Below are positions 1 to 64,000 of a stretch of DNA of 64,000 nucleotides, in pieces; positions within the stretch are counted from its first letter, which is position 1, and the number at the start of each line of letters is the position of its first letter. The position numbers were made by a program, and so were the translations under genes. The stretch comes from Halodesulfovibrio spirochaetisodalis. GTDB lineage: Bacteria; Desulfobacterota; Desulfovibrionia; Desulfovibrionales; Desulfovibrionaceae. The stretch covers positions 124,001 to 188,000 of the forward strand of contig NZ_JXMS01000001.1 of the NCBI RefSeq assembly GCF_001672295.1, read 5' to 3'. The notes under the pieces are model-generated. The model was not told where the DNA came from. It ran no database searches and saw only the letters and a program-made list of their open reading frames with translations.

Positions 1-1
1 T

Positions 2-562
2 TATTCTTTATGCTGTTCAGTAAACGAAGAAATCGTTCACGGTTTCCCGTCTGATCGTGTGCTTAAAGAGGGAGATATAGTTTCTTTTGATGTAGGAGTC
101 CTGTATGAAGGTTTTTATGGTGACAATGCCAGAACCTTTACTGTAGGAACTGTATCGGAAAAAGCTCAGAAGCTTGTCGATGTAACGCGTGAGTCTCTCA
201 TGCTTGGTATTGAACAAGCTCGACCTGGAAATAATCTTAATGATGTTTCCAGAGCAATTCAGGAACATGCTGAGGCTCACGGTTTTGGCATTGTCCGTCG
301 TTTTGTTGGGCACGGCATTGGTCGTAAGCTCCACGAAAAGCCGGAAGTTCCTAACTTTGTTCCGCATGAGAGTGCGGGACTTCCTTTGAAAGCTGGGATG
401 GTTATTGCCATCGAACCGATGGTTACTGAAGGTTCATATGAAGTTGATATTCTCGACGACAATTGGACTGCTGTGACCAAAGACAGAAAGCTTTCTGCTC
501 ATTTTGAGCATTCTATTGCTATTACATCAGATGGACCGGTTATTCTGAGTTTATCTGATTAA
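2..562 (+). CDS. map: Methionine aminopeptidase, type I (5' end outside window)
   Basis: Removes the initiator methionine from nascent cytoplasmic proteins. The gene enters from the left edge in an open frame (…SVNEEIVHGFPSD…), so the N-terminus is missing; about 186 residues are present against roughly 250-260 for the family. The metal-ligand pattern is visible: Asp in SFDVG, Asp in YGDNART, His in FVGHGIGR, Glu in AIEPM and Glu in FEHS. It lies just upstream of rpmJ and rpsM, the usual position in the spc/alpha ribosomal protein cluster, so it is probably co-transcribed with them. Identification is secure. Confidence 0.96.
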   Translation, partial: YSLCCSVNEEIVHGFPSDRVLKEGDIVSFDVGVLYEGFYGDNARTFTVGTVSEKAQKLVDVTRESLMLGIEQARPGNNLNDVSRAIQEHAEAHGFGIVRRFVGHGIGRKLHEKPEVPNFVPHESAGLPLKAGMVIAIEPMVTEGSYEVDILDDNWTAVTKDRKLSAHFEHSIAITSDGPVILSLSD

Positions 563-683
563 TTGTGTCAATACTCGTTATATGTGTTGACTACTTGTGG
601 AACTTGGTGTTACTGACCTCAGTTCTGGGCTTATTCAAGCTCAGTTTTTGTTGTGTCAGAAGATCCAGACTATGGAGTCAAAG

Positions 684-797
684 ATGAAAGTCAGGCCTTC
701 AGTTAAGAAAATGTGCTCTAAGTGCAAGGTTATCCGGCGCAAGGGCATCCTGAGAGTCATTTGCGAAAATCCCCGACATAAACAGCGTCAGGGCTAA
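684..797 (+). CDS. rpmJ: 50S ribosomal protein L36
   Basis: 37-residue basic protein of the large subunit. The ATG follows a GGAG at 674-677 with six-base spacing. The sequence begins [11 protein letters not shown] and carries the zinc-ribbon ligands C-X2-C, then C-X4-H (CENPRH), so this is the zinc-binding (C+) form rather than the cysteine-free paralogue used under zinc starvation. An upstream in-frame extension to 597 is open but has no family match; the length and RBS support 684. No infA lies between map and rpmJ. It sits 18 nt before rpsM in the same operon. Confidence 0.95.
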
Positions 798-815
798 GCA
801 TACCAGGAGTAAATT

Positions 816-1187
816 GTGGCTCGAATTGCAGGTGTAGATCTCCCAAGAGGTAAGCGTGCTGATATCGCTCTTACCTACATCTTCGGCATTGGTCGTTATA
901 CAGCTCTCCAGATCCTCGACACAGTAGGTGTTGACTGGACACGCAACATTGACGACGTATCCGCTGAAGAAGTTAACGAGATCCGTAAAGTTATTGAGCA
1001 GGACTACAAGGTAGAGGGCGACCTCCGCCGTGAAGTTTCTTCCAACATCAAACGTCTTATGGACTCCGGTTGTTACCGTGGTCTGCGTCACCGTCGCGGT
1101 CTTCCTGTGAGCGGTCAGCGTACTAAGACCAACGCACGTACCCGTAAAGGTCCACGTCGCGCTGTTGTTGGTAAGAAGAAGAAGTAA
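816..1187 (+). CDS. rpsM: 30S ribosomal protein S13
   Basis: 123-residue small-subunit head protein that contacts 16S rRNA, the P-site tRNA and S19. The start is GTG, six bases after AGGAG (805-809), and gives the canonical N-terminus [14 protein letters not shown]. The helix-two-turn-helix region and the basic tail ([11 protein letters not shown]…KKKK) are intact. It is the first gene of the alpha-type segment rpsM-rpsK-rpsD-rpoA-rplQ. An unusually long, structured gap of 159 nt follows it before rpsK, where most bacteria have only a short spacer. Confidence 0.97.
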
Positions 1188-1191
1188 GTCC

Positions 1192-1302
1192 ATCCTCATG
1201 TAGGATCAGGCGTGGAATCTCTCCCGAGCTAAGGGTGCTTTCATATGATGCAACACCTTAGTCCGGCGTATCACGGCTTAGTCATACTAAGCTCGTATGA
1301 GG
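1192..1302 (+). promoter_or_regulatory. Candidate structured mRNA element between rpsM and rpsK
   Basis: The 159-nt rpsM-rpsK gap can fold into a compact multi-helix structure. A closing helix pairs 1194-1200 (CCTCATG) with 1296-1302 (TATGAGG). Adjacent to it, CGAGCT at 1225-1230 can pair with AGCTCG at 1290-1295. Inside are a hairpin at 1229-1261 (CTAAGG-TG with CACCTTAG, one bulge) and a perfect six-pair hairpin GCTTAG-TCATA-CTAAGC in 1276-1292. A competing hairpin ATCCT-CATGT-AGGAT lies at 1192-1206. There is no T-run, so it is not an intrinsic terminator. A cis-regulatory site for a ribosomal protein, with S4 the natural candidate, is an inference. Confidence 0.5.
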
Positions 1303-1346
1303 TTCCCAACCCCATCTATCAATTATCTAGTTGAGAGAGTATAGTT

Positions 1347-1736
1347 ATGGCTAGACCCAAGCGTACGGGCAAGAAAAAAGAAAGAAAGAATATTCCCGTA
1401 GGGATCGCCCATATCCAGGCTACCTTCAACAATACCATTATTACCTTTACCGACACTCGTGGTAACGCAGTAAGTTGGGCATCCGCTGGCCAGTCCGGTT
1501 TTAAGGGTTCCCGTAAGTCTACTCCGTTTGCTGCTCAGGTTGCAGCTGATACTGCAGCTAAGAAAGCACAGGAAAACGGAATGCGTACTGTCGGTATCTA
1601 CGTCAAAGGTCCAGGTACCGGTCGCGAAGCCGCCATGCGTGCTATCAACGCTGCTGGATTCAAGGTTGCGTTCATTCGTGACGTAACCCCGATCCCTCAC
1701 AATGGCTGCCGTCCACCTAAGAGACGTCGCGTCTAA
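1347..1736 (+). CDS. rpsK: 30S ribosomal protein S11
   Basis: 129-residue protein of the small-subunit platform, near the mRNA exit and the Shine-Dalgarno helix. The sequence runs [13 protein letters not shown]…, with the conserved core ([32 protein letters not shown]) and the C-terminal [12 protein letters not shown] that ends nearly all S11 proteins. The ATG follows a GAGAGAG purine tract at 1333-1339. It is 17 nt upstream of rpsD. Expression may depend on the RNA structure immediately upstream, which would let S11, S4, RpoA and L17 be controlled separately from S13. Confidence 0.97.
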
Positions 1737-1753
1737 TACAAGAGGAGATTGTT

Positions 1754-2380
1754 TTGGCTAAATATAATGGTGCTAAGTGTCGCATTTGTCGACGCGAAGG
1801 TTCAAAGTTATTCCTGAAAGGCGATCGCTGTTACACTGATAAATGCGCATTTGACCGCCGTCCATACGCACCTGGACAGGCTGGTCGTTCACGCAAAAAA
1901 GTAAGCGATTACGCAGTTATGCTGCGCGAAAAGCAGAAAGTTCGTCGTATGTACGGCATTCTCGAAAAGCAGTTCCGCAGCTACTTTAAAAAGGCTGACA
2001 TGCAGAAAGGCGTTACTGGTGAAAACCTCCTCGCACTTCTCGAACGTCGTCTTGATAACGTGGTTTACCGTCTCGGTTATGCTAACTCCCGTCAGCAGGC
2101 TCGTCAGATGGTTCGTCACGGCGTATTCACACTCAACAACCGTCAGGCAAACATTCCTTCTATGCAGGTGAAAGTTGGTGACGAAATCGTTGTTGTAGAA
2201 AAACATCGTAAAGATCCAGTTCTGGCGGAAGCTCAGGAAGTTATCGCTCGTCGCGGTTGTCCGAATTGGCTGGAAGTTGACGCCCCTAACTTCAAGGGTT
2301 CCGTTAAGGCTCTGCCTCAGCGCGAAGACATTCAGTTCCCAATCAACGAACAGCTGATTGTCGAGCTCTACTCCAAATAA
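1754..2380 (+). CDS. rpsD: 30S ribosomal protein S4
   Basis: 208-residue primary assembly protein that binds the 5' domain of 16S rRNA; in E. coli it is also the translational repressor of the alpha operon. The start is TTG, six bases after AGGAG (1743-1747), giving [16 protein letters not shown]; no ATG fits. The N-terminus has a four-cysteine arrangement (KCRIC … RCYTDKC), the zinc-binding C+ form. The S4 RNA-binding domain ([28 protein letters not shown]) is intact. The TTG start may hold down translation of an autoregulatory protein. Confidence 0.97.
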
Positions 2381-2393
2381 GCGGGTTTAAAGC

Positions 2394-3437
2394 ATGCTCA
2401 TCAAACAAGGCGACAGAACTATTAATACACGCAACTGGTCTGAGTTGGTTAAGCCCGACACCATTGCGCGTATCGGCGAAGGCAACACCCAGTACGGTAA
2501 GTTTGTATGCGAGCCTCTCGAACGAGGATACGGTAACACTATCGGCAACTCTTTGCGTCGTGTGTTGCTTGCATCCCTTCAGGGCGCTGCCGCTGTTGCA
2601 GTAAAAATGTCCGGAGTTCATCACGAGTTCACCACTATTGAGGGTGTTCTTGAAGATGTAACCGACATTGTGCTGAACCTTAAGTCAGTACGATTTGCTA
2701 TGGATACGGAAGAACCTCAACGTATTGAGTTCACCGTAAATAAGCAGGGCGCTGTAACTGCCGACGCCATTCAGGGCAACCAGCACGTAATGGTTCTCAA
2801 TCCGGAACAGCCTTTGTTCACTCTGACCGAAGATAAAGAAGTAACTTTTGAACTCGAGATCAGAATGGGTAAAGGGTACGTGCCAGCTGACATGCATGAA
2901 GGACTTAGTGACGAGATTGGTCTTATCAAACTCGACGCTAGTTTTTCACCGGTTCGCAAGGTTGCCTACACTGTTGAGCAGGCCCGTGTCGGCCAGATGA
3001 CCAACTATGACAAGCTCATCCTTGAGGTCTGGACCGATGGTTCAGTATCCCCTGAGGATGCCATTGCCTACAGTGCAAAGATCATTAAAGAACAGATCTC
3101 TGTTTTCATTAACTTTGACGAGCGTATCTCTGAAGAAGAAAACGAACAGGCTGCTGCAGACAGCGGCTTGAACGAAAACCTCTTCAAAGGCATTGACGAG
3201 CTTGAACTTTCTGTTCGTGCTACTAACTGCCTCAAGAGTGCAAACGTTGCATTAGTTGGTGAACTTGTTCAGCGCACTGAATCTGAAATGCTCAAAACCA
3301 AGAACTTTGGCCGTAAGTCACTCGACGAAATCCGTCGTGTACTTGGCGAAATGGGTCTTGATTTTGGTATGCAGGTTGAAGGCTTTGAGAAGAAATACCA
3401 GGATTGGTTGAAGAGGAAGCAGCAAAATGAGGCATAG
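2394..3437 (+). CDS. rpoA: DNA-directed RNA polymerase subunit alpha
   Basis: 347-residue alpha subunit. The N-terminal dimerisation domain (residues about 1-235) nucleates polymerase assembly, and the C-terminal domain (about 265-330) contacts UP elements and activators. Visible landmarks are [22 protein letters not shown] in the N-domain and, in the C-domain, [15 protein letters not shown] and [14 protein letters not shown], the DNA-contacting helix-hairpin-helix region. It begins 14 nt after rpsD, and its end overlaps the start of rplQ by 11 nt, so translation of the two is probably coupled. Confidence 0.98.
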
Positions 3438-3882
3438 CAAATCTGGAAAGAAATTCAGCAGAACACCTGCACATCGCAAGGCTATGTTCCGTAACATGGC
3501 GAAGTCTCTGCTGACTCATTACTCCCTTCGTACCACCGTGGTTAAAGCTAAAAGCCTGCGTGGCGTTGTTGAGCCCCTGATTACTCTTGCTAAACGCAAT
3601 GATCTTCATGCTCGCCGTCAGGCTTACAAAGTTCTTGGTTCTCACCAGCTCGTTAAGGTTCTGTTCGATGAAATCGGACCGCTTTTCGAGGGTGTACCAG
3701 GCGGCTACACACGTGTTATTAAGCTCTCTACTCCACGTAAGGGCGATAATGCACCTATGGCTGTCATCGAACTTATTCGCAAGCCCGGTGCAGAAGAATC
3801 TGAGTCCGCAGCTCCGATGAGCAAGGAACAGAAAGACGAAGCAGTTAAGCAGGCTGTTGAAGCTGCTACCGCAGCTGAATAA
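3427..3882 (+). CDS. rplQ: 50S ribosomal protein L17
   Basis: 151-residue large-subunit protein near the tunnel exit. The core ([29 protein letters not shown], then [18 protein letters not shown]) is canonical. The C-terminus carries an extra tail of about 30 residues, rich in Ala, Glu and Lys ([20 protein letters not shown]…), beyond the usual 120-130 residue length. It overlaps rpoA and is the last gene of the operon; a strong intrinsic terminator starts 31 nt after its stop. Confidence 0.97.
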
Positions 3883-3912
3883 TCTGCGTTACTGTATCGC
3901 ACTATGCATATC

Positions 3913-3943
3913 AAAGGCCGTTGTTTTACAACGGCCTTTTTTT
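3913..3943 (+). terminator. Intrinsic terminator of the ribosomal protein operon
   Basis: A 12-bp stem (AAAGGCCGTTGT paired with ACAACGGCCTTT) with a three-base loop and a run of seven T. It ends the map-rplQ transcript. Confidence 0.93.
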
Positions 3944-3985
3944 GTGTCTGTTGCGGTATTTTGTTTTTCGATGTAATCAATAGAG

Positions 3986-4912
3986 ATGATCGATTACAGA
4001 AAGTTGGAAGCATTTTGTAAGGTGTATGAGTTGCAAAGTTTTTCCCGTGCCGGGAAAGATCTTTTTTTATCACAACCTACAATAAGTGCGCATGTCTCAG
4101 CGCTTGAGGCGGAATTAAACGTCCCTCTTCTGGATAGAATGGGGCGTGTTGTTTTGCCTACCGAAGCAGGAGTTATCCTGTATAAGCATGCTAAAGAGGC
4201 ATTTGCCTCGCTTGCTTCTGCGCGCGCTGAAATTGCACAGCTGCATGATGAAATTTCTGGTGAGATTGTTATCGGCGGCAGTACAATCCCCGCGCACTAT
4301 TTACTCCCCGGTATTATGGCGAGCTATATGCGTCTCCATACTGGTGTAGACGTTTCTCTCAAGGTTGCCGATTCTGAAGCGGTTATCAATAAATTGTCCA
4401 GTGGCGAGCTGACAGTTGGGGTTGTAGGGGCATTTGAAAATGATCCTGAACTCACATTTGTTCCGATTGTTGATGATGAACTTGTTGTCATAGCTTCACC
4501 TGAGTATGCTGGGGAACGTAAAGAGTTGCCGTTTGAAGAACTCAGTAAGTATGACTGGGTAATGCGTGAGCAAGGGTCAGGAACCCGTAAAGCATTTGCA
4601 AATGCGCTTGCTGAACGTAATGTTGATATCAGATCTCTTCCATCTGTGGTGCAGGTGGAATCAACAAATGCTGTTATTCAATTTGTCAAAGCGGGTATGG
4701 GGCTTTCCATTACATCCAGACTGGCAGTAGCTTCTGAGGTGGAGCGGGGGGACCTATGTATCCTTCCTGTGTCTGATATGAAATTGCACCGTAAGTTTTA
4801 CTGTGCGTACCATAATCGCAGGCACTATTTCCCGGCTACACAAAGCTTTATTCAATATTTAAAAGAAAACACCCGTACAATGCGGGATGATGCAGGGTTT
4901 GAGCATGAGTAA
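3986..4912 (+). CDS. LysR-family regulator linked to selenium metabolism
   Basis: 308-residue LysR-type transcription factor. The N-terminal winged HTH (RKLEAFCKVYELQSFSRAGKDLFLSQPTISAHVSALEAEL) is followed by a periplasmic-binding-like effector domain (about residues 90-295; IVIGGSTIPAHYLLPGIMASY…). Its 3' end overlaps the start of selD by 8 nt, so the two are translationally coupled. I recall a family of LysR proteins named for selenium-metabolism neighbourhoods in Deltaproteobacteria; this position fits that family, but the ligand is unknown. It has its own upstream region after the L17 terminator, so it probably starts the regulator-selD transcript. Confidence 0.88.
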   Translation: MIDYRKLEAFCKVYELQSFSRAGKDLFLSQPTISAHVSALEAELNVPLLDRMGRVVLPTEAGVILYKHAKEAFASLASARAEIAQLHDEISGEIVIGGSTIPAHYLLPGIMASYMRLHTGVDVSLKVADSEAVINKLSSGELTVGVVGAFENDPELTFVPIVDDELVVIASPEYAGERKELPFEELSKYDWVMREQGSGTRKAFANALAERNVDIRSLPSVVQVESTNAVIQFVKAGMGLSITSRLAVASEVERGDLCILPVSDMKLHRKFYCAYHNRRHYFPATQSFIQYLKENTRTMRDDAGFEHE

Positions 4913-5969
4913 GTCGCAGATTACTATGGTTGATACTGTTAAAGCTGCAGGTTGAGCTGCTAAAATAGCTCCGGGGGACCTGGAGCAGATTTTACAGTCG
5001 TTACCAAAAGCTGCTTCTCGGGAACAGGGCAGGGTGCTTGTTGGTACTGCGGATAATGAAGATGCTGCTGTTCTTTCTTTCCCTTCAGGTAAAGCCATTG
5101 TTCAGACACTTGATTTTTTTACACCCATTGTAAACGATCCATATCGCTTCGGTCAGATTGCTGCAGCAAACTCGCTGTCCGATGTGTATGCGATGGGTGG
5201 TACTCCGTGGTGTGCCATGAATATTGTATGTTTTCCTGTAAAAAGTATGCCGAAAGATATGCTCAGCGAAATTATCCGCGGCGGCTACGATAAGATTGTT
5301 GAAGCAGGAGCAGTTCTTGCGGGTGGACACAGTGTGGAAGATGCAGAAATCAAATACGGGCTTTCTGTAACAGGGTATGTTGACGCGGATGCCTATACGT
5401 CCAATGCGGGTTTGCAAAAAGGGGATAAGCTTATTCTCACAAAACCAGTCGGTACTGGTGTGCTGGCTACGGCTGTTAAGGCCAAGTGGAATGGCGCTGA
5501 AGAAATGGAAGAACTTTTGTATACATGGGCAGCCAGATTGAACAATGTAGGTGGTGAGCTTATCCGGCATATGGGGCTGAAGGCGGCGACAGATGTTACT
5601 GGCTTTGGGCTTGGCGGACATTTGCTCGAAATGGCGCAGGCCTCTAAAGCTAAAGTGGCTATTGACTCCGCTGCAGTTCCTGTGCTTGATAAAGCGCTTG
5701 AGCTTGCCGGTATGGGACTTGTGCCCGAGGGAAGCCACGCAAACAGGCTGCACTGTAAAAATGCAACAGAAGTTGCTGCAGGTGTTGACTCTTTACGGGT
5801 TGATCTTATATTTGACGCGCAGACTTCAGGCGGACTGGTTCTGGCAGTACCTGAAGCACGCGTTGAAGAGGCTGTTACGTTTCTTGAAGAGCGTGGCGAG
5901 CTTGCGACAGTTATTGGTGAAGTACTTGAAAGTGGTACTGAGTGCGGAATGTTACATATTCGTACATAA
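4905..5969 (+). CDS. selD: Selenide, water dikinase; selenoprotein with in-frame UGA
   Basis: Makes selenophosphate from selenide and ATP, the selenium donor for selenocysteine and selenouridine. Starting at ATG 4905 (inside the end of the LysR gene), the frame reads MSKSQITMVDTVKAAG, then TGA (4953-4955), then AAKIAPGDLEQIL…, and stays open to 5969: 354 codons, the normal SelD length. The UGA falls at residue 17, where other SelD proteins have the catalytic Cys or Sec, three residues before the essential Lys (UAAK). Later motifs include DFFTPIVND, AGGHSVED and ATDVTGFGLGGHLLEMA. A SECIS hairpin follows the UGA. A call starting after the UGA, for example GTG 5034, would lose the active site. 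Confidence 0.95.
4968..4986 (+). promoter_or_regulatory. Bacterial SECIS element in selD mRNA
   Basis: An eight-pair hairpin, GCTCCGGG-GGA-CCTGGAGC (one G-U pair), begins 12 nt after the UGA codon. The apical loop holds two G residues about 21-22 nt from the UGA, inside the spacing reported for SelB-binding bacterial SECIS elements. It overlaps coding sequence, as bacterial SECIS elements do. Confidence 0.85.
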
Positions 5970-6025
5970 TATATCACAGAAATGTTTGTGAGTAGCTTCA
6001 TCCGTTTAGAGCTTTTTTTCACAAG

Positions 6026-6047
6026 AAATGCGAGTAATCGCATTTTT
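6026..6047 (+). terminator. Probable intrinsic terminator after selD
   Basis: Stem AAATGCGA-GTAA-TCGCATTT ending in five T, 56 nt after the selD stop. The stem is moderately A-T rich, so it is weaker than the others. Confidence 0.7.
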
Positions 6048-6163
6048 GTGCTTGAACTCTGTGCGCAGCAATGGTAAATGTCTGCGCCTTCGACATGTTA
6101 CCAACCTAGCAACAGGAACATACAAACTCTTGTTCTGGTAACAGTCACTACATATGAATGAAT

Positions 6164-6248
6164 GCGAGAGTGGCGGAATTGGTAGACGCACCAGATTTAG
6201 GATCTGGCGGTTAATCCCGTGAGAGTTCGAGTCTCTCCTTTCGCACCA
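6164..6248 (+). tRNA. tRNA-Leu (anticodon UAG)
   Basis: 85-nt class II tRNA with an encoded CCA end. The acceptor stem GCGAGAG pairs with CTTTCGC. The anticodon stem CCAGA/TCTGG encloses loop TTTAGGA (anticodon TAG, reads CUN codons). The long variable arm (TGGCGGTTAATCCCGT) and TTCGAGTC T-loop are typical of tRNA-Leu. It lies 81 nt upstream of trigger factor on the same strand and could share its transcript. Confidence 0.97.
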
Positions 6249-6329
6249 TATATCTCAATCCGGTACTTAACATAGTTGATCGCCGGAGAATTTTTCTAAT
6301 TTTCCACTGGACAAGAAGGAGCGTGTGCC

Positions 6330-7640
6330 ATGGAATATAAAGTAGAAGATCTGTCTCCGGTTAAGAAACAGATTAATATTACTGTTCCTGTGGACGAGGT
6401 TAATGCTGCACTTGCTGCAACTATTGCAATGTACCGTACCAACATCGACCTGAAAGGTTTCCGTAAAGGTAAAGTACCTTCCAGCGTCATCGAAGGTCGC
6501 TTTAAGAAAGAAGTTTACTCTGAAGCAACACAGGACCTCGTTAACGTTCATATCAATGAAGTAATCGGCGAAGGTGATTTTTCTCCGGTTTCCCGCATTG
6601 ATTTTGATGGCGGCGAGCTTGTTCGTGACGAAGAGTTTTCTTACTCTATCTCCTTCGAAGTAATGCCTGCGTTTGACCTTCCAAACTACGAAGGCATTGA
6701 TGTTGAAGAAGAAAAAGTAGTAGTAGACGAAAAAGAAGTTGATGAAGTAATCGACCGCATCCGTGGCAACATGGCTGAAAATGTAGTAGTTGCTGAAAAT
6801 CGCGCTGCTAAAGACGGTGAAATTGCTGTAATCGACTTTGCTGCTTACGAAGACGGTGAGCCTGTAGAAGGCGTATCCGCTGAAAACTTCCAGATGACTC
6901 TTGGTGACAAGCAGGCTCTCGAAGACTTCGAAGCACTCGTAAAAACAATCACTGTTGGTGAGTCCGGTGAAGGCGACGTTACCTTCCCTGAAGACTTCAT
7001 CAACCCTGAGTTCGCAGGTAAAACTGTGACCATGAAAGTGACTGTACACGCTATTCAGGAGAAAAAACTTCCTGAACTCAACGACGAACTTGCTAAGAAA
7101 GCAGGTGGTTTCGACTCCGTTGAGAAAATGCGTGAAGCTGTTGTAGAATCCTACAAAAACAGCCGTCTGCAGCTTAACAAATCTCAGGCTCAGAAAACCA
7201 TGCTTGACTCTCTCCTGAAAACTGTTGAATTCCCGCTTCCAGATTCCATGGTTGACGGTCATGTTGACAGCCTCATTCAGGAACGCATCGAGCGTCTTGA
7301 GCGTCAGGGCAAGTCTGTTGAATCTCTCAACAAAACTCCAGAAGAACTTCGTGGCGAAGTTCGTCCTGAAGCAGAAGAGATCGCAAAGACTCAGGTTTTC
7401 CTTATCGCAGTAGCGAAGAAAGAAGGCGTAGAAGTAACTGACCAGGAAGTTGATATGCAGCTTCACCAGATCGCAATGCGTGCAGGTCAGGAATTCCACG
7501 TAGTAAAAGACTACTACGCTAAAAACAACCTTCTCTTCAGCCTTCGTGACCGTCTCCTCGCTGACAAAGCAATGGATGCAATCTACGAAAAAGCTAACGT
7601 TACTGAAGTTGAGCCGAAGAAAGAAGAAAAAGAAGACTAG
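6330..7640 (+). CDS. tig: Trigger factor, ribosome-bound chaperone and prolyl isomerase
   Basis: 436-residue chaperone that binds at the ribosome exit tunnel and shields nascent chains. The N-terminal ribosome-binding domain has the signature loop GFRKGKVP (about residues 43-50). The FKBP-type prolyl isomerase domain lies at about 150-245 (…AAKDGEIAVIDFAAYEDGEPVEG…). The helical C-terminal arms follow, with an acidic/basic tail ending in KKEEKED. It leads into clpP, clpX and lon, the common tig-clpP-clpX-lon order. A terminator separates it from clpP. The codon use is strongly biased, as in highly expressed genes, and this produces a long meaningless open frame on the opposite strand. Confidence 0.97.
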   Translation: MEYKVEDLSPVKKQINITVPVDEVNAALAATIAMYRTNIDLKGFRKGKVPSSVIEGRFKKEVYSEATQDLVNVHINEVIGEGDFSPVSRIDFDGGELVRDEEFSYSISFEVMPAFDLPNYEGIDVEEEKVVVDEKEVDEVIDRIRGNMAENVVVAENRAAKDGEIAVIDFAAYEDGEPVEGVSAENFQMTLGDKQALEDFEALVKTITVGESGEGDVTFPEDFINPEFAGKTVTMKVTVHAIQEKKLPELNDELAKKAGGFDSVEKMREAVVESYKNSRLQLNKSQAQKTMLDSLLKTVEFPLPDSMVDGHVDSLIQERIERLERQGKSVESLNKTPEELRGEVRPEAEEIAKTQVFLIAVAKKEGVEVTDQEVDMQLHQIAMRAGQEFHVVKDYYAKNNLLFSLRDRLLADKAMDAIYEKANVTEVEPKKEEKED

Positions 7641-7675
7641 ACTCTCTTTTTCCTTTCTCAAGTCAACAATTAATA

Positions 7676-7709
7676 AACGGGGCGGCATCTTTGCTTGCCC
7701 CGTTTTTTT
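7676..7709 (+). terminator. Intrinsic terminator after tig
   Basis: AACGGGGC pairs with GCCCCGTT around a 13-nt loop, followed by seven T. It indicates that clpP has its own promoter in the 194-nt gap that follows. Confidence 0.9.
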
Positions 7710-7903
7710 GCTTTGAATGCAAGTTATCACAAATTGAGCCCCATTGCTCCTTGAGCAGTTGGGGGAACTTCTGCTAGGTTGCTATAAGTCCGTTTGTAAG
7801 AACGGGTGGTGCACTCTGGTTATATTTCCGGTGTGTACATTCGCTGCCCTTTCTTTTTCCAAGCCTACAACACATACTTTTTTACCACTGTTAGGAGTGC
7901 GTT

Positions 7904-8506
7904 ATGGCAGTGCCTATTGTTATTGAAACCACCGGTCGGTCTGAACGTGCCTACGATATCTACTCCCGTTTGCTTAAAGACCGGATTATTCTTCTTGGGA
8001 CTCCTATTGATGATCAAATCGCTTCCTTGATTTGTGCACAGCTTCTGTTCCTGGAATCCGAGAATCCTGAAAAAGAAATTTACATGTACATCAACTCTCC
8101 CGGCGGTGCCGTAACCGCAGGGATGGCAATCTATGATACCATGCAATACATTTCTGCTCCTGTTGCTACACTGTGCATGGGGCAGGCTGCGAGCATGGGA
8201 GCTTTGCTGCTTGCTGCAGGTGCTGAAGGCAAACGGTACTCTTTGCCTAACAGCCGCATCATGATCCACCAGCCACTTGGCGGTATTCAGGGGCAGGCTA
8301 CGGATATCGATATCCACGCCAAAGAGATTCTGCGTCTGAAAGATTCATTGAACGGTATTCTTGCACATCACACAGGAAAACCGATTGAAACTGTTGTGGA
8401 ACACACAGAACGTGATTACTTCATGGGAGCTGAGCAAGCAAAGGACTTCGGCATTATTGACGAAATCCTTGTATCCCGTAATGACATTCTCAAAACAGAG
8501 AAGTAG
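7904..8506 (+). CDS. clpP: ATP-dependent Clp protease proteolytic subunit
   Basis: 200-residue serine peptidase forming the tetradecameric barrel that degrades substrates fed in by ClpX or ClpA. The catalytic Ser is in [14 protein letters not shown], His in MIHQPLGG and Asp in the KDFGIID region. The N-terminus [32 protein letters not shown] is canonical, including the propeptide and axial-loop region. Its stop is 11 nt before the clpX ATG, so the two partners are co-transcribed. Confidence 0.98.
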
Positions 8507-8517
8507 TGGAATACAAT

Positions 8518-9768
8518 ATGGATAATAACTCAATCGAACCGACTGAAGAGCTTAATTGCACGTTCTGCGGAAAAGGTCAGGAGCAGGTTGCCCGCCTTAT
8601 CGCAGGTCCGGAAGTCTACATTTGTGACGAGTGTATTGCTCTTTGTAATGAAATTATTGCGCAGGAGGGAGCTGAAGTCACTGAAGAGACTGGTCAGCTG
8701 CTTACCCCTGAGGAAATTAAAAGTAAGCTCGATGAGTATGTGATCGGCCAGCATCATGCTAAAAAGATTCTGTCTGTAGCCGTGCACAACCACTACAAGC
8801 GCGTGTTCTACGAGCATAAGCTTGGTGACGTTGAGCTTGAAAAAAGCAATATCCTTCTTGCAGGTCCATCCGGCAGTGGTAAAACGCTGCTTGCTAAGAC
8901 ACTTGCACGCATTCTGAATGTTCCGTTTGCTATTGCAGACGCAACAACGCTTACAGAGGCAGGCTATGTTGGTGAGGATGTCGAGAACATTCTCGTACAG
9001 CTCCTGCAGAATGCGGATTACGATATTGAATCTGCAGCCAAAGGTATCATCTACATCGACGAGATTGATAAAATCTCCCGTAAAGGTGACGGTCCGTCCA
9101 TCACCCGTGACGTTTCCGGTGAAGGTGTACAGCAGGCTCTGCTTAAAATTATTGAAGGCACTGTTGCCAACATTCCGCCAAAAGGTGGACGTAAACATCC
9201 GCAGCAAGAGTTTATCCGCATGGATACCTCTAACATTCTCTTTATCGTGGGTGGTGCATTCATTGGTCTTGATAAGATCATTGAAACACGCATGAGCGGT
9301 AAGGCAATGGGCTTTGGTGCTAAGATTACTTCTAAAGAAGATATGACGTTTACGTCCCTGCTTACGCAGGTGCAGCCGAACGACCTTGTCAAATTCGGGC
9401 TTATTCCTGAGTTTATCGGTCGTATTCCGGTAATCACTTGTGTTGAAGAGCTTGGCGAAGACGATCTCGTTCGTATCCTTACTGAGCCGAAAAATGCTCT
9501 TGTACGTCAGTACCAGAAGCTTTTCGAGTTCGACAAAGTATCCTTACGCATTACCACAAACGCGCTTAAAGCGATTGCCCGTCAGGCAATTGATCGTAAA
9601 ACAGGCGCAAGGGGACTGCGTAACGTTATGGAATCAATCATGCTGGAAATCATGTACCACCTGCCTTCCCTTAAGGGAGTTAAGGAGTGCGTGGTGAACA
9701 GGGCAGTGGTTGAAGAAGGAAAAGAGCCGATGCTCATTTATGAAAACGAGGCAAAAACTGCTTCTTAA
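8518..9768 (+). CDS. clpX: ATP-dependent Clp protease ATP-binding subunit ClpX
   Basis: 416-residue AAA+ unfoldase partner of ClpP. The N-terminal zinc-binding domain has C14, C17, C36 and C39 (CTFC … CDEC). It is followed by Walker A GPSGSGKT, the pore loop GYVG, Walker B IYIDEID and the ClpP-docking IGF-type loop (here IGL in GGAFIGLD). I chose ATG 8518; an in-frame GTG at 8506 overlaps the clpP stop and would add only four residues. An inverted repeat follows the stop, and lon then has its own promoter. Confidence 0.98.
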
Positions 9769-9780
9769 TTAGTTAGTTAT

Positions 9781-9814
9781 CAAAATGCATCACATGAATG
9801 TGTGATGCATTTTG
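9781..9814. repeat. 14-bp inverted repeat between clpX and lon
   Basis: CAAAATGCATCACA and its exact complement TGTGATGCATTTTG flank a six-base loop, 12 nt after the clpX stop. It has only four T at its 3' edge, so it is a weak terminator at best; it may protect the clpPX mRNA end. Confidence 0.7.
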
Positions 9815-9834
9815 AGTATATTGAGCTGAAGCAA

Positions 9835-9863
9835 TTGACAATTCGGCACCGAGACTTAACTAT
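9835..9863 (+). promoter_or_regulatory. Probable sigma-70 promoter of lon
   Basis: A perfect -35 TTGACA (9835-9840), a 17-nt spacer and -10 AACTAT (9858-9863). An interrupted inverted repeat, GGCAC-GAGA with TCTC-GTGCC, spans about 9845-9874 and covers the -10, so a repressor could bind there. Confidence 0.6.
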
Positions 9864-9922
9864 CTCGTTGTGCCTCTTGTCTTCCTTGCGGAAGAGTGCA
9901 TGGCACGAAACGAGGAGGATAT

Positions 9923-12397
9923 ATGACTGAGATTGGAACAAGCGAAGAAAAGCGTCTTGATACCATTCAACTCCCACTGATGTCCCTGCGGGAAGTGGTA
10001 ATGTTCCCGCGTTCGATAATTCCTTTGTTTGTTGGTCGTGAGGCCTCCATCAAAGCTATCGAGCATGCCATTGCTGATAGCAGTAAAGAAATCTTTCTTG
10101 TAGCACAGCGCGAGCCGGAAATGGAAGTACCGGAAAAGGACGACCTGTTCGAGGTCGGTACTGTTTCTAAAGTACTTCAGATGCTCAGACTGCCTGACGG
10201 CACTATTAAAGTGTTGTTCGAAGGTCTGTACCGTGCTCGCTGGACTCCTGCCGGTATTGAAAAAATAGAGGCAGAAGACGGAAGCGAAGAAGAAATAGCT
10301 TTTGTTCTTGCTGACGTTACTCCGGTTGATGAAAATGACATTGAAGGCACTGAAGCTGAAGCGCTTGCCCGTGCTTGTCATGAATCTCTGGAAGAATATG
10401 CAAAAATTAATAAAAAACTTGCTCAGGAAACCCTGCTTGCAATCAACGCAGTAAGCTCTGTAGGCAAACTGGCAGATGCCATTATGCCGCACCTTAAAGT
10501 TGATTACCGTATGAAGCAGGAAGTTCTGGAGCTTACCGATCCTGTTCAGCGACTTGAGAAAGTGTATGAACTCCTTCAGGGTGAAATTGCCATTACATCT
10601 ATGGAAAAACGCATTAAAAACCGCGTTAAACATCAGATGGAGCGCAACCAGAAAGAGTACTACCTCAACGAGCAGATCAAGGCGATCAATAAAGAAATGG
10701 GGCGTGATGACGACCCTCAGGAAGAACTGAACGAGCTTGAGACAAAGCTTCGCGGTAAAGAAATGCCGGAAGAAGCGCTTGAGCGCGGTCTGCGCGAACT
10801 GAAAAAGCTTCGCGGTATGCCTGCTTCTTCTGCTGAGTACACTGTTGTCCGCAACTACATTGATTGGATTGTAGACCTTCCTTGGAACAATCTTAAAGAT
10901 ACTCCGATTGATATTGAAGAAGCCCGTTCTATTTTGGACACAGATCATTTCGGTCTGGAAAAGCCGAAAGAGCGTATTCTTGAGTTCCTCGCAGTACAGA
11001 AGCTTGCGACCAAGTTGAAGGGACCTATCCTTTGCCTTGTGGGCCCTCCGGGTGTCGGTAAAACATCACTTGCACGTTCTATTGCCCGTGCGACAAACCG
11101 TGACTTTGTCCGTTTGTCTCTTGGTGGTGTACGTGACGAAGCGGAAATCCGCGGTCACAGACGTACCTATGTAGGAGCATTGCCGGGTAAAATCATTCAG
11201 TCTCTCAAGCGAGTGGATCATAACAATCCGCTGTTCTGCCTTGATGAAATTGATAAGATGAGCACAGACTTCCGAGGCGATCCTTCAGCAGCCTTGCTTG
11301 AAGTGCTTGATCCGGAACAGAACGGCACATTTAATGATCATTACCTTGATCTGGACTATGATCTGTCTCAGGTGTTCTTTATCACCACAGCAAACAGCCT
11401 GCAGTCTATTCCGCTTCCGCTTCAGGATCGTATGGAAATTATTCAGCTGCCGGGCTATCTTGAGACAGAAAAGAAGCGTATCGCCCGTGATTTCCTGCTG
11501 CCTAAGCAGATTGAGCAGCACGGCATTAAGAGCGAAAACCTGCGCATGTCCGACAATGTAATTATGGATATTATCCGTTACTACACACGTGAAGCTGGCG
11601 TTCGTAACCTTGAACGCGAGATTGCTTCCATTTGTCGTAAAGCGGCAATGCGTGTGGTTGAAGCGGACGACATGGATAAGCTTGTTTCCATCACCACCCA
11701 GAATCTTCCTAACTTGCTCGGTGTGAAAAAATACCGTTATGGTGAAAGAGAAGATGAGTCTCAGGTTGGTGTAACAACAGGTCTTGCATGGACAGAACTT
11801 GGTGGCGAACTGTTGATGGTGGAAACTGCGATTATGCCGGGTTCCGGCAAAGTTTCCATTACAGGTAAGCTCGGTGAGGTTATGACAGAGTCTGCACAGG
11901 CTGCTCTTTCATACATCCGTTCCCGCTCCGGCCTGTTCGGGTTGAAGCCGGACTTCCACAAGTCGCTGGATATTCATGTGCACGTACCGGAAGGCGCAAC
12001 TCCGAAAGATGGTCCGTCAGCAGGCATTACCTTGTGCACCTCTATGGTGTCAGCACTGCTTGGTATTCCTGTTCGTAATGATATTGCCATGACCGGTGAG
12101 ATTACATTACGCGGACGTGTTCTGCCGATTGGTGGATTACGTGAAAAGCTTCTGGCTGCACGCCGTGGTTTGATTACAACTGTACTCATTCCTAAAGATA
12201 ATGAAAAAGACCTTAAAGACATTCCTGCGGATGTTCTGCGAGGAATGAAAATAATCTCTGTAGAGAATGTTGATGAAGTGCTTCCATATGCATTGGCAGC
12301 AGATTCGGAGGATATCTATCAGGGAAAGTGTCAGACTAGGGAGTTGTTAGACTCTCTTAAGATCTGCGAACCTGAGGAAGCTCAGGTAACACACTAG
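9923..12397 (+). CDS. lon: Endopeptidase La (Lon protease)
   Basis: 824-residue ATP-dependent protease that removes misfolded and regulatory proteins. The N-terminal substrate-binding domain ([24 protein letters not shown]) covers about the first 210 residues. The AAA+ module has Walker [10 protein letters not shown] and Walker B CLDEIDK. The Ser-Lys protease domain has the nucleophile in KDGPSAGIT and the Lys in [12 protein letters not shown]. The ATG follows a perfect AGGAGG (9913-9918). A longer in-frame GTG at 9896 lacks an RBS and would put this Shine-Dalgarno inside the gene. A strong terminator follows. Confidence 0.98.
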
Positions 12398-12420
12398 CAC
12401 AGCGTGTTTGATTGAATCTA

Positions 12421-12451
12421 AAAGACCGTCCATTAGGGCGGTCTTTTTTTT
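12421..12451 (+). terminator. Intrinsic terminator after lon
   Basis: AAAGACCG pairs with CGGTCTTT around a short loop, followed by eight T. Confidence 0.92.
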
Positions 12452-12566
12452 GTGCTGTTCCACTCTTATATTCTATTTAAGTTTTCCATTCCGACGCCGA
12501 TAGTGAATGTAACTCGGCAAACAATGAACGCACCAAATATGGTACGAACAAATATGGAGGATCGGC

Positions 12567-13385
12567 ATGTCTAATGCTTTTCGCGGCGTATTGATCGCAC
12601 TCTTGGTAATAATGGTTGGCGCCCCGAAAGTATGGGCAGAGAAACATCCCCAGCAGCAGGTTTATGGTGCTGTTGAAAGTATGGTGCCGGAATCGGCAGA
12701 TGCTCCTTACAAAGAAGACACTCCGTTCACACCAGTTACTACTGTTAGAAGTTACGATAGCGGTGTGATGCTTCCGGATGGAACCGGCGGCATGCTGTGG
12801 AGAAAGGGCACTATTCGTCCCGATCTGACAGCAGGTGACAATGCCCGCGAAGTGAAATTAAAAGTTCGTGAGCTTGCAAACCAGCTTTTATGTAACCTTG
12901 ACTGGGAAGCATTTAAAAATGCCAGTGTACTTCCGGTTACATTTGTAGAGCAGGATAACTTTGAAAGAACCTCCGGTTTTGGGCGTTACATTGCTGAAGC
13001 GCTTATTTATGAATTCAACCAGCGTAATGTTCCGGTGAAAGAGTACCGCATTGGTAATGAAATCACCGGCCGTAAAGCTGAGGGTGAATTCATGCTTACC
13101 CGCAACCATCGTACCTACGTGAAAAACAGACGTGCTCTTGCGATTGTCGGTACCTACTATCAGGTAAAAGACAACGTGTTTGTGAATGCCAGAATGGTAC
13201 GTGTGTCTGATAATGCGGTTCTCCGCACTGCACAGCTTGTGTTCCAGCAGACAGATGTTGTCCGTAGGATGCTTGCTGATACCGGCCCTAAGTTAAGCTC
13301 AGGCTATGTATCAATGCGTGACTTCACAACAATGACCAGAGCGAATGATCTGACAGCCATCGATCTTGGCGAAGACCTGCACTAG
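12567..13385 (+). CDS. Secreted FlgO-like protein (first of two paralogues)
   Basis: 272-residue exported protein. The signal peptide (MSNAFRGVLIALLVIMVGAPKVWA/EKH) is cleaved about residue 25. Residues about 90-240 resemble FlgO-type outer-membrane proteins: AREVKLKVRELANQLLCNL, then GEFMLTRNHRTYV and ALAIVGTYYQVKDNVFVNARMVRVSDNAVLRTAQ. The same GEF-LTR and VGTY landmarks occur in the protein two genes downstream, so the pair are paralogues. The ATG follows GGAGG. FlgO is known as a flagellar-associated outer-membrane protein, but no flagellar gene is present here, so the role is open. It begins a three-gene operon. Confidence 0.75.
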   Translation: MSNAFRGVLIALLVIMVGAPKVWAEKHPQQQVYGAVESMVPESADAPYKEDTPFTPVTTVRSYDSGVMLPDGTGGMLWRKGTIRPDLTAGDNAREVKLKVRELANQLLCNLDWEAFKNASVLPVTFVEQDNFERTSGFGRYIAEALIYEFNQRNVPVKEYRIGNEITGRKAEGEFMLTRNHRTYVKNRRALAIVGTYYQVKDNVFVNARMVRVSDNAVLRTAQLVFQQTDVVRRMLADTGPKLSSGYVSMRDFTTMTRANDLTAIDLGEDLH

Positions 13386-13393
13386 GAGCTCTC

Positions 13394-13690
13394 ATGAAAC
13401 GCGTCGTAATTTTAGCACTTGTGGTTGCCCTTACCGGCTGTACTGCGCTGAGAAGTAAAAACAAAACAGCTGTGCACCGTCCGGCAACATACAAAGTTGT
13501 TGCATCTCCATACAGCAGCAACTCTATGCAGAATTTATATATTGGAAGGCAGTACGTCGCTGAACAGCGATACGAGCTGGCAAAAGAGCATTTCCTGCTC
13601 GGACTGGCCTCTGCAGAACATGAAAATATGCGCGAACAGCTTGTTTCAGAAATTACAGCTGTGAACCGCTTAATCGAAACACTTCGGTAG
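13394..13690 (+). CDS. Small lipoprotein between two FlgO-like genes
   Basis: 98-residue protein with a clear lipobox (MKRVVILALVVALTGC; predicted lipidated Cys16), so it is membrane-anchored after processing. The mature part has a basic linker, then a helical stretch (SMQNLYIGRQYVAEQRYELAKEHFLLGLASAEHENMREQLVSEITAVNRLI) that looks like one TPR-type helix pair. It lies 8 nt after the first FlgO-like gene and 11 nt before the second. I infer an assembly or scaffolding partner for these secreted proteins; I do not recognise a named family. Confidence 0.72.
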   Translation: MKRVVILALVVALTGCTALRSKNKTAVHRPATYKVVASPYSSNSMQNLYIGRQYVAEQRYELAKEHFLLGLASAEHENMREQLVSEITAVNRLIETLR

Positions 13691-13701
13691 AGGAGGTTCC
13701 C

Positions 13702-14328
13702 ATGCTTCGTTATATATTTACCGCTCTGGTACTCTTTATGTGTTTGCTGCTTCCGCTTGCGGTATCAGCAGGTTCCAATGCTCCGGCTCAAGACGCAACA
13801 AGCTGTCAGCCGGTGGCAGTCAAAACAATTCCTGTTGTTGCAGATATTCTTGCAGAACAGCTTGATGCTCAGCTTCGTCAGAAACTGAATCTGGATGCAG
13901 GAGATGTGGAAGGCTACGGTGTCATTGTAACCACTCCTGTTGCACTGGGCGATCTTGAAGAATCCAGTGGCCTTGCCCGCCAGATGGGTGAAGAGCTGTC
14001 CCGCTGGTTTGTGACTTCAGGGTACAAGGTGCAGGAAGTTCGTAAAGGGCGTTCTGTTCTCTTTGAGCCACGAGGCGGAGAATTTATCCTGACCCGTCGC
14101 ACTCATGTGCTTGCCAACGAGAATGTACGTGCAACCATCATTGTTGCAGGAACATACACACAGACTATGAACCGTGTCCGTTTTAACATGCGCTTCATCC
14201 ATGCACCGACAAACGAGGTGCTTGCTATGGCTACACAGACTTTACCGCTTAATGCAGAAATGCGTTTGCTTACTGTAGGCAGCAACGATACTCGTGGGGT
14301 GGTACCAAGCGTGGGTACCAGCTTCTAG
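13702..14328 (+). CDS. Secreted FlgO-like protein (second of two paralogues)
   Basis: 208-residue exported protein with a signal peptide (MLRYIFTALVLFMCLLLPLAVSAG). The mature region matches the FlgO-type fold: VADILAEQLDAQLRQKLNL, then GEFILTRRTHVLANENVRATIIVAGTYTQTMNRVRFNMRFIHAPTNEVLAMATQTLP. It aligns with the first gene of the operon across the GEF-LTR … GTY … RF/VR segment but is about 60 residues shorter at the N-terminus. The ATG follows GAGGAGG. It ends the three-gene unit before a terminator shared with the convergent tetR gene. Confidence 0.75.
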   Translation: MLRYIFTALVLFMCLLLPLAVSAGSNAPAQDATSCQPVAVKTIPVVADILAEQLDAQLRQKLNLDAGDVEGYGVIVTTPVALGDLEESSGLARQMGEELSRWFVTSGYKVQEVRKGRSVLFEPRGGEFILTRRTHVLANENVRATIIVAGTYTQTMNRVRFNMRFIHAPTNEVLAMATQTLPLNAEMRLLTVGSNDTRGVVPSVGTSF

Positions 14329-14351
14329 CAGTGCGTTATCATAATACGTTG

Positions 14352-14386
14352 AAAAGCCCCTGTGCAGGAACTGTACAGGGGCTTTT
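14352..14386. terminator. Bidirectional terminator between FlgO operon and tetR
   Basis: AAAAGCCCCTGT-CAG pairs with CTG-ACAGGGGCTTTT around a GAA loop, with T-runs usable on both strands. It serves the convergent transcripts. Confidence 0.88.
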
Positions 14387-14430
14387 CTGTGTTACTTTGA
14401 GTCTAGTATGACTTGTGACAGGGCATTTTG

Positions 14431-15045
14431 TTAGGTCTTTAAGAGCCCTTGCAGATAACTATTCATTTGTAAGTTCGCAGCCTGCTCCCAATCTACGAGA
14501 TCGGGGAAGTCGATATACGCCAGTGCATATCCGCAAATTTGAGCCCACACGGTAGCAGCAGTAGTTAGTGGATCTAGTTGTTCATCGAATTTGTTTTCAT
14601 CAATACCTAATTGCACGACTCTAGCAATCTGCTCAATACAATCTCTGGAATCCTTAAGATCGGTGGCAAAAAATTCTTCTAGCTCACTGGACTGTTCTGT
14701 TTGTTGGAGGATCAGCCTCACTGCATTTTCGAGCATTGTATTATGTGTTAATTCATGCATCCATCTACTGAGCAGGTTGCGAATCCAATCACTGGGATCA
14801 TCAATGCTATTCAGTTGTTCTTCCCAGAAGAAGTCAAGAGGTTCAAAAGCAACGTGTGCAACAGCATAGAATACATCTTTTTTATTTTTGAAATGCCAAT
14901 ATACTGCCCCGCGGGTAACACCGGCCGCGGTCGCAATATCCTGTAAGGTTGTTTTGGAGTATCCTTTCTGTAAAAAAGTGTTGAGCCCCGCATTGATAAT
15001 ATTAAGACGGGTTTGTTCTGTATTTTCTTTTGTCTGGCGAGCCAT
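14431..15045 (-). CDS. TetR/AcrR-family repressor of the adjacent RND pump
   Basis: 204-residue regulator. The N-terminal HTH (TTLQDIATAAGVTRGAVYWHFKNKKDVFYAV) closely resembles AcrR/TtgR-type proteins, and the rest is the helical ligand-binding domain. I chose the ATG at 15045 (MARQTKENTEQ…); the open frame runs further upstream but through a terminator hairpin. It is the last gene after the adaptor and pump on the same strand, yet a terminator (15073-15119) lies in front of it, so it probably has its own promoter or receives only read-through. An AcrR-box-like palindrome in the adaptor promoter is the likely target. Confidence 0.9.
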   Translation of the reverse strand: MARQTKENTEQTRLNIINAGLNTFLQKGYSKTTLQDIATAAGVTRGAVYWHFKNKKDVFYAVAHVAFEPLDFFWEEQLNSIDDPSDWIRNLLSRWMHELTHNTMLENAVRLILQQTEQSSELEEFFATDLKDSRDCIEQIARVVQLGIDENKFDEQLDPLTTAATVWAQICGYALAYIDFPDLVDWEQAANLQMNSYLQGLLKT

Positions 15046-15072
15046 GATGTTGCCTTGAAATAAATGTAGTTG

Positions 15073-15119
15073 AAAAAAACACCTGCGTACAAACAGCGTT
15101 GTATCGCAGGTGTTTTTTA
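15073..15119. terminator. Bidirectional terminator between RND pump and tetR
   Basis: AAAAAACACCTGCG pairs with CGCAGGTGTTTTTT, with an extra inner ACAA/TTGT helix. The T-run is present on the minus strand, so it ends the pump transcript before tetR. Confidence 0.88.
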
Positions 15120-15135
15120 TAGTCATGTACTTCCT

Positions 15136-18100
15136 TTATGCGGAAAGTGTTTTTTCATGGGTAATAAGCTTATACAGACATGGAATGACAACCAGAGCCA
15201 TTATGGTTGCCACAGTAAGTCCAAAGATAATAGCAAGGCATAGTGGCATCCAGAAAGGACTGGATATGGCGAGTGGAATAAGACCGATTAACGTGGTTAC
15301 AGTTGTCGAGATGATTGGTCGTAAGCGCTCAGAAGCTCCTGCAGAGGCTGCCTCCGAAATGGATGCCCCTTTTTGCCTGACCTCGTTCATTGTTTCAATC
15401 ATAACAATTGCATTATTTACAACAATGCCAGCAAGGGAGATGATTCCGATGATAGCAGGGAAGCTAAGAGGCATATTGAATAGAAAGAAGCCGATGAATG
15501 TGCCGGTTAGCGCAAGAGGAACTGTAAGCATAATAATGATTGGCTGCATAAAAGAACCAAAGAGCAGGGCAAGTACCGAAAAAACGAGAAACAACGCGAG
15601 TGTTAATACCATTGGTACAGAGGAATATACTTCAGATGTGCTTTCTGCCTCGCCTGAAAAAGACCAGGAATATCCGCTGGGCCATGTTTGTTCCATGGTT
15701 TCAAGTTTAGGCTGCACAGCTTGTAATATTTGAGATGCGGTAACTCCGTTTGTTTTTGCCGTTACACTGACAGTGCGTCTGTTGTTACGGTGAAGAATAA
15801 CTTGAGATGCCTCTTCTGGATCAAAGGTAAGCAATGAAGATACTGGAATAGAAATTCCGGAATCATTAGTTACGGATAGAAAGTGTAGTTCTTCAGCAGT
15901 GCGAGGGCTGCCAATTTTTCCTTCTCGGCTTGCCCATAGCGTACTGAGTTTTATGTCCAGATCTTCTTTAACTCCCGGAAGCTTATAGCTACCGATTTTA
16001 TCGTTCTCCAAGGCTATACGTACTTGGTTGATTACATCGTCGAGTTGAACTCTGTAAAAGTTAAGCGCTTCACGTCGAGGCGTAGTACGTAGCTGATCCT
16101 CAGCTGGCCCAAGATTGTCTGCAACATCGCTTGTGCCCTGTACGTTACGTAAAGCACTCTTCACATCATTTGCAATTGTACGAAGCTTCTTGATTTCAGT
16201 GCCTGTAAGTTCAATTTGTACAGGTGCCGCACCAGTTGAACCGCCAACTTCTGCTTTTAAAAACAGTTCAGTACCCGGATGCTTGCTAAGGACGCTGTTA
16301 ATTCTGGCTCGAAGTTCAGGCTGGTATTCATACGCAAGTTTGTTGCGCTCCTTCTTAGGAAGAAAACGGAGTGAGAAACCGATAAAGTTCGTAGATTCTG
16401 TGGGAAGCAATGAATCCTGCAGTGAGCCACCGGAGAAAGGACTTTTCTTGCCTACAAACATAGTGACGCTTTCAAGGAATGACGTGTCTTTTAACGTAGC
16501 CCCGACTTCAGAAGCGAGTTTCTGAGACTGCTCAAGGTCTGTACCTGGTGCAAGACGGATAAAGACCCCCATGTTAAGACCGTCATCTTTTGGATACATT
16601 TCACTTGGAAGGTATCCTGCAAGGTTGAGAGACAGAATAAAAAGTGCAAAGGCACCCGCAACCCATGCTGCAGCTTTTTTTTTGCTGGCAGCAGGCCCAA
16701 TAAGCAACCACGCCTTAAAAGAAGCGCTGATACGTTCTGTTAAATTATCCACAGCTGTTTTTGTGGTATTCAGATTTCCTTTGCCTAGCAGGAATCTGGA
16801 GAGTGGGATCGATACCAGAAATGCGACCACAAAGCTAAGCAAAAGACACGTGATAGTTGTAATTGGAATAAGACGAATAAATTTACCGTCGAGCCCTCTT
16901 ATGGCTAGAAGAGGCGTCATGGCGAGGACGGTAGTCATTTGGCCGGCAAAAGCCGGCATTGCATATGTTTTGATTGTGGAATGAGCAGCAGGTAGGAAGC
17001 CTAACTTTTTAATAAAGATTGCTTCGTGCATTCCTTCCATAACAAGGATAAATACGTCGACAAGCATTCCTAATGCCAGCACCATACCGATGATTACAAT
17101 CATATTCATAGTGTTGCCGAGCAACGCAACAATCGCTACAGAGCCAAGGAACGTTATCGGTATGGAAAGCCCTGCTATTAAAGCCTCACGCCAGGTAAGC
17201 ATAAAAAGCAATACAAGGAAAACCGCAACCATTGCTTGCCAGCCATTGGAAATCATAGATGACAGTTGGTTGGTGATTGTGCTGGATTCATTGGAAACGA
17301 TTGCGTATTGCAATGAGTTTGGCCAATCTGGTGCCTGAGTTGCTTTTTTTATGACTGCTTCTGCTTTTTTTATGAGAGCTAACGTGTCTCTGCCGGATAC
17401 TTTGATGATACCGATAGAAATACCTTGCAAAAAATTTCCGCCGCTCCAGCTAAGCAAACAACGGTTAATCTCTTTGTCCAGATTCCTGCTCACTTCAGCA
17501 ACTTCATGAAGTCTGATTGTCCTGCCGTTTGTGAGTCGTTTAACAGGGACGTTTCTGAGGTCATCTAGCGATTCAAAACGTGCTGTCAGGTTGACTGACC
17601 ATGAAGCGGAGTTATCCTCTATCTGCCCTAAAGGCATGTCTCTGGATGCACTGGTAATAGCATCTCTAACCGTGGTCGCAGACAGGGCTAATGCACGCAT
17701 GCGAGCTGGTTTCAGTTGAATTCTGACAATTTCTTTTCGATCCCCGGAAAGTTGTGCTTCACGAATTCCATTGATGCGCTCAAACTTTCTTTTCAAATCG
17801 CGTGCAACGGTACCCATCCTAGCTGGGTCTACATTTCCGTAAATCATGAAAGTCGCAATCGGGGTATCGGAAACTGCAACTTCAGTAATTTTTGGTTTTT
17901 TAGCTTCGCTGGGGAGGTCAGCCTCAGCTTCACTAACTTTTGCTCTGAGCAATGCCATTGCTTCTGACATAATTTCATCTGCCTGGAATTCAACCGTGAT
18001 AGATGAAAAGTTGCGTCGTGAACCGGAGCGAAGGCTTTTCAGCCCTTTGAGAGATTTAAGTTTTTTTTCGATTTTATTGGTAATTTCTTTTTCAATAATT

Positions 18101-18342
18101 TCAGGCGAAGCCCCGGCCCATTCTGTTGTAACAACAGCCTGCGGAATGGATAAATCGGGAAAGGACTCCTTAATCATATGTGTGTAGCCGAAGATACCGC
18201 CGATCACTAATGTGAAGAGGAAAAGAATGCTGAAGGTTGTTTTGCTGATAAAGAATTTGAAAAAAGCAGAGTAGTGGTCAGGATCGTCTGCGGAGTTATT
18301 CATATTCTGTTCATGTAGTTTTTGTTTTTCTTTACTATCCAT
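15136..18342 (-). CDS. RND-family efflux transporter, inner-membrane permease
   Basis: 1068-residue proton-driven pump subunit with the RND layout: TM1 (TTFSILFLFTLVIGGIFGY), a large periplasmic loop, a TM cluster around residues 330-480 and a second half repeating the plan. In TM4 the proton-relay position reads LGMLVDVFILVMEGMHEA, with one Asp where AcrB has an Asp pair. In TM10 the segment is GIVVNNAIVMIE, with Asn where AcrB has the key Lys. The substrate cannot be assigned. The start is ATG 18342 (MDSKEKQK), 10 nt after the adaptor stop; the longer open frame overlaps the adaptor. No outer-membrane TolC-type gene is nearby. Confidence 0.92.
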   Translation of the reverse strand: MDSKEKQKLHEQNMNNSADDPDHYSAFFKFFISKTTFSILFLFTLVIGGIFGYTHMIKESFPDLSIPQAVVTTEWAGASPEIIEKEITNKIEKKLKSLKGLKSLRSGSRRNFSSITVEFQADEIMSEAMALLRAKVSEAEADLPSEAKKPKITEVAVSDTPIATFMIYGNVDPARMGTVARDLKRKFERINGIREAQLSGDRKEIVRIQLKPARMRALALSATTVRDAITSASRDMPLGQIEDNSASWSVNLTARFESLDDLRNVPVKRLTNGRTIRLHEVAEVSRNLDKEINRCLLSWSGGNFLQGISIGIIKVSGRDTLALIKKAEAVIKKATQAPDWPNSLQYAIVSNESSTITNQLSSMISNGWQAMVAVFLVLLFMLTWREALIAGLSIPITFLGSVAIVALLGNTMNMIVIIGMVLALGMLVDVFILVMEGMHEAIFIKKLGFLPAAHSTIKTYAMPAFAGQMTTVLAMTPLLAIRGLDGKFIRLIPITTITCLLLSFVVAFLVSIPLSRFLLGKGNLNTTKTAVDNLTERISASFKAWLLIGPAASKKKAAAWVAGAFALFILSLNLAGYLPSEMYPKDDGLNMGVFIRLAPGTDLEQSQKLASEVGATLKDTSFLESVTMFVGKKSPFSGGSLQDSLLPTESTNFIGFSLRFLPKKERNKLAYEYQPELRARINSVLSKHPGTELFLKAEVGGSTGAAPVQIELTGTEIKKLRTIANDVKSALRNVQGTSDVADNLGPAEDQLRTTPRREALNFYRVQLDDVINQVRIALENDKIGSYKLPGVKEDLDIKLSTLWASREGKIGSPRTAEELHFLSVTNDSGISIPVSSLLTFDPEEASQVILHRNNRRTVSVTAKTNGVTASQILQAVQPKLETMEQTWPSGYSWSFSGEAESTSEVYSSVPMVLTLALFLVFSVLALLFGSFMQPIIIMLTVPLALTGTFIGFFLFNMPLSFPAIIGIISLAGIVVNNAIVMIETMNEVRQKGASISEAASAGASERLRPIISTTVTTLIGLIPLAISSPFWMPLCLAIIFGLTVATIMALVVIPCLYKLITHEKTLSA

Positions 18343-18352
18343 GGTGTGTTCT

Positions 18353-19684
18353 CTATTCGGCTTTGCTGGCTGCAAGAGTATGAGGAACAGGGATGACTTC
18401 AACAAGTGAACCATCAACGAGCAGGTGTTTACCGTTGGTTACAATTAACTCATCAGAAGTAATACCGGATGTGATTTCATAGCGGGTCAAACTGTGTATG
18501 CCGATAGTGACAGCCCGTTTAGAAACCGAACCGTCCTTGTTTACCACAAAGACAAAAGCATGATTGTCGCGGAAGATAACGCTATTACGGGGTGCGATAA
18601 GTGCATCTTCTTTTTCAGTTATTGCAATCCATCCATTAATATACAGTCCGTCACGCAATGCTTCCGGGTTTGAGGTAGTGCGTAGCTTGACTTTGATGGT
18701 TCGGCCTTCTGGAGTAACAGCTGGTGTAACCGCCCAAACGGAAGCGGTGGCGATATTAGAACCACTTTCAAGTTCAGTTGTCTCTGGTGAGATGATTTCC
18801 TCACTGGCAGCAAGAACTGCACTTTGCCCTTCTTTGATATTAACACCATCATATACAGGAAGATCCATGGTGATTTCGTATTCTGACGGGTCAATGACAA
18901 CGATTGAGGCAGCACGCAATGCATTGTCTTCGCTCATATTGTTGATGGAAGCAGGTTGGACATGGTCGCCTTTTTTGATGTTCATATATGTTATGACACC
19001 ATCAAACGGGGCAAATATTCCTGTCCGTTCAATTGAAATTTGAGCCTTACGCAATGTGGCAGCCATAGCTTTTACGCGGGATTTTGCAGAAGTGAGCTTG
19101 GCCAGAGCTGTTTTGTATTGAGCTTGTGCGTTGCTCTTTTGTGCTTCTTGTTGCTGAAATTTTTGGGCGGAGATTGCTTTAATCTTATAGAGAGATTGCA
19201 TGCGCAGGTAGTTTGCTTCTGCAAGGTTCAAATCAGTTTGCGCTTGCTCCACAACATGCTCAGCTGTGGACACATCCTGTCTTGCCTCAAATAATTCTGC
19301 TTCTTTGGCAATGTAGGTTTCTTCGTTATCACGTTTGTCAACACGAGCCAGAAGCTGACCAAGACGTTGGCCTTCGACAGGTCCCATTACTTGTGCACCT
19401 TCGCGAAGAATTCGTCCGTCTTTTTCTTTAGCGATGAACACGACTTTTCCGGCTTGCTCGAATGTAAGGAGTTCGCGACGAACAGCGCGAACCGTTCCTT
19501 CGCCGAATACCCAACTTCGAATTTTGCCTCGAGTCGCTGAAACAGCTGTGACACGGATATTTTTGCGTGATGGCTGTGCGATATCTTTTGTTTCATTATT
19601 TTTGTTGAGCACCGTAGCAGCAGCGATTGTTGCGCATAACAGGCCAATAAATAGTATTGTTTTACTATTACGTGAGAGTTTCAT
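18353..19684 (-). CDS. RND efflux periplasmic adaptor (membrane fusion protein)
   Basis: 443-residue adaptor linking the inner-membrane pump to an outer-membrane channel. The N-terminal signal-anchor is KTILFIGLLCATIAAATVL. A barrel-sandwich half (VFGEGTVRAVRRELLTFEQAGKVVFI) follows, then a long alpha-hairpin coiled coil (about residues 130-215, rich in Glu, Ala, Lys and Gln), then the returning lipoyl half (IFAPFDGVITYMNIKKGDHV) and a membrane-proximal domain. It is the first gene of the operon, with the operator and promoter immediately upstream. Secure as HlyD/AcrA family. Confidence 0.93.
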   Translation of the reverse strand: MKLSRNSKTILFIGLLCATIAAATVLNKNNETKDIAQPSRKNIRVTAVSATRGKIRSWVFGEGTVRAVRRELLTFEQAGKVVFIAKEKDGRILREGAQVMGPVEGQRLGQLLARVDKRDNEETYIAKEAELFEARQDVSTAEHVVEQAQTDLNLAEANYLRMQSLYKIKAISAQKFQQQEAQKSNAQAQYKTALAKLTSAKSRVKAMAATLRKAQISIERTGIFAPFDGVITYMNIKKGDHVQPASINNMSEDNALRAASIVVIDPSEYEITMDLPVYDGVNIKEGQSAVLAASEEIISPETTELESGSNIATASVWAVTPAVTPEGRTIKVKLRTTSNPEALRDGLYINGWIAITEKEDALIAPRNSVIFRDNHAFVFVVNKDGSVSKRAVTIGIHSLTRYEITSGITSDELIVTNGKHLLVDGSLVEVIPVPHTLAASKAE

Positions 19685-19721
19685 TGTACTACCTTTTATG
19701 TTTAATTGTGCTGCATATGTA

Positions 19722-19745
19722 ATTATACATTCATGAATGTTTGTA
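19722..19745 (-). promoter_or_regulatory. AcrR-like operator overlapping the efflux operon promoter
   Basis: The core is a perfect 14-bp palindrome, ACATTCATGAATGT (19727-19740). Over 24 bases it matches the E. coli AcrR box as I remember it at 19 positions. On the minus strand the same bases include a perfect -10, TATAAT (19722-19727), so a bound TetR repressor would block the promoter. The -35 is unclear. Confidence 0.7.
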
Positions 19746-19755
19746 AATAGTATTT

Positions 19756-19791
19756 TATAAAAAAAGCCGGATCGTTAAACGATCCGGCTTT
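19756..19791 (-). terminator. Intrinsic terminator after the Zn/Mn importer operon
   Basis: A 13-bp perfect stem, AAAGCCGGATCGT/ACGATCCGGCTTT with loop TAA, followed on the minus strand by seven T. Confidence 0.9.
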
Positions 19792-19808
19792 GAGTTTGGA
19801 ATGTATCT

Positions 19809-20612
19809 TTAGTTTTTTCGTAGCTGCTCTATCCCGACAACAGTAAAGAAGCAGATGGCAGCAACTGCAATAATGCTTGCTCCGGATGTCAGGTTAAACC
19901 AGTAGGCAACCATGAGACCAGCCACGCAGAACAATGTACTCCATAGGATTGCTACTCCCATCATGGAAGCAAGGTTTCGAGCTTTTCGTTCTGCAATAAA
20001 AGGGGGAATGGTCAGCAGGGCAATGACAAGGATAAGCCCTACTACACGGATAACCATAACGATTGATACTGCAGCCATGCAAACAAGAAGGATATGCAGC
20101 AATGCGGCCGGAAGCCCTCGTGACTCTGCATATTCAGCATCAAAGGTAATGCTGAGTAGACCGGGGTAGAAGAGAATTGTTGCGACTACAATGAATATAT
20201 CCAAAGCAAGCATGAGCCAAAGATCATGCGCTGATACAGTCAGGATTGAGCCGAAGAGAAAACTCATCAAGTCGACATTGTATCCCGGAGTAAGGTCAAT
20301 GAGGATAATACCGAACGCCATTCCCGCCGCCCAGAGAACCCCGATAACGGTGTCAGCCTTTTCTTTATACGTACGTGCAATGGTGGACATGACCACTGAT
20401 GAGCCAAGGGTGAACCCTAATGTGCACGGAAGAACAGGAAGTCCGAAGAAAAAGGCAAGACCTACGCCGCCATAGGCCGCATGTGCTACGCCACCTGCAA
20501 GAAATACAAGTCTGTTAAGGACCACAAGAGTACCGACAATGCCACACGCGACAGAAGCAAGCAGGGATGCTGCAATAGCATTCTGCATAAAAGGAAGTGT
20601 AAGAATGTCCAT
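19809..20612 (-). CDS. Metal ABC transporter permease (ABC-3 family, ZnuB type)
   Basis: 267-residue inner-membrane permease of the zinc/manganese importer family, with about eight hydrophobic segments. The family stretch LNRLVFLAGGVAHAAYGGVGLAFFFG and the late GLILVIALLTIPPFIAERKA segment are typical of ZnuB/MntB proteins. I chose ATG 20612 (MDILTLPFMQNAIAASLLAS), which begins 2 nt after the ATPase stop; the longer frame overlaps the ATPase gene. It is the third gene of an operon with the binding protein and ATPase. Metal preference is inferred from the His-rich binding protein. Confidence 0.9.
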   Translation of the reverse strand: MDILTLPFMQNAIAASLLASVACGIVGTLVVLNRLVFLAGGVAHAAYGGVGLAFFFGLPVLPCTLGFTLGSSVVMSTIARTYKEKADTVIGVLWAAGMAFGIILIDLTPGYNVDLMSFLFGSILTVSAHDLWLMLALDIFIVVATILFYPGLLSITFDAEYAESRGLPAALLHILLVCMAAVSIVMVIRVVGLILVIALLTIPPFIAERKARNLASMMGVAILWSTLFCVAGLMVAYWFNLTSGASIIAVAAICFFTVVGIEQLRKN

Positions 20613-20614
20613 GG

Positions 20615-21436
20615 TTATTCCTTTGGTGGCTTCGGTACTGTTATGTCGGAAAACGGCTTGAATGAAAGCATTTGTGGAACATTGTCGATGAAAGCGCCCA
20701 TAGGGCATGTGCTTTCATGCGTGCCGTATAGATGTGCAAGGAATTCGGGAGTAAGGTCGTTGCCTTCGTGGTACGACAGGTTGCGGTTAACAACAGCAAT
20801 CCCTGTGAAGGGGGATGCCGCAATGGATATGTCGTGGCTGACAACAATCGTAGTGATATCATCAGGTAATTTTGCGAGAAATTCGTAAAAACAAAATTTA
20901 CCGCTCGGGTCAAAGTTGGCTGTGGGCTCATCAAGCAGCAGCAGTTTTGGGTCAGACATAAGTGCACGGGCAACAATGACTCGTTGCCGTTGTCCGCCGG
21001 AAAGGTTGCATAGCCGTTCTTTTTCTTTTCCTGCAAGACCGACCATCTCCAACGCTTCAACAGCCTTTTGCTCGTTGCGCTGTCGCTGTTGTTTTGAAAA
21101 TGGAAATAAAAGGGGGCTGCTGATAGCCCCCATCATAACAACATCAAGCAAGTTGGCAGGGAACAAATCCTTGGTGGTGGCGTATTGCGGTACATACCCG
21201 ATATACCGGACGCTTTCCGAAGGCTTTCTGCCAAAAACTGCAATATGACCGGCCTGTGGAGTAAGCAATCCCAGTATGCATTTGAGCAGTGTGGTTTTGC
21301 CCCCGCCGTTTGGTCCAAGAATAGCGATATACGCACCCTGCGGTACGGTAAAGTTCAGGTTCTCCAGAACCGTGAAGCGAGGGGCTTCAGGGTAGGCAAA
21401 CCTGAGATCTGTGATGTCGATTACTGGTTGATTCAT
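20615..21436 (-). CDS. Metal ABC transporter ATP-binding protein (ZnuC type)
   Basis: 273-residue ABC ATPase that powers the importer. It has Walker A GPNGGGKTTLL, signature LSGGQRQR, Walker B LLLLDEPTANFD and the switch His in IVVSHD. It is longer at the C-terminus than typical ZnuC, with about 40 extra residues. Its start lies 2 nt after the binding-protein stop, and its stop lies 2 nt before the permease ATG, so the three genes form one tight operon. Confidence 0.92.
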   Translation of the reverse strand: MNQPVIDITDLRFAYPEAPRFTVLENLNFTVPQGAYIAILGPNGGGKTTLLKCILGLLTPQAGHIAVFGRKPSESVRYIGYVPQYATTKDLFPANLLDVVMMGAISSPLLFPFSKQQRQRNEQKAVEALEMVGLAGKEKERLCNLSGGQRQRVIVARALMSDPKLLLLDEPTANFDPSGKFCFYEFLAKLPDDITTIVVSHDISIAASPFTGIAVVNRNLSYHEGNDLTPEFLAHLYGTHESTCPMGAFIDNVPQMLSFKPFSDITVPKPPKE

Positions 21437-21438
21437 AA

Positions 21439-22617
21439 TTACTCAAAAAGAATAAAAGATGCTGCAAGCTTTTTAGAAACCGTGCGTAAGTTTTCTTCCC
21501 AGTTTTCTGCAAGCGGGTCTGCTGTAACAACTGTTCCGTCGATAGAAGCTGCAATGGTCTTGGCGCTGGACTGTGAGAATTGCGGCTGAACAAAGATTGT
21601 ACGCAAGTGGCGTTCCTTAGCAATCTCTGTGATTTGAGCCAGAACCTTTGGGGTAGGCTCTTTTCCTTCAAATTCAATCGGTAATTGAATCAGGTTGTAG
21701 GTCATGGCGTAGTAGCCCCATGATGGGTGGAAGACCATAAATACACGTTTTTCCATTGGAACAGGTGCAAATATAGCGTGAATTTCTTTATCGAGCTCAT
21801 CAAGTCTTTTCGTGAATGCACGGGTGTTGATGCGGTATTGTTTTGCATGTTCAGGAGCAATTTTGGTCAGAGCCAGTCGGGTTGGCTTTGACATAGCTTT
21901 TACCCAGCGTGGAGAAAGCCATACATGCGGGTCAAGCATGCCGGCATGACTATGCCCGCTGTGATCATGCCCATGAGCTTCATGATCATGGTGTTTTTCG
22001 TGGTCATGATCGTGATGCTCATGAGGAGCATGTGCTTTATCGTTGTGTCCTGTGTGCTGTGCGTGCTCTTCATGTCCTGCATGATCGTCATGGTCAGCAT
22101 GTGCAGCATGGTTGTCGTGATCTTCATGTTCTTCGTGCTTTTTGCCATGCTCTTCATGATCATGCGCTGTTTTACCTGCATGCTCATTGCGGTAATCCTT
22201 TAACAATGTGCCCCGCGGGCTTGCGTCAGCTTCTATCGCACTGGCGGCCATAGGTAGCTTGCGAAGATCTTTGTCCACATGGACAATGGTAAGATCCAGA
22301 TTTGTTGCCTGAAGGCGCGGCAGCCATGTGCGTTCAAATGGAACGCCGATAGCAAGGTACAGCTTTGCCTGAGCCAGCTTAGCCATTTGTCGCGGGCGTG
22401 GTTCATAGGTTGCAGGGCTGGCGCCTGGCATAACCATGACTTCAACATCAACCGTATCTCCAGCGATCTGTTCAATAAAATACTTTTGTGGAAGGATGCT
22501 GACAAACACAACAGGTTTGCTGGCTAACGCATTATTTGTGAACGGGGCTGTAATCAGAAGGGCTAAAAAAACGAGCGTCATGAATAAAAGCGCGGTTGTT
22601 TTTTTTACGAGGTGCAT
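21439..22617 (-). CDS. Zinc/manganese-binding ABC lipoprotein-like receptor with giant His-rich loop
   Basis: 392-residue periplasmic receptor (cluster A-I family, ZnuA/TroA type). The signal peptide is followed by KPVVFVSILPQKYFIEQIAGD. Metal-site elements are visible: the first lobe (PGASPATYEPRPRQM), His in LDPHVWLSPRW, and His in VFHPSWGYYA. Between the first and second metal ligands lies an insert of about 80 residues (roughly 148-228) that is nearly all His, Asp, Glu and Ala, with about 30 His. Such loops occur in ZnuA proteins but this one is very long; it probably buffers or senses zinc. It is first in the operon; a candidate promoter lies at 22677-22704. Confidence 0.93.
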   Translation of the reverse strand: MHLVKKTTALLFMTLVFLALLITAPFTNNALASKPVVFVSILPQKYFIEQIAGDTVDVEVMVMPGASPATYEPRPRQMAKLAQAKLYLAIGVPFERTWLPRLQATNLDLTIVHVDKDLRKLPMAASAIEADASPRGTLLKDYRNEHAGKTAHDHEEHGKKHEEHEDHDNHAAHADHDDHAGHEEHAQHTGHNDKAHAPHEHHDHDHEKHHDHEAHGHDHSGHSHAGMLDPHVWLSPRWVKAMSKPTRLALTKIAPEHAKQYRINTRAFTKRLDELDKEIHAIFAPVPMEKRVFMVFHPSWGYYAMTYNLIQLPIEFEGKEPTPKVLAQITEIAKERHLRTIFVQPQFSQSSAKTIAASIDGTVVTADPLAENWEENLRTVSKKLAASFILFE

Positions 22618-23160
22618 ATCTGCTCACTTTGTAATTTGTGATTGAATATCTATTAGTGTCGGATGGTTATGGTGACTATATAGCAATCTCTTGGAATAAT
22701 GCAATATAGATTCCTGAACCTATAACTTCCGTCACAAAAGGGGGCTTATGGAGTACTTTTGGGTAGTTCCACAAGCGCAGGTAAGATCGCCATCATTGCA
22801 AAGAAAGAATGTGCCTACGACCGTGGCTTCGTAATGAAAGAGGCTGAGAGCAAGCCAGCCGGAATCTTTTCTTTTTTTATTGGCGAAGTTGGTTGATAAT
22901 AGTATTCAATCGTGTTTTGTCAACACAAAATCCATGTTCCAAGACACTTGGCTTGCCATGTGAAATGCAGTAATGAGAATGGATTGATTATGAAACATCC
23001 TTTGGGGGATGACGATAGTTTTGCAGAGTGTAAAAAAATGGACATGCTGCCTTGTTGCCATATGTTGTATTCTGTCATTAAAGCGCAGGCCGAATACAAC
23101 ATAAGCAGGACAGTGTGCATTGTTTTATGGCTCTGTATAGGGAAGGAGTAAGAGGAACCT
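22618..23160. other. 543-nt gap before ispG: znuA promoter region and a decayed frame
   Basis: No convincing gene. On the minus strand a candidate znuA promoter has -35 TTGCAT (22699-22704), a 16-nt spacer and -10 TATATA (22677-22682). Positions 22732-22905 (minus) hold a 57-codon stop-free frame without any start codon, whose translation looks protein-like and includes FLCNDGDLTCACGTTQKY; it may be a gene remnant. The plus-strand stretch before ispG has open frames but no good RBS apart from the one for ispG itself. Confidence 0.45.
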
Positions 23161-24240
23161 ATGTCCTTACAAAGAAGAAAGACTCGGGAAGTGACTGTCG
23201 GGTCACTGAAAATCGGCAGTGAACATCCGGTTGTTGTGCAGAGCATGACAAACACAGATACCCGTGATGTAGAGTCCACAGTTGCCCAGATCGAAGAACT
23301 TGTAGCCGGCGGGTGTGAGCTTGTACGTGTTGCGGTTCTTGATGAACAGGCTGCATGGGCTATCTCCCGAATCAAAGAACAGATTACTGTTCCGGTTATT
23401 GCGGACATTCACTTTGACCACAGACTGGCAATAAAATCGTTGGAAGCCGGTGTTGACGGATTGCGTATCAATCCGGGCAATATCGGAGGTGAAAAGAATG
23501 TGGATAAGGTGGTTGCTGCAGCCAAAGCACATAATGCGGCTATCAGAGTCGGAGTCAACAGCGGTTCTGTAGAAAAAGCATTATTGGACAAATTTGGTGG
23601 GCCGACTCCTGAAGCAATGGTAGAAAGTGCGTTGCACCATGTTGCCATGCTTGAAAAACGTGATTTTTATAACACTAAGATTTCTTTGAAATCATCTTCT
23701 GTACTGCATACAATCGATTCCTACCGGTTACTTGCAGACAAATGTGATTACCCTCTGCATATCGGCGTTACAGAAGCCGGTACATTGCTGCGCGGAGCCA
23801 TAAAATCTTCAGTAGGTCTTGGTGTATTGCTCTGGCAGGGCATTGGTGATACTTTGCGCGTTTCCCTGACGGACGATCCTGTTCAGGAAATGACTGTCGC
23901 ATGGGAACTTCTGCGCTCACTCGGCCTGCGAAACCGCGGTCCGGAGATTATCTCATGTCCTACCTGCGGTAGAACCGAAATTGGTCTTATCAACCTTGTT
24001 GAAGTTGTTGAGAAACGTCTTGAGGGTGTCGTTGAGCCTATCAAAGTGGCTGTTATGGGCTGCGTTGTTAATGGGCCGGGCGAAGCACGCGAGGCGGATA
24101 TCGGTATTGCCGGTGGCAGAGATAAAGGCATTATTTTCCGCAAAGGAAAAGTTATTAGAACGGTAAAAGGCGGAGCTAATTTGCTTAACGCCTTTATGGA
24201 AGAATTAGATAATTTTCTTATAGAACGAAATAAAGGATAG
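23161..24240 (+). CDS. ispG: 4-hydroxy-3-methylbut-2-enyl diphosphate synthase
   Basis: 359-residue [4Fe-4S] enzyme of the MEP pathway that converts MEcPP to HMBPP. The TIM-barrel half starts [34 protein letters not shown], and a C-terminal cluster domain follows. The cluster ligands are the two Cys in SCPTCGRTE, Cys in [12 protein letters not shown] and the Glu pair after it. The ATG is 8 nt after an AAGGAG-rich stretch. It ends 2 nt before proS. dxs and ispA, also isoprenoid genes, lie 4-6 kb downstream on the same strand, so the pathway is loosely clustered. Confidence 0.97.
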
Positions 24241-24242
24241 CT

Positions 24243-25970
24243 ATGCGCTGGAGTCGTTTCTACATTCCTACGCTTAAGGAAGCACCGGCTGATGCTGAAG
24301 TTGTCAGTCATAAGCTGCTTACCCGTGCGGGTATGATCCGTAAACTTACATCCGGTATCTACACATACATGCCGCTTGGTTTACGTTCCATCACAAAAGC
24401 TGCTGCCATTGTCCGTGAAGAAATGGATAACGCTGGCGGCAACGAAGTGAGCATGCCGATGGTGCAGCCTGCCGATTTGTGGCAGGAATCCGGACGTTGG
24501 GATTTTTATGGCAAAGAACTGCTTCGCCTGAAAGACCGTCATAACCGTGACTACTGTCTTGGACCGACACACGAAGAAGTTATTACTGACATCGTGCGTG
24601 GTGAAGTGCGTTCCTACCGTCAGCTGCCTATGAATCTGTACCAGATTCAGACTAAATTCCGTGATGAGGTTCGTCCTCGTTTCGGTCTTATGCGTGGCCG
24701 TGAATTCATCATGAAAGATGCATATTCTTTCGATAAAGATCAAGACGGTCTGGATGAAAGCTACGAAGCCATGTACGCAGCATACAATGCCATTTTCTCC
24801 CGTATGGGACTTAAGTTCCGTCCGGTTGAAGCAGACAGCGGCTCCATTGGCGGCAGCTTCTCCCACGAGTTCATGGTGCTTGCAGAAACAGGTGAAGATA
24901 CCATTGCAGTATGTGATTCCTGTTCCTATGCAGCAAACGTTGAGCGCGCTGAAATTCAGTGCACTGGTGACGAGTGCGACATGCTCGACATCCCGATGGA
25001 AGAAGTTTCTACCCCGAACGTACGCACAATCGAAGAAGTTTCCAGCTTCCTTGATGCACCTGCAGCAGCATTTATTAAAACTTTGCTGTTTGATGCAGAT
25101 GGTGAGCCTGTGGCTGCGCTTGTACGTGGTGACAGAGAGCTTAATGACGTTAAACTCAAGAATCTGCTTCATGCGGATACGCTCGAAATGGCAACTCCGG
25201 AACAGGTTCGCGAATGGACTGGTGCTCCTGTCGGCTTTGCAGGTCCTGTAAACTTGAAAGTGAAGCGTATCTTTGCTGATAACGAACTGCGTCTTGCAAC
25301 AGACTGGATCGTTGGTGCAAACAAAGCGGACGCACATATTAAGCACGTTTCTCTGAAGCGTGATGTGGAGCTTTCCGGTTACGCAGATCTGCGTCTCATC
25401 ACAGAAGACGATGTATGTCCTAAGTGCGGCAAGGGAATCAGCCTCACAAAAGGTATTGAAGTCGGACACGTATTCAAGCTCGGTACTAAGTACTCTGAGT
25501 CCCTTGGCTGTACCTTCCTTGATGAGAACGGCAAAGAAAAAGTTATGCTCATGGGTTGCTACGGTATCGGTGTTTCCCGTGTTGTTGCTTCCTGCATTGA
25601 GCAGAACCATGATGAAAACGGTATTTGCTTCCCACCTCCGATTGCTCCATTTGAAGCACTTGTTGTGAACCTCGATATTAAGAGTGACGAAGTGAACGAC
25701 AAGGTAGATGAAATCTACACCTTCTTGAAAGAGCAGGGCATTGACGTGCTGGTTGATGACCGTAAAGAGCGTCCGGGCGTTAAGTTTAAAGACGCAGATC
25801 TTATTGGTATCCCTATGCAGATTGTTGTGGGTGGCCGTGGTCTTAAAAACGGTATTCTTGAAGCAAAAGATCGTCGCACAGGTGAAAAAACAGAACTTCC
25901 GGTTGAAGGCTTTGCAGAAGCATTCAAGGAATGGAAAGAAAAAGTCTACGCCGGATGGAACATCGGCTAG
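24243..25970 (+). CDS. proS: Prolyl-tRNA synthetase (bacterial type)
   Basis: 575-residue class II synthetase that charges tRNA-Pro. Motif 1 and 2 regions are in the first 200 residues ([49 protein letters not shown]). An editing insertion domain (about 240-385, containing [14 protein letters not shown]) removes mischarged Ala. Motif 3 ([17 protein letters not shown]) and the anticodon-binding domain complete it. The insertion domain marks it as the full-length bacterial form. It is co-transcribed with ispG; a terminator follows. Confidence 0.97.
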
Positions 25971-26062
25971 TCAGTTAGCTTTCCGTCTATACAGCATATG
26001 CATACCTGCTTGAGAGCAAGCAGAATAAGTAATTGCTGTATGGCACCTGAATAAAAGATAAT

Positions 26063-26099
26063 GCTCCTGTTGCGCTTGTTCCGCAGCAGGAGCGTTTTT
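26063..26099 (+). terminator. Intrinsic terminator after proS
   Basis: GCTCCTG-TTGCG pairs with CGCAG-CAGGAGC, followed by five T. It separates ispG-proS from the xseA operon. Confidence 0.85.
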
Positions 26100-26193
26100 C
26101 TACTCGTCCAGAACAGGAATAAAGAATGTTCACGGATTGAGTTCAGATACAGGGCAGACACTTGCTCCCAGTAGAGCCTTCGGAGACCCGTAC

Positions 26194-27591
26194 ATGAGTA
26201 AGATACTGACAGTCAGAGAATTAACAGATGCCCTTAAGAAAACTCTTGAGGGTGCGTTCCCGTTTGTATGGGTGCGCGGGCAGGTCTCCAACCTTTCACG
26301 CCCTGCTTCAGGGCATATGTATTTTTCATTAAAAGACGCAGATGCAGTACTGAATTGTGTCTGGTTTAAGGGGAACCAACGCGGCGATGAGCGGTTCGAT
26401 CCCCTTACCGGTGAAGTCTTTGAAGACGGTCCTCGACCAAGTCTTGCCCGCACCATGCAGAATGGTACGGAAATAATGTGTGCAGGCAGATTGAATGTAT
26501 ATCCGCCTCGTGGCAGCTATCAGCTTGTTGTCGAGCTTGCGCAGGATGTGGGGCTTGGAAAGCTCTTCATGGAGTTTGAAGAGCTGAAAAAGAAGCTGAG
26601 TGCAAAAGGTTTCTTTGACTCCATGCGCAAACGGAAGTTGCCGTATCATCCTGAAAAAGTCGCTGTAATTACCGCTCCCTCCGGTGCAGCTATTCAGGAC
26701 TTTTTACGCATTTCCGGTTCTCGTGGCTGGGGAGCACAGATAAAAATTTATCCGGCACTGGTGCAGGGCGATCTTGCCGCTGGAGAGCTTGCAGCACAAA
26801 TGGACAGGGTCAACGCTGACGGCTGGGCAGATGTGATTGTGCTCATTCGTGGCGGCGGCTCCATTGAAGATTTGTGGGCATTCAACGATGAAACTCTGGC
26901 TGAGAATATTTTTGGTTCCAGAATTCCGGTTATTGCCGGTGTCGGGCATGAAGTTGATACGACGATTGCCGATATGACTGCTGATGTTCGCGCAGCGACA
27001 CCAAGCCATGCTGCGCAGTTGCTTTGGCCGGAACGTTCTATGCTTGTTCAGTCGTTGGATGAGTTGGAAATTCGTCTTGCGCAACGAATAGAACAACAGC
27101 TTGGAGGCAAAGAGCATAGCCTGAATACTCTGGAACGTGGCCTTGGCTGGCTGTCTCCTGTACAACGTTTGAACCGTATTGATGAACAGTTCATGGGGCT
27201 TACAGAACGACTGGACAGGGCGCTTACGTTGAAGTTTGAACAGGCTGAACGCACTGTTCAGTATGGTGAAGAACGTATTCGGCGGGCTTTTGGCGAAGAG
27301 GCTATTACGTATCAGTTGCAAAAAATACATAGTCTGGAAAATCGGGTGCAATGGGCCGGCGAAACGCTGCTTGCAGCAGCAGAGCGCAAATTGGATCGTG
27401 CTTCAATAATGCTTGAGAGCCTCGATCCGGCAAAGCCGCTGGAGCGTGGCTACAGTCTGGTGCAAAAAGCAGATGGTTCTTTTGTCCGCAGCGTGGAAGA
27501 TGTCGCCCAGGGCGAACACCTTAATGTAATGGTCGCTGACGGCTCTGTGGGTGTACAGGTTGAAACTGTAGAGAAAGGGAGTGAGGTTTGA
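26194..27591 (+). CDS. xseA: Exodeoxyribonuclease VII large subunit
   Basis: 465-residue catalytic subunit of ExoVII, which degrades single-stranded DNA. The N-terminal OB-fold (FPFVWVRGQVSNLSRPASGHMYFSLKD) binds DNA. The catalytic core includes VAVITAPSGAAIQDFLRI, VLIRGGGSIEDLWAFNDE and GVGHEVDTTIADMTADVRAATPSHAAQ. A long coiled-coil region near the C-terminus binds the small subunit. ATG 26194 has GGAG 8 nt upstream; a TTG at 26137 would add 19 non-conserved residues. It is the first gene of xseA-M23-xseB-ispA-dxs. Confidence 0.96.
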   Translation: MSKILTVRELTDALKKTLEGAFPFVWVRGQVSNLSRPASGHMYFSLKDADAVLNCVWFKGNQRGDERFDPLTGEVFEDGPRPSLARTMQNGTEIMCAGRLNVYPPRGSYQLVVELAQDVGLGKLFMEFEELKKKLSAKGFFDSMRKRKLPYHPEKVAVITAPSGAAIQDFLRISGSRGWGAQIKIYPALVQGDLAAGELAAQMDRVNADGWADVIVLIRGGGSIEDLWAFNDETLAENIFGSRIPVIAGVGHEVDTTIADMTADVRAATPSHAAQLLWPERSMLVQSLDELEIRLAQRIEQQLGGKEHSLNTLERGLGWLSPVQRLNRIDEQFMGLTERLDRALTLKFEQAERTVQYGEERIRRAFGEEAITYQLQKIHSLENRVQWAGETLLAAAERKLDRASIMLESLDPAKPLERGYSLVQKADGSFVRSVEDVAQGEHLNVMVADGSVGVQVETVEKGSEV

Positions 27592-28445
27592 TTAAACGTA
27601 CTGTTATGTTGCTATGCGTTATTCTGCTCAGTGCGACTTCAGCACTGGGAGCACTCCGCATGGAGTTACCAGAGAACGCAGTGAACGGTAGGGCGTTTTT
27701 GGTTACAGTGCATTCTGATTCTGAGTTTCCTGTGTTGTTGAAATGGGATGCACGTGAATTGATGGTAAATCCTGTGCAGGACAAAGATGGATATAGTGCC
27801 ATAGCGTTGCTGTCTCTTCCGCGTGACTTTTCAAAAAAATCAGTGACTGTTTCTGCCATTGAAGAACATGTTTCGGGAACAGATACTGTGACCCGTGCTG
27901 TGCCTGTAAAACACAAAAAGTATCGCGAGCAGCATCTCAATGTTAACCGCAAGTATGTTGAGTTGAGTAAAAAGAATCTCGACAGGCATTACGGTGAGCA
28001 AGCTGTTGTGAAGAAGATGTTAAGCAGCCTTCAAGTTGAGCGCATGTGGGACAGAGGGTTTCTGCGTCCGGTTAATGGTGGAGTGAGCAGCGAATTTGGT
28101 GTGCAACGTTTCTTTAACGGAAAACCCCGCAAACCGCACAGCGGCATAGATCTGCGCGGTAAAACCGGAACGCCTATAAAAGCATGCGCAGACGGTGTGG
28201 TACGCATTGCTGATGACCATTTTTTCTCCGGCAATTCAATTTATATTGATCACGGACAAGGTGTGGTCAGTGTCTACTGTCACTTGTCAAAATTTCTTGT
28301 GAAAGAGGGCGAACCTGTTAAAAAAGGGCAGGTCATCGGCAAGGTAGGTGCAACAGGGCGTGTTACAGGGCCGCATCTGCACTTTACGCTGAAAGTAGCT
28401 GGTGTATCAGTTGATCCGATGCCGCTTTTTTCAGAAAAGAACTAA
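27588..28445 (+). CDS. Secreted M23-family (LytM-type) peptidase
   Basis: 285-residue exported metallopeptidase or regulator that acts on peptidoglycan cross-bridges. A signal peptide ([21 protein letters not shown]) is followed by a beta-rich N-terminal domain and the M23 domain from about residue 160. The zinc-site pattern is complete: H in [10 protein letters not shown] three residues on, and HLHF near the end, plus YCHLSKF. The start is TTG overlapping the xseA stop by 4 nt, with GGGAG six bases upstream; the next ATG would cut into the signal peptide's basic end. Position between the two ExoVII subunit genes suggests operon convenience, not function. Confidence 0.88.
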
Positions 28446-28456
28446 GAGAGTACGTG

Positions 28457-28705
28457 ATGGCAGCTAAAAAGAAAAATTTTGAAACGCAGTTAAAGCGGCT
28501 CCAGACGATTGTTGAATCGCTGGAGAACGGTGAGCTGGCTTTGGAAAAAAGCGTAGCCTTATATAAGGAAGGGATGACCCTTTCGAAGGAATGCCGTACC
28601 CAGCTGGAAAATGCGCGTAATGAGATTCGTCTGTTTACAGAAGAAGGCGAAGTACCCTTTGAAGAAGAAACATCTGCTGGTGCAGGTGAAGATCAGGTAA
28701 AATAA
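28457..28705 (+). CDS. xseB: Exodeoxyribonuclease VII small subunit
   Basis: 82-residue helical subunit that binds several copies per large subunit of ExoVII. The conserved core [33 protein letters not shown] is typical, and an acidic tail follows. ATG 28457 lies after AAGAGAG. It ends 1 nt before the ispA ATG. The separation from xseA by one gene still leaves both in one transcript. Confidence 0.95.
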
Positions 28706-28706
28706 C

Positions 28707-29612
28707 ATGACAATGATGAGTGTGCAGGAATTTAAATCCATGCTGAAAACAGAGGCAGGTTCTGTCGAAAACTACCTTTCTACCTGTCTGCACAATAGAA
28801 ATATCCCGCAGCGTCTGCTGGCTTCTATGGAGTACAGCCTCCTTGCAGGCGGAAAGCGCTTGCGTCCTGTTCTTTGCCTTGCTGTGGCTGCCATGTGTGG
28901 TGCATCGAAAGAGCATGTTATGCCGTTCGCTTCCGCCATTGAGTGCATTCATTCCTACTCGCTGGTTCATGACGACCTGCCTGCCATGGATGATGACGAC
29001 CTGCGTCGGGGAAAGCCGTCCAACCATAAGGCGTTCGATGAAGCAACAGCTATTCTTGCCGGTGACGGGTTGCTCTCTGAAGCGTTTGTGCTGATGTCAG
29101 AGACTGCACAGCATCTTCCAGCTGCATCTGTTCTTTCCGCGCTTAATACTGTGGCTGTTGCGGCGGGCTCCGGCGGTATGGTGGGCGGCCAGCAACTTGA
29201 TATGGATTTTACCGGTCGTGATGATGTTTCGCTTGAAGAGCTGCAAACTATGCATGCCATGAAGACAGGCGCATTGATCCGTTGTTCATGTGAGAGTGGT
29301 GCAATTTTAGGCGGTGCTACTGTTGAAGAGCAGGAGCGTATCCGTACATATGGTGCTAATATTGGTGCTGCGTTTCAGATTGTAGATGATATTTTGGATG
29401 AGACCGGTACTGAGGAAGAATTGGGGAAACCGGTTGGCAGTGACCTTGAGCAAGGTAAAAACACTTATCCGAGCATGCTTGGAATCGAAAAAAGCCGAGA
29501 GCTTGCCCAGAAAATTGTGGATGATGCTGTTGAGCAGCTTGCAGGCTTTGACGGCGTTGAAGCGCAATTTTTGCGTAAGCTTGCCCAGTACATTGTTGAC
29601 AGAGTGTCATAA
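28707..29612 (+). CDS. ispA: Polyprenyl (farnesyl/geranyl) diphosphate synthase
   Basis: 301-residue trans-prenyltransferase that condenses IPP with allylic diphosphates. The first Asp-rich motif is DDLPAMDDDDLRRGKPSNH, and the second is IVDDILD; the chain-length region upstream (CIHSYSLVHDD) fits short-chain (C10-C20) IspA enzymes. It follows xseB directly and precedes dxs, the common xseB-ispA-dxs arrangement. The exact product length cannot be read from the sequence with certainty. Confidence 0.93.
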   Translation: MTMMSVQEFKSMLKTEAGSVENYLSTCLHNRNIPQRLLASMEYSLLAGGKRLRPVLCLAVAAMCGASKEHVMPFASAIECIHSYSLVHDDLPAMDDDDLRRGKPSNHKAFDEATAILAGDGLLSEAFVLMSETAQHLPAASVLSALNTVAVAAGSGGMVGGQQLDMDFTGRDDVSLEELQTMHAMKTGALIRCSCESGAILGGATVEEQERIRTYGANIGAAFQIVDDILDETGTEEELGKPVGSDLEQGKNTYPSMLGIEKSRELAQKIVDDAVEQLAGFDGVEAQFLRKLAQYIVDRVS

Positions 29613-29680
29613 AGAGTACACTACCTTTGTCAGCAAATGGTATGATGCTTCATTCCTAACTCATAGCACCCGGATTTATA

Positions 29681-31594
29681 ATGTCTGATAAGAGCCAATC
29701 TTCTCCTCGTCTACTGGACAGCATTAACTTGCCGTCTGATGTCCGCAAGCTTGACCACGCACAGCTGGAACGGCTTGCTGGGGAGCTGCGTGAAGAAATA
29801 ATTTCCGTAGTTTCTGAAACGGGCGGTCACCTTGCTCCATCTCTTGGAGTTGTGGAGCTGACTCTTGCCTTGATGTCTGTTTTTGATTTTGATCATGACA
29901 AGCTTGTCTGGGACGTTGGACATCAGGCATACGCATGGAAATTGCTCACAGGTCGAAAAGATGATTTCCATACCTTACGCACGAAGAACGGTGTAAGCGG
30001 GTTCCCTAAGATGGCGGAAAGTCCGTATGACCACTTTGGGGTAGGACATTCTTCCACTTCGATTTCCGCAGCTTTGGGGATGGTTGTTGCTCGCGAACTT
30101 TCCGGTAAGAAAAATGAGGTAATCTCCATTATCGGTGATGGCTCTATGACTGCCGGTTTAGCCTTCGAGGGACTTAATCAGGCAGGACATGTGGACAAGA
30201 AGATGCTTGTTATTCTCAACGATAACGAGATGTCTATTTCTAAAAACGTGGGCGCAATGTCGCATTTCATGTCCCGTAACTTGTCCTCCCGCTGGGTGCG
30301 CAGATTCAAAAAAGACGTTGAGACCATCCTTAACGCAGTTCCTGCCATTGGTGAGGAAATGCTCAATTATGCACGACGCAGTGAGCATAGTTTGAAGAGT
30401 TTCTTCACACCGGGCATGTTGTTTGAAGCATTTCAATTTAACTACATGGGCCCGATTGACGGCCATGACATAAAAGCATTGCAGCGTGCGTTCAGACTGT
30501 ATCAGGATCTGGATGAGCCTGTATTGCTGCATGTGCTTACCAAAAAAGGGAAAGGCTACGCTCCGGCTGAATCCAACCCGACTTTCTTCCACGGTGTAGG
30601 CAGTTTTGTGCCGGAAACCGGACAGGCGCGTAAGGTTGCTAAAGTGAATGCGGTGCCGACCTACACTGAAGTGTTCGGTAATGCATTATGTGACCTTGCA
30701 GAGCAGGATAAGCGCATTGTGGCTATTACTGCAGCAATGCCGGAAGGTACCGGTACAGCCTGTTTTGAAAAGAAATTTCCTGAACGTTTTGTAGATGTTG
30801 GCATTTGTGAGCAGCATGCTGTTACCTTTGCAGCAGGGCTTGCAGCGCAGGGGTACCGTCCTTTTGTCGCTATTTATTCAACGTTTATGCAGCGTGCGTA
30901 TGACCAGATTGTGCATGATGTCTGTTTGCAGAATCTGCCGGTTACGTTCTGTCTCGACCGTGGCGGTATTGTGGGAGAAGATGGCCCGACCCACCACGGT
31001 GTGTTTGATTTGAGTTTCATGCGTCATATTCCGAATATGACGGTACTTGTTCCGTCCAGTGAAGCAGAGCTTGCTGACTGCATGGCAACAGCGCTTGCAC
31101 ACGATGGGCCGGTGGCAATTCGTTACCCGCGTGGTGCAGGCTACGGAATCCCGCTGAAAGAAAAGGCTCAGCCGTTTGCTCTTGGCACTGGTGAAATTTT
31201 ACTTGAGGGAAGTGATGTTGCCGTTGTTGCAGTGGGCTCCAGAACATATCCTGCCCTTGAAGCAGTTAAAGAGCTTGCCAAAGAGACTGGAAAGCAGGCG
31301 ACTGTTTTCAATGCTCGCTGTGTTAAGCCGTTGCCGGAAGAGCAGCTTATTGAGCTTGCAAAAACACATAAGGCCATGCTGTTGATAGAAGAAAATGCCT
31401 TGCAGGGTGGATTCTCCTCAGCAGTGCTTGAGTTGCTTTCAGATAAAGGGGCTCTTGGGAACTGTAGAGTGAAGCGTCTCGGTGTTCCTGATGAATGGGT
31501 AGAGCATGGGGCGCAGGGTGAGTTGCGTGAGCAGCTTGGTCTTAACGAAGAAGGTATTAAAAGAGCAGTACAGGCTCTTTTTGAAGAAGCATAA
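29681..31594 (+). CDS. dxs: 1-deoxy-D-xylulose-5-phosphate synthase
   Basis: 637-residue thiamine-diphosphate enzyme for the first step of the MEP pathway, joining pyruvate and glyceraldehyde 3-phosphate. The ThDP motif GDGSMTAGLAFEGLNQAG ends in the expected LNDNEMSIS. The second domain has the catalytic Glu region (VGICEQHAVTFAAGLAAQG) and DRGGIVGEDGPTHHG. The transketolase C-domain completes the chain. It ends the xseA-dxs operon; a terminator hairpin lies 49 nt downstream. Confidence 0.97.
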   Translation: MSDKSQSSPRLLDSINLPSDVRKLDHAQLERLAGELREEIISVVSETGGHLAPSLGVVELTLALMSVFDFDHDKLVWDVGHQAYAWKLLTGRKDDFHTLRTKNGVSGFPKMAESPYDHFGVGHSSTSISAALGMVVARELSGKKNEVISIIGDGSMTAGLAFEGLNQAGHVDKKMLVILNDNEMSISKNVGAMSHFMSRNLSSRWVRRFKKDVETILNAVPAIGEEMLNYARRSEHSLKSFFTPGMLFEAFQFNYMGPIDGHDIKALQRAFRLYQDLDEPVLLHVLTKKGKGYAPAESNPTFFHGVGSFVPETGQARKVAKVNAVPTYTEVFGNALCDLAEQDKRIVAITAAMPEGTGTACFEKKFPERFVDVGICEQHAVTFAAGLAAQGYRPFVAIYSTFMQRAYDQIVHDVCLQNLPVTFCLDRGGIVGEDGPTHHGVFDLSFMRHIPNMTVLVPSSEAELADCMATALAHDGPVAIRYPRGAGYGIPLKEKAQPFALGTGEILLEGSDVAVVAVGSRTYPALEAVKELAKETGKQATVFNARCVKPLPEEQLIELAKTHKAMLLIEENALQGGFSSAVLELLSDKGALGNCRVKRLGVPDEWVEHGAQGELREQLGLNEEGIKRAVQALFEEA

Positions 31595-31642
31595 CCGCTT
31601 GTTGAAAATTAATGACCATTCTGCACATTGCGGCGTCATGGT

Positions 31643-31696
31643 AAAAAAAGTCAGACGCTCACATATGTTCATCTATTGGTCGTCCTAGACTTTTTT
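31643..31696 (+). terminator. Intrinsic terminator after dxs
   Basis: AAAAAAGTC-GACG pairs with CGTC-GACTTTTTT around a long loop. It is related in sequence to the GTCAG-type terminators at 40793 and 56247. Confidence 0.7.
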
Positions 31697-31703
31697 GTAT
31701 TCC

Positions 31704-31750
31704 TTGCACTGCACAGATTTATTCCCATCTGTCAGCTTAGGATGTTGTAA
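31704..31750 (+). repeat. Repeated hairpin element, copy A
   Basis: A 47-nt block starting TTGCACTGCACAGATTT. About 40 of 48 positions are shared with copy B at 40739-40786. It folds as CTG-CA-CAGAT-(8 nt)-ATCTG-T-CAG and is followed by AGGAT. It sits between two terminators, so 31697-31788 could be an independent short RNA. Confidence 0.6.
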
Positions 31751-31758
31751 GTAGCCTT

Positions 31759-31788
31759 AGCCGGAGCAATTTGCTCCGGCTTTTTTTT
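31759..31788 (+). terminator. Intrinsic terminator closing the copy A unit
   Basis: Ten-pair stem AGCCGGAGCA-ATT-TGCTCCGGCT followed by eight T. It is the second strong terminator within 150 nt of dxs, which suggests a separate short transcript upstream of it. Confidence 0.92.
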
Positions 31789-31815
31789 ATGGAAATACAG
31801 TGGGAACGGCGTCTT

Positions 31816-31848
31816 AAAAAAGCCAGTGCGGGATGGTCACTGGCTTTT
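31816..31848 (-). terminator. Terminator for the zf-TFIIB gene (bidirectional)
   Basis: AAAAGCCAGTG pairs with CACTGGCTTTT; on the minus strand it is followed by six T. Confidence 0.88.
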
Positions 31849-31901
31849 CATGGGGATGAGGCATACGTCTGGTTGCCTGTATATAGTCAAGCTAAGGAGG
31901 A

Positions 31902-32219
31902 CTAGCTTTTAATAAGAAGGTGGTTGGTACGTGCGGTGCGAGGATTGGGGAATCCGTAGCAGCCGTGGTACTTATATGTGAAGTATGTTCCGTAGTCGTT
32001 ACCGGACTCGGCAAGGTGTTCTTCACTGGTAGGGGAAATAGACGGGCACTGTCTACGTTTTGGCTTTTGGTCTGTAAGTTTTTTAGAAAGCATTTGCTGC
32101 AAAAGCCTATCCATTTCTTTTTGTTCCATCCACACACCATCACAGGTTGTGCAGCATTCTATATCGATACCTTTGCGGTTGATAATTGTAAGCGCGGTTT
32201 CGCAGTTTGGGCATTGCAT
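31902..32219 (-). CDS. Small zinc-ribbon protein (zf-TFIIB type)
   Basis: 105-residue cytoplasmic protein. The N-terminal half is a TFIIB-like zinc ribbon: MQCPNCETALTIINRKGIDIECC followed by CDGVWM, with CxxC pairs at residues 3-6 and about 22-26, then the family's EMDRLL helix. The C-terminal half is low complexity and unconserved-looking. GGAGAA precedes the ATG. Standalone proteins of this family are common in bacteria, but their role is not established. The gene is monocistronic, with its own terminator, and borders the longest gene-free stretch of the window. Confidence 0.82.
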   Translation of the reverse strand: MQCPNCETALTIINRKGIDIECCTTCDGVWMEQKEMDRLLQQMLSKKLTDQKPKRRQCPSISPTSEEHLAESGNDYGTYFTYKYHGCYGFPNPRTARTNHLLIKS

Positions 32220-32598
32220 ATTATTCTCCAGAAAAGCACTGGAAGTTTTACTCCAGGTGCTGTCATATTTTTATTGGTATATAAGGACTACTCTTGTACT
32301 GCGTATTTTTCATTGCAGTTTTGTATCAAGGGGTAGTTTTTTATTTCATTTAGATGAATTTGAATGTTTTTTTTGATGATCATCTTTTATTCGCAATTCA
32401 TGTTTCATAAAGCAACTGATGTGCCAATTGGAAGAATACGTTTTATGTCGAAGGTTACGGTATATTGCTCAAGTGATTTGGATTGAAGTGTCTAAAAAAT
32501 ACACTGAAAAGTGTTCTCATGTGCATAATTTATTGTCACATAAGCAAGTGGTGAATAAAAATTGCACATGGTAACGCTAGTACCCTGAGGATAAAGAA

Positions 32599-32630
32599 AA
32601 AGGTGAGTTCGAATGAACTCACCTTTTTTT
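32599..32630 (+). terminator. Orphan intrinsic terminator
   Basis: 12-pair stem AAAGGTGAGTTC-GAAT-GAACTCACCTTT plus a seven-T run, with no plus-strand gene upstream for about 1 kb (the gene at 31902-32219 points the other way). It implies an unannotated transcript ending here. Confidence 0.85.
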
Positions 32631-32659
32631 CTCTATGATCTTGCGATTTGCTTTTTATG

Positions 32660-32687
32660 CTCTCCTGAAGTCGGAACTTCAGGAGAG
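32660..32687. repeat. Perfect 12-bp inverted repeat
   Basis: CTCTCCTGAAGT and ACTTCAGGAGAG flank the loop CGGA. No T-run follows on either strand, so this is an operator or RNA hairpin, not a standard terminator. Confidence 0.75.
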
Positions 32688-32982
32688 AAGGAGGGATAGT
32701 GCTTAGGTTGTAACGGTGGAATCATGATTTCCACAAGAGGGGAAAGGGGTCCTTATTCCCTGTTATAGTTCTGGTGTTTTTTCGAGCACAGGGAGGAAAC
32801 GTGCTTGGCACACTGTGCAAGAAAAAACGATGCGTAGTCATCGTGTAAAAAGGATGTTCTATTTTGAGGAGCTAATTTAATAGTATTGTATAACTAGCTT
32901 CTACCAATACTGTATACGGATTTGGCTTTATTATTATGTTTTCATTAATTAATAAAAATTAATCAATGGTTGTTTTTTATGG

Positions 32983-33092
32983 CATGATGAATGCATTTAA
33001 TAATGCACAACGCACCAGATGTGTAGCGGATAGAGTAAAAAACTTTTCACACCAATGTAAAAAGTAAACATCTGTATGATGCATTCATCATG
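32983..33092. repeat. Nested long inverted repeat, about 110 nt
   Basis: The outer arms CATGATGAATGCAT (32983-32996) and ATGCATTCATCATG (33079-33092) are exact complements. Inside them CAGATGT (33016-33022) pairs with ACATCTG (33068-33074). The arrangement could be a small non-autonomous element, a large RNA hairpin or a recombination site; no target-site duplication was identified. Confidence 0.65.
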
Positions 33093-33471
33093 TCAGGTGC
33101 AAACTGCATTGCACTTGTATTCTATTTAGCAATCAGTGTGCCATTTTTTAAAACTGTTTAATTTTAGCATGTTGCAGGGGTGTTGTTGATTGGGGGCTGA
33201 TATCTGCTTAGAATTATGAGAAATATGTGCTTTTTTTTGCACATGATGCACAACGAGTGCGCTTGCGTTGTCTTTGCTCTAATACGGTATTGAATAAAAA
33301 CATGCTGTTAGCAGGTAGAATATGTGCAGCAATATGTGCAGACAGTGCTTTTATAATAGTATGTGTTTGCTCTATTTCAGTGTTGTTGCCAATATATATG
33401 GAGGGGAATGTGAAGAATTGACAGTGGTACTGCTCTATGGTCAGTAAGTACTATTACATAAGGAGGTGTGT

Positions 33472-34068
33472 ATGAATGTAGCTATAGTCACATTTGAGGG
33501 CTTTAATGAGCTGGATTCTTTTATAGCATCAGGAATTTTGAATCGGATGAAAGATGTTGGGTGGAATGTGCAGATAACATGTCCTGCCGATACAGTAACG
33601 TCCATGAACGGAGTAACCATTGCAGCTCAGCAGCCGTTAGAGTTTGCTAATACGGCAGAAGTTGTGCTTTTGGGTAGCGGTATCTGTACACGAGATGTTG
33701 TAAAAGATGCTCAAATTCTTGAGAGATTGCAGTTGGATTTGGACAAACAGCTTATAGGTGCTCAGTGTTCCGGTACATTGCTTTTGGAAGCTCTGGGGCT
33801 ACTTGACGGGATGCCTGCTTGTACGGATTTAACCACGAAGCCCTGGGTGCAGGATGCTGGTGTAGAAGTTCTGGATCAACCCTTTTTTGCTGAGGGAAAT
33901 GTCGCTACGGCAGGCGGTTGTATGGCATCACAATATCTTGCAACTTGGGTACTGGCTAAATTGGCGGGTACAGAAGCTGCTCAATCTGCCGTACGGTATG
34001 TTGCTCCGGTGGGTGAAAAGGATGTGACCGTGGAACACTGTCTTTCTGTTGTACAGACCTTTATATAG
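33472..34068 (+). CDS. DJ-1/PfpI-family protein
   Basis: 198-residue flavodoxin-like fold protein (MNVAIVTFEGFNELDSFIASGIL…). The nucleophilic elbow is LIGAQCSGTLLLEAL with Cys99, and Glu13 in FNELD is at the position that usually hydrogen-bonds the Cys. The family includes chaperone/deglycase-like, isonitrile hydratase-like and AraC-fused members; this one is a single domain and I cannot assign a substrate. ATG 33472 has AGGAGG five bases upstream. The gene stands alone between a long non-coding region and a terminator. Confidence 0.85.
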   Translation: MNVAIVTFEGFNELDSFIASGILNRMKDVGWNVQITCPADTVTSMNGVTIAAQQPLEFANTAEVVLLGSGICTRDVVKDAQILERLQLDLDKQLIGAQCSGTLLLEALGLLDGMPACTDLTTKPWVQDAGVEVLDQPFFAEGNVATAGGCMASQYLATWVLAKLAGTEAAQSAVRYVAPVGEKDVTVEHCLSVVQTFI

Positions 34069-34183
34069 GGGACGTAAGCATAGATCGCTGGTTTTGATAC
34101 TGCATTACTGAGTATGCGGTATGGTAATAGCAGTTAAGTGTAACTGCTTTTTGTATGAAGAATGAATAACGTATTGTATAGAA

Positions 34184-34227
34184 TAAAAAAACTGCCCCCT
34201 TTGGTGTAAAAGAGGGCAGATTTTTTT
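34184..34227. terminator. Bidirectional terminator
   Basis: CTGCCC-CTTT pairs with AAAG-GGGCAG; an A-run lies before it and seven T follow. It separates the convergent DJ-1 and marC genes. Confidence 0.85.
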
Positions 34228-34253
34228 GTGTATATGGAATTTGCAGACAACTG

Positions 34254-34868
34254 TTAGAATGTCTCAACAAACATTCTGATACCGTCTTCCAGCATTTGTA
34301 CAGCCATAAAGATGAGGATAAGTCCCATGAGGCGTTCTGTTGCCCGTAGCCCTCGCTGACCGAGAATTTTGGTGAGTGAAGATGAGCACAGCAGAATCAT
34401 CGCAGTCACAAGCCATGACAGAAAAATAGCTGTAAGCAGTTCAATGTTACCATGCGGGTTTTCCTGAGAACGGGCAGCATAGAGCATGATCGCTGCCAGC
34501 AAGGAAGGTCCGGCAAGAAGTGGCACTGCAATAGGGACAATGAACGGGTCTTTTTCCAGATCAGACGGTGTACCGTTCCCCTGCGGGAAAACCATTTTCA
34601 TGGAGATTATGAGCAGGATAATGCCACCGGCGATACGGAGTGTTGAATGATGAATATTCAATAGCCCAAGGAGGTTGTCACCGAGGTACATGAAAAGCAG
34701 AATGATTCCGAGGGCGATAACAACTTCGCGCAGCATGATGCGTCGCTGCTGCTTTGGCGTGAATGCCCCGAGCATAGGCAGGCAGACAGCTGCGTTGCCC
34801 AGCGGGTCGAAAATCAGAAAGAGAGTGACAGCAATTTCAAAAATCACCTGCCAGTTCAAGTCCATCAT
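34254..34868 (-). CDS. MarC-family integral membrane protein
   Basis: 204-residue inner-membrane protein with six predicted helices (for example VIFEIAVTLFLIFDPLGNAAVCLPML, LRIAGGIILLIISMKMV and PIAVPLLAGPSLLAAIML). The FDPLGNA and PLLAGPS motifs define the MarC/UPF0056 family. MarC was once linked to multiple antibiotic resistance, but that link did not hold up, so the function is unknown. It lies 3 nt after queD on the same strand and is probably in the dnaE-queD-marC transcript. GGAG is 9 nt upstream of the first ATG. Confidence 0.9.
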   Translation of the reverse strand: MMDLNWQVIFEIAVTLFLIFDPLGNAAVCLPMLGAFTPKQQRRIMLREVVIALGIILLFMYLGDNLLGLLNIHHSTLRIAGGIILLIISMKMVFPQGNGTPSDLEKDPFIVPIAVPLLAGPSLLAAIMLYAARSQENPHGNIELLTAIFLSWLVTAMILLCSSSLTKILGQRGLRATERLMGLILIFMAVQMLEDGIRMFVETF

Positions 34869-34871
34869 GGT

Positions 34872-35258
34872 TTACAACTCCAGATAGGTAGCAGACTGTG
34901 CTGCTTTTTCGGATACGGTCACAGAGTGGACACGCACTCCGTATGATTCAATGCGCTTGCCAAGTTCCTGATAAATGAAACGGGCAAGATTTTCAGAAGA
35001 CGGGTTCATTGTGTCAAACGGAGCAGTACAGTTCAGATCTTTATGATCGAGAAGCTCTGTTACTTCTTTGAGTGTTGTCTTCATGATCTTAAAATCAAGC
35101 AGAATTTCAACATCATCAGAAAGTTTGTCGCCTTCCACAACAGCTTCAACAGCAAAGTTGTGTCCGTGAATATTTTCGCACTTACCGTCATAGTTGCGAA
35201 GTGCGTGTGCGGCTGCAAAATCGGAACGCACAGTAAGCCGCCAGATACCGTTAGCCAT
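34872..35258 (-). CDS. queD: 6-carboxy-tetrahydropterin synthase (QueD/PTPS family)
   Basis: 128-residue enzyme of queuosine (7-deazaguanine) biosynthesis, making 6-carboxy-tetrahydropterin from dihydroneopterin triphosphate. Zinc ligands are His18 in FAAAHAL and His31/His33 in ENIHGHNF, with catalytic Cys27 in DGKCEN, the QueD-type spacing. ATG 35258 follows AAGGAG and overlaps the dnaE stop by 8 nt, so translation may be coupled. The longer open frame upstream lies inside dnaE. Other queuosine genes are not in the window. Confidence 0.92.
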   Translation of the reverse strand: MANGIWRLTVRSDFAAAHALRNYDGKCENIHGHNFAVEAVVEGDKLSDDVEILLDFKIMKTTLKEVTELLDHKDLNCTAPFDTMNPSSENLARFIYQELGKRIESYGVRVHSVTVSEKAAQSATYLEL

Positions 35259-38200
35259 GGACAACTCCTTTCCAGTTGGCAAAGTCTTTTTCGAATTGTG
35301 GGCCGGGATGAATAGAGTAGGCTTCATCCAGACTGAAAATTGCATCAGATTCACTGATCATAGCCCGTACATACACAGGTACCGGGCCGTTATGTTTAAG
35401 TAGAATTTCTTTTAGTTCTGCAATGGCCTGCGCACATAATTTGCTGTGCGGGATGTCGATGGTTGTCGGTTCCAGATTGCACTGGCACGCCTCTGTGAGA
35501 GACTCAACCTTTTCGCAAAGTAGTTTGATTTCTTTTACAGCATCTTCGTCATCAGAATCTTCGTTGTTCTGCTGATCACTGATGCGTGCTGTCAGAAGCA
35601 GTGGCTGTTCGCTGTACAACAACTCTTTGCCTTCTGCATATGCTTCAGGGAAGACCACAAGTTCGCCGGATGCAGTAAGGTCTTCAATATCCACAAAGGC
35701 CATCTTGCTGCCTTTTTTGGTGATATGCTCTTTAATGGCTGTAACCAGCACAGCGCACTTGATCTCACCGCCCTGATCAAGGTCGACTGCCTCTTCAAGA
35801 GGTTGCAGGTGCAGTCTGTGCAGTTCGCGGCGGAACGGCTGGAGAGGGTGGCTTGTAAGATAGAACCCAAGAGCATCTTTCTCAAAACGCAGCTTTTGTT
35901 CATCGTCAAATTCTTCAAGGCTCTGTTCTTCACAATCAAACCCGATGCCACCGATTACTTTCGGTTCTTCAGAGATCATGGTGAACAGGGAAACCTGATT
36001 GGAATCTTTGTCTTTTGCTTTTTTCTGGGCTTTGGCAACAACGTTATCAAGCGCTGCCAGCATGCCACGGCGGGAGACGCCGAAGCAGTCCATTGCACCG
36101 CCCTTGATGAGGTTTTCCAGTACGCGCTTGGTAACTTTTCGCAGGTTAACGCGGCAGGTAAGGTCGAGCATGGACTGGAACTCGCCTTCTTCTTCACGTG
36201 CTTCCACAATTTCGCGGATTGCCTCATCGCCCACTGTTTTAATCGCGCCAAGGCCAAAGATTACTTCGCCTTCGTGTACAGTAAACTGCCTGCGAGATGC
36301 CTGAACGTTTGCCTGTTTAACCGCAACGCCCATATCACGGCATGCAGCAACATATTTAAGCACCTTATCCTGGTTGCCCATCTCTGAAGTCATGAGCGCA
36401 GCCATGAATTCAACTGGATAGTGAACCTTGAGGTAGGCGGTCCAGTAAGAGATAAGTGCGTATGCAGCGGAGTGGGATTTGTTGAAGCCGTAAGCTGCAA
36501 ACTGTTCCATCAAGTCGAAAATTTCGTCGGCTTTTTCTTTTGAAATATCGTTTTCAGCTGCACCGGCAACAAATTTGGTACGCTCCTGCGCCATTGCTTC
36601 TGCAATCTTTTTACCCATAGCACGGCGCAGCAGGTCCGCACCGCCAAGGGTGTAGTTACCGACAATCTGGGCGATCTGCATAACCTGTTCCTGATATACG
36701 ATAACACCGTACGTCGGCTTCAGGCAGTCTTCCAGAGACGGCAGAGGGTAGATAACAGGCACTTCACCATGCTTACGCTTAATAAATTCATCAACCATAC
36801 CGGAGTTCAATGGTCCCGGACGGTAGAGTGCAAGCATAGCGATTATGTCGTCAAAGCAACTTGGCTTGAGCATGCGCAGGTAGGTACGCATGCCGGATGA
36901 TTCAACCTGAAAGATACCGTCTGTGTCGCCGCGCTGGTACAGTTCATAGGTTGCTTCATCGTCAAACGGCAGGGTGTCGAGATCTGGCTGAGGCTTTCCT
37001 GCAAGTCCGATGTTGTCCACGGCATCCTGAATAACAGTCATGGTGCGCAGGCCGAGGAAGTCGAATTTTACCAGACCGACTTCTTCAACTTTTTTCATGT
37101 CGAACTGCGTTACACGACCGCCTTTCTTATCTCGATACAGCGGGAGGTACTCCACCATAGGCTTATCAGAGATAACAACACCTGCTGCGTGGGTGGATGC
37201 GTGGCGGCACAATCCTTCAAGGCGCTGGGAAATATCAATAAGTTTTGTAACGCTCGGGTCATTGCGGTACAGGTCAGCAAGCTCCGGTTCAGCAACCAGT
37301 GCTTTTTGAATGGTCATTTTCATTTCATCAGGAATAAGCTTGGAAATCTTATCTCCTTCCTGAAATGTAAGACCTTGCGCACGGGCAACGTCGCGAATTA
37401 CCGCTTTGGCTTTCATTTTACCAAAGGTAGTAATCTGCGCTACTTTATCCTCACCGTACTGCTCCATAGTGTAGCGGATAACTTCTCCTCGACGGCGTTC
37501 GCAGAAGTCAACGTCGATATCCGGCATGGATACACGTTCCACGTTCAGGAATCGTTCAAAGAGCAAGTCGTACGGGATAGGGTCAAGGTTGGTGATACGC
37601 AGTGCCCAAGCGACAATGGAACCTGCCGCAGAACCACGCCCCGGGCCTACAGGGATACCGTTGTCTTTTGCCCAGTTAATAAAGTCCTGTACAATGAGGA
37701 AGTAGGCCGGAAAGCCCATGTCGTTAATAACTTTGAGCTCAAGCTCCAGTCTGTCCCAATAGACTTTTTCATCAATCTCATACGGGATAACATCAATGCG
37801 TTTTTTAAGACCCTCACGGCACATGCGGCTGAATTCGTCAGCCATGGTGACGCCTTCAGGCAGGTCGTATTCAGGGAAGTAATATTCACCGAGAGTGAGA
37901 TTGATATCAATCTCGTCCGCAATTTTTACTGTGTTGGAAATGGCTTCCGGCACATGAGCAAACGCGGCTTTCATTTCGTCAGGCGATTTGTAGTACAGCT
38001 CTGTGGTGTCAAAGCGCATGCGGCGTTCATCCTGCACCTTGGCTCCTGTCTGGATACAAAGCAGGGTGTCGTGCGCTTCAACGTCGGATGCGTTGAGGTA
38101 ATGGCAGTCGTTTGTGGCAACCAGCGGCAGGCCGGTGCGTTTGGAAAGCTCGATGAGTTTCTCGTTAAGCTCATCCTGTTCTTTCAAGCCGTTGGACTGC

Positions 38201-38721
38201 AGTTCAAGATAAAATCTGTCTGGGAAAATTTCTGCGTACTCACGGGCGATTTCTTCTGCTTCATCCATTGTGTTATTGAGCAGATACCGTGGTACTTCAC
38301 CGGCAAGACATGCGGAGAGTGCGATAAGATCGTCGCTGTGATCGCGCAAAAATTCTTTGCTGACTCGCGGTTTATAGTGGAAACCGTTAACACAGCCTTC
38401 AGTTACTATTTTACAAAGGTTCTGGTATCCGACATTGCCCTTGGCAAGGAGGACTAAGTGGTAGCGTTTTTTTGCGAACTCACTGGATTTATCTGTGTGG
38501 TCACCGTGTGATACATAAATTTCACACCCGATGATTGGTTTAAGTCCGGCTTTTTTAGCCATGAGGTAAAAATAGACAGCACCGTACATGTTGCCGTGGT
38601 CGGTGATGGCCACAGCAGGCATGTTGAATTCAGAAGCTTTTTGACAAAGGTCTTCTAAACGGATAGCGCCATCAAGAAGGCTGTATTCTGTATGGCAATG
38701 TAAATGTACAAAATCTGACAT
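35251..38721 (-). CDS. dnaE: DNA polymerase III subunit alpha
   Basis: 1156-residue replicative polymerase. The N-terminal PHP domain (VHLHCHTEYSLLDGAIRLEDL) occupies about residues 1-270. The palm has GPGRGSAAGSIVAWALRIT and the catalytic Asp pair in MPDIDVDFCERRR. The thumb, fingers, tandem helix-hairpin-helix (FGLGAIKTVGDEAIREIVEAR) and OB-fold (AVLVTAIKEHITKKGSKMAFVDIED) follow. I chose ATG 38721 (MSDFVHLHCH); a TTG three codons upstream is less likely. It is first of three genes with queD and marC. Confidence 0.97.
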   Translation of the reverse strand: MSDFVHLHCHTEYSLLDGAIRLEDLCQKASEFNMPAVAITDHGNMYGAVYFYLMAKKAGLKPIIGCEIYVSHGDHTDKSSEFAKKRYHLVLLAKGNVGYQNLCKIVTEGCVNGFHYKPRVSKEFLRDHSDDLIALSACLAGEVPRYLLNNTMDEAEEIAREYAEIFPDRFYLELQSNGLKEQDELNEKLIELSKRTGLPLVATNDCHYLNASDVEAHDTLLCIQTGAKVQDERRMRFDTTELYYKSPDEMKAAFAHVPEAISNTVKIADEIDINLTLGEYYFPEYDLPEGVTMADEFSRMCREGLKKRIDVIPYEIDEKVYWDRLELELKVINDMGFPAYFLIVQDFINWAKDNGIPVGPGRGSAAGSIVAWALRITNLDPIPYDLLFERFLNVERVSMPDIDVDFCERRRGEVIRYTMEQYGEDKVAQITTFGKMKAKAVIRDVARAQGLTFQEGDKISKLIPDEMKMTIQKALVAEPELADLYRNDPSVTKLIDISQRLEGLCRHASTHAAGVVISDKPMVEYLPLYRDKKGGRVTQFDMKKVEEVGLVKFDFLGLRTMTVIQDAVDNIGLAGKPQPDLDTLPFDDEATYELYQRGDTDGIFQVESSGMRTYLRMLKPSCFDDIIAMLALYRPGPLNSGMVDEFIKRKHGEVPVIYPLPSLEDCLKPTYGVIVYQEQVMQIAQIVGNYTLGGADLLRRAMGKKIAEAMAQERTKFVAGAAENDISKEKADEIFDLMEQFAAYGFNKSHSAAYALISYWTAYLKVHYPVEFMAALMTSEMGNQDKVLKYVAACRDMGVAVKQANVQASRRQFTVHEGEVIFGLGAIKTVGDEAIREIVEAREEEGEFQSMLDLTCRVNLRKVTKRVLENLIKGGAMDCFGVSRRGMLAALDNVVAKAQKKAKDKDSNQVSLFTMISEEPKVIGGIGFDCEEQSLEEFDDEQKLRFEKDALGFYLTSHPLQPFRRELHRLHLQPLEEAVDLDQGGEIKCAVLVTAIKEHITKKGSKMAFVDIEDLTASGELVVFPEAYAEGKELLYSEQPLLLTARISDQQNNEDSDDEDAVKEIKLLCEKVESLTEACQCNLEPTTIDIPHSKLCAQAIAELKEILLKHNGPVPVYVRAMISESDAIFSLDEAYSIHPGPQFEKDFANWKGVVHG

Positions 38722-38969
38722 AGTTCGCAAATAGTGTGGAAGGGTTAAAAGCAGTATTTATAGCATCTGTTTTGCTGAGTAACTGGTACAATTCAATATC
38801 GACTGAACGTAGCAGATTCAACACATCGGGACAACCGGATTTCCCTGTGTGTGATTGTACTTAGCTGAAAAAAAAGAAAAATGTTTTTTAGTCGTGGTAT
38901 AGTGCGTGTACAGGGAAAACTGAATTTGCAGGTACAGGCACAAGGGTTGGTGTACTACCGGAGGTTGCA

Positions 38970-39263
38970 GTGTTTGAAAAGGTGACAGCGTGGATTCAGA
39001 GTGTTGTGGAATCGAAGACATTTGATGAAGCCGTAACTAACTTTATTTCAACAAAATACGGGCAGTATGCCCTTATTTTTATATTTTTTATGTTTATTAT
39101 TACATATCTTCGCGTGCTTTTTGGGCCGAAAGGTTTTTTCAGGGAAAAGCAGTGGGATGAGTGGAATAAAGAAGCTGAGGCCACGGAGGCTGCAGAAAAA
39201 GCCGCACACAATGCCGAGGCAAAAATAAAAGCTGAAAAACAGGCGCAGCCTACCGAGAAGTAA
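38970..39263 (+). CDS. Small single-pass membrane protein with charged helical tail
   Basis: 97-residue protein of no family I recognise. An N-terminal amphipathic part (VTAWIQSVVESKTFDEAVTNFI) is followed by one hydrophobic segment (YALIFIFFMFIITYLRVLFG, about 33-52) and a charged C-terminal helix, Ala-, Glu- and Lys-rich, probably a coiled coil. The start is GTG, five bases after GGAGG. Its stop codon overlaps the ATG of the HD-domain gene, so the two are translationally coupled and may act together at the membrane. Confidence 0.78.
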   Translation: MFEKVTAWIQSVVESKTFDEAVTNFISTKYGQYALIFIFFMFIITYLRVLFGPKGFFREKQWDEWNKEAEATEAAEKAAHNAEAKIKAEKQAQPTEK

Positions 39264-40063
39264 TGCAACAGGAACTCTCGCCATATCTTGACTGGTTTAC
39301 ACAATATGTTGCGCGGTATGCTCAGCCTGACAGTACTGAACAACAATATATTGACCTGAAGCACGATCATACGTTGCGTGTATTTGAGAATGCGGGATTA
39401 ATCGTCGCCACGCTGCCGCTGGATTCAGTTACTGCACGAGTGGCATTGTTAGGGGCATTGTTTCATGATGTCGGGCGGTTTGAGCAGTATCGGGTGTACA
39501 AAACATACAGTGATCGTAACTCAGTTAATCACGGCTTGCTTGGCTGTCGCATTTTAGGACAAGAGCAGGTGCTGCAAGGTGAACCTGAGAGTATCCGGAA
39601 AGCAGTACGGGCGACTGTGGCAATGCATAATAAGTTTGCGCTGCCCATAGGGCTTCCTGAAGTCGTCCGTGTGGCCTCCAATATTGTCCGTGACAGCGAT
39701 AAACTGGATATTTTTCCTGTACTGGTTTCTAACTTTACGCGTGACGGATCGAAAAGCGATGTTGTGACGCTGGGGTTGGAAGAAGGAAAAACACAATATA
39801 CCTCTGTTATTTTACATAATGTTCTGCACGGCAAACCTGTTAAGTATGCAGACATGCAATACGTGAATGACTTTAAGCTGCTTCTTGCAAGCTGGGTGTT
39901 TAATCTGGAGTACAGAACGTCCATGGAACTACTGTCTGAACGTGGTGCAATGGAACAACTGCTTGATACGCTGCCTGCGTTATCCGAGATGGATGAAGTG
40001 AAGCGGGTTGTCCGTGCTGAAATGTATCGTGTACTCACGTCAGATGTTGAAACTAAGGGGTGA
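39263..40063 (+). CDS. HD-domain metal-dependent phosphohydrolase
   Basis: 266-residue protein. The HD core is read as KHDHTLRVFENAGLIV, then GALFHDVGRFEQYRVYKTYSD (the HD pair), then RATVAMHNKFALP and ASNIVRDSDKLDIF, where the last Asp is the fourth metal ligand. This arrangement is typical of stand-alone HD hydrolases acting on nucleotides or related phosphoesters; the substrate is not predictable. It overlaps the upstream membrane-protein gene by one base and is followed 4 nt later by a degenerate methyltransferase-like gene. Confidence 0.85.
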   Translation: MQQELSPYLDWFTQYVARYAQPDSTEQQYIDLKHDHTLRVFENAGLIVATLPLDSVTARVALLGALFHDVGRFEQYRVYKTYSDRNSVNHGLLGCRILGQEQVLQGEPESIRKAVRATVAMHNKFALPIGLPEVVRVASNIVRDSDKLDIFPVLVSNFTRDGSKSDVVTLGLEEGKTQYTSVILHNVLHGKPVKYADMQYVNDFKLLLASWVFNLEYRTSMELLSERGAMEQLLDTLPALSEMDEVKRVVRAEMYRVLTSDVETKG

Positions 40064-40067
40064 TCGC

Positions 40068-40637
40068 GTGAAGGCTGCTGTACAATTTTTATGGAATAAG
40101 CTTGTTGCCAGCACTGTTACGCAGGCCGTAACGCTTGTGGATAAAGCTCGTGCCCGCCGTGTTCTTATTCTCGGCGAAAATACCAATGCACTCTCTGATG
40201 CGCTTGAAGCAGTTGTAGAGCAACTTGATGTTATTGATGATAAAACGTTGAGTACGCGATTATCTGCTTCTTGTGAGAGCGTACCTGATTCTCAGCCTGT
40301 TCTTACAGCAGCAGATGGTTCGTATGATCTATGCTTAGTCAGCTTTGCTTTGCATAAAGTGGAGCCGGAAGTGGCAGAGAAGCTGGTGCGTGATTGCTTA
40401 CGGGTTGCCCCTAATGCGTTGCTTATCGATTTTGCCCTTGCAGAACGGAATATTGAATTACCATCTCAGTATATCTGTTCGTTTGCAGAGCAGTTCCTTC
40501 ATGGCGGGCATTGGGAAGTGTTCCAGCGGTATATTCGGGTCGGGGCACTGCATGGCATTGCTCATCGGGCATCCGCCAGTGAATTTGCCAACGTGACAAT
40601 ATGGGGCGGTGGTGTTCGTCTCTTACTTGTAGGGTGA
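40068..40637 (+). CDS. Degenerate class I methyltransferase-like protein
   Basis: 189-residue protein whose layout resembles a SAM-dependent methyltransferase: ARRVLILGENTNALSDAL at the motif I position, then YDLCLVSFALHKVEPEVAEKLVRDCLRVAPNALLIDFALAERN, the motif IV-VI region. Motif I lacks the usual Gly-rich D/E-x-G-x-G, so SAM binding is doubtful. The start is GTG at 40068 after AAGGGG; the longer frame overlaps the HD gene. Third gene of the membrane-HD operon. It could be a catalytically dead partner or a diverged enzyme. Confidence 0.65.
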   Translation: MKAAVQFLWNKLVASTVTQAVTLVDKARARRVLILGENTNALSDALEAVVEQLDVIDDKTLSTRLSASCESVPDSQPVLTAADGSYDLCLVSFALHKVEPEVAEKLVRDCLRVAPNALLIDFALAERNIELPSQYICSFAEQFLHGGHWEVFQRYIRVGALHGIAHRASASEFANVTIWGGGVRLLLVG

Positions 40638-40738
40638 TACTCAGCGTGATGACAAACCTGCACATGGCGGTGTTGCTTCGAAAAAACAAACACCCTCTTA
40701 GAGGGCTAGCTATTTTCCACCCTTGAGTTTTTCTCGCG

Positions 40739-40786
40739 TTTGCACTGCACAGATTTGTTTCGATCTGGCAGATAAGGATATTTTAA
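40739..40786 (+). repeat. Repeated hairpin element, copy B
   Basis: Second copy of the element at 31704-31750, beginning TTTGCACTGCACAGATTT and sharing the CTG-CA-CAGAT…ATCTG-G-CAG hairpin and a following AGGAT. The loop and the spacer base differ between copies, while the stem is kept. A terminator starts 6 nt later. Confidence 0.6.
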
Positions 40787-40792
40787 CAGCAT

Positions 40793-40827
40793 AAAAAGTC
40801 AGGTGCGACTGCACCTGACTTTTTTTA
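40793..40827. terminator. Bidirectional terminator (GTCAG family)
   Basis: 14-pair stem AAAAAGTCAGGTGC-GACT-GCACCTGACTTTTT plus a T-run. It closes the copy B unit and also serves the convergent alkyl sulfatase gene. Confidence 0.92.
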
Positions 40828-40869
40828 TGGTATTCACCCTGTGGTGGTGTTTTGTTTTGAGCTTGCCAG

Positions 40870-42861
40870 CTACTGCTTTGGCAATGGAGCATTCGGGGTC
40901 ACAATGTTGAACCAGAACGGGAAGGTGTCCATCATTGCGATGAGGTCTTTGAGTTTTTGCGGGTCACCGTCTAATGCGATTTCTCCTTCCTTGATAGCCT
41001 CTGGGACAGTGGTCTGCCTGAGGAATATCCTGTTGAGCACATCCCGCGTCATATTGACGGTGACTACAGCATCTTTGTCTGCCCCCTTGTAATGGGAAAG
41101 GGTAGAGTTGTGGAGATCAAGAACGTACTGTTCGGAGGTGTCCGTGAGGGCAAGGTTGATCTTCATGTCTTTACCGGCAGACCGTTCAGGATTGATGCGT
41201 ATTGCCAGATAATCCAGAAGCATGGTTGTCTTCATTGCCAGCAGAAAGTCAGGAGAAGCTGTTTGCGGTGCTGGCAGCTTTTCTATCCCGTTTCGTAATT
41301 CCTGTGCGCCTGTGAGGTAGAAGTTACGCCACGGGCCGGACTCAGACTGGTATCCAAGCTGTTCCAGAGCGTCGGCTACGAGTTTGCGGGCGTCCTTATT
41401 GGAAGGGTCTGAAAAAACAATGTGGTTGCAGACTTCAGCTACCCAGCGGTATTCGCCGTTTTCATATGCTTTACGGGCTTTAGTAAGAATTTCTTCTGCG
41501 CCGCCCATGTATTTAACATATCGCTTTGCGGCTTCAACTGGCGGCAGCACATGCAAGTTGGAAGGGTTACCGTCAAACCATCCCAGATAGAATACGTATG
41601 TTGCTTTTACGTTGTGGTAGACAGTGCCGTAATACCCACGCATTGCCCAGTGCTGTTGTAAGGCTTCCGGAAAATGAACCTGTTCGGCGATTTGATCCGG
41701 TGTGTAGCCCATGTTCGCAAGGCGCAGTGTCTGGTCGTTAATGAATCTGTAACCGTCACGAGCCATTTTTAAGTCTTTGATGACAGCTTCATTTCCCCAT
41801 ACTGGCCAGTGGTGCATAGCGTAGAGCACTTCGGCGTCTTTGCCCCACATTTCGATTGTTTCATTGAGATACTTTGACCACGCCAGAGGGTCTCTGATTT
41901 TTGCACCACGAAGTGTGTAGGTGTTGTGTAAGGTGTGTGTGCAGTTTTCTGCGGCAGAAACAGCTTTGAGCTGCGGGATGTACCAGTGCATTTCTGCTGG
42001 TGCTTCAGAACCCGGAGCCAAAAGGAATTCAAAGTCCAGACCGTCGATGGTCATTTTTTGACCGGTTTTGGTAATAAGGTCTGTCGGAAGAATCAAGGTT
42101 ACGGTACCTGTGGAGGTCGTTGTTCCTAGTCCTGCGCCCACTTGTCCTTCTGGAGAAGGAGGAAGCAGATTACCGTACATGTATGTTGCACGGCGGCTCA
42201 TGGCGTTACCAGCATACACGTTTTCTGAGACTGCCGCTTCGGTGAATCCTTCCGGAGCAATTATCTTGATTTTACCGTCGCGGACATCTTTTTCATCAAT
42301 GATGCCACGCACGCCACCGAAATGATCAACATGGCTGTGGGAGTAGAGTACAGCCTTGATAGGCTTTTCAGGGCGGTGTTCAAAATATAGCGCAAGAGCT
42401 GCCTTGGCAGTTTCAGCAGAAATGAGCGGGTCGATAACGATGATTCCGGTATCGCCTTCAATGACCGTCATGTTGGAGAGGTCTGCATTGCGTATCTGAT
42501 AGATACGGTCACAAACTTTAAATAAGCCGCCCTGCATGACCAGCTGCATTTGTCGCCACAGGCTTGGATTTACAGTGTTGGGTGCTTTTTTTTGCTTGAG
42601 GATAAACTGGAACGCCTGCATGTCCCAAACGGTATTACCTTTAGCATCTTTGATTATACCATTGTTTGGGAGCGGGGCAATAAATCCCTTAGCTGCATCC
42701 TTGAAATCCTGTTCATCCGCAAATGGCAGGATTTTTAACCAGCGTGCATTTTCTTGAATAGTATGTTTGGTCGCAGGGTTGGGGGAAATGTCTGCGTATG
42801 CAGGTAAGGCAAAGGCTATTAGCACTAGCCAGATAAAGGCTGTCAGTCGTATGCCGTTCAT
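40870..42861 (-). CDS. Secreted alkyl sulfatase-like metallo-beta-lactamase-fold hydrolase
   Basis: 663-residue exported enzyme of the SdsA1/BDS1 type, which hydrolyses alkyl sulfate esters such as SDS. The signal peptide is MNGIRLTAFIWLVLIAFALPAYA. The binuclear zinc motif is YSHSHVDHFGGVRG, with further ligands in SAAENCTHTLHN and the MHHWPVWG region. A helical dimerisation domain follows, and a C-terminal SCP2-like lipid-binding domain holds the alkyl chain. AGGAGAAG precedes the ATG. In a sulfate reducer it could release sulfate and an alcohol from surfactants. It is monocistronic. Confidence 0.9.
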   Translation of the reverse strand: MNGIRLTAFIWLVLIAFALPAYADISPNPATKHTIQENARWLKILPFADEQDFKDAAKGFIAPLPNNGIIKDAKGNTVWDMQAFQFILKQKKAPNTVNPSLWRQMQLVMQGGLFKVCDRIYQIRNADLSNMTVIEGDTGIIVIDPLISAETAKAALALYFEHRPEKPIKAVLYSHSHVDHFGGVRGIIDEKDVRDGKIKIIAPEGFTEAAVSENVYAGNAMSRRATYMYGNLLPPSPEGQVGAGLGTTTSTGTVTLILPTDLITKTGQKMTIDGLDFEFLLAPGSEAPAEMHWYIPQLKAVSAAENCTHTLHNTYTLRGAKIRDPLAWSKYLNETIEMWGKDAEVLYAMHHWPVWGNEAVIKDLKMARDGYRFINDQTLRLANMGYTPDQIAEQVHFPEALQQHWAMRGYYGTVYHNVKATYVFYLGWFDGNPSNLHVLPPVEAAKRYVKYMGGAEEILTKARKAYENGEYRWVAEVCNHIVFSDPSNKDARKLVADALEQLGYQSESGPWRNFYLTGAQELRNGIEKLPAPQTASPDFLLAMKTTMLLDYLAIRINPERSAGKDMKINLALTDTSEQYVLDLHNSTLSHYKGADKDAVVTVNMTRDVLNRIFLRQTTVPEAIKEGEIALDGDPQKLKDLIAMMDTFPFWFNIVTPNAPLPKQ

Positions 42862-42974
42862 TATCTTCTCCTGATAGGCTTTGCGGGATACGCTGCAATA
42901 GTAGCCCGCAGGATGTACCAGTTAGTGATTAAACGACAATTTGTTAAAAAAAGAGTGTATTTTTTTGAGAAGAT

Positions 42975-43640
42975 CTATGTAGTTGAAGTCAGTTGCAGGA
43001 ACAGTTCCCAACAATCCTTTGCAATGAAGTCAGGCTGCTCTGCCTCGAAATCTGCGCGGGTTGCTTCTCCTGTGCAGACACCTGCCGTGAGCGTTCCTGC
43101 GGCCTTGCCAGTATGGATGTCCATAATGTGGTCACCGGCCATGAGTGCTTCTTCCGGAGGACAGCAGGCCAGTGCAAGGGCTCTATGCAGGTGATCCGGA
43201 TCTGGCTTGACAGAAGGCACATCATCACGGGTGAGCACTATTGGGCAGTATTCGTCAACATCTGGAAAAACAATGCGAACCGCTTCTGTGCAGTTGCGGG
43301 TGACAATGCACGGAGTGATGTTTCGATCACGTAACTCGGAAAGCAGAGGGCGTCCCCAGTCAAAAAGGTCGCTTCTGGTTGCGGCTTCAAGTTCGACATC
43401 CTTTGCAGCAGCGATGGCTGCTTCGTCTATTTGAGCCATAATGGAAAGCTGTTCGCTTGCAGCCTGTTGTTTTGCCATTTCAAGCCATTCCAGAAGAGGA
43501 AGTCCATCAAGGTCTGGCAGGTTGGGGTACACTTCTTTAACAGCAAGGTACGCTCTACGCTTCATTTCATGGAAATCAATGGTGGGGATGGCAAGTGTGC
43601 CGTCAAAATCAAAAACAACAGCCTTGAGTGGATGTCTCAT
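42975..43640 (-). CDS. HAD-superfamily hydrolase, phosphoglycolate phosphatase-like
   Basis: 221-residue HAD phosphatase. The DxD nucleophile motif is VVFDFDGTLAIP, motif II is CIVTRNCTEA, the motif III Lys is in SVKPDPDHLHRAL, and motif IV is MAGDHIMDIHTGKAAG. A helical type-I cap lies between motifs I and II. This is the Gph/PhnX-like subfamily; the substrate is not determinable. GAAGGA lies six bases before the ATG. It is upstream of, but separated by 113 nt from, the alkyl sulfatase gene on the same strand. Confidence 0.87.
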   Translation of the reverse strand: MRHPLKAVVFDFDGTLAIPTIDFHEMKRRAYLAVKEVYPNLPDLDGLPLLEWLEMAKQQAASEQLSIMAQIDEAAIAAAKDVELEAATRSDLFDWGRPLLSELRDRNITPCIVTRNCTEAVRIVFPDVDEYCPIVLTRDDVPSVKPDPDHLHRALALACCPPEEALMAGDHIMDIHTGKAAGTLTAGVCTGEATRADFEAEQPDFIAKDCWELFLQLTSTT

Positions 43641-43965
43641 GTTTGTCCTTCAGTTGAATGAAATACGTGCATATCTGAATCATCTATTTTTATAGTTCGC
43701 ATGGTGACAGGTCAATCCTCTAATTACTTTCCATGCGCGACGTGCTGTATTGTCTGGCTGAGGGTATGCGGTTGTAGCCTGTTGTTTTTATAGGGAAGCA
43801 GGTGAGCAGCAGGGCAATGCTTGTTCTGAGGAAGCGAAGTTATGCAGAGTTATAAAAGTAAGAAAAGCCAAACTCAATACATCGTACATGGATGAAAGAG
43901 TTTGGCTTTTGGGGGTATGAGGAAGAGCTGTGTGTTTTTTAATGAGAATGAAAAGCAGACAGTGG
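43641..43965. other. Intergenic region, 325 nt
   Basis: Between the start of the HAD gene and the end of the acidic repeat gene. It holds the HAD gene promoter region and the palindromic terminator at 43863-43910; I see no gene. Confidence 0.5.
43863..43910. terminator. Palindromic terminator (GCCAAACTC family)
   Basis: 13-bp arms AAAAGCCAAACTC and GAGTTTGGCTTTT with a 22-nt loop. It ends the minus-strand acidic repeat gene. Related palindromes occur at 45409-45463 and 50018-50063. Confidence 0.8.
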
Positions 43966-44208
43966 CTAATCTTCGATTATAATTACGTCTGGTTCATCAT
44001 ACTCTTCAATAATGATCACATCCGGCTCGTTTCGTTCAATAACAACTACATCTGGGCCGTCATCAAAAATAACGTCGAGCAGGTCTTCATCACGTCTGTC
44101 TTCAATGATGATTACATCCGGATCATCATCCTCAAGGACGATGATTTCGTCAGAAAGTGCTGTTGTCGGGATAGTGAGCAGTATTAGTAAGAAAAAAATA
44201 TATCTCAT
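43966..44208 (-). CDS. Secreted acidic tandem-repeat protein
   Basis: 80-residue exported protein of no known family. A signal peptide (MRYIFFLLILLTIPTTALS) is followed by a mature chain of about 60 residues that is nearly all Asp, Glu, Ile, Val and Pro. It contains four copies of a PDV(I/V)(I/V)IE unit separated by short acidic linkers, plus a degenerate DVIFDD. The predicted mature charge is strongly negative. I chose ATG 44208, which has GGAGAAC upstream; a longer frame to 44235 adds nine residues before the signal peptide. The alternating beta-branched and acidic pattern suggests a beta-solenoid-like or cation-binding surface protein (inference). Confidence 0.75.
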   Translation of the reverse strand: MRYIFFLLILLTIPTTALSDEIIVLEDDDPDVIIIEDRRDEDLLDVIFDDGPDVVVIERNEPDVIIIEEYDEPDVIIIED

Positions 44209-44366
44209 GTGTTCTCCATGTTGAATGTAAAACACATGTATTTGAAGTGGCGTTAACTGGAAGTAAAGATGAAAGTAAAGAGCAAGCTTTTTGGTTAAGA
44301 ATGAATAAAAGTCTGAAGTGGATGTTTTGTAGTTGTGTTATATTGAATGGGATACGCTTTTGAAAA

Positions 44367-44400
44367 TAAAAAAAGGGTCATAGACTGTTGTCTATGACCC
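44367..44400 (-). terminator. Terminator after tRNA-Met
   Basis: 11-bp perfect stem GGGTCATAGAC-TGTT-GTCTATGACCC, followed on the minus strand by seven T. Confidence 0.92.
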
Positions 44401-44412
44401 ATGTATTCTAGA

Positions 44413-44489
44413 TGGTAGCGAGGGAGGGAATTGAACCCCCGACACTGCGGATATGAGCCGCATGCTCTAACCAACTGAGCTACCTCGCC
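44413..44489 (-). tRNA. tRNA-Met (anticodon CAU), probably elongator
   Basis: 77-nt cloverleaf with encoded CCA. The acceptor stem GGCGAGG pairs with CCTCGCT (G-U first pair). The D-arm is GCTCAGTTGGTTAGAGC, the anticodon stem TGCGG/CCGCA encloses CTCATAT, and the T-arm is GGGGGTTCAATTCCCTC. The paired acceptor and the D-arm resemble elongator tRNA-Met; a lysidine-modified tRNA-Ile2 cannot be fully excluded from sequence alone. Confidence 0.92.
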
Positions 44490-44668
44490 ATCATATGTAC
44501 TTTTTGACCATGTTTTTAAAAACGTGATCGCTAAGTGCGAGATGTTTTTTGTATAAAACAGCTGGGAAAGTCAAGCTAAAAATCAAAAAAGTACGAAAAG
44601 CATACGTTATAATGCCGTGCAATGCAGGCGCGGGTATCGTACTTCCAAACAATACTCAGAGGGAAGAT

Positions 44669-45322
44669 ATGGAATTTTTTATTGATACCGCCAGTATAGA
44701 TGATATTAAAATTGCCACAGAACAGGGTTTGATTGACGGTGTGACAACCAACCCTACATTGCTTTCCAGAGAAGGCGGTGATTGGCGTGTGCGTGCTAGA
44801 GAAATATTAGATGTAGTTAAGGGGCCAGTGAGTCTGGAGGTTGTGGCCGAAGATGCCGCAGGTATGATTTCACAGGCGCATGACTTAAAGAAGATGGGTG
44901 ATAACGTTGTCGTTAAGATCCCGATGACGCCGGAAGGGCTCAAAGCAGTAAAAACGCTTTCCGGTGAAGGGATTCATACCAACGTAACACTTGTATTTTC
45001 GCCATTACAGGCACTGCTTGCTGCCAAGGCAGGAGGCACATATGTAAGCCCGTTTATCGGACGTTTGGACGCTATCGGTGACAGTGGCATGAATCTGGTA
45101 GAGGAAATCCGTACGATTTTTGATAATTACGGGTATACCACAAAGATTCTTGTGGCGAGTGTGCGACATCCTATGCACGTGCTGGAAGCAGCCCTTGTGG
45201 GGGCGGATGTTGCTACGGTCCCGTTTGCTGTATTGCAGCAGTTTGTCCATCATCCACTTACAGACAAGGGACTGGAGAGCTTCCTTGCGGACTGGCATAA
45301 ACTGACAGGTGGTAAATGGTAG
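44669..45322 (+). CDS. Fructose-6-phosphate aldolase / short transaldolase
   Basis: 217-residue class I aldolase of the TalC/FSA-like group. Landmarks are [36 protein letters not shown], the Schiff-base Lys in [16 protein letters not shown]-like [20 protein letters not shown] (here TNVTLVFS) and [14 protein letters not shown]. Its length matches the short transaldolase subfamily, which carries either transaldolase or fructose-6-phosphate aldolase activity. ATG 44669 has GAGGGAAG upstream; the longer frame runs into the tRNA promoter side. It is a single-gene unit. Confidence 0.9.
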
Positions 45323-45408
45323 GCCAAGGGTAGACAGAATTTTTCCGGGGCTGCTTACAACGTCCTGACCTGTCAGAGTAAGACAATTCCGTGCAGGACA
45401 CGAAATAT

Positions 45409-45463
45409 AAAAAAAGCCGAGTTCGAAGCATACGTAATCGTATGTGAGAGTTTGGCTTTTTTT
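45409..45463. terminator. Palindromic terminator (GCCAAACTC family)
   Basis: AAAAAGCC…GGCTTTTT outer arms with an inner perfect hairpin GCATACG-TAAT-CGTATG(T), and T-runs on the plus strand. It lies 87 nt after the aldolase gene. The right arm GAGTTTGGCTTTTT matches the palindromes at 43863 and 50018. Confidence 0.82.
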
Positions 45464-45597
45464 ATGTTCCAGTATTCTGTGGGGATATCGCTAACCTGAG
45501 GAGACTGATACCTCCCTTTTTTTGAAGTTATACATGTTTATAGGAAGATTTTGTTCTATAGTGCTGGGTGGATAGCTAATTTTAAAGGGTGGTAAAC

Positions 45598-46980
45598 ATG
45601 ACTGCATCGTTATTGTTTAGAAATTGTGTAATCGGGTGTTGTGTTCTTGCAGGTGTACTTTGTCTTGCGCATGTAGCCATGGGAAATGATGAAGTGGTGT
45701 TAACGCAATCGCAGGATCAGCAGCTAGACTCTGCGCTGGAGGCGTTGAAGTCGTTTGAATGCGCAACAGCAGCCAAAATTCTACAGGACATAACCGAGAT
45801 GACTCCCAAAGCTGAATATGCCTTCGGCTGGTGCTACAGTGTCTCCGGTTGCTTAGAGCAGAATCCTCAAAAGGCATTTCGGTACTTTATGCAGTCGGCG
45901 CAGCACGGATATGCTCCGGCACAGCAGGCAGTAGGAAGTTGCTATAAAAAGGGTTTTGGCGTTGCCATAAATCTTGAAAAAGCAGTGAACTGGTATACCA
46001 AAGCTGCAAAAAAAGGGCTGGATGAAGCACAGTATCTTCTGGCTGAGCGGTATTGTAGTGGCAACGGTGTGAAGCAGAATTACGGCTTTTGTCGGGACTG
46101 GTTGAAAAAAGCTGCAGAGCAGGGATATGTGAAGGCAATGAGGGTGCTCGGGCAGCTCTATGAAAAAAATCCCGCAAAATGGAAAGATACAGGTTCACTG
46201 GCGCGTCATTGGTATAAGCAGGCAGCGGAGCAAGGTGACGCAAGTGCTGCGTATACACTGTCCCAGCTGGTAGCCAGAGAAGAAAAGTATCAGGAAGTGC
46301 GGCATTGGATTCGTGTTGCGGCGGAGAATGGGCACGCGTTGGCACAATGGAATATGGCGGGCTTTGCAAAAGAGCCTGAGGAAGTGTTGCTGTGGGCAGA
46401 TAGAGCAGCCCGTAACGGGTATTTAGAAGCCTGTACAACACTAGCAGATTATTACATGAAGTTTTCACCTTCTCAGGCCGCAGAGTATTTACGCATTGCT
46501 GCTGATAGAGGAGACGTTGCATCAAAAGTTCGTTTGGCGCGTTTAGCCAACGCAGATAAAAAATCAGAACTGCTGGGGATGGAGTTAAAAGGTGCGACTC
46601 AGGCAAAGGTTGAAGGGCACCTTAAAAAATTCGGTATCAAATCGGAAGGCGCGGCGTTTGATGGTGCAATGCGCTATAGCGCTTCAGCTTTACAGTTGGC
46701 AGACTCTCGTCTCGTGTGGATGGCATATAAGGAGCGAAACGGTGTAAATATTTTGTCGGGTGTGACGTATGAACTCCCGCGCATTCTGGCAACAAAAGAA
46801 GATATTGCGGCGTATATCGAAAAAATGAGTACTCGTTTCGGTACCCCTTACGGAGTTATGCCGGAACGGATTGATCCAGAAAAAGAATGGAAAGTTTTAT
46901 GGGCATTACCGGATTCCGATGTGACCTTGGAATACACACCGGAAAAAGGCATGCAGCTTGTGATGGTTCCGGTAAGCTGA
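45598..46980 (+). CDS. Secreted SEL1-repeat protein
   Basis: 460-residue protein with a signal peptide (…IGCCVLAGVLCLAHVAMG). Residues about 65-310 hold six or more SEL1-type TPR repeats, for example AFRYFMQSAQHGYAPAQQAVGSCYKKGFGV and AVNWYTKAAKKGLDEAQYLLAERYCSGNGV. The remaining 150 residues form a separate C-terminal domain that I do not recognise (AKVEGHLKKFGIKSEG…). SEL1 repeats usually mediate protein-protein contacts in envelope or secretion processes. ATG 45598 is preceded by AAAGGGTGG; an in-frame GTG at 45589 is possible. It converges with yibE/F. Confidence 0.85.
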   Translation: MTASLLFRNCVIGCCVLAGVLCLAHVAMGNDEVVLTQSQDQQLDSALEALKSFECATAAKILQDITEMTPKAEYAFGWCYSVSGCLEQNPQKAFRYFMQSAQHGYAPAQQAVGSCYKKGFGVAINLEKAVNWYTKAAKKGLDEAQYLLAERYCSGNGVKQNYGFCRDWLKKAAEQGYVKAMRVLGQLYEKNPAKWKDTGSLARHWYKQAAEQGDASAAYTLSQLVAREEKYQEVRHWIRVAAENGHALAQWNMAGFAKEPEEVLLWADRAARNGYLEACTTLADYYMKFSPSQAAEYLRIAADRGDVASKVRLARLANADKKSELLGMELKGATQAKVEGHLKKFGIKSEGAAFDGAMRYSASALQLADSRLVWMAYKERNGVNILSGVTYELPRILATKEDIAAYIEKMSTRFGTPYGVMPERIDPEKEWKVLWALPDSDVTLEYTPEKGMQLVMVPVS

Positions 46981-46985
46981 TTACA

Positions 46986-48158
46986 CTATGACTGATGCAG
47001 TACAGTGCTCAGTTGCTTTTGCGGCTGGGCACTTTTTTGTTTTTGTGTGAACAAGACAGAACCGATGCATGCCGTAAAAGGAGCTACCAGAACTAATCCG
47101 AAGCTGCCTATGAGAGTTTTGACCACTTCAGCTGCAACGTAAATCATATTGAAAATATTGATGACAGGAATGCCCTGTGCCATGAACGCCATGAGGAGTG
47201 TCACATATCCACCGGAGTACGCAAGCAACAGGGTCGTTGTCATTGTTCCCACAACAGCGCGGCCAACCCTGAGGCCGGAAAGCAGGGCTTCTTTTCTGCT
47301 TATTTCAGGGTGGGTATCCACCACTTCCTGTAAGCTGGCTGCTACGTCCATAGCTAAATCCATGACAGCACCGGAAGCGGCTACAAAGATTGCAGCTACG
47401 TAGATTTCAGTAATATTCAGATGAGCATAGCCTGCATAGAGTAAGGTTTCAGCAAAAGGCATTACCGCGCCATGCAGTTTGAAGGCGGATGTCGCCCATA
47501 CAGCCAGAATGCAGCTGCTGGTAACGCCGAGCATGGCACCTAGAAAGGCTACTGTCCCCATACGGGTGAGTCCCGCCACAAGAAAAATGATTGTTCCGGT
47601 GAGAATAGCGACAACCGCCAGTGCGAGCCAGATAGGGGCAATGCCGAGCAACAGCGAAGGGACGAATATCTTCCAGAGTACCAGACCGGTGAAAATAAAA
47701 CTGAGCAGAGCCTTGGCACCTGTTCTTCCGCCGAAAAGCAAAAGGAGCAGGGCGAAAAGACAGAGCAACGTAACTTCCAGACCAATACGGTAATGGTCTT
47801 GAGGAACAACGGAGTCAATACTGCCGTCCGGTTTATGGGTCATAACAAGTAACGCAGTATCGCCTGCTGTGAACGCCTTATCAATATCCAGACGTCCCAT
47901 CAGCTGGTTGCTGACCGTGAAGGTTTCTCCCTTATGCTTCCCTTCAAGAATTTCCACATCAAGAACCTGTACACCGACAGTGACAAGCGAGTGGTGCTGA
48001 AGTTGGCTGTTGTCAACGGACAGAATGCGCCCTTTGGATTGCGTTGCATTCTCATCAATTCTGTCATCAAACGGTGTTGGAATATTCCAGAGCACAACAG
48101 AAAGGATGATAAAGAATGCGATAAGGATAGTATCTCGTTTTGCGCTTTGTGTCCGCAC
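46986..48158 (-). CDS. YibE/F-family multi-pass membrane protein
   Basis: 390-residue inner-membrane protein. One N-terminal anchor (TILIAFFIILSVVLWNI) is followed by an extracytoplasmic beta-rich domain (RILSVDNSQLQHHSLVTVGVQVLDVEILEGKHKGETF), then about seven membrane helices in the YibE/F domain, including AAIFVAASGAVMDLAMDVAASLQEV and MTTTLLLAYSGGYVTLLMAFM. A transport role is suspected for the family but not shown. I chose GTG 48158, which follows AAGG; the earlier GTG at 48206 lies in the loop of the phosphatase gene's terminator, so it is unlikely. Confidence 0.82.
   Translation of the reverse strand: MRTQSAKRDTILIAFFIILSVVLWNIPTPFDDRIDENATQSKGRILSVDNSQLQHHSLVTVGVQVLDVEILEGKHKGETFTVSNQLMGRLDIDKAFTAGDTALLVMTHKPDGSIDSVVPQDHYRIGLEVTLLCLFALLLLLFGGRTGAKALLSFIFTGLVLWKIFVPSLLLGIAPIWLALAVVAILTGTIIFLVAGLTRMGTVAFLGAMLGVTSSCILAVWATSAFKLHGAVMPFAETLLYAGYAHLNITEIYVAAIFVAASGAVMDLAMDVAASLQEVVDTHPEISRKEALLSGLRVGRAVVGTMTTTLLLAYSGGYVTLLMAFMAQGIPVINIFNMIYVAAEVVKTLIGSFGLVLVAPFTACIGSVLFTQKQKSAQPQKQLSTVLHQS
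47004..47038 (+). terminator. Terminator after the SEL1 gene
   Basis: AGTGC-CAG pairs with CTG-GCACT, followed by six T. It overlaps the 3' end of the convergent yibE/F gene. Confidence 0.75.
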
Positions 48159-48189
48159 AGCATTGCACCTTGTTACCTGTATGAAGAAA

Positions 48190-48225
48190 AGATGGAATGG
48201 CGGCACTGGGAGCTGCCGCCATTCC
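48190..48225 (-). terminator. Terminator after alkaline phosphatase
   Basis: 12-bp perfect stem GGAATGGCGGCA/TGCCGCCATTCC with an eight-base loop, followed on the minus strand by a pyrimidine tract (TCTTTTCTTC). Confidence 0.82.
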
Positions 48226-48243
48226 TGAGGCCATAGACTAATG

Positions 48244-49728
48244 TTACTTAGAGGCTACGCTTACGGCTGGGGTAATTCCCATGACAGCCATAATTTTTTT
48301 GGCAATTTCGGACTGGTGGTAATGGTTTTTGAAGCTTTCTGCTCCAACACCCATAGCGCTGGTCACAACAGGAGTGCCTGTGTGTTTGAATGAGGTCCAT
48401 GCAAGACCGGCTTTGTTATTGATAATGTGAGTTACAGCTACAACAAGCGGGTCATAGCTTCCGTACAGGATGGCTGCCTGTGGAGAAGTGTTTTTGATGA
48501 GATGGCCTGCCATAGATTGCATAAATGCTTCTTTAAGCTTTGCCACTTCAAATGGTTTGAGCACAAGAAGGTTCTGTTTCGGGTCGCCTTCAAATTTAAG
48601 GCCGAAGTATTTTGTGATTTCAGGCTTCAGATCTTCAAAGGTGTTTTTGCCGCTTGCGCTTTTTTTGAACGGCTCCATCACTTCCTGAGTGAATTTTTTA
48701 AATGAAGCATTCTGTGCAGCAAGAATATCGAAGTGGGTTTCGTACTTGGTGCCTGCAAATCCTAATGTCATACCACCGGTTTCGTGGTCACCGGTAACAA
48801 CAATCAAGGTGTCATTCGGGTGTTTCTTGTAGAAGGCAACTGCTTCTTTAACAGCGTTGTTGAATGCAATTGTGTCCATCACTGCTGCTTTGGCGTCGTT
48901 GGCATGGCATGCCCAGTCAATTTTACCGCCTTCAACCATCATGAAAAAGCCTTCCGGGTTATCCAAAAGGGCAATGCCTTTTGCGGTGAATTCAGCAAGG
49001 GAAATATCCTGAGCGCGACGGTCGATTTCGTACGGAGTTGCACCGGAATCCTGCAACCATTCGTTGTAGGTAAGAACTTTACCGCTTTTTTTAGAAAGCT
49101 TTTCAAAGTCCTTGCGGTTTGATGCTATTTTGTAGCCTGCTTTTTTGATGGATTTAAAAGCATTGCCGCGAGATTCAATCCCCTTACGGGTGCCTTTAGG
49201 ATCTTTAAGGCCGCCACCGGCAAAGTAGTCGAACTTGGAAGCTGCAAGCGCGTGGTCAATGTAGTGGTACTGGGAGCGCTTAGGTACATGAGCGTAAAAA
49301 GCAGCAGGTGTTGCGTGGTCAATGGATACGCTGGAAACAATACCTACTTTGTGGCCCTTGTCGCGTGCCATTTCAGCAATGGTTTTTACATGTTTTCCAT
49401 CAGGGGCCATGCCGATCATGCCGATGTTGGTAATCTGACCGGAGCTCATGGCTGTTGCGGCGGCAGCAGAACCTACAATAAAGCGGTTGTTAGCCTGCGT
49501 GGTGGTGATGCCCTGTACCGGAAATTCTTCAAAGACAAGTTTTTTACCGGTGATAGCTTCAGTAGACATTTTCTGCGCAATGCCCATACCGTCACCAATG
49601 AAGAGAAATACATATTTAGCCGGCTTACCGGAGTAATATTCTCCAGCGTGGGATAGACAGACGGAACCGGCAAGTAACATTACCATACACACAAATACAG
49701 AAACTGAACGTAGTCCTGAGAAACGCAT
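48244..49728 (-). CDS. Alkaline phosphatase, periplasmic
   Basis: 494-residue PhoA-superfamily phosphomonoesterase. The signal peptide ends …GSVCLSHAG. First metal motif is FLFIGDGMG. The nucleophile is the Ser in IVGSAAAATAMSSG; the residue before it is Gly where E. coli PhoA has Asp101. Further metal ligands are in SIDHATPAAFYAH, EGGKIDWACHAND and TGDHETGG. ATG 49728 has AAGGAG six bases upstream; a GTG one codon earlier is less likely. It is a monocistronic gene with its own terminator. An inverted repeat GATAAC/GTTATC lies at 49754-49780 in its promoter region. Confidence 0.92.
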   Translation of the reverse strand: MRFSGLRSVSVFVCMVMLLAGSVCLSHAGEYYSGKPAKYVFLFIGDGMGIAQKMSTEAITGKKLVFEEFPVQGITTTQANNRFIVGSAAAATAMSSGQITNIGMIGMAPDGKHVKTIAEMARDKGHKVGIVSSVSIDHATPAAFYAHVPKRSQYHYIDHALAASKFDYFAGGGLKDPKGTRKGIESRGNAFKSIKKAGYKIASNRKDFEKLSKKSGKVLTYNEWLQDSGATPYEIDRRAQDISLAEFTAKGIALLDNPEGFFMMVEGGKIDWACHANDAKAAVMDTIAFNNAVKEAVAFYKKHPNDTLIVVTGDHETGGMTLGFAGTKYETHFDILAAQNASFKKFTQEVMEPFKKSASGKNTFEDLKPEITKYFGLKFEGDPKQNLLVLKPFEVAKLKEAFMQSMAGHLIKNTSPQAAILYGSYDPLVVAVTHIINNKAGLAWTSFKHTGTPVVTSAMGVGAESFKNHYHQSEIAKKIMAVMGITPAVSVASK

Positions 49729-50118
49729 CACGTACTCCTTGAGCTTGGTGATCGATAACAGTGCAACAAAGCATGTTATCAGTGGATGCTATGAACGCAT
49801 GCATCGGGGCATGCTACAGCGCGTGTTAAGCGCAACCTCTTAAAAGTATGGGGATCTTTTTGCAGTGCAGCTGTTACCCCATGATGACGTGGTAAGATCG
49901 TTTTTGTGAATAATGTTAAGATACTGTGACGGAAAAGGTAGTAGAAATATAATAAACAGCACGCTGGGTTGCTAACCAAGTTAGATTGGGTTTGCATTGC
50001 GCCGTGTTGGAAGGAATAAAAAAGCCAAACTCACGTACAGATGTATCGTTGAGTTTGGCTTTTGCTTTTGGTGTGCTGCGCAGAGTTGATATAATCCGGC
50101 AGTAGGGCGAAGTGGGAA
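49729..50118. other. Intergenic region, 390 nt
   Basis: Holds the phosphatase promoter region, with inverted repeats GATAAC…GTTATC (49754-49780) and GCATGC-CATCGGG-GCATGC-like (about 49798-49814), and the aap operon terminator (50018-50063). I see no gene. Confidence 0.5.
50018..50063. terminator. Palindromic terminator of the aap operon (GCCAAACTC family)
   Basis: 14-bp arms AAAAGCCAAACTCA and TGAGTTTGGCTTTT with T-runs on both strands. On the opposite strand its loop (ATACATCTGTAC) resembles the loop of the palindrome at 43863 (ATACATCGTAC). Confidence 0.85.
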
Positions 50119-50892
50119 TTAATGATTAAGAATTTGCTCAAGGAATGCTTTGCAGCGTTCTTCCCGCGGGTTTGTGAAGAATTCTTTTGCCGGTGCATAT
50201 TCAACAATCTGCCCCTGATCCATAAAGACCATGGTGTCGGCAACTTCACGGGCAAAGCCCATCTCGTGCGTTACACAGATCATGGTCATGCCCTGATCTG
50301 CAAGTTCGCGCATTACGTCGAGAACTTCTTTGATCATTTCAGGGTCAAGTGCAGATGTCGGCTCGTCAAAAAGCATAATTTTCGGCTGCATGGCAAGGGC
50401 ACGGGCAATTGCAACGCGCTGTTGCTGTCCGCCGGAAAGTTGTCCGGGGAATTTGTGTGCCTGCTCGCCAATTCCTACTCGTTCGAGGAATGAATACGCA
50501 ATTTCTTCTGCCTGCTTGCGCGGCATTTTGCGAACCCAGACTGGCCCGATGGTAACGTTGTCCAAAATAGACAGGTGCGGGAACAGGTTGAATTGCTGGA
50601 ACACCATGCCTACTTCACGTCGGATGACTTCAATGTTTTTTGTATCGTTTGTAAGGGTGGTGCCATCAACAATAATATTGCCTTCCTGATGCTCCTCAAG
50701 CCGGTTCAGGGTTCGGATGAGGGTAGATTTACCTGATCCTGAAGGACCACAGATTACAACCTTTTCCTGCTGGCGAACCTGCAGGTTAATATCTTTTAAT
50801 ACATGGAACTGGTCGTACCATTTGTTTACGCCGTCCATTTCAATGATGACCGGATTATCTGCAAGATGTGTTGCAGTGTGTATTTGACTCAT
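50119..50892 (-). CDS. aapP: Polar amino-acid ABC transporter ATP-binding protein (AapP type)
   Basis: 257-residue ABC ATPase. It has Walker [19 protein letters not shown], signature [16 protein letters not shown], Walker [15 protein letters not shown] and the switch His in CVTHEMGFA. The start [26 protein letters not shown] is typical of the HAAT family. It is the last gene of the four-gene aap operon, which runs binding protein, permease Q, permease M, ATPase. Family assignment is secure; the exact amino-acid range is inferred from the binding protein. Confidence 0.93.
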
Positions 50893-50910
50893 AATTATAT
50901 CCTCAGCTGT

Positions 50911-51993
50911 CTACTTGGACGCGTATTTCTTTTCCAGATGCTGGCTGTAACGGGACAGAGAGTAGCATAAAATCCAGTACCAGAGTGCTACAAAAACGTA
51001 TGCCTCTTCCAGTTTACCGAACCACTTGGGGTTGGATGTCGTTGCAAAAGCAATTTGCAACAGATCAACCAGACCGACAATACCAACAAGTGAGGTATCT
51101 TTCAAAATACCGATAAAGTTGTTTACCATAGGTGGAATGACAATCCGCAGAGCCTGCGGCAGAACAATCAATACTGTTTTTTGCCAGTAGCTCATACCTA
51201 TGGCATCAGCCGCTTCGTATTGTCCTTTGCCAAGTCCTTGCAAGCCCCCACGGATGTTTTCTGCAAGGTATGCGGAGAAGAACATGGTAATCCCAACCAT
51301 GGCTCGCAGCACTTTATCCAGCTCCATGTCTGTAGGCAGGAAGAGTGGCAGAACAACGGAGGCCATAAATAAAATGGTAATTAACGGCACGCCTCGAACC
51401 AGTTCAATGTACGCCACGCAGAAGGATTTTATTATCGGCATGTCAGATGTGCGTCCAAGTGCGAGCAGTACACTGATAGGAAATGCAAAAAGCATAGCTA
51501 CCGAGGCAAGAATAAGCGTGAGCATCAGTCCACCCCAATAATGGGTGTCCACAACTTCTAATCCGGTAAAGAATCCGCCATGAATAATGAGGAAGACTGC
51601 AACAGGAGAGCATCCCCATAAAGCGTAAAGCCATTTCGTGCCACGGAATCTTTCCACCAGCGTCAGCATGACAAGGGCGAGAATAATCAGAAGTGCGACT
51701 GCAGGACGCCATCGATATTCTTCAGGATAAATACCGACCATAAATACCGGCCACATGTCACGGACAAATCCCCATGCAGCACCGGAATATTCTTTGGCTA
51801 CAGCGGGGTCGAGGGTAATGCTAGCATTAATGATTGCCCACTGGATAAACGGCTTTACAGCGGAATAGATAGCCCAGCCTGCAATTACTGTAAGGAGAGC
51901 ATTGTACCACGGGTACAGCAGATTGGCTCGAACCCAGCCTACAGTTCCGGTTGATGTGACTGGCGGGCGGCGATCTTCAATTTTTTCTGCCAT
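50911..51993 (-). CDS. aapM: Amino-acid ABC transporter permease (AapM type)
   Basis: 360-residue inner-membrane permease with an N-terminal extension of about 150 residues before the core domain, as in AapM and BztC. The coupling helix EAA-type motif is QYEAADAIGMSYWQ. ATG 51993 (MAEKIEDRRPPVTS…) has GGAGCGG upstream. It starts 1 nt after the aapQ stop and ends 18 nt before aapP. It forms the transmembrane pore together with AapQ. Confidence 0.92.
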   Translation of the reverse strand: MAEKIEDRRPPVTSTGTVGWVRANLLYPWYNALLTVIAGWAIYSAVKPFIQWAIINASITLDPAVAKEYSGAAWGFVRDMWPVFMVGIYPEEYRWRPAVALLIILALVMLTLVERFRGTKWLYALWGCSPVAVFLIIHGGFFTGLEVVDTHYWGGLMLTLILASVAMLFAFPISVLLALGRTSDMPIIKSFCVAYIELVRGVPLITILFMASVVLPLFLPTDMELDKVLRAMVGITMFFSAYLAENIRGGLQGLGKGQYEAADAIGMSYWQKTVLIVLPQALRIVIPPMVNNFIGILKDTSLVGIVGLVDLLQIAFATTSNPKWFGKLEEAYVFVALWYWILCYSLSRYSQHLEKKYASK

Positions 51994-51994
51994 A

Positions 51995-53377
51995 TTACCG
52001 CTCCACAAGTTTAATTTTAGCGTTGTACCAGTTCATGCCTAGAGAAATGACAAGGGAAATGGACAGGTACACGCCCATCCAAATACCTACAATTTCAACG
52101 GCCTGACCGGACTGGTTGAGGATAGTCCCCCCGACGCTGACAAAATCAGGATACCCGATGGCAACAGCGAGTGAGCTGTTTTTGGCGATGGCAAGGTATT
52201 CACTGGTCATTGGCGGAACAATGATGCGCATGGCCTGTGGCAAAATGACAAGACGCATTACGTGGCGTTCTTTAAGAGCAAGCGCACGTGCAGCTTCGCG
52301 CTGGCCATTGGAAACAGCCTGAATACCGGAGCGGATGATTTCAGCATTGAATGCGGAAACATACACAGTAAGACCAACCAGTAAGGCAGTAAACTCTGGT
52401 GTGAGGTCAATGCCGCCCCGATAGTTGAATCCTTTGAGCACAGGATAGTCCAGTGTGAATGGCGCTCCGGCAACAAGCCATACCAGAGCAGGAAGTCCGA
52501 TAAGCAGAGCCAGTGATGGAAGCAGGATTTTACCCGGTGTGCCGCATTCATTTAATAAACGGACGGAGCGGCGGAAAATAAAATAAATTCCGATAAATGC
52601 TGCTCCGATTGCAAGGCAAAAAGGCCATGCACCGGACTGGGCAACCGGAGCGGGTAAGTATAATCCGCGGTTGTTAAGTATAAACCAGCCACCAATGTCT
52701 ATAGACTGCCGTACGGAAGGTAACTGCTGCAGTACAATAAAGTACCAGAAGAATAATTGTAGAAGTACCGGAAGGTTGCGGTTGAGTTCTACATACCAGC
52801 TGCACAGTTTGCTTATAAGCCAGTTAGGTGAAAGTCGGCCAAGGGCGATAATCAGGCCGAGGATGGTTGAAAAAATACAACCAAGAATCGTCACCTTGAT
52901 GGTGTTGGCAAAGCCGGTCATCAAGGCAGTTATATAGCTTGATGCTTCTGTGTAGCGTGTAAAGGAAATAGAATCACTGCCAATGTACAGCACAAGCACT
53001 GGGATAATACCGACAAGTGCAATAACTGCAAAAACAGTTTTGTCATTTGAAGTGATGGTCTTGTCTTGTTTTTTTAGCCAGACCGCGATTGCACGGGAGG
53101 CAAACAGACCGAAAATAAGTGCAACCAGAAACCACAGGAATCCGCCTTGAAGGACAGGAATCGGAGCGGTCTCACCAATATTGAATCCAGCTTCATTCTG
53201 CAAAAAGCCAAAGCCGGAACCAATTCCACGTTTTTCCAGATTCGCCAATGTGTTTTGGTACATGGTGAACGCAACCCACAATAAGCCCCCAAGCATGATA
53301 CATTGATATATCCATGCGCGGATTTGCGGATTTCTCCAGAAAGGAACGCGTGCGTGTTCGTGTGCGTGTTGTGACAT
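51995..53377 (-). CDS. aapQ: Amino-acid ABC transporter permease (AapQ type)
   Basis: 460-residue permease, long because of the extra helices seen in AapQ/BztB proteins. The coupling motif is GQREAARALALKERHVMRLVILPQAMRIIVPPM. The N-terminus MSQHAHEHARVPFWRNP includes a His-containing leader before the first helix. The gene follows aapJ after an intergenic hairpin that probably lowers its expression relative to the binding protein, as often seen in ABC importers. Confidence 0.92.
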   Translation of the reverse strand: MSQHAHEHARVPFWRNPQIRAWIYQCIMLGGLLWVAFTMYQNTLANLEKRGIGSGFGFLQNEAGFNIGETAPIPVLQGGFLWFLVALIFGLFASRAIAVWLKKQDKTITSNDKTVFAVIALVGIIPVLVLYIGSDSISFTRYTEASSYITALMTGFANTIKVTILGCIFSTILGLIIALGRLSPNWLISKLCSWYVELNRNLPVLLQLFFWYFIVLQQLPSVRQSIDIGGWFILNNRGLYLPAPVAQSGAWPFCLAIGAAFIGIYFIFRRSVRLLNECGTPGKILLPSLALLIGLPALVWLVAGAPFTLDYPVLKGFNYRGGIDLTPEFTALLVGLTVYVSAFNAEIIRSGIQAVSNGQREAARALALKERHVMRLVILPQAMRIIVPPMTSEYLAIAKNSSLAVAIGYPDFVSVGGTILNQSGQAVEIVGIWMGVYLSISLVISLGMNWYNAKIKLVER

Positions 53378-53474
53378 AATATTACGTAGATTGTGTGTCG
53401 TTAAAAAACTGTATGAGCGAAACAGTTTTTGGGAATCAGGTCAGGTTCGTGAGCCCCTGTGCCGACTCCGCCGT

Positions 53475-53521
53475 CAAAAGAAAACTGCCGGAGCAGATGC
53501 TGGCAACATCTGTCCGGCAGT
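53475..53521 (-). terminator. Partial terminator between aapJ and aapQ
   Basis: ACTGCCGGA-CAGATG pairs with CATCTG-TCCGGCAGT; on the minus strand the sequence TTTTCTTTT follows. It probably lets only part of the transcript continue into the permease genes. Confidence 0.75.
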
Positions 53522-53535
53522 AACATGCAACTGGT

Positions 53536-54543
53536 CTAGCGGAAAGGAGGTGCGTAGATCAGACCGCCGTTGTTCCACTGGTTGTTGTAACCACGGTCGA
53601 GACGAAGCGGAGTTTTAGGGCCGAGGTTACGGTCGAAAATGTCGCCGTAGTTGCCCACAAGCTTGATGATGCGAACTGGCGCATCTTTATCAAGGCCAAG
53701 ATCCTGCCAGAGAGTGCCGGTAGCACCAAGCATACGCTGTACCTCAGGGTCTTTGGACTCTTTCGCCATTTTTTCTACGTTTTCTGAAGTAATACCTTTT
53801 TCTTCAGCAGCCATGGTAAGCCAGATTGTCCAGCGAACAATGTCGCCCCACTGGTTGTCGCCATGACGCACTACAGGAGCAAGTGGCTCTTTAGAAATAA
53901 GTTCTGGAAGAATGATGTGCTCTTCAGGGTTCTTCATAAGAGAGCGCTGTGCAGCAAGGCCGGATACATCTGTGGTGTGCACGTCACAACGGCCGGTATC
54001 ATATGCTTTACGTACGTCTGGCTGTTTGTCGAAAACAACCGGTTTGAACTTCATGTTGTGCTTACGGAAGTAGTCAGCAACGTTGAGTTCGGTGGTGGAA
54101 CCGGTCTGAAGGCAGATTGTTGCACCGTCGAGATCGCTTGCTTTAGTAATGCCAAGCTCTTTACGGATCATGAGTCCCTGACCATCGTACAGAGTGACAA
54201 CTGTGAAATCGAGACCGAGGTTAGTGTCGCGGCTCATTGTCTGTGTTGTTGTACGGGAGAGAAGATCAATTTCACCGGACTGGAGAGCTGGAAGACGCTC
54301 TTTGGAGGTAAGCGGGGTGTATTTGACATCAACGTCTGTAGCAGCACCGACAGCACGGCAGAAGTCAACATCAAAACCGATTCGGTTACCGGAGCTGTCC
54401 AGAGCAGAGAAACCCGGGTTTTCAATGTGTGTACCGCATTTAAGGTAGCCGCGTTTTGTGACGTCTTCCAAGGTGGAAGCGAACGCGCTTGAAGCCATAA
54501 GGGCAAAGGCGATAACGAGAGCAAGAGTGCGCGTGATACGCAT
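53536..54543 (-). CDS. aapJ: General amino-acid ABC transporter substrate-binding protein (AapJ type)
   Basis: 335-residue periplasmic receptor. The signal peptide (MRITRTLALVIAFALMASSAFA) precedes STLEDVTKRGYLKCGTHIENPGFSALDSSGNRIGFDVDFCRAVG, the typical start of this cluster 3 receptor family. Two alpha/beta lobes follow. ATG 54543 has GGGAGG upstream; the open frame to 54669 has no support. Together with aapQMP it forms a complete importer for polar or general L-amino acids. A 400-nt promoter region precedes it. Confidence 0.94.
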   Translation of the reverse strand: MRITRTLALVIAFALMASSAFASTLEDVTKRGYLKCGTHIENPGFSALDSSGNRIGFDVDFCRAVGAATDVDVKYTPLTSKERLPALQSGEIDLLSRTTTQTMSRDTNLGLDFTVVTLYDGQGLMIRKELGITKASDLDGATICLQTGSTTELNVADYFRKHNMKFKPVVFDKQPDVRKAYDTGRCDVHTTDVSGLAAQRSLMKNPEEHIILPELISKEPLAPVVRHGDNQWGDIVRWTIWLTMAAEEKGITSENVEKMAKESKDPEVQRMLGATGTLWQDLGLDKDAPVRIIKLVGNYGDIFDRNLGPKTPLRLDRGYNNQWNNGGLIYAPPFR

Positions 54544-54943
54544 GGTAGGAACCTCCCTAAAAATAGAAACAGAGTAGGCCGCAACGAGTGAACAGTGTTT
54601 ATCTGTGCGGCGTAACCTATACCGTATGTGAACGTCGCAATACAGCGAAGTAGATAGCGACGTTAGCATTATGGGTAATACTTGATGTGGCCGTTATGTA
54701 GTACTACCGCCAGTTCCCTGCACAAACGTAAGGAACTGTGGTTTTGTGGCGTGACAGTTCTATACAGCAGTAAAGCAAGCAATTGCTATATTTCCACTGT
54801 ACTGTATGGCACTCTTTACCTGTATGCGGGAAAGGGTGAAGCAACTAGTGCGGACTGAGACAGTAGGACGGTACAAGAGAACAGCGTGGTATGCAATAAC
54901 CATTATCGCTGTAACTAGTTACAGTGTTACATAAAAAGAAGCA
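54544..54943. other. Intergenic region, 400 nt, upstream of aapJ
   Basis: No gene seen. It contains a perfect 16-bp palindrome, CTGTAACTAGTTACAG (54909-54924), close to the end of the channel gene and 366 nt before aapJ. No T-run follows the palindrome, so it is operator-like. Confidence 0.5.
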
Positions 54944-55867
54944 CTATTCCCATTCAGGTTCCGGGTCTTTGAGCGGCGGTTGGCTGTCTGCACCTTCTGA
55001 GGTGCTGGTATGTACTTTGTCCAGAACAGGGCCTGTTTGCAGTTCCTGTGTTTTGTCGTCCTTGAGTGCTTGAAGCATTTGCTCCATTCTGTGCAATCTA
55101 GCTTCAAGGTTTTCTGTCTGATCTGAAACCAGTTGATCGACGAACACCGCGTTAAGCATAGAGAGTCCCAGAATTCCACCAATGACTACCGTGAAGATAA
55201 AGAAGCCGCGAACCAGAAGTATCCAGCCGTATCCATCTGTTTTTTTGATGAGCATATCCGGCACGGCAGGCCAGCCGTCCATGGTGAACACCTGAAAGAT
55301 AGTATATGCGCTTGTTATGGGGTCGCCGAAATATTCTGGAGAAGCTTCCCCGAACAGGTACGTGGCACCCACTGAGATGATGGCAAGAATGAACATGAGT
55401 CCAAGAAATACACCGATTGATGCATTAAGTGCACGGCCGATACCTGTAATCAGCCGTTCCCTGTGAGGGATAAAATAGAGCAGCTTGAATATCCGGATGA
55501 GTCTTGCCAGCCGGAGCATGAGAATGACATTGAACCGCCCCATGGGATAGAACGGGGTGAGGAGTACCGGCGTAGAAACAAGCACGATGATGAAGTCGAA
55601 CTTATTCCAGTTGTTTTCGAAAAACGCTTTCCATGTGAACTTTTTAATCCGTGCGATGATTTCAACAATGAAGAATACCTCGCATGCGATATCAATCCAC
55701 GTAAGCCATTTGCTGGCAAACATTTCTACACTACTGAACGCACCAAGCGTGATAACAATAGCATTTATTATGATAACTATTGCAACTGGTTTGGATATTT
55801 CATGCGCTTCGTCAGCAACAACCGGATTGAGTGAATCTGTATAAAGAGTCACGGTAACCTGCCTCAT
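54944..55867 (-). CDS. Voltage-gated-type bacterial cation channel
   Basis: 307-residue six-helix channel subunit, the size and layout of NaChBac/NavAb homotetramers. S4 is RFNVILMLRLARLIRIFKLL, with positively charged residues spaced by threes, the voltage sensor. The pore loop ends in FTMDGWPAV; at the filter position where Na-selective bacterial channels have Glu (TLESW) this one has Asp-Gly. A cytoplasmic C-terminal coiled coil (ENLEARLHRMEQMLQALKDD) follows. The gene is alone on its strand. The ion selectivity cannot be settled by reading. Confidence 0.87.
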   Translation of the reverse strand: MRQVTVTLYTDSLNPVVADEAHEISKPVAIVIIINAIVITLGAFSSVEMFASKWLTWIDIACEVFFIVEIIARIKKFTWKAFFENNWNKFDFIIVLVSTPVLLTPFYPMGRFNVILMLRLARLIRIFKLLYFIPHRERLITGIGRALNASIGVFLGLMFILAIISVGATYLFGEASPEYFGDPITSAYTIFQVFTMDGWPAVPDMLIKKTDGYGWILLVRGFFIFTVVIGGILGLSMLNAVFVDQLVSDQTENLEARLHRMEQMLQALKDDKTQELQTGPVLDKVHTSTSEGADSQPPLKDPEPEWE

Positions 55868-56061
55868 TGTCAGTGGCTGTTTGTTGAGTCTACCGTCGGT
55901 GGCAGAAACAGCTGCGTATCATTTTGAAGTAAGGTGTATTGTATATTCAAGGATTAAGTCTTTTGTTTCTCAAACAGTGTTATTGAATGCACACTGGCAT
56001 CGGCAAATAATGTTATAGAGCCGGAAGTTGCGTATTGTGAAAGAGAGATATGGAGGCACTC

Positions 56062-56190
56062 ATGATACGTGATATAATGTGGGCACTGGCAACCATCTGT
56101 TTTCTTGTAGTAACGTTTTTTGCAGGTTTGGTGGCCTTATGGCTGTTACCGTTTGTACTTATTTTTATGTTGCTGACCCGTCGATATTAA
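56062..56190 (+). CDS. 42-residue membrane peptide
   Basis: A short open frame with a good GGAGG (56052-56056) five bases before its ATG. The peptide is almost wholly hydrophobic (MIRDIMWALATICFLVVTFF, then AGLVALWLLPFVLIFMLLTRRY), with a basic C-terminus, so it should span the membrane once or twice. A strong terminator follows 57 nt later, which gives it a complete transcription unit. I recognise no family. Short frames arise by chance, but RBS, composition and terminator together favour a real gene. Confidence 0.65.
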   Translation: MIRDIMWALATICFLVVTFFAGLVALWLLPFVLIFMLLTRRY

Positions 56191-56246
56191 GACGGGTATA
56201 CAGGCGTTCGAATCGCCCGATGAACGTATTTACCTGATAGTTCAAT

Positions 56247-56277
56247 AAAAAGTCAGATGCAGTGCATCTGACTTTTT
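56247..56277. terminator. Bidirectional terminator (GTCAG family)
   Basis: 15-bp palindrome arms AAAAAGTCAGATGCA/TGCATCTGACTTTTT around a central G. It serves the 42-aa gene and the convergent galM gene. Confidence 0.93.
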
Positions 56278-56341
56278 GTGTGCTTTATCCGCAAGGTTCG
56301 TGCGGCAGGTGATGATACTTTGCTAGGAACAAGGCAGATTA

Positions 56342-57427
56342 TTATTTGGCATTACAACTCGTAATCACTTTGTTGAAGGTAAATTTTGTCTTCTGGGTGT
56401 AGGCATGCTCCGGTAGCAAGACGGTGGTCGGGAAATCCGGCCTGTTCGGGGAGTCAGGAAAATGCTGTGCTTCAAACGCAATGGCACCGTGTCTGGGGAC
56501 AATTATGTCGTCTCGATACGTTGTGACTCCATCGAGACTGTTGCCCGTGTAAATCTGAATACCCGGTTCTGATGTGGCAACAGTAAGGCTACGGCCAGAT
56601 ATCGGATGTGTAAGCATAGCTGCCAGCCGGACGATGTTGTCGTGGTCTTTGGAAAGTACATAGGTGTGGTCAATGCCACCTGCATTCATAATTTGCGGAT
56701 CGGTTTTAAAGATCTTTTCCCCGATGGCAGTAGGGTAGGTTAAATCCATGATGCTTCCCTGCACCGGTTGCGGGGCATCTTGAGCTGGAATGGCTTCCTC
56801 TGTGATTGGCAGATAGTCGTCTGCATGCACAGTGAGTACATGATCGGTAATCTCTGTACCGATTTTTCCTGACAGATTGAAATACGTATGGTTTGTCAGG
56901 TTCAGAACAGTTGGCGCATCTGTAAAAGCAGAGTAATCAATAGTGAGCGTATCCATCGTATCCAGTGTGTACGCTACCTGCACAGAAAGTGTGCCGGGAA
57001 AGCCCATGTCACCGTCAGGTGATATGTGCTGCATGATGACGGATGCGCTTTCTTCTGACTCTACAACGTGCGCGCTCCATACGTATTTATCGAATCCGCG
57101 GGAGCCGCCATGAATATGATTCTCACCATTATTCTTGTCTAAATGGTATGTAATTCCGTTAAGTCTGAATGAAGCATCCTTGATACGGTTAGCGTATCTA
57201 CCGACAATGGAACCGAAATGATGATTTTTGTGCAGATATCCATCTAACGAATCAAATCCTATGGTTATGTCACCAATGTTACCACCGCAGTCGGGAGTAG
57301 CAATTTTTAGTATTGTTGCGCCATAGGTGATAAGATCAACAGTTATTCCGCGTCCATTATCCAGCGTATAACGTTCGACAATCTCTCCTGAAGGGGTAGT
57401 TCCAAAAGAGTCGATTGTTACCTTCAT
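56342..57427 (-). CDS. galM: Aldose 1-epimerase (mutarotase)
   Basis: 361-residue galactose mutarotase-family enzyme that interconverts alpha and beta hexose anomers. Conserved landmarks are GSIVGRYANRIKDASFRLNGITYHLDKNNGENHIHGGSRGFDK, with the catalytic His in HIHGG, and NLTNHTYFNLSG with the second His. The catalytic Glu lies near the C-terminus (FEAQHFPDSPN). GGAGGAAG precedes the ATG. No other galactose genes are near, so it is probably a stand-alone sugar enzyme. Confidence 0.93.
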   Translation of the reverse strand: MKVTIDSFGTTPSGEIVERYTLDNGRGITVDLITYGATILKIATPDCGGNIGDITIGFDSLDGYLHKNHHFGSIVGRYANRIKDASFRLNGITYHLDKNNGENHIHGGSRGFDKYVWSAHVVESEESASVIMQHISPDGDMGFPGTLSVQVAYTLDTMDTLTIDYSAFTDAPTVLNLTNHTYFNLSGKIGTEITDHVLTVHADDYLPITEEAIPAQDAPQPVQGSIMDLTYPTAIGEKIFKTDPQIMNAGGIDHTYVLSKDHDNIVRLAAMLTHPISGRSLTVATSEPGIQIYTGNSLDGVTTYRDDIIVPRHGAIAFEAQHFPDSPNRPDFPTTVLLPEHAYTQKTKFTFNKVITSCNAK

Positions 57428-57834
57428 ACTTCCTCCATAAAAATGATGTCAAAGTATGACTAAGAGCCTAAACAAGGTTTGGTTTCAGCGTAAGGATTTT
57501 TCTGACTGAGGTGTGGGTATTACTCTTGAAAGATGCATAAGTACCCTTGTGATATATGGAACTAAGTCTGCAAGTACTTGCTGTGTCAGCGTAATTTTGG
57601 AACTAATTTGGTATACAATACGACATGTATAGTTGTGAATAAAAGCACATAGTTAGCGCTTTTTTTGAGGGCTAGGTGATGTGTCGTGTTTCGTATTGTG
57701 AGTAAATAAATTTTATTTGTGAGCGACTGCTGCTGTGTGTATTCCTAGCACACTGGCACTAGTTATCTACGAGCGCATCAGGCGATTGTAGTAACTCTTT
57801 TTCATACACTGATACTTACTACGGAGATCTTACA
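57428..57834. promoter_or_regulatory. Promoter region of the alcohol dehydrogenase gene
   Basis: 407 nt with no gene. It contains four same-strand copies of TTGTGA (57547, 57633, 57696 and 57717) and two of TGGAACTAA (about 57556 and 57597). The last two TTGTGAG copies are exactly 21 nt apart, two helical turns, and flank an A+T-rich stretch with a small AAATAA/TTATTT inverted repeat. The pattern looks like a multi-site regulator region; Rex or CRP/FNR types would need inverted, not direct, half-sites. Confidence 0.45.
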
Positions 57835-59016
57835 ATGGCTGTACGTGAAGAAGTGAATGGATTCTATATTCCAAGTGTTACTCTGTTAGGAATTGGAGCT
57901 CACAAAGAGATTCCGGCTAAAATTCGTGCTTTAGGCGGCCAAAAGCCTCTCTTGGTTACAGATAAAGGGATTACTGCAATCGGTATGACCAAGCAGATTG
58001 TAGACCTGCTTGCTTCTGAAGATATGCAATGTGTTGTGTATGACGAAACTATTCCGAACCCTACTGACATCAACGTGCATGACGGTGTTGATGTTTACCG
58101 TAAAGAAGGTTGCGACTCTCTGATTACCCTCGGTGGCGGCAGTGCCCATGATTGTGGCAAAGGTATCGGCCTTGTTATCGCCAACGGCGGCAAAATTCAT
58201 GACTATGAAGGTGTAGACAAGTCTACCAACCCAATGCCTCCGTACGTAGCTGTTAACACCACTGCCGGTACCGCTTCTGAAATGACTCGCTTCTGTATTA
58301 TCACAGACACTTCCCGCAAAGTTAAAATGGCTATCGTTGACTGGCGTGTGACCCCGACAATCGCTCTCGATGACCCTATGCTTATGCTGGGAATGCCTCC
58401 TTCTCTGACTGCTGCAACTGGTATGGATGCTCTTACTCATGCTGTTGAAGCGTATGTTTCTACTGCCGCCACACCTCTTACTGATGCATGTGCAGAAAAA
58501 GCTATCAAGCTTATCGCACAACATCTGCGTGCAGCCGTGGCAAATGGTCAGGACATCGAAGCCCGAGACGGCATGTGTTACGCTCAGTACCTTGCTGGTA
58601 TGGCATTCAACAACGCAAGTCTCGGCCATGTTCACGCTATGGCTCACCAGCTCGGTGGTTTCTATGATCTGCCGCATGGCGAGTGTAACGCTATTCTCCT
58701 GCCGCATGTTGAGAAGTTCAACATGATCGCTAAGATGGATCGTTTTGCAGAAATGGCAGTGTGGATGGGTGAAGACATCAGCGGTTGTAGTAAGCGTGAA
58801 GCAGCAGAAAAATGCCTCAAAGCTATCCGCGAACTCTCCAAAGATGTAGGTATCCCTGAAGGCTTGAAGGCTCTTGGCGAACGTTACGGTAAGAAAGTAA
58901 GCACTTCCGACATTCCTACCATGACAGCGAATGCACAGAAAGATGCTTGCGGATTCACCAACCCTCGTCGTCCTAGCGATCAGGACGTAATGGAAATTTA
59001 CGAAGCTGCAATGTAA
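57835..59016 (+). CDS. Iron-containing alcohol dehydrogenase
   Basis: 393-residue class III (iron) alcohol dehydrogenase of the Zymomonas AdhB/Desulfovibrio gigas type. The NAD-binding motif is LGGGSAHDCGKGIG. The metal site includes an Asp in the TDAC/DDP region, HVHAMAHQLGG and LPHGECNAILLPHV. It probably oxidises ethanol or related alcohols as electron donors, or makes ethanol during fermentation. Codon use is strongly biased, as in highly expressed genes. Long regulatory region upstream and terminator downstream; it is monocistronic. Confidence 0.95.
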   Translation: MAVREEVNGFYIPSVTLLGIGAHKEIPAKIRALGGQKPLLVTDKGITAIGMTKQIVDLLASEDMQCVVYDETIPNPTDINVHDGVDVYRKEGCDSLITLGGGSAHDCGKGIGLVIANGGKIHDYEGVDKSTNPMPPYVAVNTTAGTASEMTRFCIITDTSRKVKMAIVDWRVTPTIALDDPMLMLGMPPSLTAATGMDALTHAVEAYVSTAATPLTDACAEKAIKLIAQHLRAAVANGQDIEARDGMCYAQYLAGMAFNNASLGHVHAMAHQLGGFYDLPHGECNAILLPHVEKFNMIAKMDRFAEMAVWMGEDISGCSKREAAEKCLKAIRELSKDVGIPEGLKALGERYGKKVSTSDIPTMTANAQKDACGFTNPRRPSDQDVMEIYEAAM

Positions 59017-59036
59017 GCATTTTTAAAATACCATAC

Positions 59037-59067
59037 AAAAGCGGGGGCATAGCCTCCGCTTTTTTTT
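59037..59067 (+). terminator. Terminator after the alcohol dehydrogenase
   Basis: AAAAGCGG-GGC pairs with GCC-CCGCTTTT around ATA with a run of eight T. Confidence 0.92.
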
Positions 59068-59218
59068 GTCCAGTACGTTGATTGCCATTGCAAATAATGC
59101 GTGGCGGGTGCTTGTGTGTGGTACACTTACATTATATAGTCAACACAACCCTGAAGATATGCATGCTCGTAAGGGAAAGGTTCGCGAGCAGGTCGGAATA
59201 AACTAATCCGGAGGCACT

Positions 59219-59404
59219 ATGAAATTAGTAGCTGGAGACGTTATTCAATTGAAATCCGGCGGGCCGGAAATGACAGTTATCGAATTTGATGCTGTAGCCG
59301 GACTGGTTAGCTGCAACTGGTTTGTAGGCAGAGAATTAAAAACAGCAACATTTCCTGTCGAAGCCGTCGGTGAATGTAAACTGTTCGTAGAAGGTGCATA
59401 TTAA
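59219..59404 (+). CDS. DUF2158/YodC-family small protein
   Basis: 61-residue cytoplasmic protein, MKLVAGDVIQLKSGGPEMTVIEFDAVAGLVSCNWF… The GDV-LKSGGP-MTV start and the SCNWF centre define this small family, whose role is unknown. The ATG has GGAGG upstream. It is followed by a terminator shared with a convergent 22-codon frame. It sits alone between the alcohol dehydrogenase and the malic enzyme operon. Confidence 0.85.
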   Translation: MKLVAGDVIQLKSGGPEMTVIEFDAVAGLVSCNWFVGRELKTATFPVEAVGECKLFVEGAY

Positions 59405-59408
59405 AGGA

Positions 59409-59436
59409 AAAAGCCTTGTCAGACGACAAGGCTTTT
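59409..59436. terminator. Bidirectional terminator
   Basis: 12-pair stem AAAAGCCTTGTC-AGAC-GACAAGGCTTTT, T-rich on both strands. Confidence 0.9.
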
Positions 59437-59440
59437 CTTG

Positions 59441-59509
59441 TTACAGATAGATCAATATGCTGACAATAATCGAAAAAATCAGGACGGCAAGCATGATGTA
59501 ACGTTCCAT
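59441..59509 (-). CDS. 22-residue hydrophobic peptide
   Basis: Reads MERYIMLAVLIFSIIVSILIYL, a single-pass membrane peptide. AAGGAG lies nine bases before the ATG, and the bidirectional terminator is immediately after the stop. Very short, so the call is tentative; the RBS, the hydrophobic composition and the terminator support it. Plausible roles are a membrane-protein modulator or a type I toxin; no antitoxin RNA was identified. Confidence 0.5.
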   Translation of the reverse strand: MERYIMLAVLIFSIIVSILIYL

Positions 59510-59649
59510 TGGCTTTTGCTCCTTGTTGAATCGATGTTGTATCTTCTTTGTATCATTTGCTTGTAACAAGGGTATTACTTTTTTGTTGCGAGCTGTTGTG
59601 AGGCAAAGGTTCGCAGGCTACTTTAGCGCTGCCAGTTCGAGTCATAAAG

Positions 59650-59683
59650 AAGTGGCTGCAAGACTTTCGCCTTACAGCCACTT
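59650..59683 (-). terminator. Probable terminator of the transporter-malic enzyme operon
   Basis: AAGTGGCTG pairs with CAGCCACTT around a 16-nt loop; TTCTTTATG follows on the minus strand. The T-run is poor. Confidence 0.65.
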
Positions 59684-59734
59684 CAACCAGCTTGTGCTTA
59701 TTAGATAGTATGACCAGTATGGATGGTGCCTGTA

Positions 59735-61051
59735 TTACTCGCCGTAGCTGCTGACGAAAGCCGCAACGCGCTCACGGGATGCGGCAATGCGTTCACGTAG
59801 GGAGTTTCGGTAGGCGTCCATGTCAGCTATAGGAGTAGTGGCAACTCCTGTATCCATAGCAGCCTGGGCAACCGCTGGAACCTCCCATTCGAGGATGCGC
59901 GGATCAAGCGGTTTCGGGATGACATAGTCAAGCCCGTATTCAAGGCTGTCGACACCGTACATTTCGCAGACTTCTGCAGGAACAGGTTCTTTAGCCAGTG
60001 CTGCAAGTGCCTTAGCAGCGGCAATTTTCATGGCTTCGTTAATTTCAGTTGCTCCTACATCAAGGGCACCCCGGAAGATGTACGGAAATCCTGATACGTT
60101 GTTAACCTGATTCGGAAAGTCGGAGCGTCCTGTGCCCATGATACAGGTGGGTACAGCTTCTTTGGCATCATCATACGGGATCTCAGGATCGGGATTGGCC
60201 ATGGCAAAGATGATCGGGTTGGGTGCCATGGAGGCAACCATTTCTTTGCTGAGGAGATTTTTCACAGAAAGACCAAGGAAGCAGTCTGCACCGTCAAGGC
60301 ACTCTGCAAGGTTTCCATGATCTTTGGCCTGTGCAAATTCCGCTTTGTATTTATTAAGCCCTTCCCGTCCTTGGTGGATGAGACCCCGGGAGTCAAACAT
60401 AAAGATGTTTTCCCGTTGTACGCCAAGCTCTACGTAGAATTTAGAACAAGCAATGCCCGCTGCTCCAGCTCCCACTACGACAACTTTCAGATCAGCAATG
60501 TTGCGTCCTGTAATTTCACAGGCGTTGATAATTCCTGCGCCTGAGATGACAGCTGTGCCGTGCTGGTCATCGTGGAATACAGGGATATCCATTTCTCTTT
60601 TCAAAGTTTCTTCAATCATGAAACATTCAGGCGCCTTGATGTCTTCAAGATTGATCCCCCCGAATGTTGGCTCCATGGTTTTGGTCACTTCAATAAGCTG
60701 TTCTGCGCTGCTGACAGAAAGGTTGATGTCGAACACGTCAATGTCAGCAAAAGTTTTAAAGAGCACTCCCTTTCCTTCCATGACCGGCTTACCCGCCAGT
60801 GGGCCGATATTTCCCAGACCAAGGACTGCTGAGCCGTCAGATATTACGGCCACAAGGTTACTTTTACCTGTGTAGAGGGCGGCTGCGTCGGGATTATCTT
60901 TAATTTCGAGACACGCTTCCGCTACGCCGGGCGAGTACGCCATAGAGAGGTCTTTTTGGGAATTACATGGCTTGGTCGGAATAACCTCGGTTTTCCCTCT
61001 GCGAGGTCTTTCGTGGTATGCAAGTGCCTCTTCTTTAGTGAATAATGCCAT
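59735..61051 (-). CDS. Malic enzyme (short form)
   Basis: 438-residue NAD(P)-dependent malate dehydrogenase (decarboxylating) that converts malate to pyruvate and CO2. Landmarks are MAYSPGVAEACLEI, GKGVLFKTFADIDVFDINL, the metal-binding HDDQHGTA and the nucleotide-binding VVVGAGAAGIACSKF. It lacks the phosphotransacetylase-like C-terminal domain of longer forms. NAD versus NADP cannot be read with certainty. ATG 61051 has AAGGAG upstream. It follows the transporter gene after a 70-nt gap with a hairpin but no T-run, so the two are probably co-transcribed: malate uptake, then decarboxylation. Confidence 0.94.
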   Translation of the reverse strand: MALFTKEEALAYHERPRRGKTEVIPTKPCNSQKDLSMAYSPGVAEACLEIKDNPDAAALYTGKSNLVAVISDGSAVLGLGNIGPLAGKPVMEGKGVLFKTFADIDVFDINLSVSSAEQLIEVTKTMEPTFGGINLEDIKAPECFMIEETLKREMDIPVFHDDQHGTAVISGAGIINACEITGRNIADLKVVVVGAGAAGIACSKFYVELGVQRENIFMFDSRGLIHQGREGLNKYKAEFAQAKDHGNLAECLDGADCFLGLSVKNLLSKEMVASMAPNPIIFAMANPDPEIPYDDAKEAVPTCIMGTGRSDFPNQVNNVSGFPYIFRGALDVGATEINEAMKIAAAKALAALAKEPVPAEVCEMYGVDSLEYGLDYVIPKPLDPRILEWEVPAVAQAAMDTGVATTPIADMDAYRNSLRERIAASRERVAAFVSSYGE

Positions 61052-61083
61052 CAATGTTCTCCTTGCAAATTATGGCGTAAGAT

Positions 61084-61112
61084 TCCGGTTTCCGGTAGGG
61101 ACGGAAACCGGA
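61084..61112. repeat. Hairpin between transporter and malic enzyme genes
   Basis: 11-bp arms TCCGGTTTCCG/CGGAAACCGGA with a seven-base loop. No T-run follows on the minus strand, so it probably stabilises or processes the mRNA and does not terminate it. Confidence 0.7.
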
Positions 61113-61121
61113 GTGGAATTG

Positions 61122-62435
61122 TTACATAAACATCTTCAGCAGTGCAGTTGCGAGAATGAGCATGAATGCACCACCGATTCGGGATGAGATTTGGGCAAAT
61201 GGCATAAGCTGCATGCGCTTACTTGCAGACAGTACGGCTACGTCACCTGTTCCGCCCATGTTTGCCATACACAAACCACCTGTAATAGCGGCTTCAACAG
61301 GGTAGAATCCAAGAATCAAACCCATGAAACCGGAGCCGATGATGGAGCCGATAACGGTCATGGCAACGAGGATGATGTATTGGATGGTCAATGCATCAAT
61401 AACCTGTTGAAGGTTGGTGTAGGCTACGCCGATACCCATGAGCAGGGCAGGTGTGAGGCTGATCATGACAAAGCGAAACCATTGAAAAGCGCAAAGCTCG
61501 TACTTACGTGGAAGAAGGCCAAAGGCTTTCACCGCACCTACGGAAAGGATCATCAGTGCGTAAGAGTGGATAGGGATGTATTTGCCAAGAATTTTGCCCC
61601 ATACAAAGAAGGTGGTAGCCAGCAGAAGGCCGATACCCATAGCCATGTAGTCGATGGAACCAGCAGTGTCAGCGGTGTCCTCAGCTTCAGCTTCCTGATT
61701 TTTTAAGAGCTTACCGTTACCGGAAAGTCCCGGGACAACAGAACCCAAACGATGGAGCAAACCGCCACAGACAATGGCCAGAGCGTTACCGAGTGCGAGG
61801 GCTGGAACCATTTTGGAAAGCATGGAGCCTACATCCATATTCAGTGTGGAGCCGAAAATTTGTGATAATGGCACTGCTCCGGCTCCCATGCCACCGCCCA
61901 TGATTGGAAGCGCGATGTAGAGTACAGCTTCCTCAAAACCGAATCCCATAAGCATACCTGCAACGCCGCAGAGCAGAAGCGCAGTACAGACACCGCCAAG
62001 GATAACCGGAAGATAACGAACCGCTGCTTTAATGAGCAGTTTTCTGTCCATGCCAAGGATAGAGCCGCATATAAGCGCCGCAATATAGAAGCTGAGGAAG
62101 CCTTCTTTTTTCATGAAGCTGGTAATAATCGCCGCAGATTTTTCGGGAAGGATGCCGTACCCTACGAGGGCTGCGGAGCCGAAAATAATCAGAATAGGGC
62201 CGCCGCCGAGGTAATCCTTGAGAATTGGCGTATGATCGCCGATCTCATTCAGGATTGCACCAATAATCATCATAATCGGAAATGCCCCGACCATGCCCCC
62301 CGGCAGTGCTCCTAAATATGTTGCACTCATGATAATGACAGTTAAAACAGTAAATAGACCTACAGGAATCCCCATAATTTTATAGTCTAAAAAAGAAGGG
62401 GAAGCGGTTTCTTGCAGAGTGGTGGCAGTACTCAT
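61122..62435 (-). CDS. 2-hydroxycarboxylate (malate/citrate) transporter, CitS family
   Basis: 437-residue secondary transporter with about eleven helices. The family's two inverted pore-loop motifs are seen as ALPIMGGGMGAGAVPLSQ and GGLCMANMGGTGDVAVLS. Members (CitS, CimH, MaeP) take up citrate or malate with sodium or protons; malate is likely here because malic enzyme follows. ATG 62435 (MSTATTLQETAS) has AGGAGAG upstream; the longer frame runs into the leader hairpin. It is under a predicted sigma-54 promoter. Confidence 0.93.
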   Translation of the reverse strand: MSTATTLQETASPSFLDYKIMGIPVGLFTVLTVIIMSATYLGALPGGMVGAFPIMMIIGAILNEIGDHTPILKDYLGGGPILIIFGSAALVGYGILPEKSAAIITSFMKKEGFLSFYIAALICGSILGMDRKLLIKAAVRYLPVILGGVCTALLLCGVAGMLMGFGFEEAVLYIALPIMGGGMGAGAVPLSQIFGSTLNMDVGSMLSKMVPALALGNALAIVCGGLLHRLGSVVPGLSGNGKLLKNQEAEAEDTADTAGSIDYMAMGIGLLLATTFFVWGKILGKYIPIHSYALMILSVGAVKAFGLLPRKYELCAFQWFRFVMISLTPALLMGIGVAYTNLQQVIDALTIQYIILVAMTVIGSIIGSGFMGLILGFYPVEAAITGGLCMANMGGTGDVAVLSASKRMQLMPFAQISSRIGGAFMLILATALLKMFM

Positions 62436-62464
62436 TATTCTCTCCTTGAAATAGTGTTGCAGAA

Positions 62465-62518
62465 AAAAGGGCAGAATGAACAAGCAAGTACGCTGCAGTT
62501 GCTATTCTGCCCCTTTTT
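62465..62518 (-). terminator. Intrinsic terminator in the transporter leader (possible attenuator)
   Basis: On the minus strand AAAAAGG-GCAGAAT-AGCAA pairs with TTGCT-ATTCTGC-CCTTTTTT (short bulges), ending in six T, about 30 nt before the transporter ATG. It lies downstream of the predicted transcription start near 62530, so it sits inside the leader. Confidence 0.75.
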
Positions 62519-62540
62519 ACTCTTGCTGCACTGTTACATG

Positions 62541-62556
62541 AGCAGAATACGTGCCA
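62541..62556 (-). promoter_or_regulatory. Sigma-54 promoter of the transporter operon
   Basis: Minus strand TGGCACG-TATT-CTGCT matches the -24/-12 consensus TGGCACG-N4-TTGCW at all but one position, with the invariant GG-N10-GC spacing. Predicted start near 62530. Confidence 0.75.
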
Positions 62557-62584
62557 CCGTTGTCTTTAGGAGATATTGATTGTA

Positions 62585-62597
62585 AATCAATAGGTTA
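62585..62597 (+). promoter_or_regulatory. IHF site upstream of the sigma-54 promoter
   Basis: AATCAATAGGTTA fits WATCAANNNNTTR at every fixed position. It lies about 30 nt upstream of the -24 element, the usual place for DNA bending between enhancer and promoter. It overlaps a palindrome TATTGATT-GTA-AATCAATA (62574-62592). Confidence 0.6.
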
Positions 62598-62715
62598 TGT
62601 GATTGTTTGCTCCGTCGTAACTGGAATGGGGTAGGGATGTGTCCTATCGTGCAGGAGGCTGGGGGGAGAAAATGGATGATGAGTGGTTGACCAATCTATT
62701 GATATGCATGGCAAA

Positions 62716-62732
62716 AGGGGGAATACTTCCCT
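62716..62732. promoter_or_regulatory. Candidate enhancer palindrome for the NtrC-type activator
   Basis: GGGAA-TAC-TTCCC (arms within AGGGGGAATACTTCCCT), about 160-180 nt upstream of the sigma-54 promoter. A wider inverted pair, TTGACCA (about 62686) and TGGTCAA (about 62741), surrounds it. Assignment is by position only. Confidence 0.4.
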
Positions 62733-62760
62733 GTTTTTTATGGTCAAAGTGTACATAAGA

Positions 62761-62791
62761 AAAAAGTGTCCTGAAAAACAGGACACTTTTT
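62761..62791 (-). terminator. Terminator after the response regulator gene
   Basis: 13-bp stem AAAAAGTGTCCTG/CAGGACACTTTTT with a five-A loop and T-runs on both strands. Confidence 0.92.
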
Positions 62792-62824
62792 TATCTTATA
62801 AAATAGATTGTTATGTGTATTGTC

Positions 62825-64000
62825 TTATTGATCTGGAGGTGTTGTCTTGTTCTGCTGGACACCATGCTCTTTTAAGAGGGCATACAGACGTGAACGGGAA
62901 AGGCCGGAGATTGCACAGGCTTCTTTTATGGAGCGGTCCGTAAGAAGCAGCAAGTCACTCAGATATTGTTTTTCCAGTTTGCGGTAGGCTTCGGCACGAA
63001 AATCATGCAGTGTTGGCAAATCTTCTTTGCGTTCGGGAAGCGGTGCGATTCGTTCCGGTGATTGGTCAATACGCTGCTTGGCCACAGAAATTCTGATGAC
63101 CTGCGGAATATGTTGTGAAAAAAGTAGCGGCTCGTGTCGGGCTGCGGACACAGCATGATCAACTGCATGGCGTAGTTCACGTACGTTTCCAGGCCAGTCA
63201 TATGCTTCCAGAACCTCCAGTAATTCAGGATCAACCTTTTTGGGCGGAATGCTGTATTGGTTGGAGAAGTCGGTAATAAATTTGTCCACAAGCAGTCGAA
63301 TGTCTTCTTTTCTTTCTGTAAGGGACGGAAGCGAAAGGTGCAGCGCCTTGATGCGGAACAGCAAGTCGCTTCTGAATGTTCCGTTATCTACCATTGCTTC
63401 AAGGTTGCAGTTGGTTGCGGCGAGCAGACGAAAGTCACTGTGCTGCTCCTGTGCGCTGCCGATGGGGCGGACTGTATGCTCTTGAAGAATACGTAGAAAC
63501 TTTTTTTGTACATCCAGCGACAGCTCGCCAATTTCATCCAGAAAAAGTGTGCCCCCGTCCGCCTGCATGATGAGGCCGGTGCTTTCTCGTGAGGCACCAG
63601 TGTATGCGCCTTTGGTATAGCCGTATAAAATCCCCTCTGCCAACGAGTCCGGCAGGGCGGCACAGTCCACCACCACAAACGGTTTATCCGAACGTTTGCT
63701 GTTTTCATGTATAGCTCGGGCAAACATTTCTTTTCCGACACCTGTTTCACCCGTGATGAGCACATTCACATCGCTTGCAGCATACTGTTCGACCGTGCTG
63801 AGCACTTTGCGGATGGCAGGGCTTTCCCCCACAATATTTTCACGCTGCAGCGGCAGTGAGGATGGCTGCGAAGTTGTAAGGCGTTTTTCCCTGTAGCGAA
63901 TAGCGCGTTCCAGCGTTACCGCGATCTGGTGAATGGAATCACTTTTCTGGATATATTCCCATGCACCGTCAGCAATAGCCTGTGCTGCACCTTCGGGCTC
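62825..64000 (-). CDS. NtrC-family sigma-54 response regulator (N-terminus outside window)
   Basis: About 391 residues are present; the gene continues past the right edge. The visible start is the end of a receiver domain (GAWEYIQKSDSIHQIAVTLERAIRYREKR, with the conserved Lys). The AAA+ domain follows with Walker A GETGVGKE, the sigma-54 contact loop GAYTGA (the common variant of GAFTGA) and Walker B GGTLFLDEIGEL. The C-terminal Fis-type HTH is IKEACAISGLSRSRLYALLKEHG. It probably activates the neighbouring transporter-malic enzyme promoter. A GTG at 63832 is not the start. Confidence 0.94.
   Translation of the reverse strand, partial: EPEGAAQAIADGAWEYIQKSDSIHQIAVTLERAIRYREKRLTTSQPSSLPLQRENIVGESPAIRKVLSTVEQYAASDVNVLITGETGVGKEMFARAIHENSKRSDKPFVVVDCAALPDSLAEGILYGYTKGAYTGASRESTGLIMQADGGTLFLDEIGELSLDVQKKFLRILQEHTVRPIGSAQEQHSDFRLLAATNCNLEAMVDNGTFRSDLLFRIKALHLSLPSLTERKEDIRLLVDKFITDFSNQYSIPPKKVDPELLEVLEAYDWPGNVRELRHAVDHAVSAARHEPLLFSQHIPQVIRISVAKQRIDQSPERIAPLPERKEDLPTLHDFRAEAYRKLEKQYLSDLLLLTDRSIKEACAISGLSRSRLYALLKEHGVQQNKTTPPDQ

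Follow-up and report, generated by a model that had tools for sequence, protein, structure and literature searches.

In the window (the whole 64-kb stretch of DNA that was analysed), the last genes of two units, dxs and a gene of no named function, are each followed on the same strand by a copy of the repeat TTGCACTGCACAGATTT, at 31704 (copy A) and 40740 (copy B), and then by a terminator hairpin, which is different at each site (Table 1). This agrees with a preliminary description of the DNA, apart from the position of B, which had been given as 40739. Two matches to the pattern GCACTGCACAGATTTNTTNNNATCTGNCAG, both with 0 mismatches, are present in the window, against none in 100 shuffles. 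The 47-nt block described earlier is a real repeat but was drawn too narrowly, since the alignment of A with B continues for about 95 nt upstream, and the block is the 3' inner part of a dispersed element of about 150 bp.

Copy A is placed between the stop codon and the terminator of dxs, and its 5' terminal inverted repeat is degenerate. The terminator abutting it, a hairpin (31759-31781) followed by a T-run in the terminator scan, is, by comparison with the empty site in a relative, the host dxs operon's own. Copy B begins 4 nt past a stop codon; its right end was placed by hand at the hairpin foot (the alignment gave 40794), and the hairpin (~40793-40824), which the simple terminator scan did not list, was read straight from the sequence. 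The gene before B, for which no NCBIfam match was found, has matches in ten of ten genus genomes, four of them partial at 36-41% identity. An ORF on the minus strand (40870-42861) is convergent with this gene and B's terminator lies between them, so that the terminator is probably shared by the two genes. This ORF gave only weak NCBIfam matches, below cut-off, to a metallo-beta-lactamase-type hydrolase domain. At both A and B, a terminator is found on one side only, a single hairpin being kept at each.

Table 1. Features at copies A and B of the repeat element in the window
Feature	Position	Strand	Basis
dxs (1-deoxy-D-xylulose-5-phosphate synthase); copy A in its 3' UTR	29681..31594	+	TIGR00204, 803 bits vs cut-off 466
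Element copy A, degenerate, probable IS1182-type MITE	31605..31758	+	alignment of 18 host-genome copies; empty site in Halodesulfovibrio sp. N3
Covarying core stem of copy A (AAAAAAAGTC ... GACTTTTTT)	31643..31697	.	covariation analysis
47-nt block in copy A	31704..31750	+	direct reading, pattern count, copy alignment
Intrinsic terminator of dxs operon (predicted), abutting A's right end	31759..31789	+	terminator scan; counterpart without element in L150
Last gene before B, no named function	40008..40637	+	ORF
Element copy B	40642..40792	+	copy alignment; absent from 5 close relatives looked at
5' terminal inverted repeat of B (CAGCGTGATGACAA)	40642..40655	+	2 mismatches to family; terminal-repeat pattern search
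Covarying core stem of copy B (GAAAAAAC ... GTTTTTC)	40680..40734	.	covariation analysis
47-nt block in copy B	40740..40786	+	direct reading, pattern count
Terminator hairpin abutting B's right end (AAAAAGTCAGGTGC-GACT-GCACCTGACTTTTTTT)	40793..40826	.	read directly; hairpin adjacency scored

A dispersed family with terminal inverted repeats and empty sites

Aligned well-kept copies have the terminal inverted repeats CAGATTGATGACAA…TTGTCAGCAATCTG and a length of about 150 bp. The terminal repeats measure 14-17 bp (14 bp in well-kept copies), the interior is palindromic and there is no gene. A short form (L004) with 16-bp ends, 15/16 matching, and a long form with about 27 additional bases at the 3' end were also observed.

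Further copies, which the preliminary description had proposed to look for, were found in the host genome (Halodesulfovibrio; 3.61 Mb, 59 contigs), with many matches for copy A as query and 25 matches, some partial, for a cleaner query copy (BLAST, E<=0.001). In the same genome, a 15-base pattern with up to two mismatches gave 25 occurrences against 3 for the reversed control, and the terminal-repeat pattern gave 86 against 10 for its control. The element is present in six of the ten genus genomes, the host's own included (BLAST, E<=0.001). Across the bacterial family, the typed consensus matched at least 12 of 149 genomes and 6 of 44 genera (E<=1e-4; up to five candidates scored per genome); some of the related cores in these genera have other ends. 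The plasmid search with copy A as query gave no match.

Several arrangements of the copies were noted in addition. Three copies (L015, L016 and L047; G000:C25, ~31.7-33.1 kb) lie between repeated tRNA-like ends (CTATCCAACTGAGCTACATCCCCG, by eye), and the core stem of L047 has an outer arm of wholly different sequence with the pairing retained. Elements with related cores in L295, L298 and L290 start exactly after a TAG stop codon (..CTAG, then CAG), and L295 and L298 carry CCGTTGAAAA-type ends, similar to those of a distant IS1182 subgroup (~30% identity). A variant in L270, L271, L274, L275 and L276 (G006) and in L279 (G003) has an unrelated insert of about 60 bp (CGCACCCCTAGGGCACTTG...AACGGTTGACTGG) near the 5' end. 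The core copies in L286, L287 and L289 (G008) are flanked by other inverted repeats (GCCAAGCAGGCA or GAACCAAGCAT), which abut another dispersed repeat.

Sites without the element were found in relatives. The best match of dxs is in Halodesulfovibrio sp. N3 (91% identity; next 56%), and in this one relative the corresponding terminator lies about 16 nt past the dxs stop with no element. The other sites were compared in the five closest of nine congeners, a scope that leaves G002, G004, G005 and G009 outside. At site B, the element is absent in 5/5. At the site 3' of era, all five have the single terminator AGGCGGC-TTTT-GCCGCCT, and the host genome has the element, antisense to its gene, between two copies of that hairpin. 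Upstream of a trk-type gene, the C58 copy occupies the loop of a hairpin, with a repeat of about 8 bp, and the same hairpin is uninterrupted in four of the five relatives. In the fifth, G007 (L248), the site holds another insert, which has a similar end (ATCAATCTG) and lies between CCCTCA and TGAGGG. The host genome has an insertion 3' of purH, at a hairpin apex, in common with G006 and G008, whereas G001, G003 and G007 lack it. On the evidence of these alignments, A and B are insertions. The element is short and without a transposase gene, has terminal inverted repeats and occurs in dispersed copies with empty sites in relatives, as is expected of a MITE.

Strong covariation of the core stems was observed in 47 copies, which come from several genera (45 of 48 aligned copies plus L047 and L015; L263, L281 and L019, poorly aligned, were left out), with 15 of 16 pairs changed on both sides. 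The both-side-changed cells number 106 vs 32.7 in shuffles, and the score is 0.371 vs 0.151, with slid versions at 0.076-0.118. Covariation of this strength would be expected if the copies were a dispersed family of 3'-UTR or independent small RNAs with the hairpin as a functional RNA, and the positions of A and B before terminators, where they are probably transcribed, and the good RNA folding of L002 (z -4.8) point the same way. For A and B themselves, the predicted folds are scarcely, if at all, better than those of shuffled sequences (z -1.9 and -0.2). In a strand-specific RNA, G-U cells are expected to outnumber A-C cells. The two stems together have 19 G-T and 30 A-C cells, and without one column pair (26/79) in which A-C is common, 18 and 15 (p=0.73), indicating no overall strand bias. 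The short inner stem (G-T 10, A-C 2) would by itself fit a plus-strand RNA; the outer stem leans the opposite way (G-T 9, A-C 28), and the overall wobble pattern fits selection or repair on DNA.

No sigma-70-like promoter or other promoter-like site was found at A or B, and no Rfam match at gathering score was obtained at A, B or five further loci. Matches below threshold were seen at A only (Spot 42, 29.5 bits vs cut-off 80, and others), and were set aside, most of them spanning the terminator hairpin. Together with the empty sites between congeners and the antisense position of the era copy, these results make a small-RNA family very unlikely as the explanation, and for A and B themselves this reading is poorly supported, although an RNA derived from a 3' UTR may be made there. 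The earlier suggestion of a mobile RNA hairpin or small-RNA family is thus borne out for a mobile hairpin family; its 90-110-nt small RNA finds no support, given the terminal inverted repeats, the empty sites, a start about 95 nt upstream of the 47-nt block, and the promoter, Rfam and strand results. A first idea, of a pseudoknotted or riboswitch-like RNA, was likewise abandoned once terminal inverted repeats and empty sites had come to light.

Hairpins at the boundaries and their duplication

Boundary hairpins were scored in the 16 window-family copies with both ends placed, the ends being taken from one alignment (cut by hand in L004, L018 and L022); truncated, tRNA-adjacent and further BLAST places stand outside these statistics. 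A hairpin adjoins a boundary in 9/16 copies, and both boundaries in 2/16. Seven copies have no hairpin at either boundary, and two of these (L003 and L006) show a 6-bp repeat instead. In the controls, drawn for the window family from 47 stretches of other genus genomes (L299-L345), a hairpin was found at 269 of 4000 random positions (both sides 3) and at 703 of 6000 positions 5-100 nt past long-ORF stops (both sides 4).

The preference for hairpins is also seen in a sister MITE in the more distant congener G009, which is 160 bp long with a different interior and the same kind of ends. At least 42 matches, 86-93% identical to the query copy, were obtained there with 40 of 87 candidates scored; all 42 listed matches were used, and the G002 row was left out. 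A hairpin adjoins at least one boundary in 41 of the 42 copies and both boundaries in 24. Against the post-stop control, the Fisher p values are 2e-5 for the window family and 7e-37 for the sister MITE.

A target-site duplication is clear at era, L011, L293 and L294, and not at A or B themselves. The whole hairpin is duplicated in the era and L011 copies; at era, five empty sites with one hairpin each serve as the comparison. Both element copies retrieved from G079, a genome of another genus, are bracketed by a duplicated terminator hairpin, in one case as an exact 18-bp repeat. For the sister MITE, a strict test (direct repeat >=12 bp, >=80% identical, ungapped) detected boundary repeats in 21/42 copies, 16-34 bp long and all containing a stem, compared with 8 of 1722 mismatched flank pairs; several of the 21 copies that fail the ungapped test are, by eye, flanked by hairpins differing by an indel.

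Sister MITEs also occur close together. In L396 (G009:C13:559767-560075), two tandem copies are separated by a single shared hairpin, as would result if the second had inserted at a duplicated terminator, and in L359 / L387 (G009:C13:69950-70255), the two copies of L359 nearly touch.

Relatives with an IS1182 transposase

A search of viral contigs with two exact patterns of the terminal repeat gave 25 and 4 stretches. An inverted-partner scan and inspection of these 29 stretches yielded one complete element, L433, of 1596 bp, with the ends CAGACTGCTGACAAAG ... TCATCAATCTG and the hairpin AGCCACATAGTGGCT on both flanks. Its transposase of 479 aa scores 494 bits to NF033551 (IS1182; cut-off 270) and also matches PF13751 and PF05598. 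With this protein, tblastn matched 6 of the 29 stretches and left 23 without a match. The transposases of L435 and L434 are 64-67% identical to that of L433 over long pieces, L437 has pieces at 44-62%, and L420 and L430 have two short starts. L434-L437 contain an exact copy of the window family's 17-base end, CAGATTGATGACAAACC, a short match that was found by searching for it; this end adjoins a hairpin in L434, L435 and L437, L434 and L435 having one flank in common. In L436, the interior ends too early to judge the transposase. The sister MITE and L433 have CAGAYTGCTGACAAAGTC in common.

Among close IS1182 elements (n=13: L433 and 12 plasmid elements without clinical source, out of at least 40 plasmid matches), 12 have flanking direct repeats, 15-30 bp long, each consisting of an entire stem-loop. 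The sequence of the repeat differs from locus to locus, and the two copies are exact in 11 and differ by a single mismatch in one; none of 132 mismatched flank pairs match. The thirteenth element, L448, has two different hairpins. At least three A directly precede the left copy in 8 of the 12, and at least three T directly follow the right copy in 9; both runs are present in 7 and neither in 2. Distant IS1182 elements (~30% identity, 7 of at least 60 matches) differ in their ends; five have repeats of 4-5 bp, and in L451 and L455 the ends are unclear. None of the seven has a hairpin-sized repeat, suggesting that the habit of duplicating hairpins is limited to one subgroup.

The flanking hairpin pairs might also be pre-existing tandem terminators, with no duplication on insertion, and the sister-MITE and IS sites have no known empty counterpart. 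This is extremely unlikely, considering that 11 of the 12 IS repeats are letter-perfect and locus-specific with no match among the mismatched flank pairs, and that at era one hairpin in each of five relatives looked at stands against two in the host genome.

An IS1182 transposase (NF033551, E<=1e-5) was found in 0/10 genus genomes, the host's own included, so that A and B are most plausibly orphan MITEs of the IS1182 type. The L433 protein had no tblastn match among 349 loci from the genomes searched, and terminal-repeat pairs in 60 stretches revealed no convincing transposon. Candidates for an autonomous element in the genus were rejected, as only MITE-sized pairs and distant pairs of lower quality were found, the best distant pair being L339 (1762 bp, 1+2 mismatches), with no match to the L433 transposase. 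As no resident enzyme was found, the link to IS1182 rests on the ends and the target habit.

The palindromic interior, the intergenic placement, the high and uneven copy number and the related cores in 6/44 family genera, some with different ends, would also suit an ERIC- or REP-like palindromic repeat that spreads by another mechanism, for example through a REP-associated tyrosine transposase, with terminators being merely common in intergenic DNA. True terminal inverted repeats, target duplications of whole hairpins and the same ends on an IS1182 element argue against such a repeat, as does hairpin adjacency far in excess of that just past stop codons, and its probability is judged to be slight.

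Proposed mechanism and comparison with known systems

We hold with good confidence that A and B descend from old insertions of a non-autonomous MITE of the IS1182 type, which was moved in trans and prefers intrinsic-terminator hairpins. The mover would be a DDE transposase from a subgroup of IS1182, not found today in the genus genomes searched, with intrinsic-terminator hairpins as preferred targets. In the sister MITE and the close IS1182 elements, the whole hairpin is duplicated at the flanks, and the length of the duplication thus follows that of the hairpin. As the hairpin is duplicated as a unit of variable length, the strands in these well-preserved relatives would be joined at the two feet of the stem-loop and not at a fixed base distance, and repair would then duplicate the entire hairpin. 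The T-run after and the A-run before the hairpin, where present, would remain outside the two copies, so that transcription from either side would still meet a hairpin and a T-run. Because A and B keep one hairpin, we infer a duplication there, of which the proximal hairpin would have decayed or been lost, leaving the distal one; alternatively, A and B may have inserted beside a hairpin with no duplication.

In general terms, it is likely that transposases of this IS1182 subgroup recognise the shape of the target, an extruded terminator stem-loop, and join at the stem feet, that the duplication is the hairpin (15-34 bp seen) and flanking genes keep a terminator, and that compensatory changes in the DNA itself preserve the MITE core stem. 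Most insertion sequences produce target duplications of fixed, short length, and a duplication length that tracks the secondary structure of the target points to a transposase reading DNA shape. This would explain in a simple way how such elements can spread and leave genes and terminators intact. If true, flanking genes retain a terminator and insertion is nearly neutral, which could explain how a MITE reaches at least 42 copies in a single genome. It also suggests an annotation rule, in which paired identical terminators around a spacer indicate an IS1182-type element or MITE, and the same rule can prevent MITEs from being annotated as small RNAs.

With other MITEs and small palindromic repeats (ERIC, Correia/NEMIS, RUP), the window family has in common that it is small, non-coding, palindromic, intergenic and multi-copy. 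ERIC, Correia/NEMIS and RUP have other terminal repeats and short fixed duplications. REP elements with REP-associated tyrosine transposases are also palindromic intergenic repeats, whereas the window family has long terminal inverted repeats and target duplications.

Targeting of palindromes by IS1182 elements is already in print; for it, PMC4923244 and PMC5678879 cite a review by Siguier and colleagues. The targets of TnSha1 and IS1272, of the IS1182 family, are hairpins, several of them confirmed terminators, and partial deletion with no duplication is reported in PMC4923244. The two elements are like those studied here in targeting inverted repeats and terminator hairpins with no sequence specificity, but they are reported to leave no target duplication and to replace the hairpin or delete part of it, whereas here it is duplicated. 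In the model for IS1272 set out in PMC5678879, joining at the 3' feet of a cruciform is proposed to remove the hairpin; in pathway b, a drawn alternative, the strands are joined at the 5' feet and the hairpin would be duplicated, and in pathway c they are joined at the loop, of which alone a second copy would arise. The elements described here fit pathway b as drawn there, and the copy at the trk site looks like pathway c. Duplication of a whole terminator by IS1182 elements or MITEs was not reported in the titles and abstract openings of the open PubMed Central articles found, though IS databases may record such repeats, and within this literature hairpin duplication is known only as the proposed alternative of PMC5678879.

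With the IS1182 subgroup that comprises L433 and the Salinivibrio, Rhizobium and ISBspe1-like elements, there is likeness both in terminal repeats of the CAG-CTG-TGACAAA type and in hairpin targets with duplication of the whole hairpin. The window elements differ from that subgroup in having no transposase gene and a palindromic interior, and A and B in having one hairpin.
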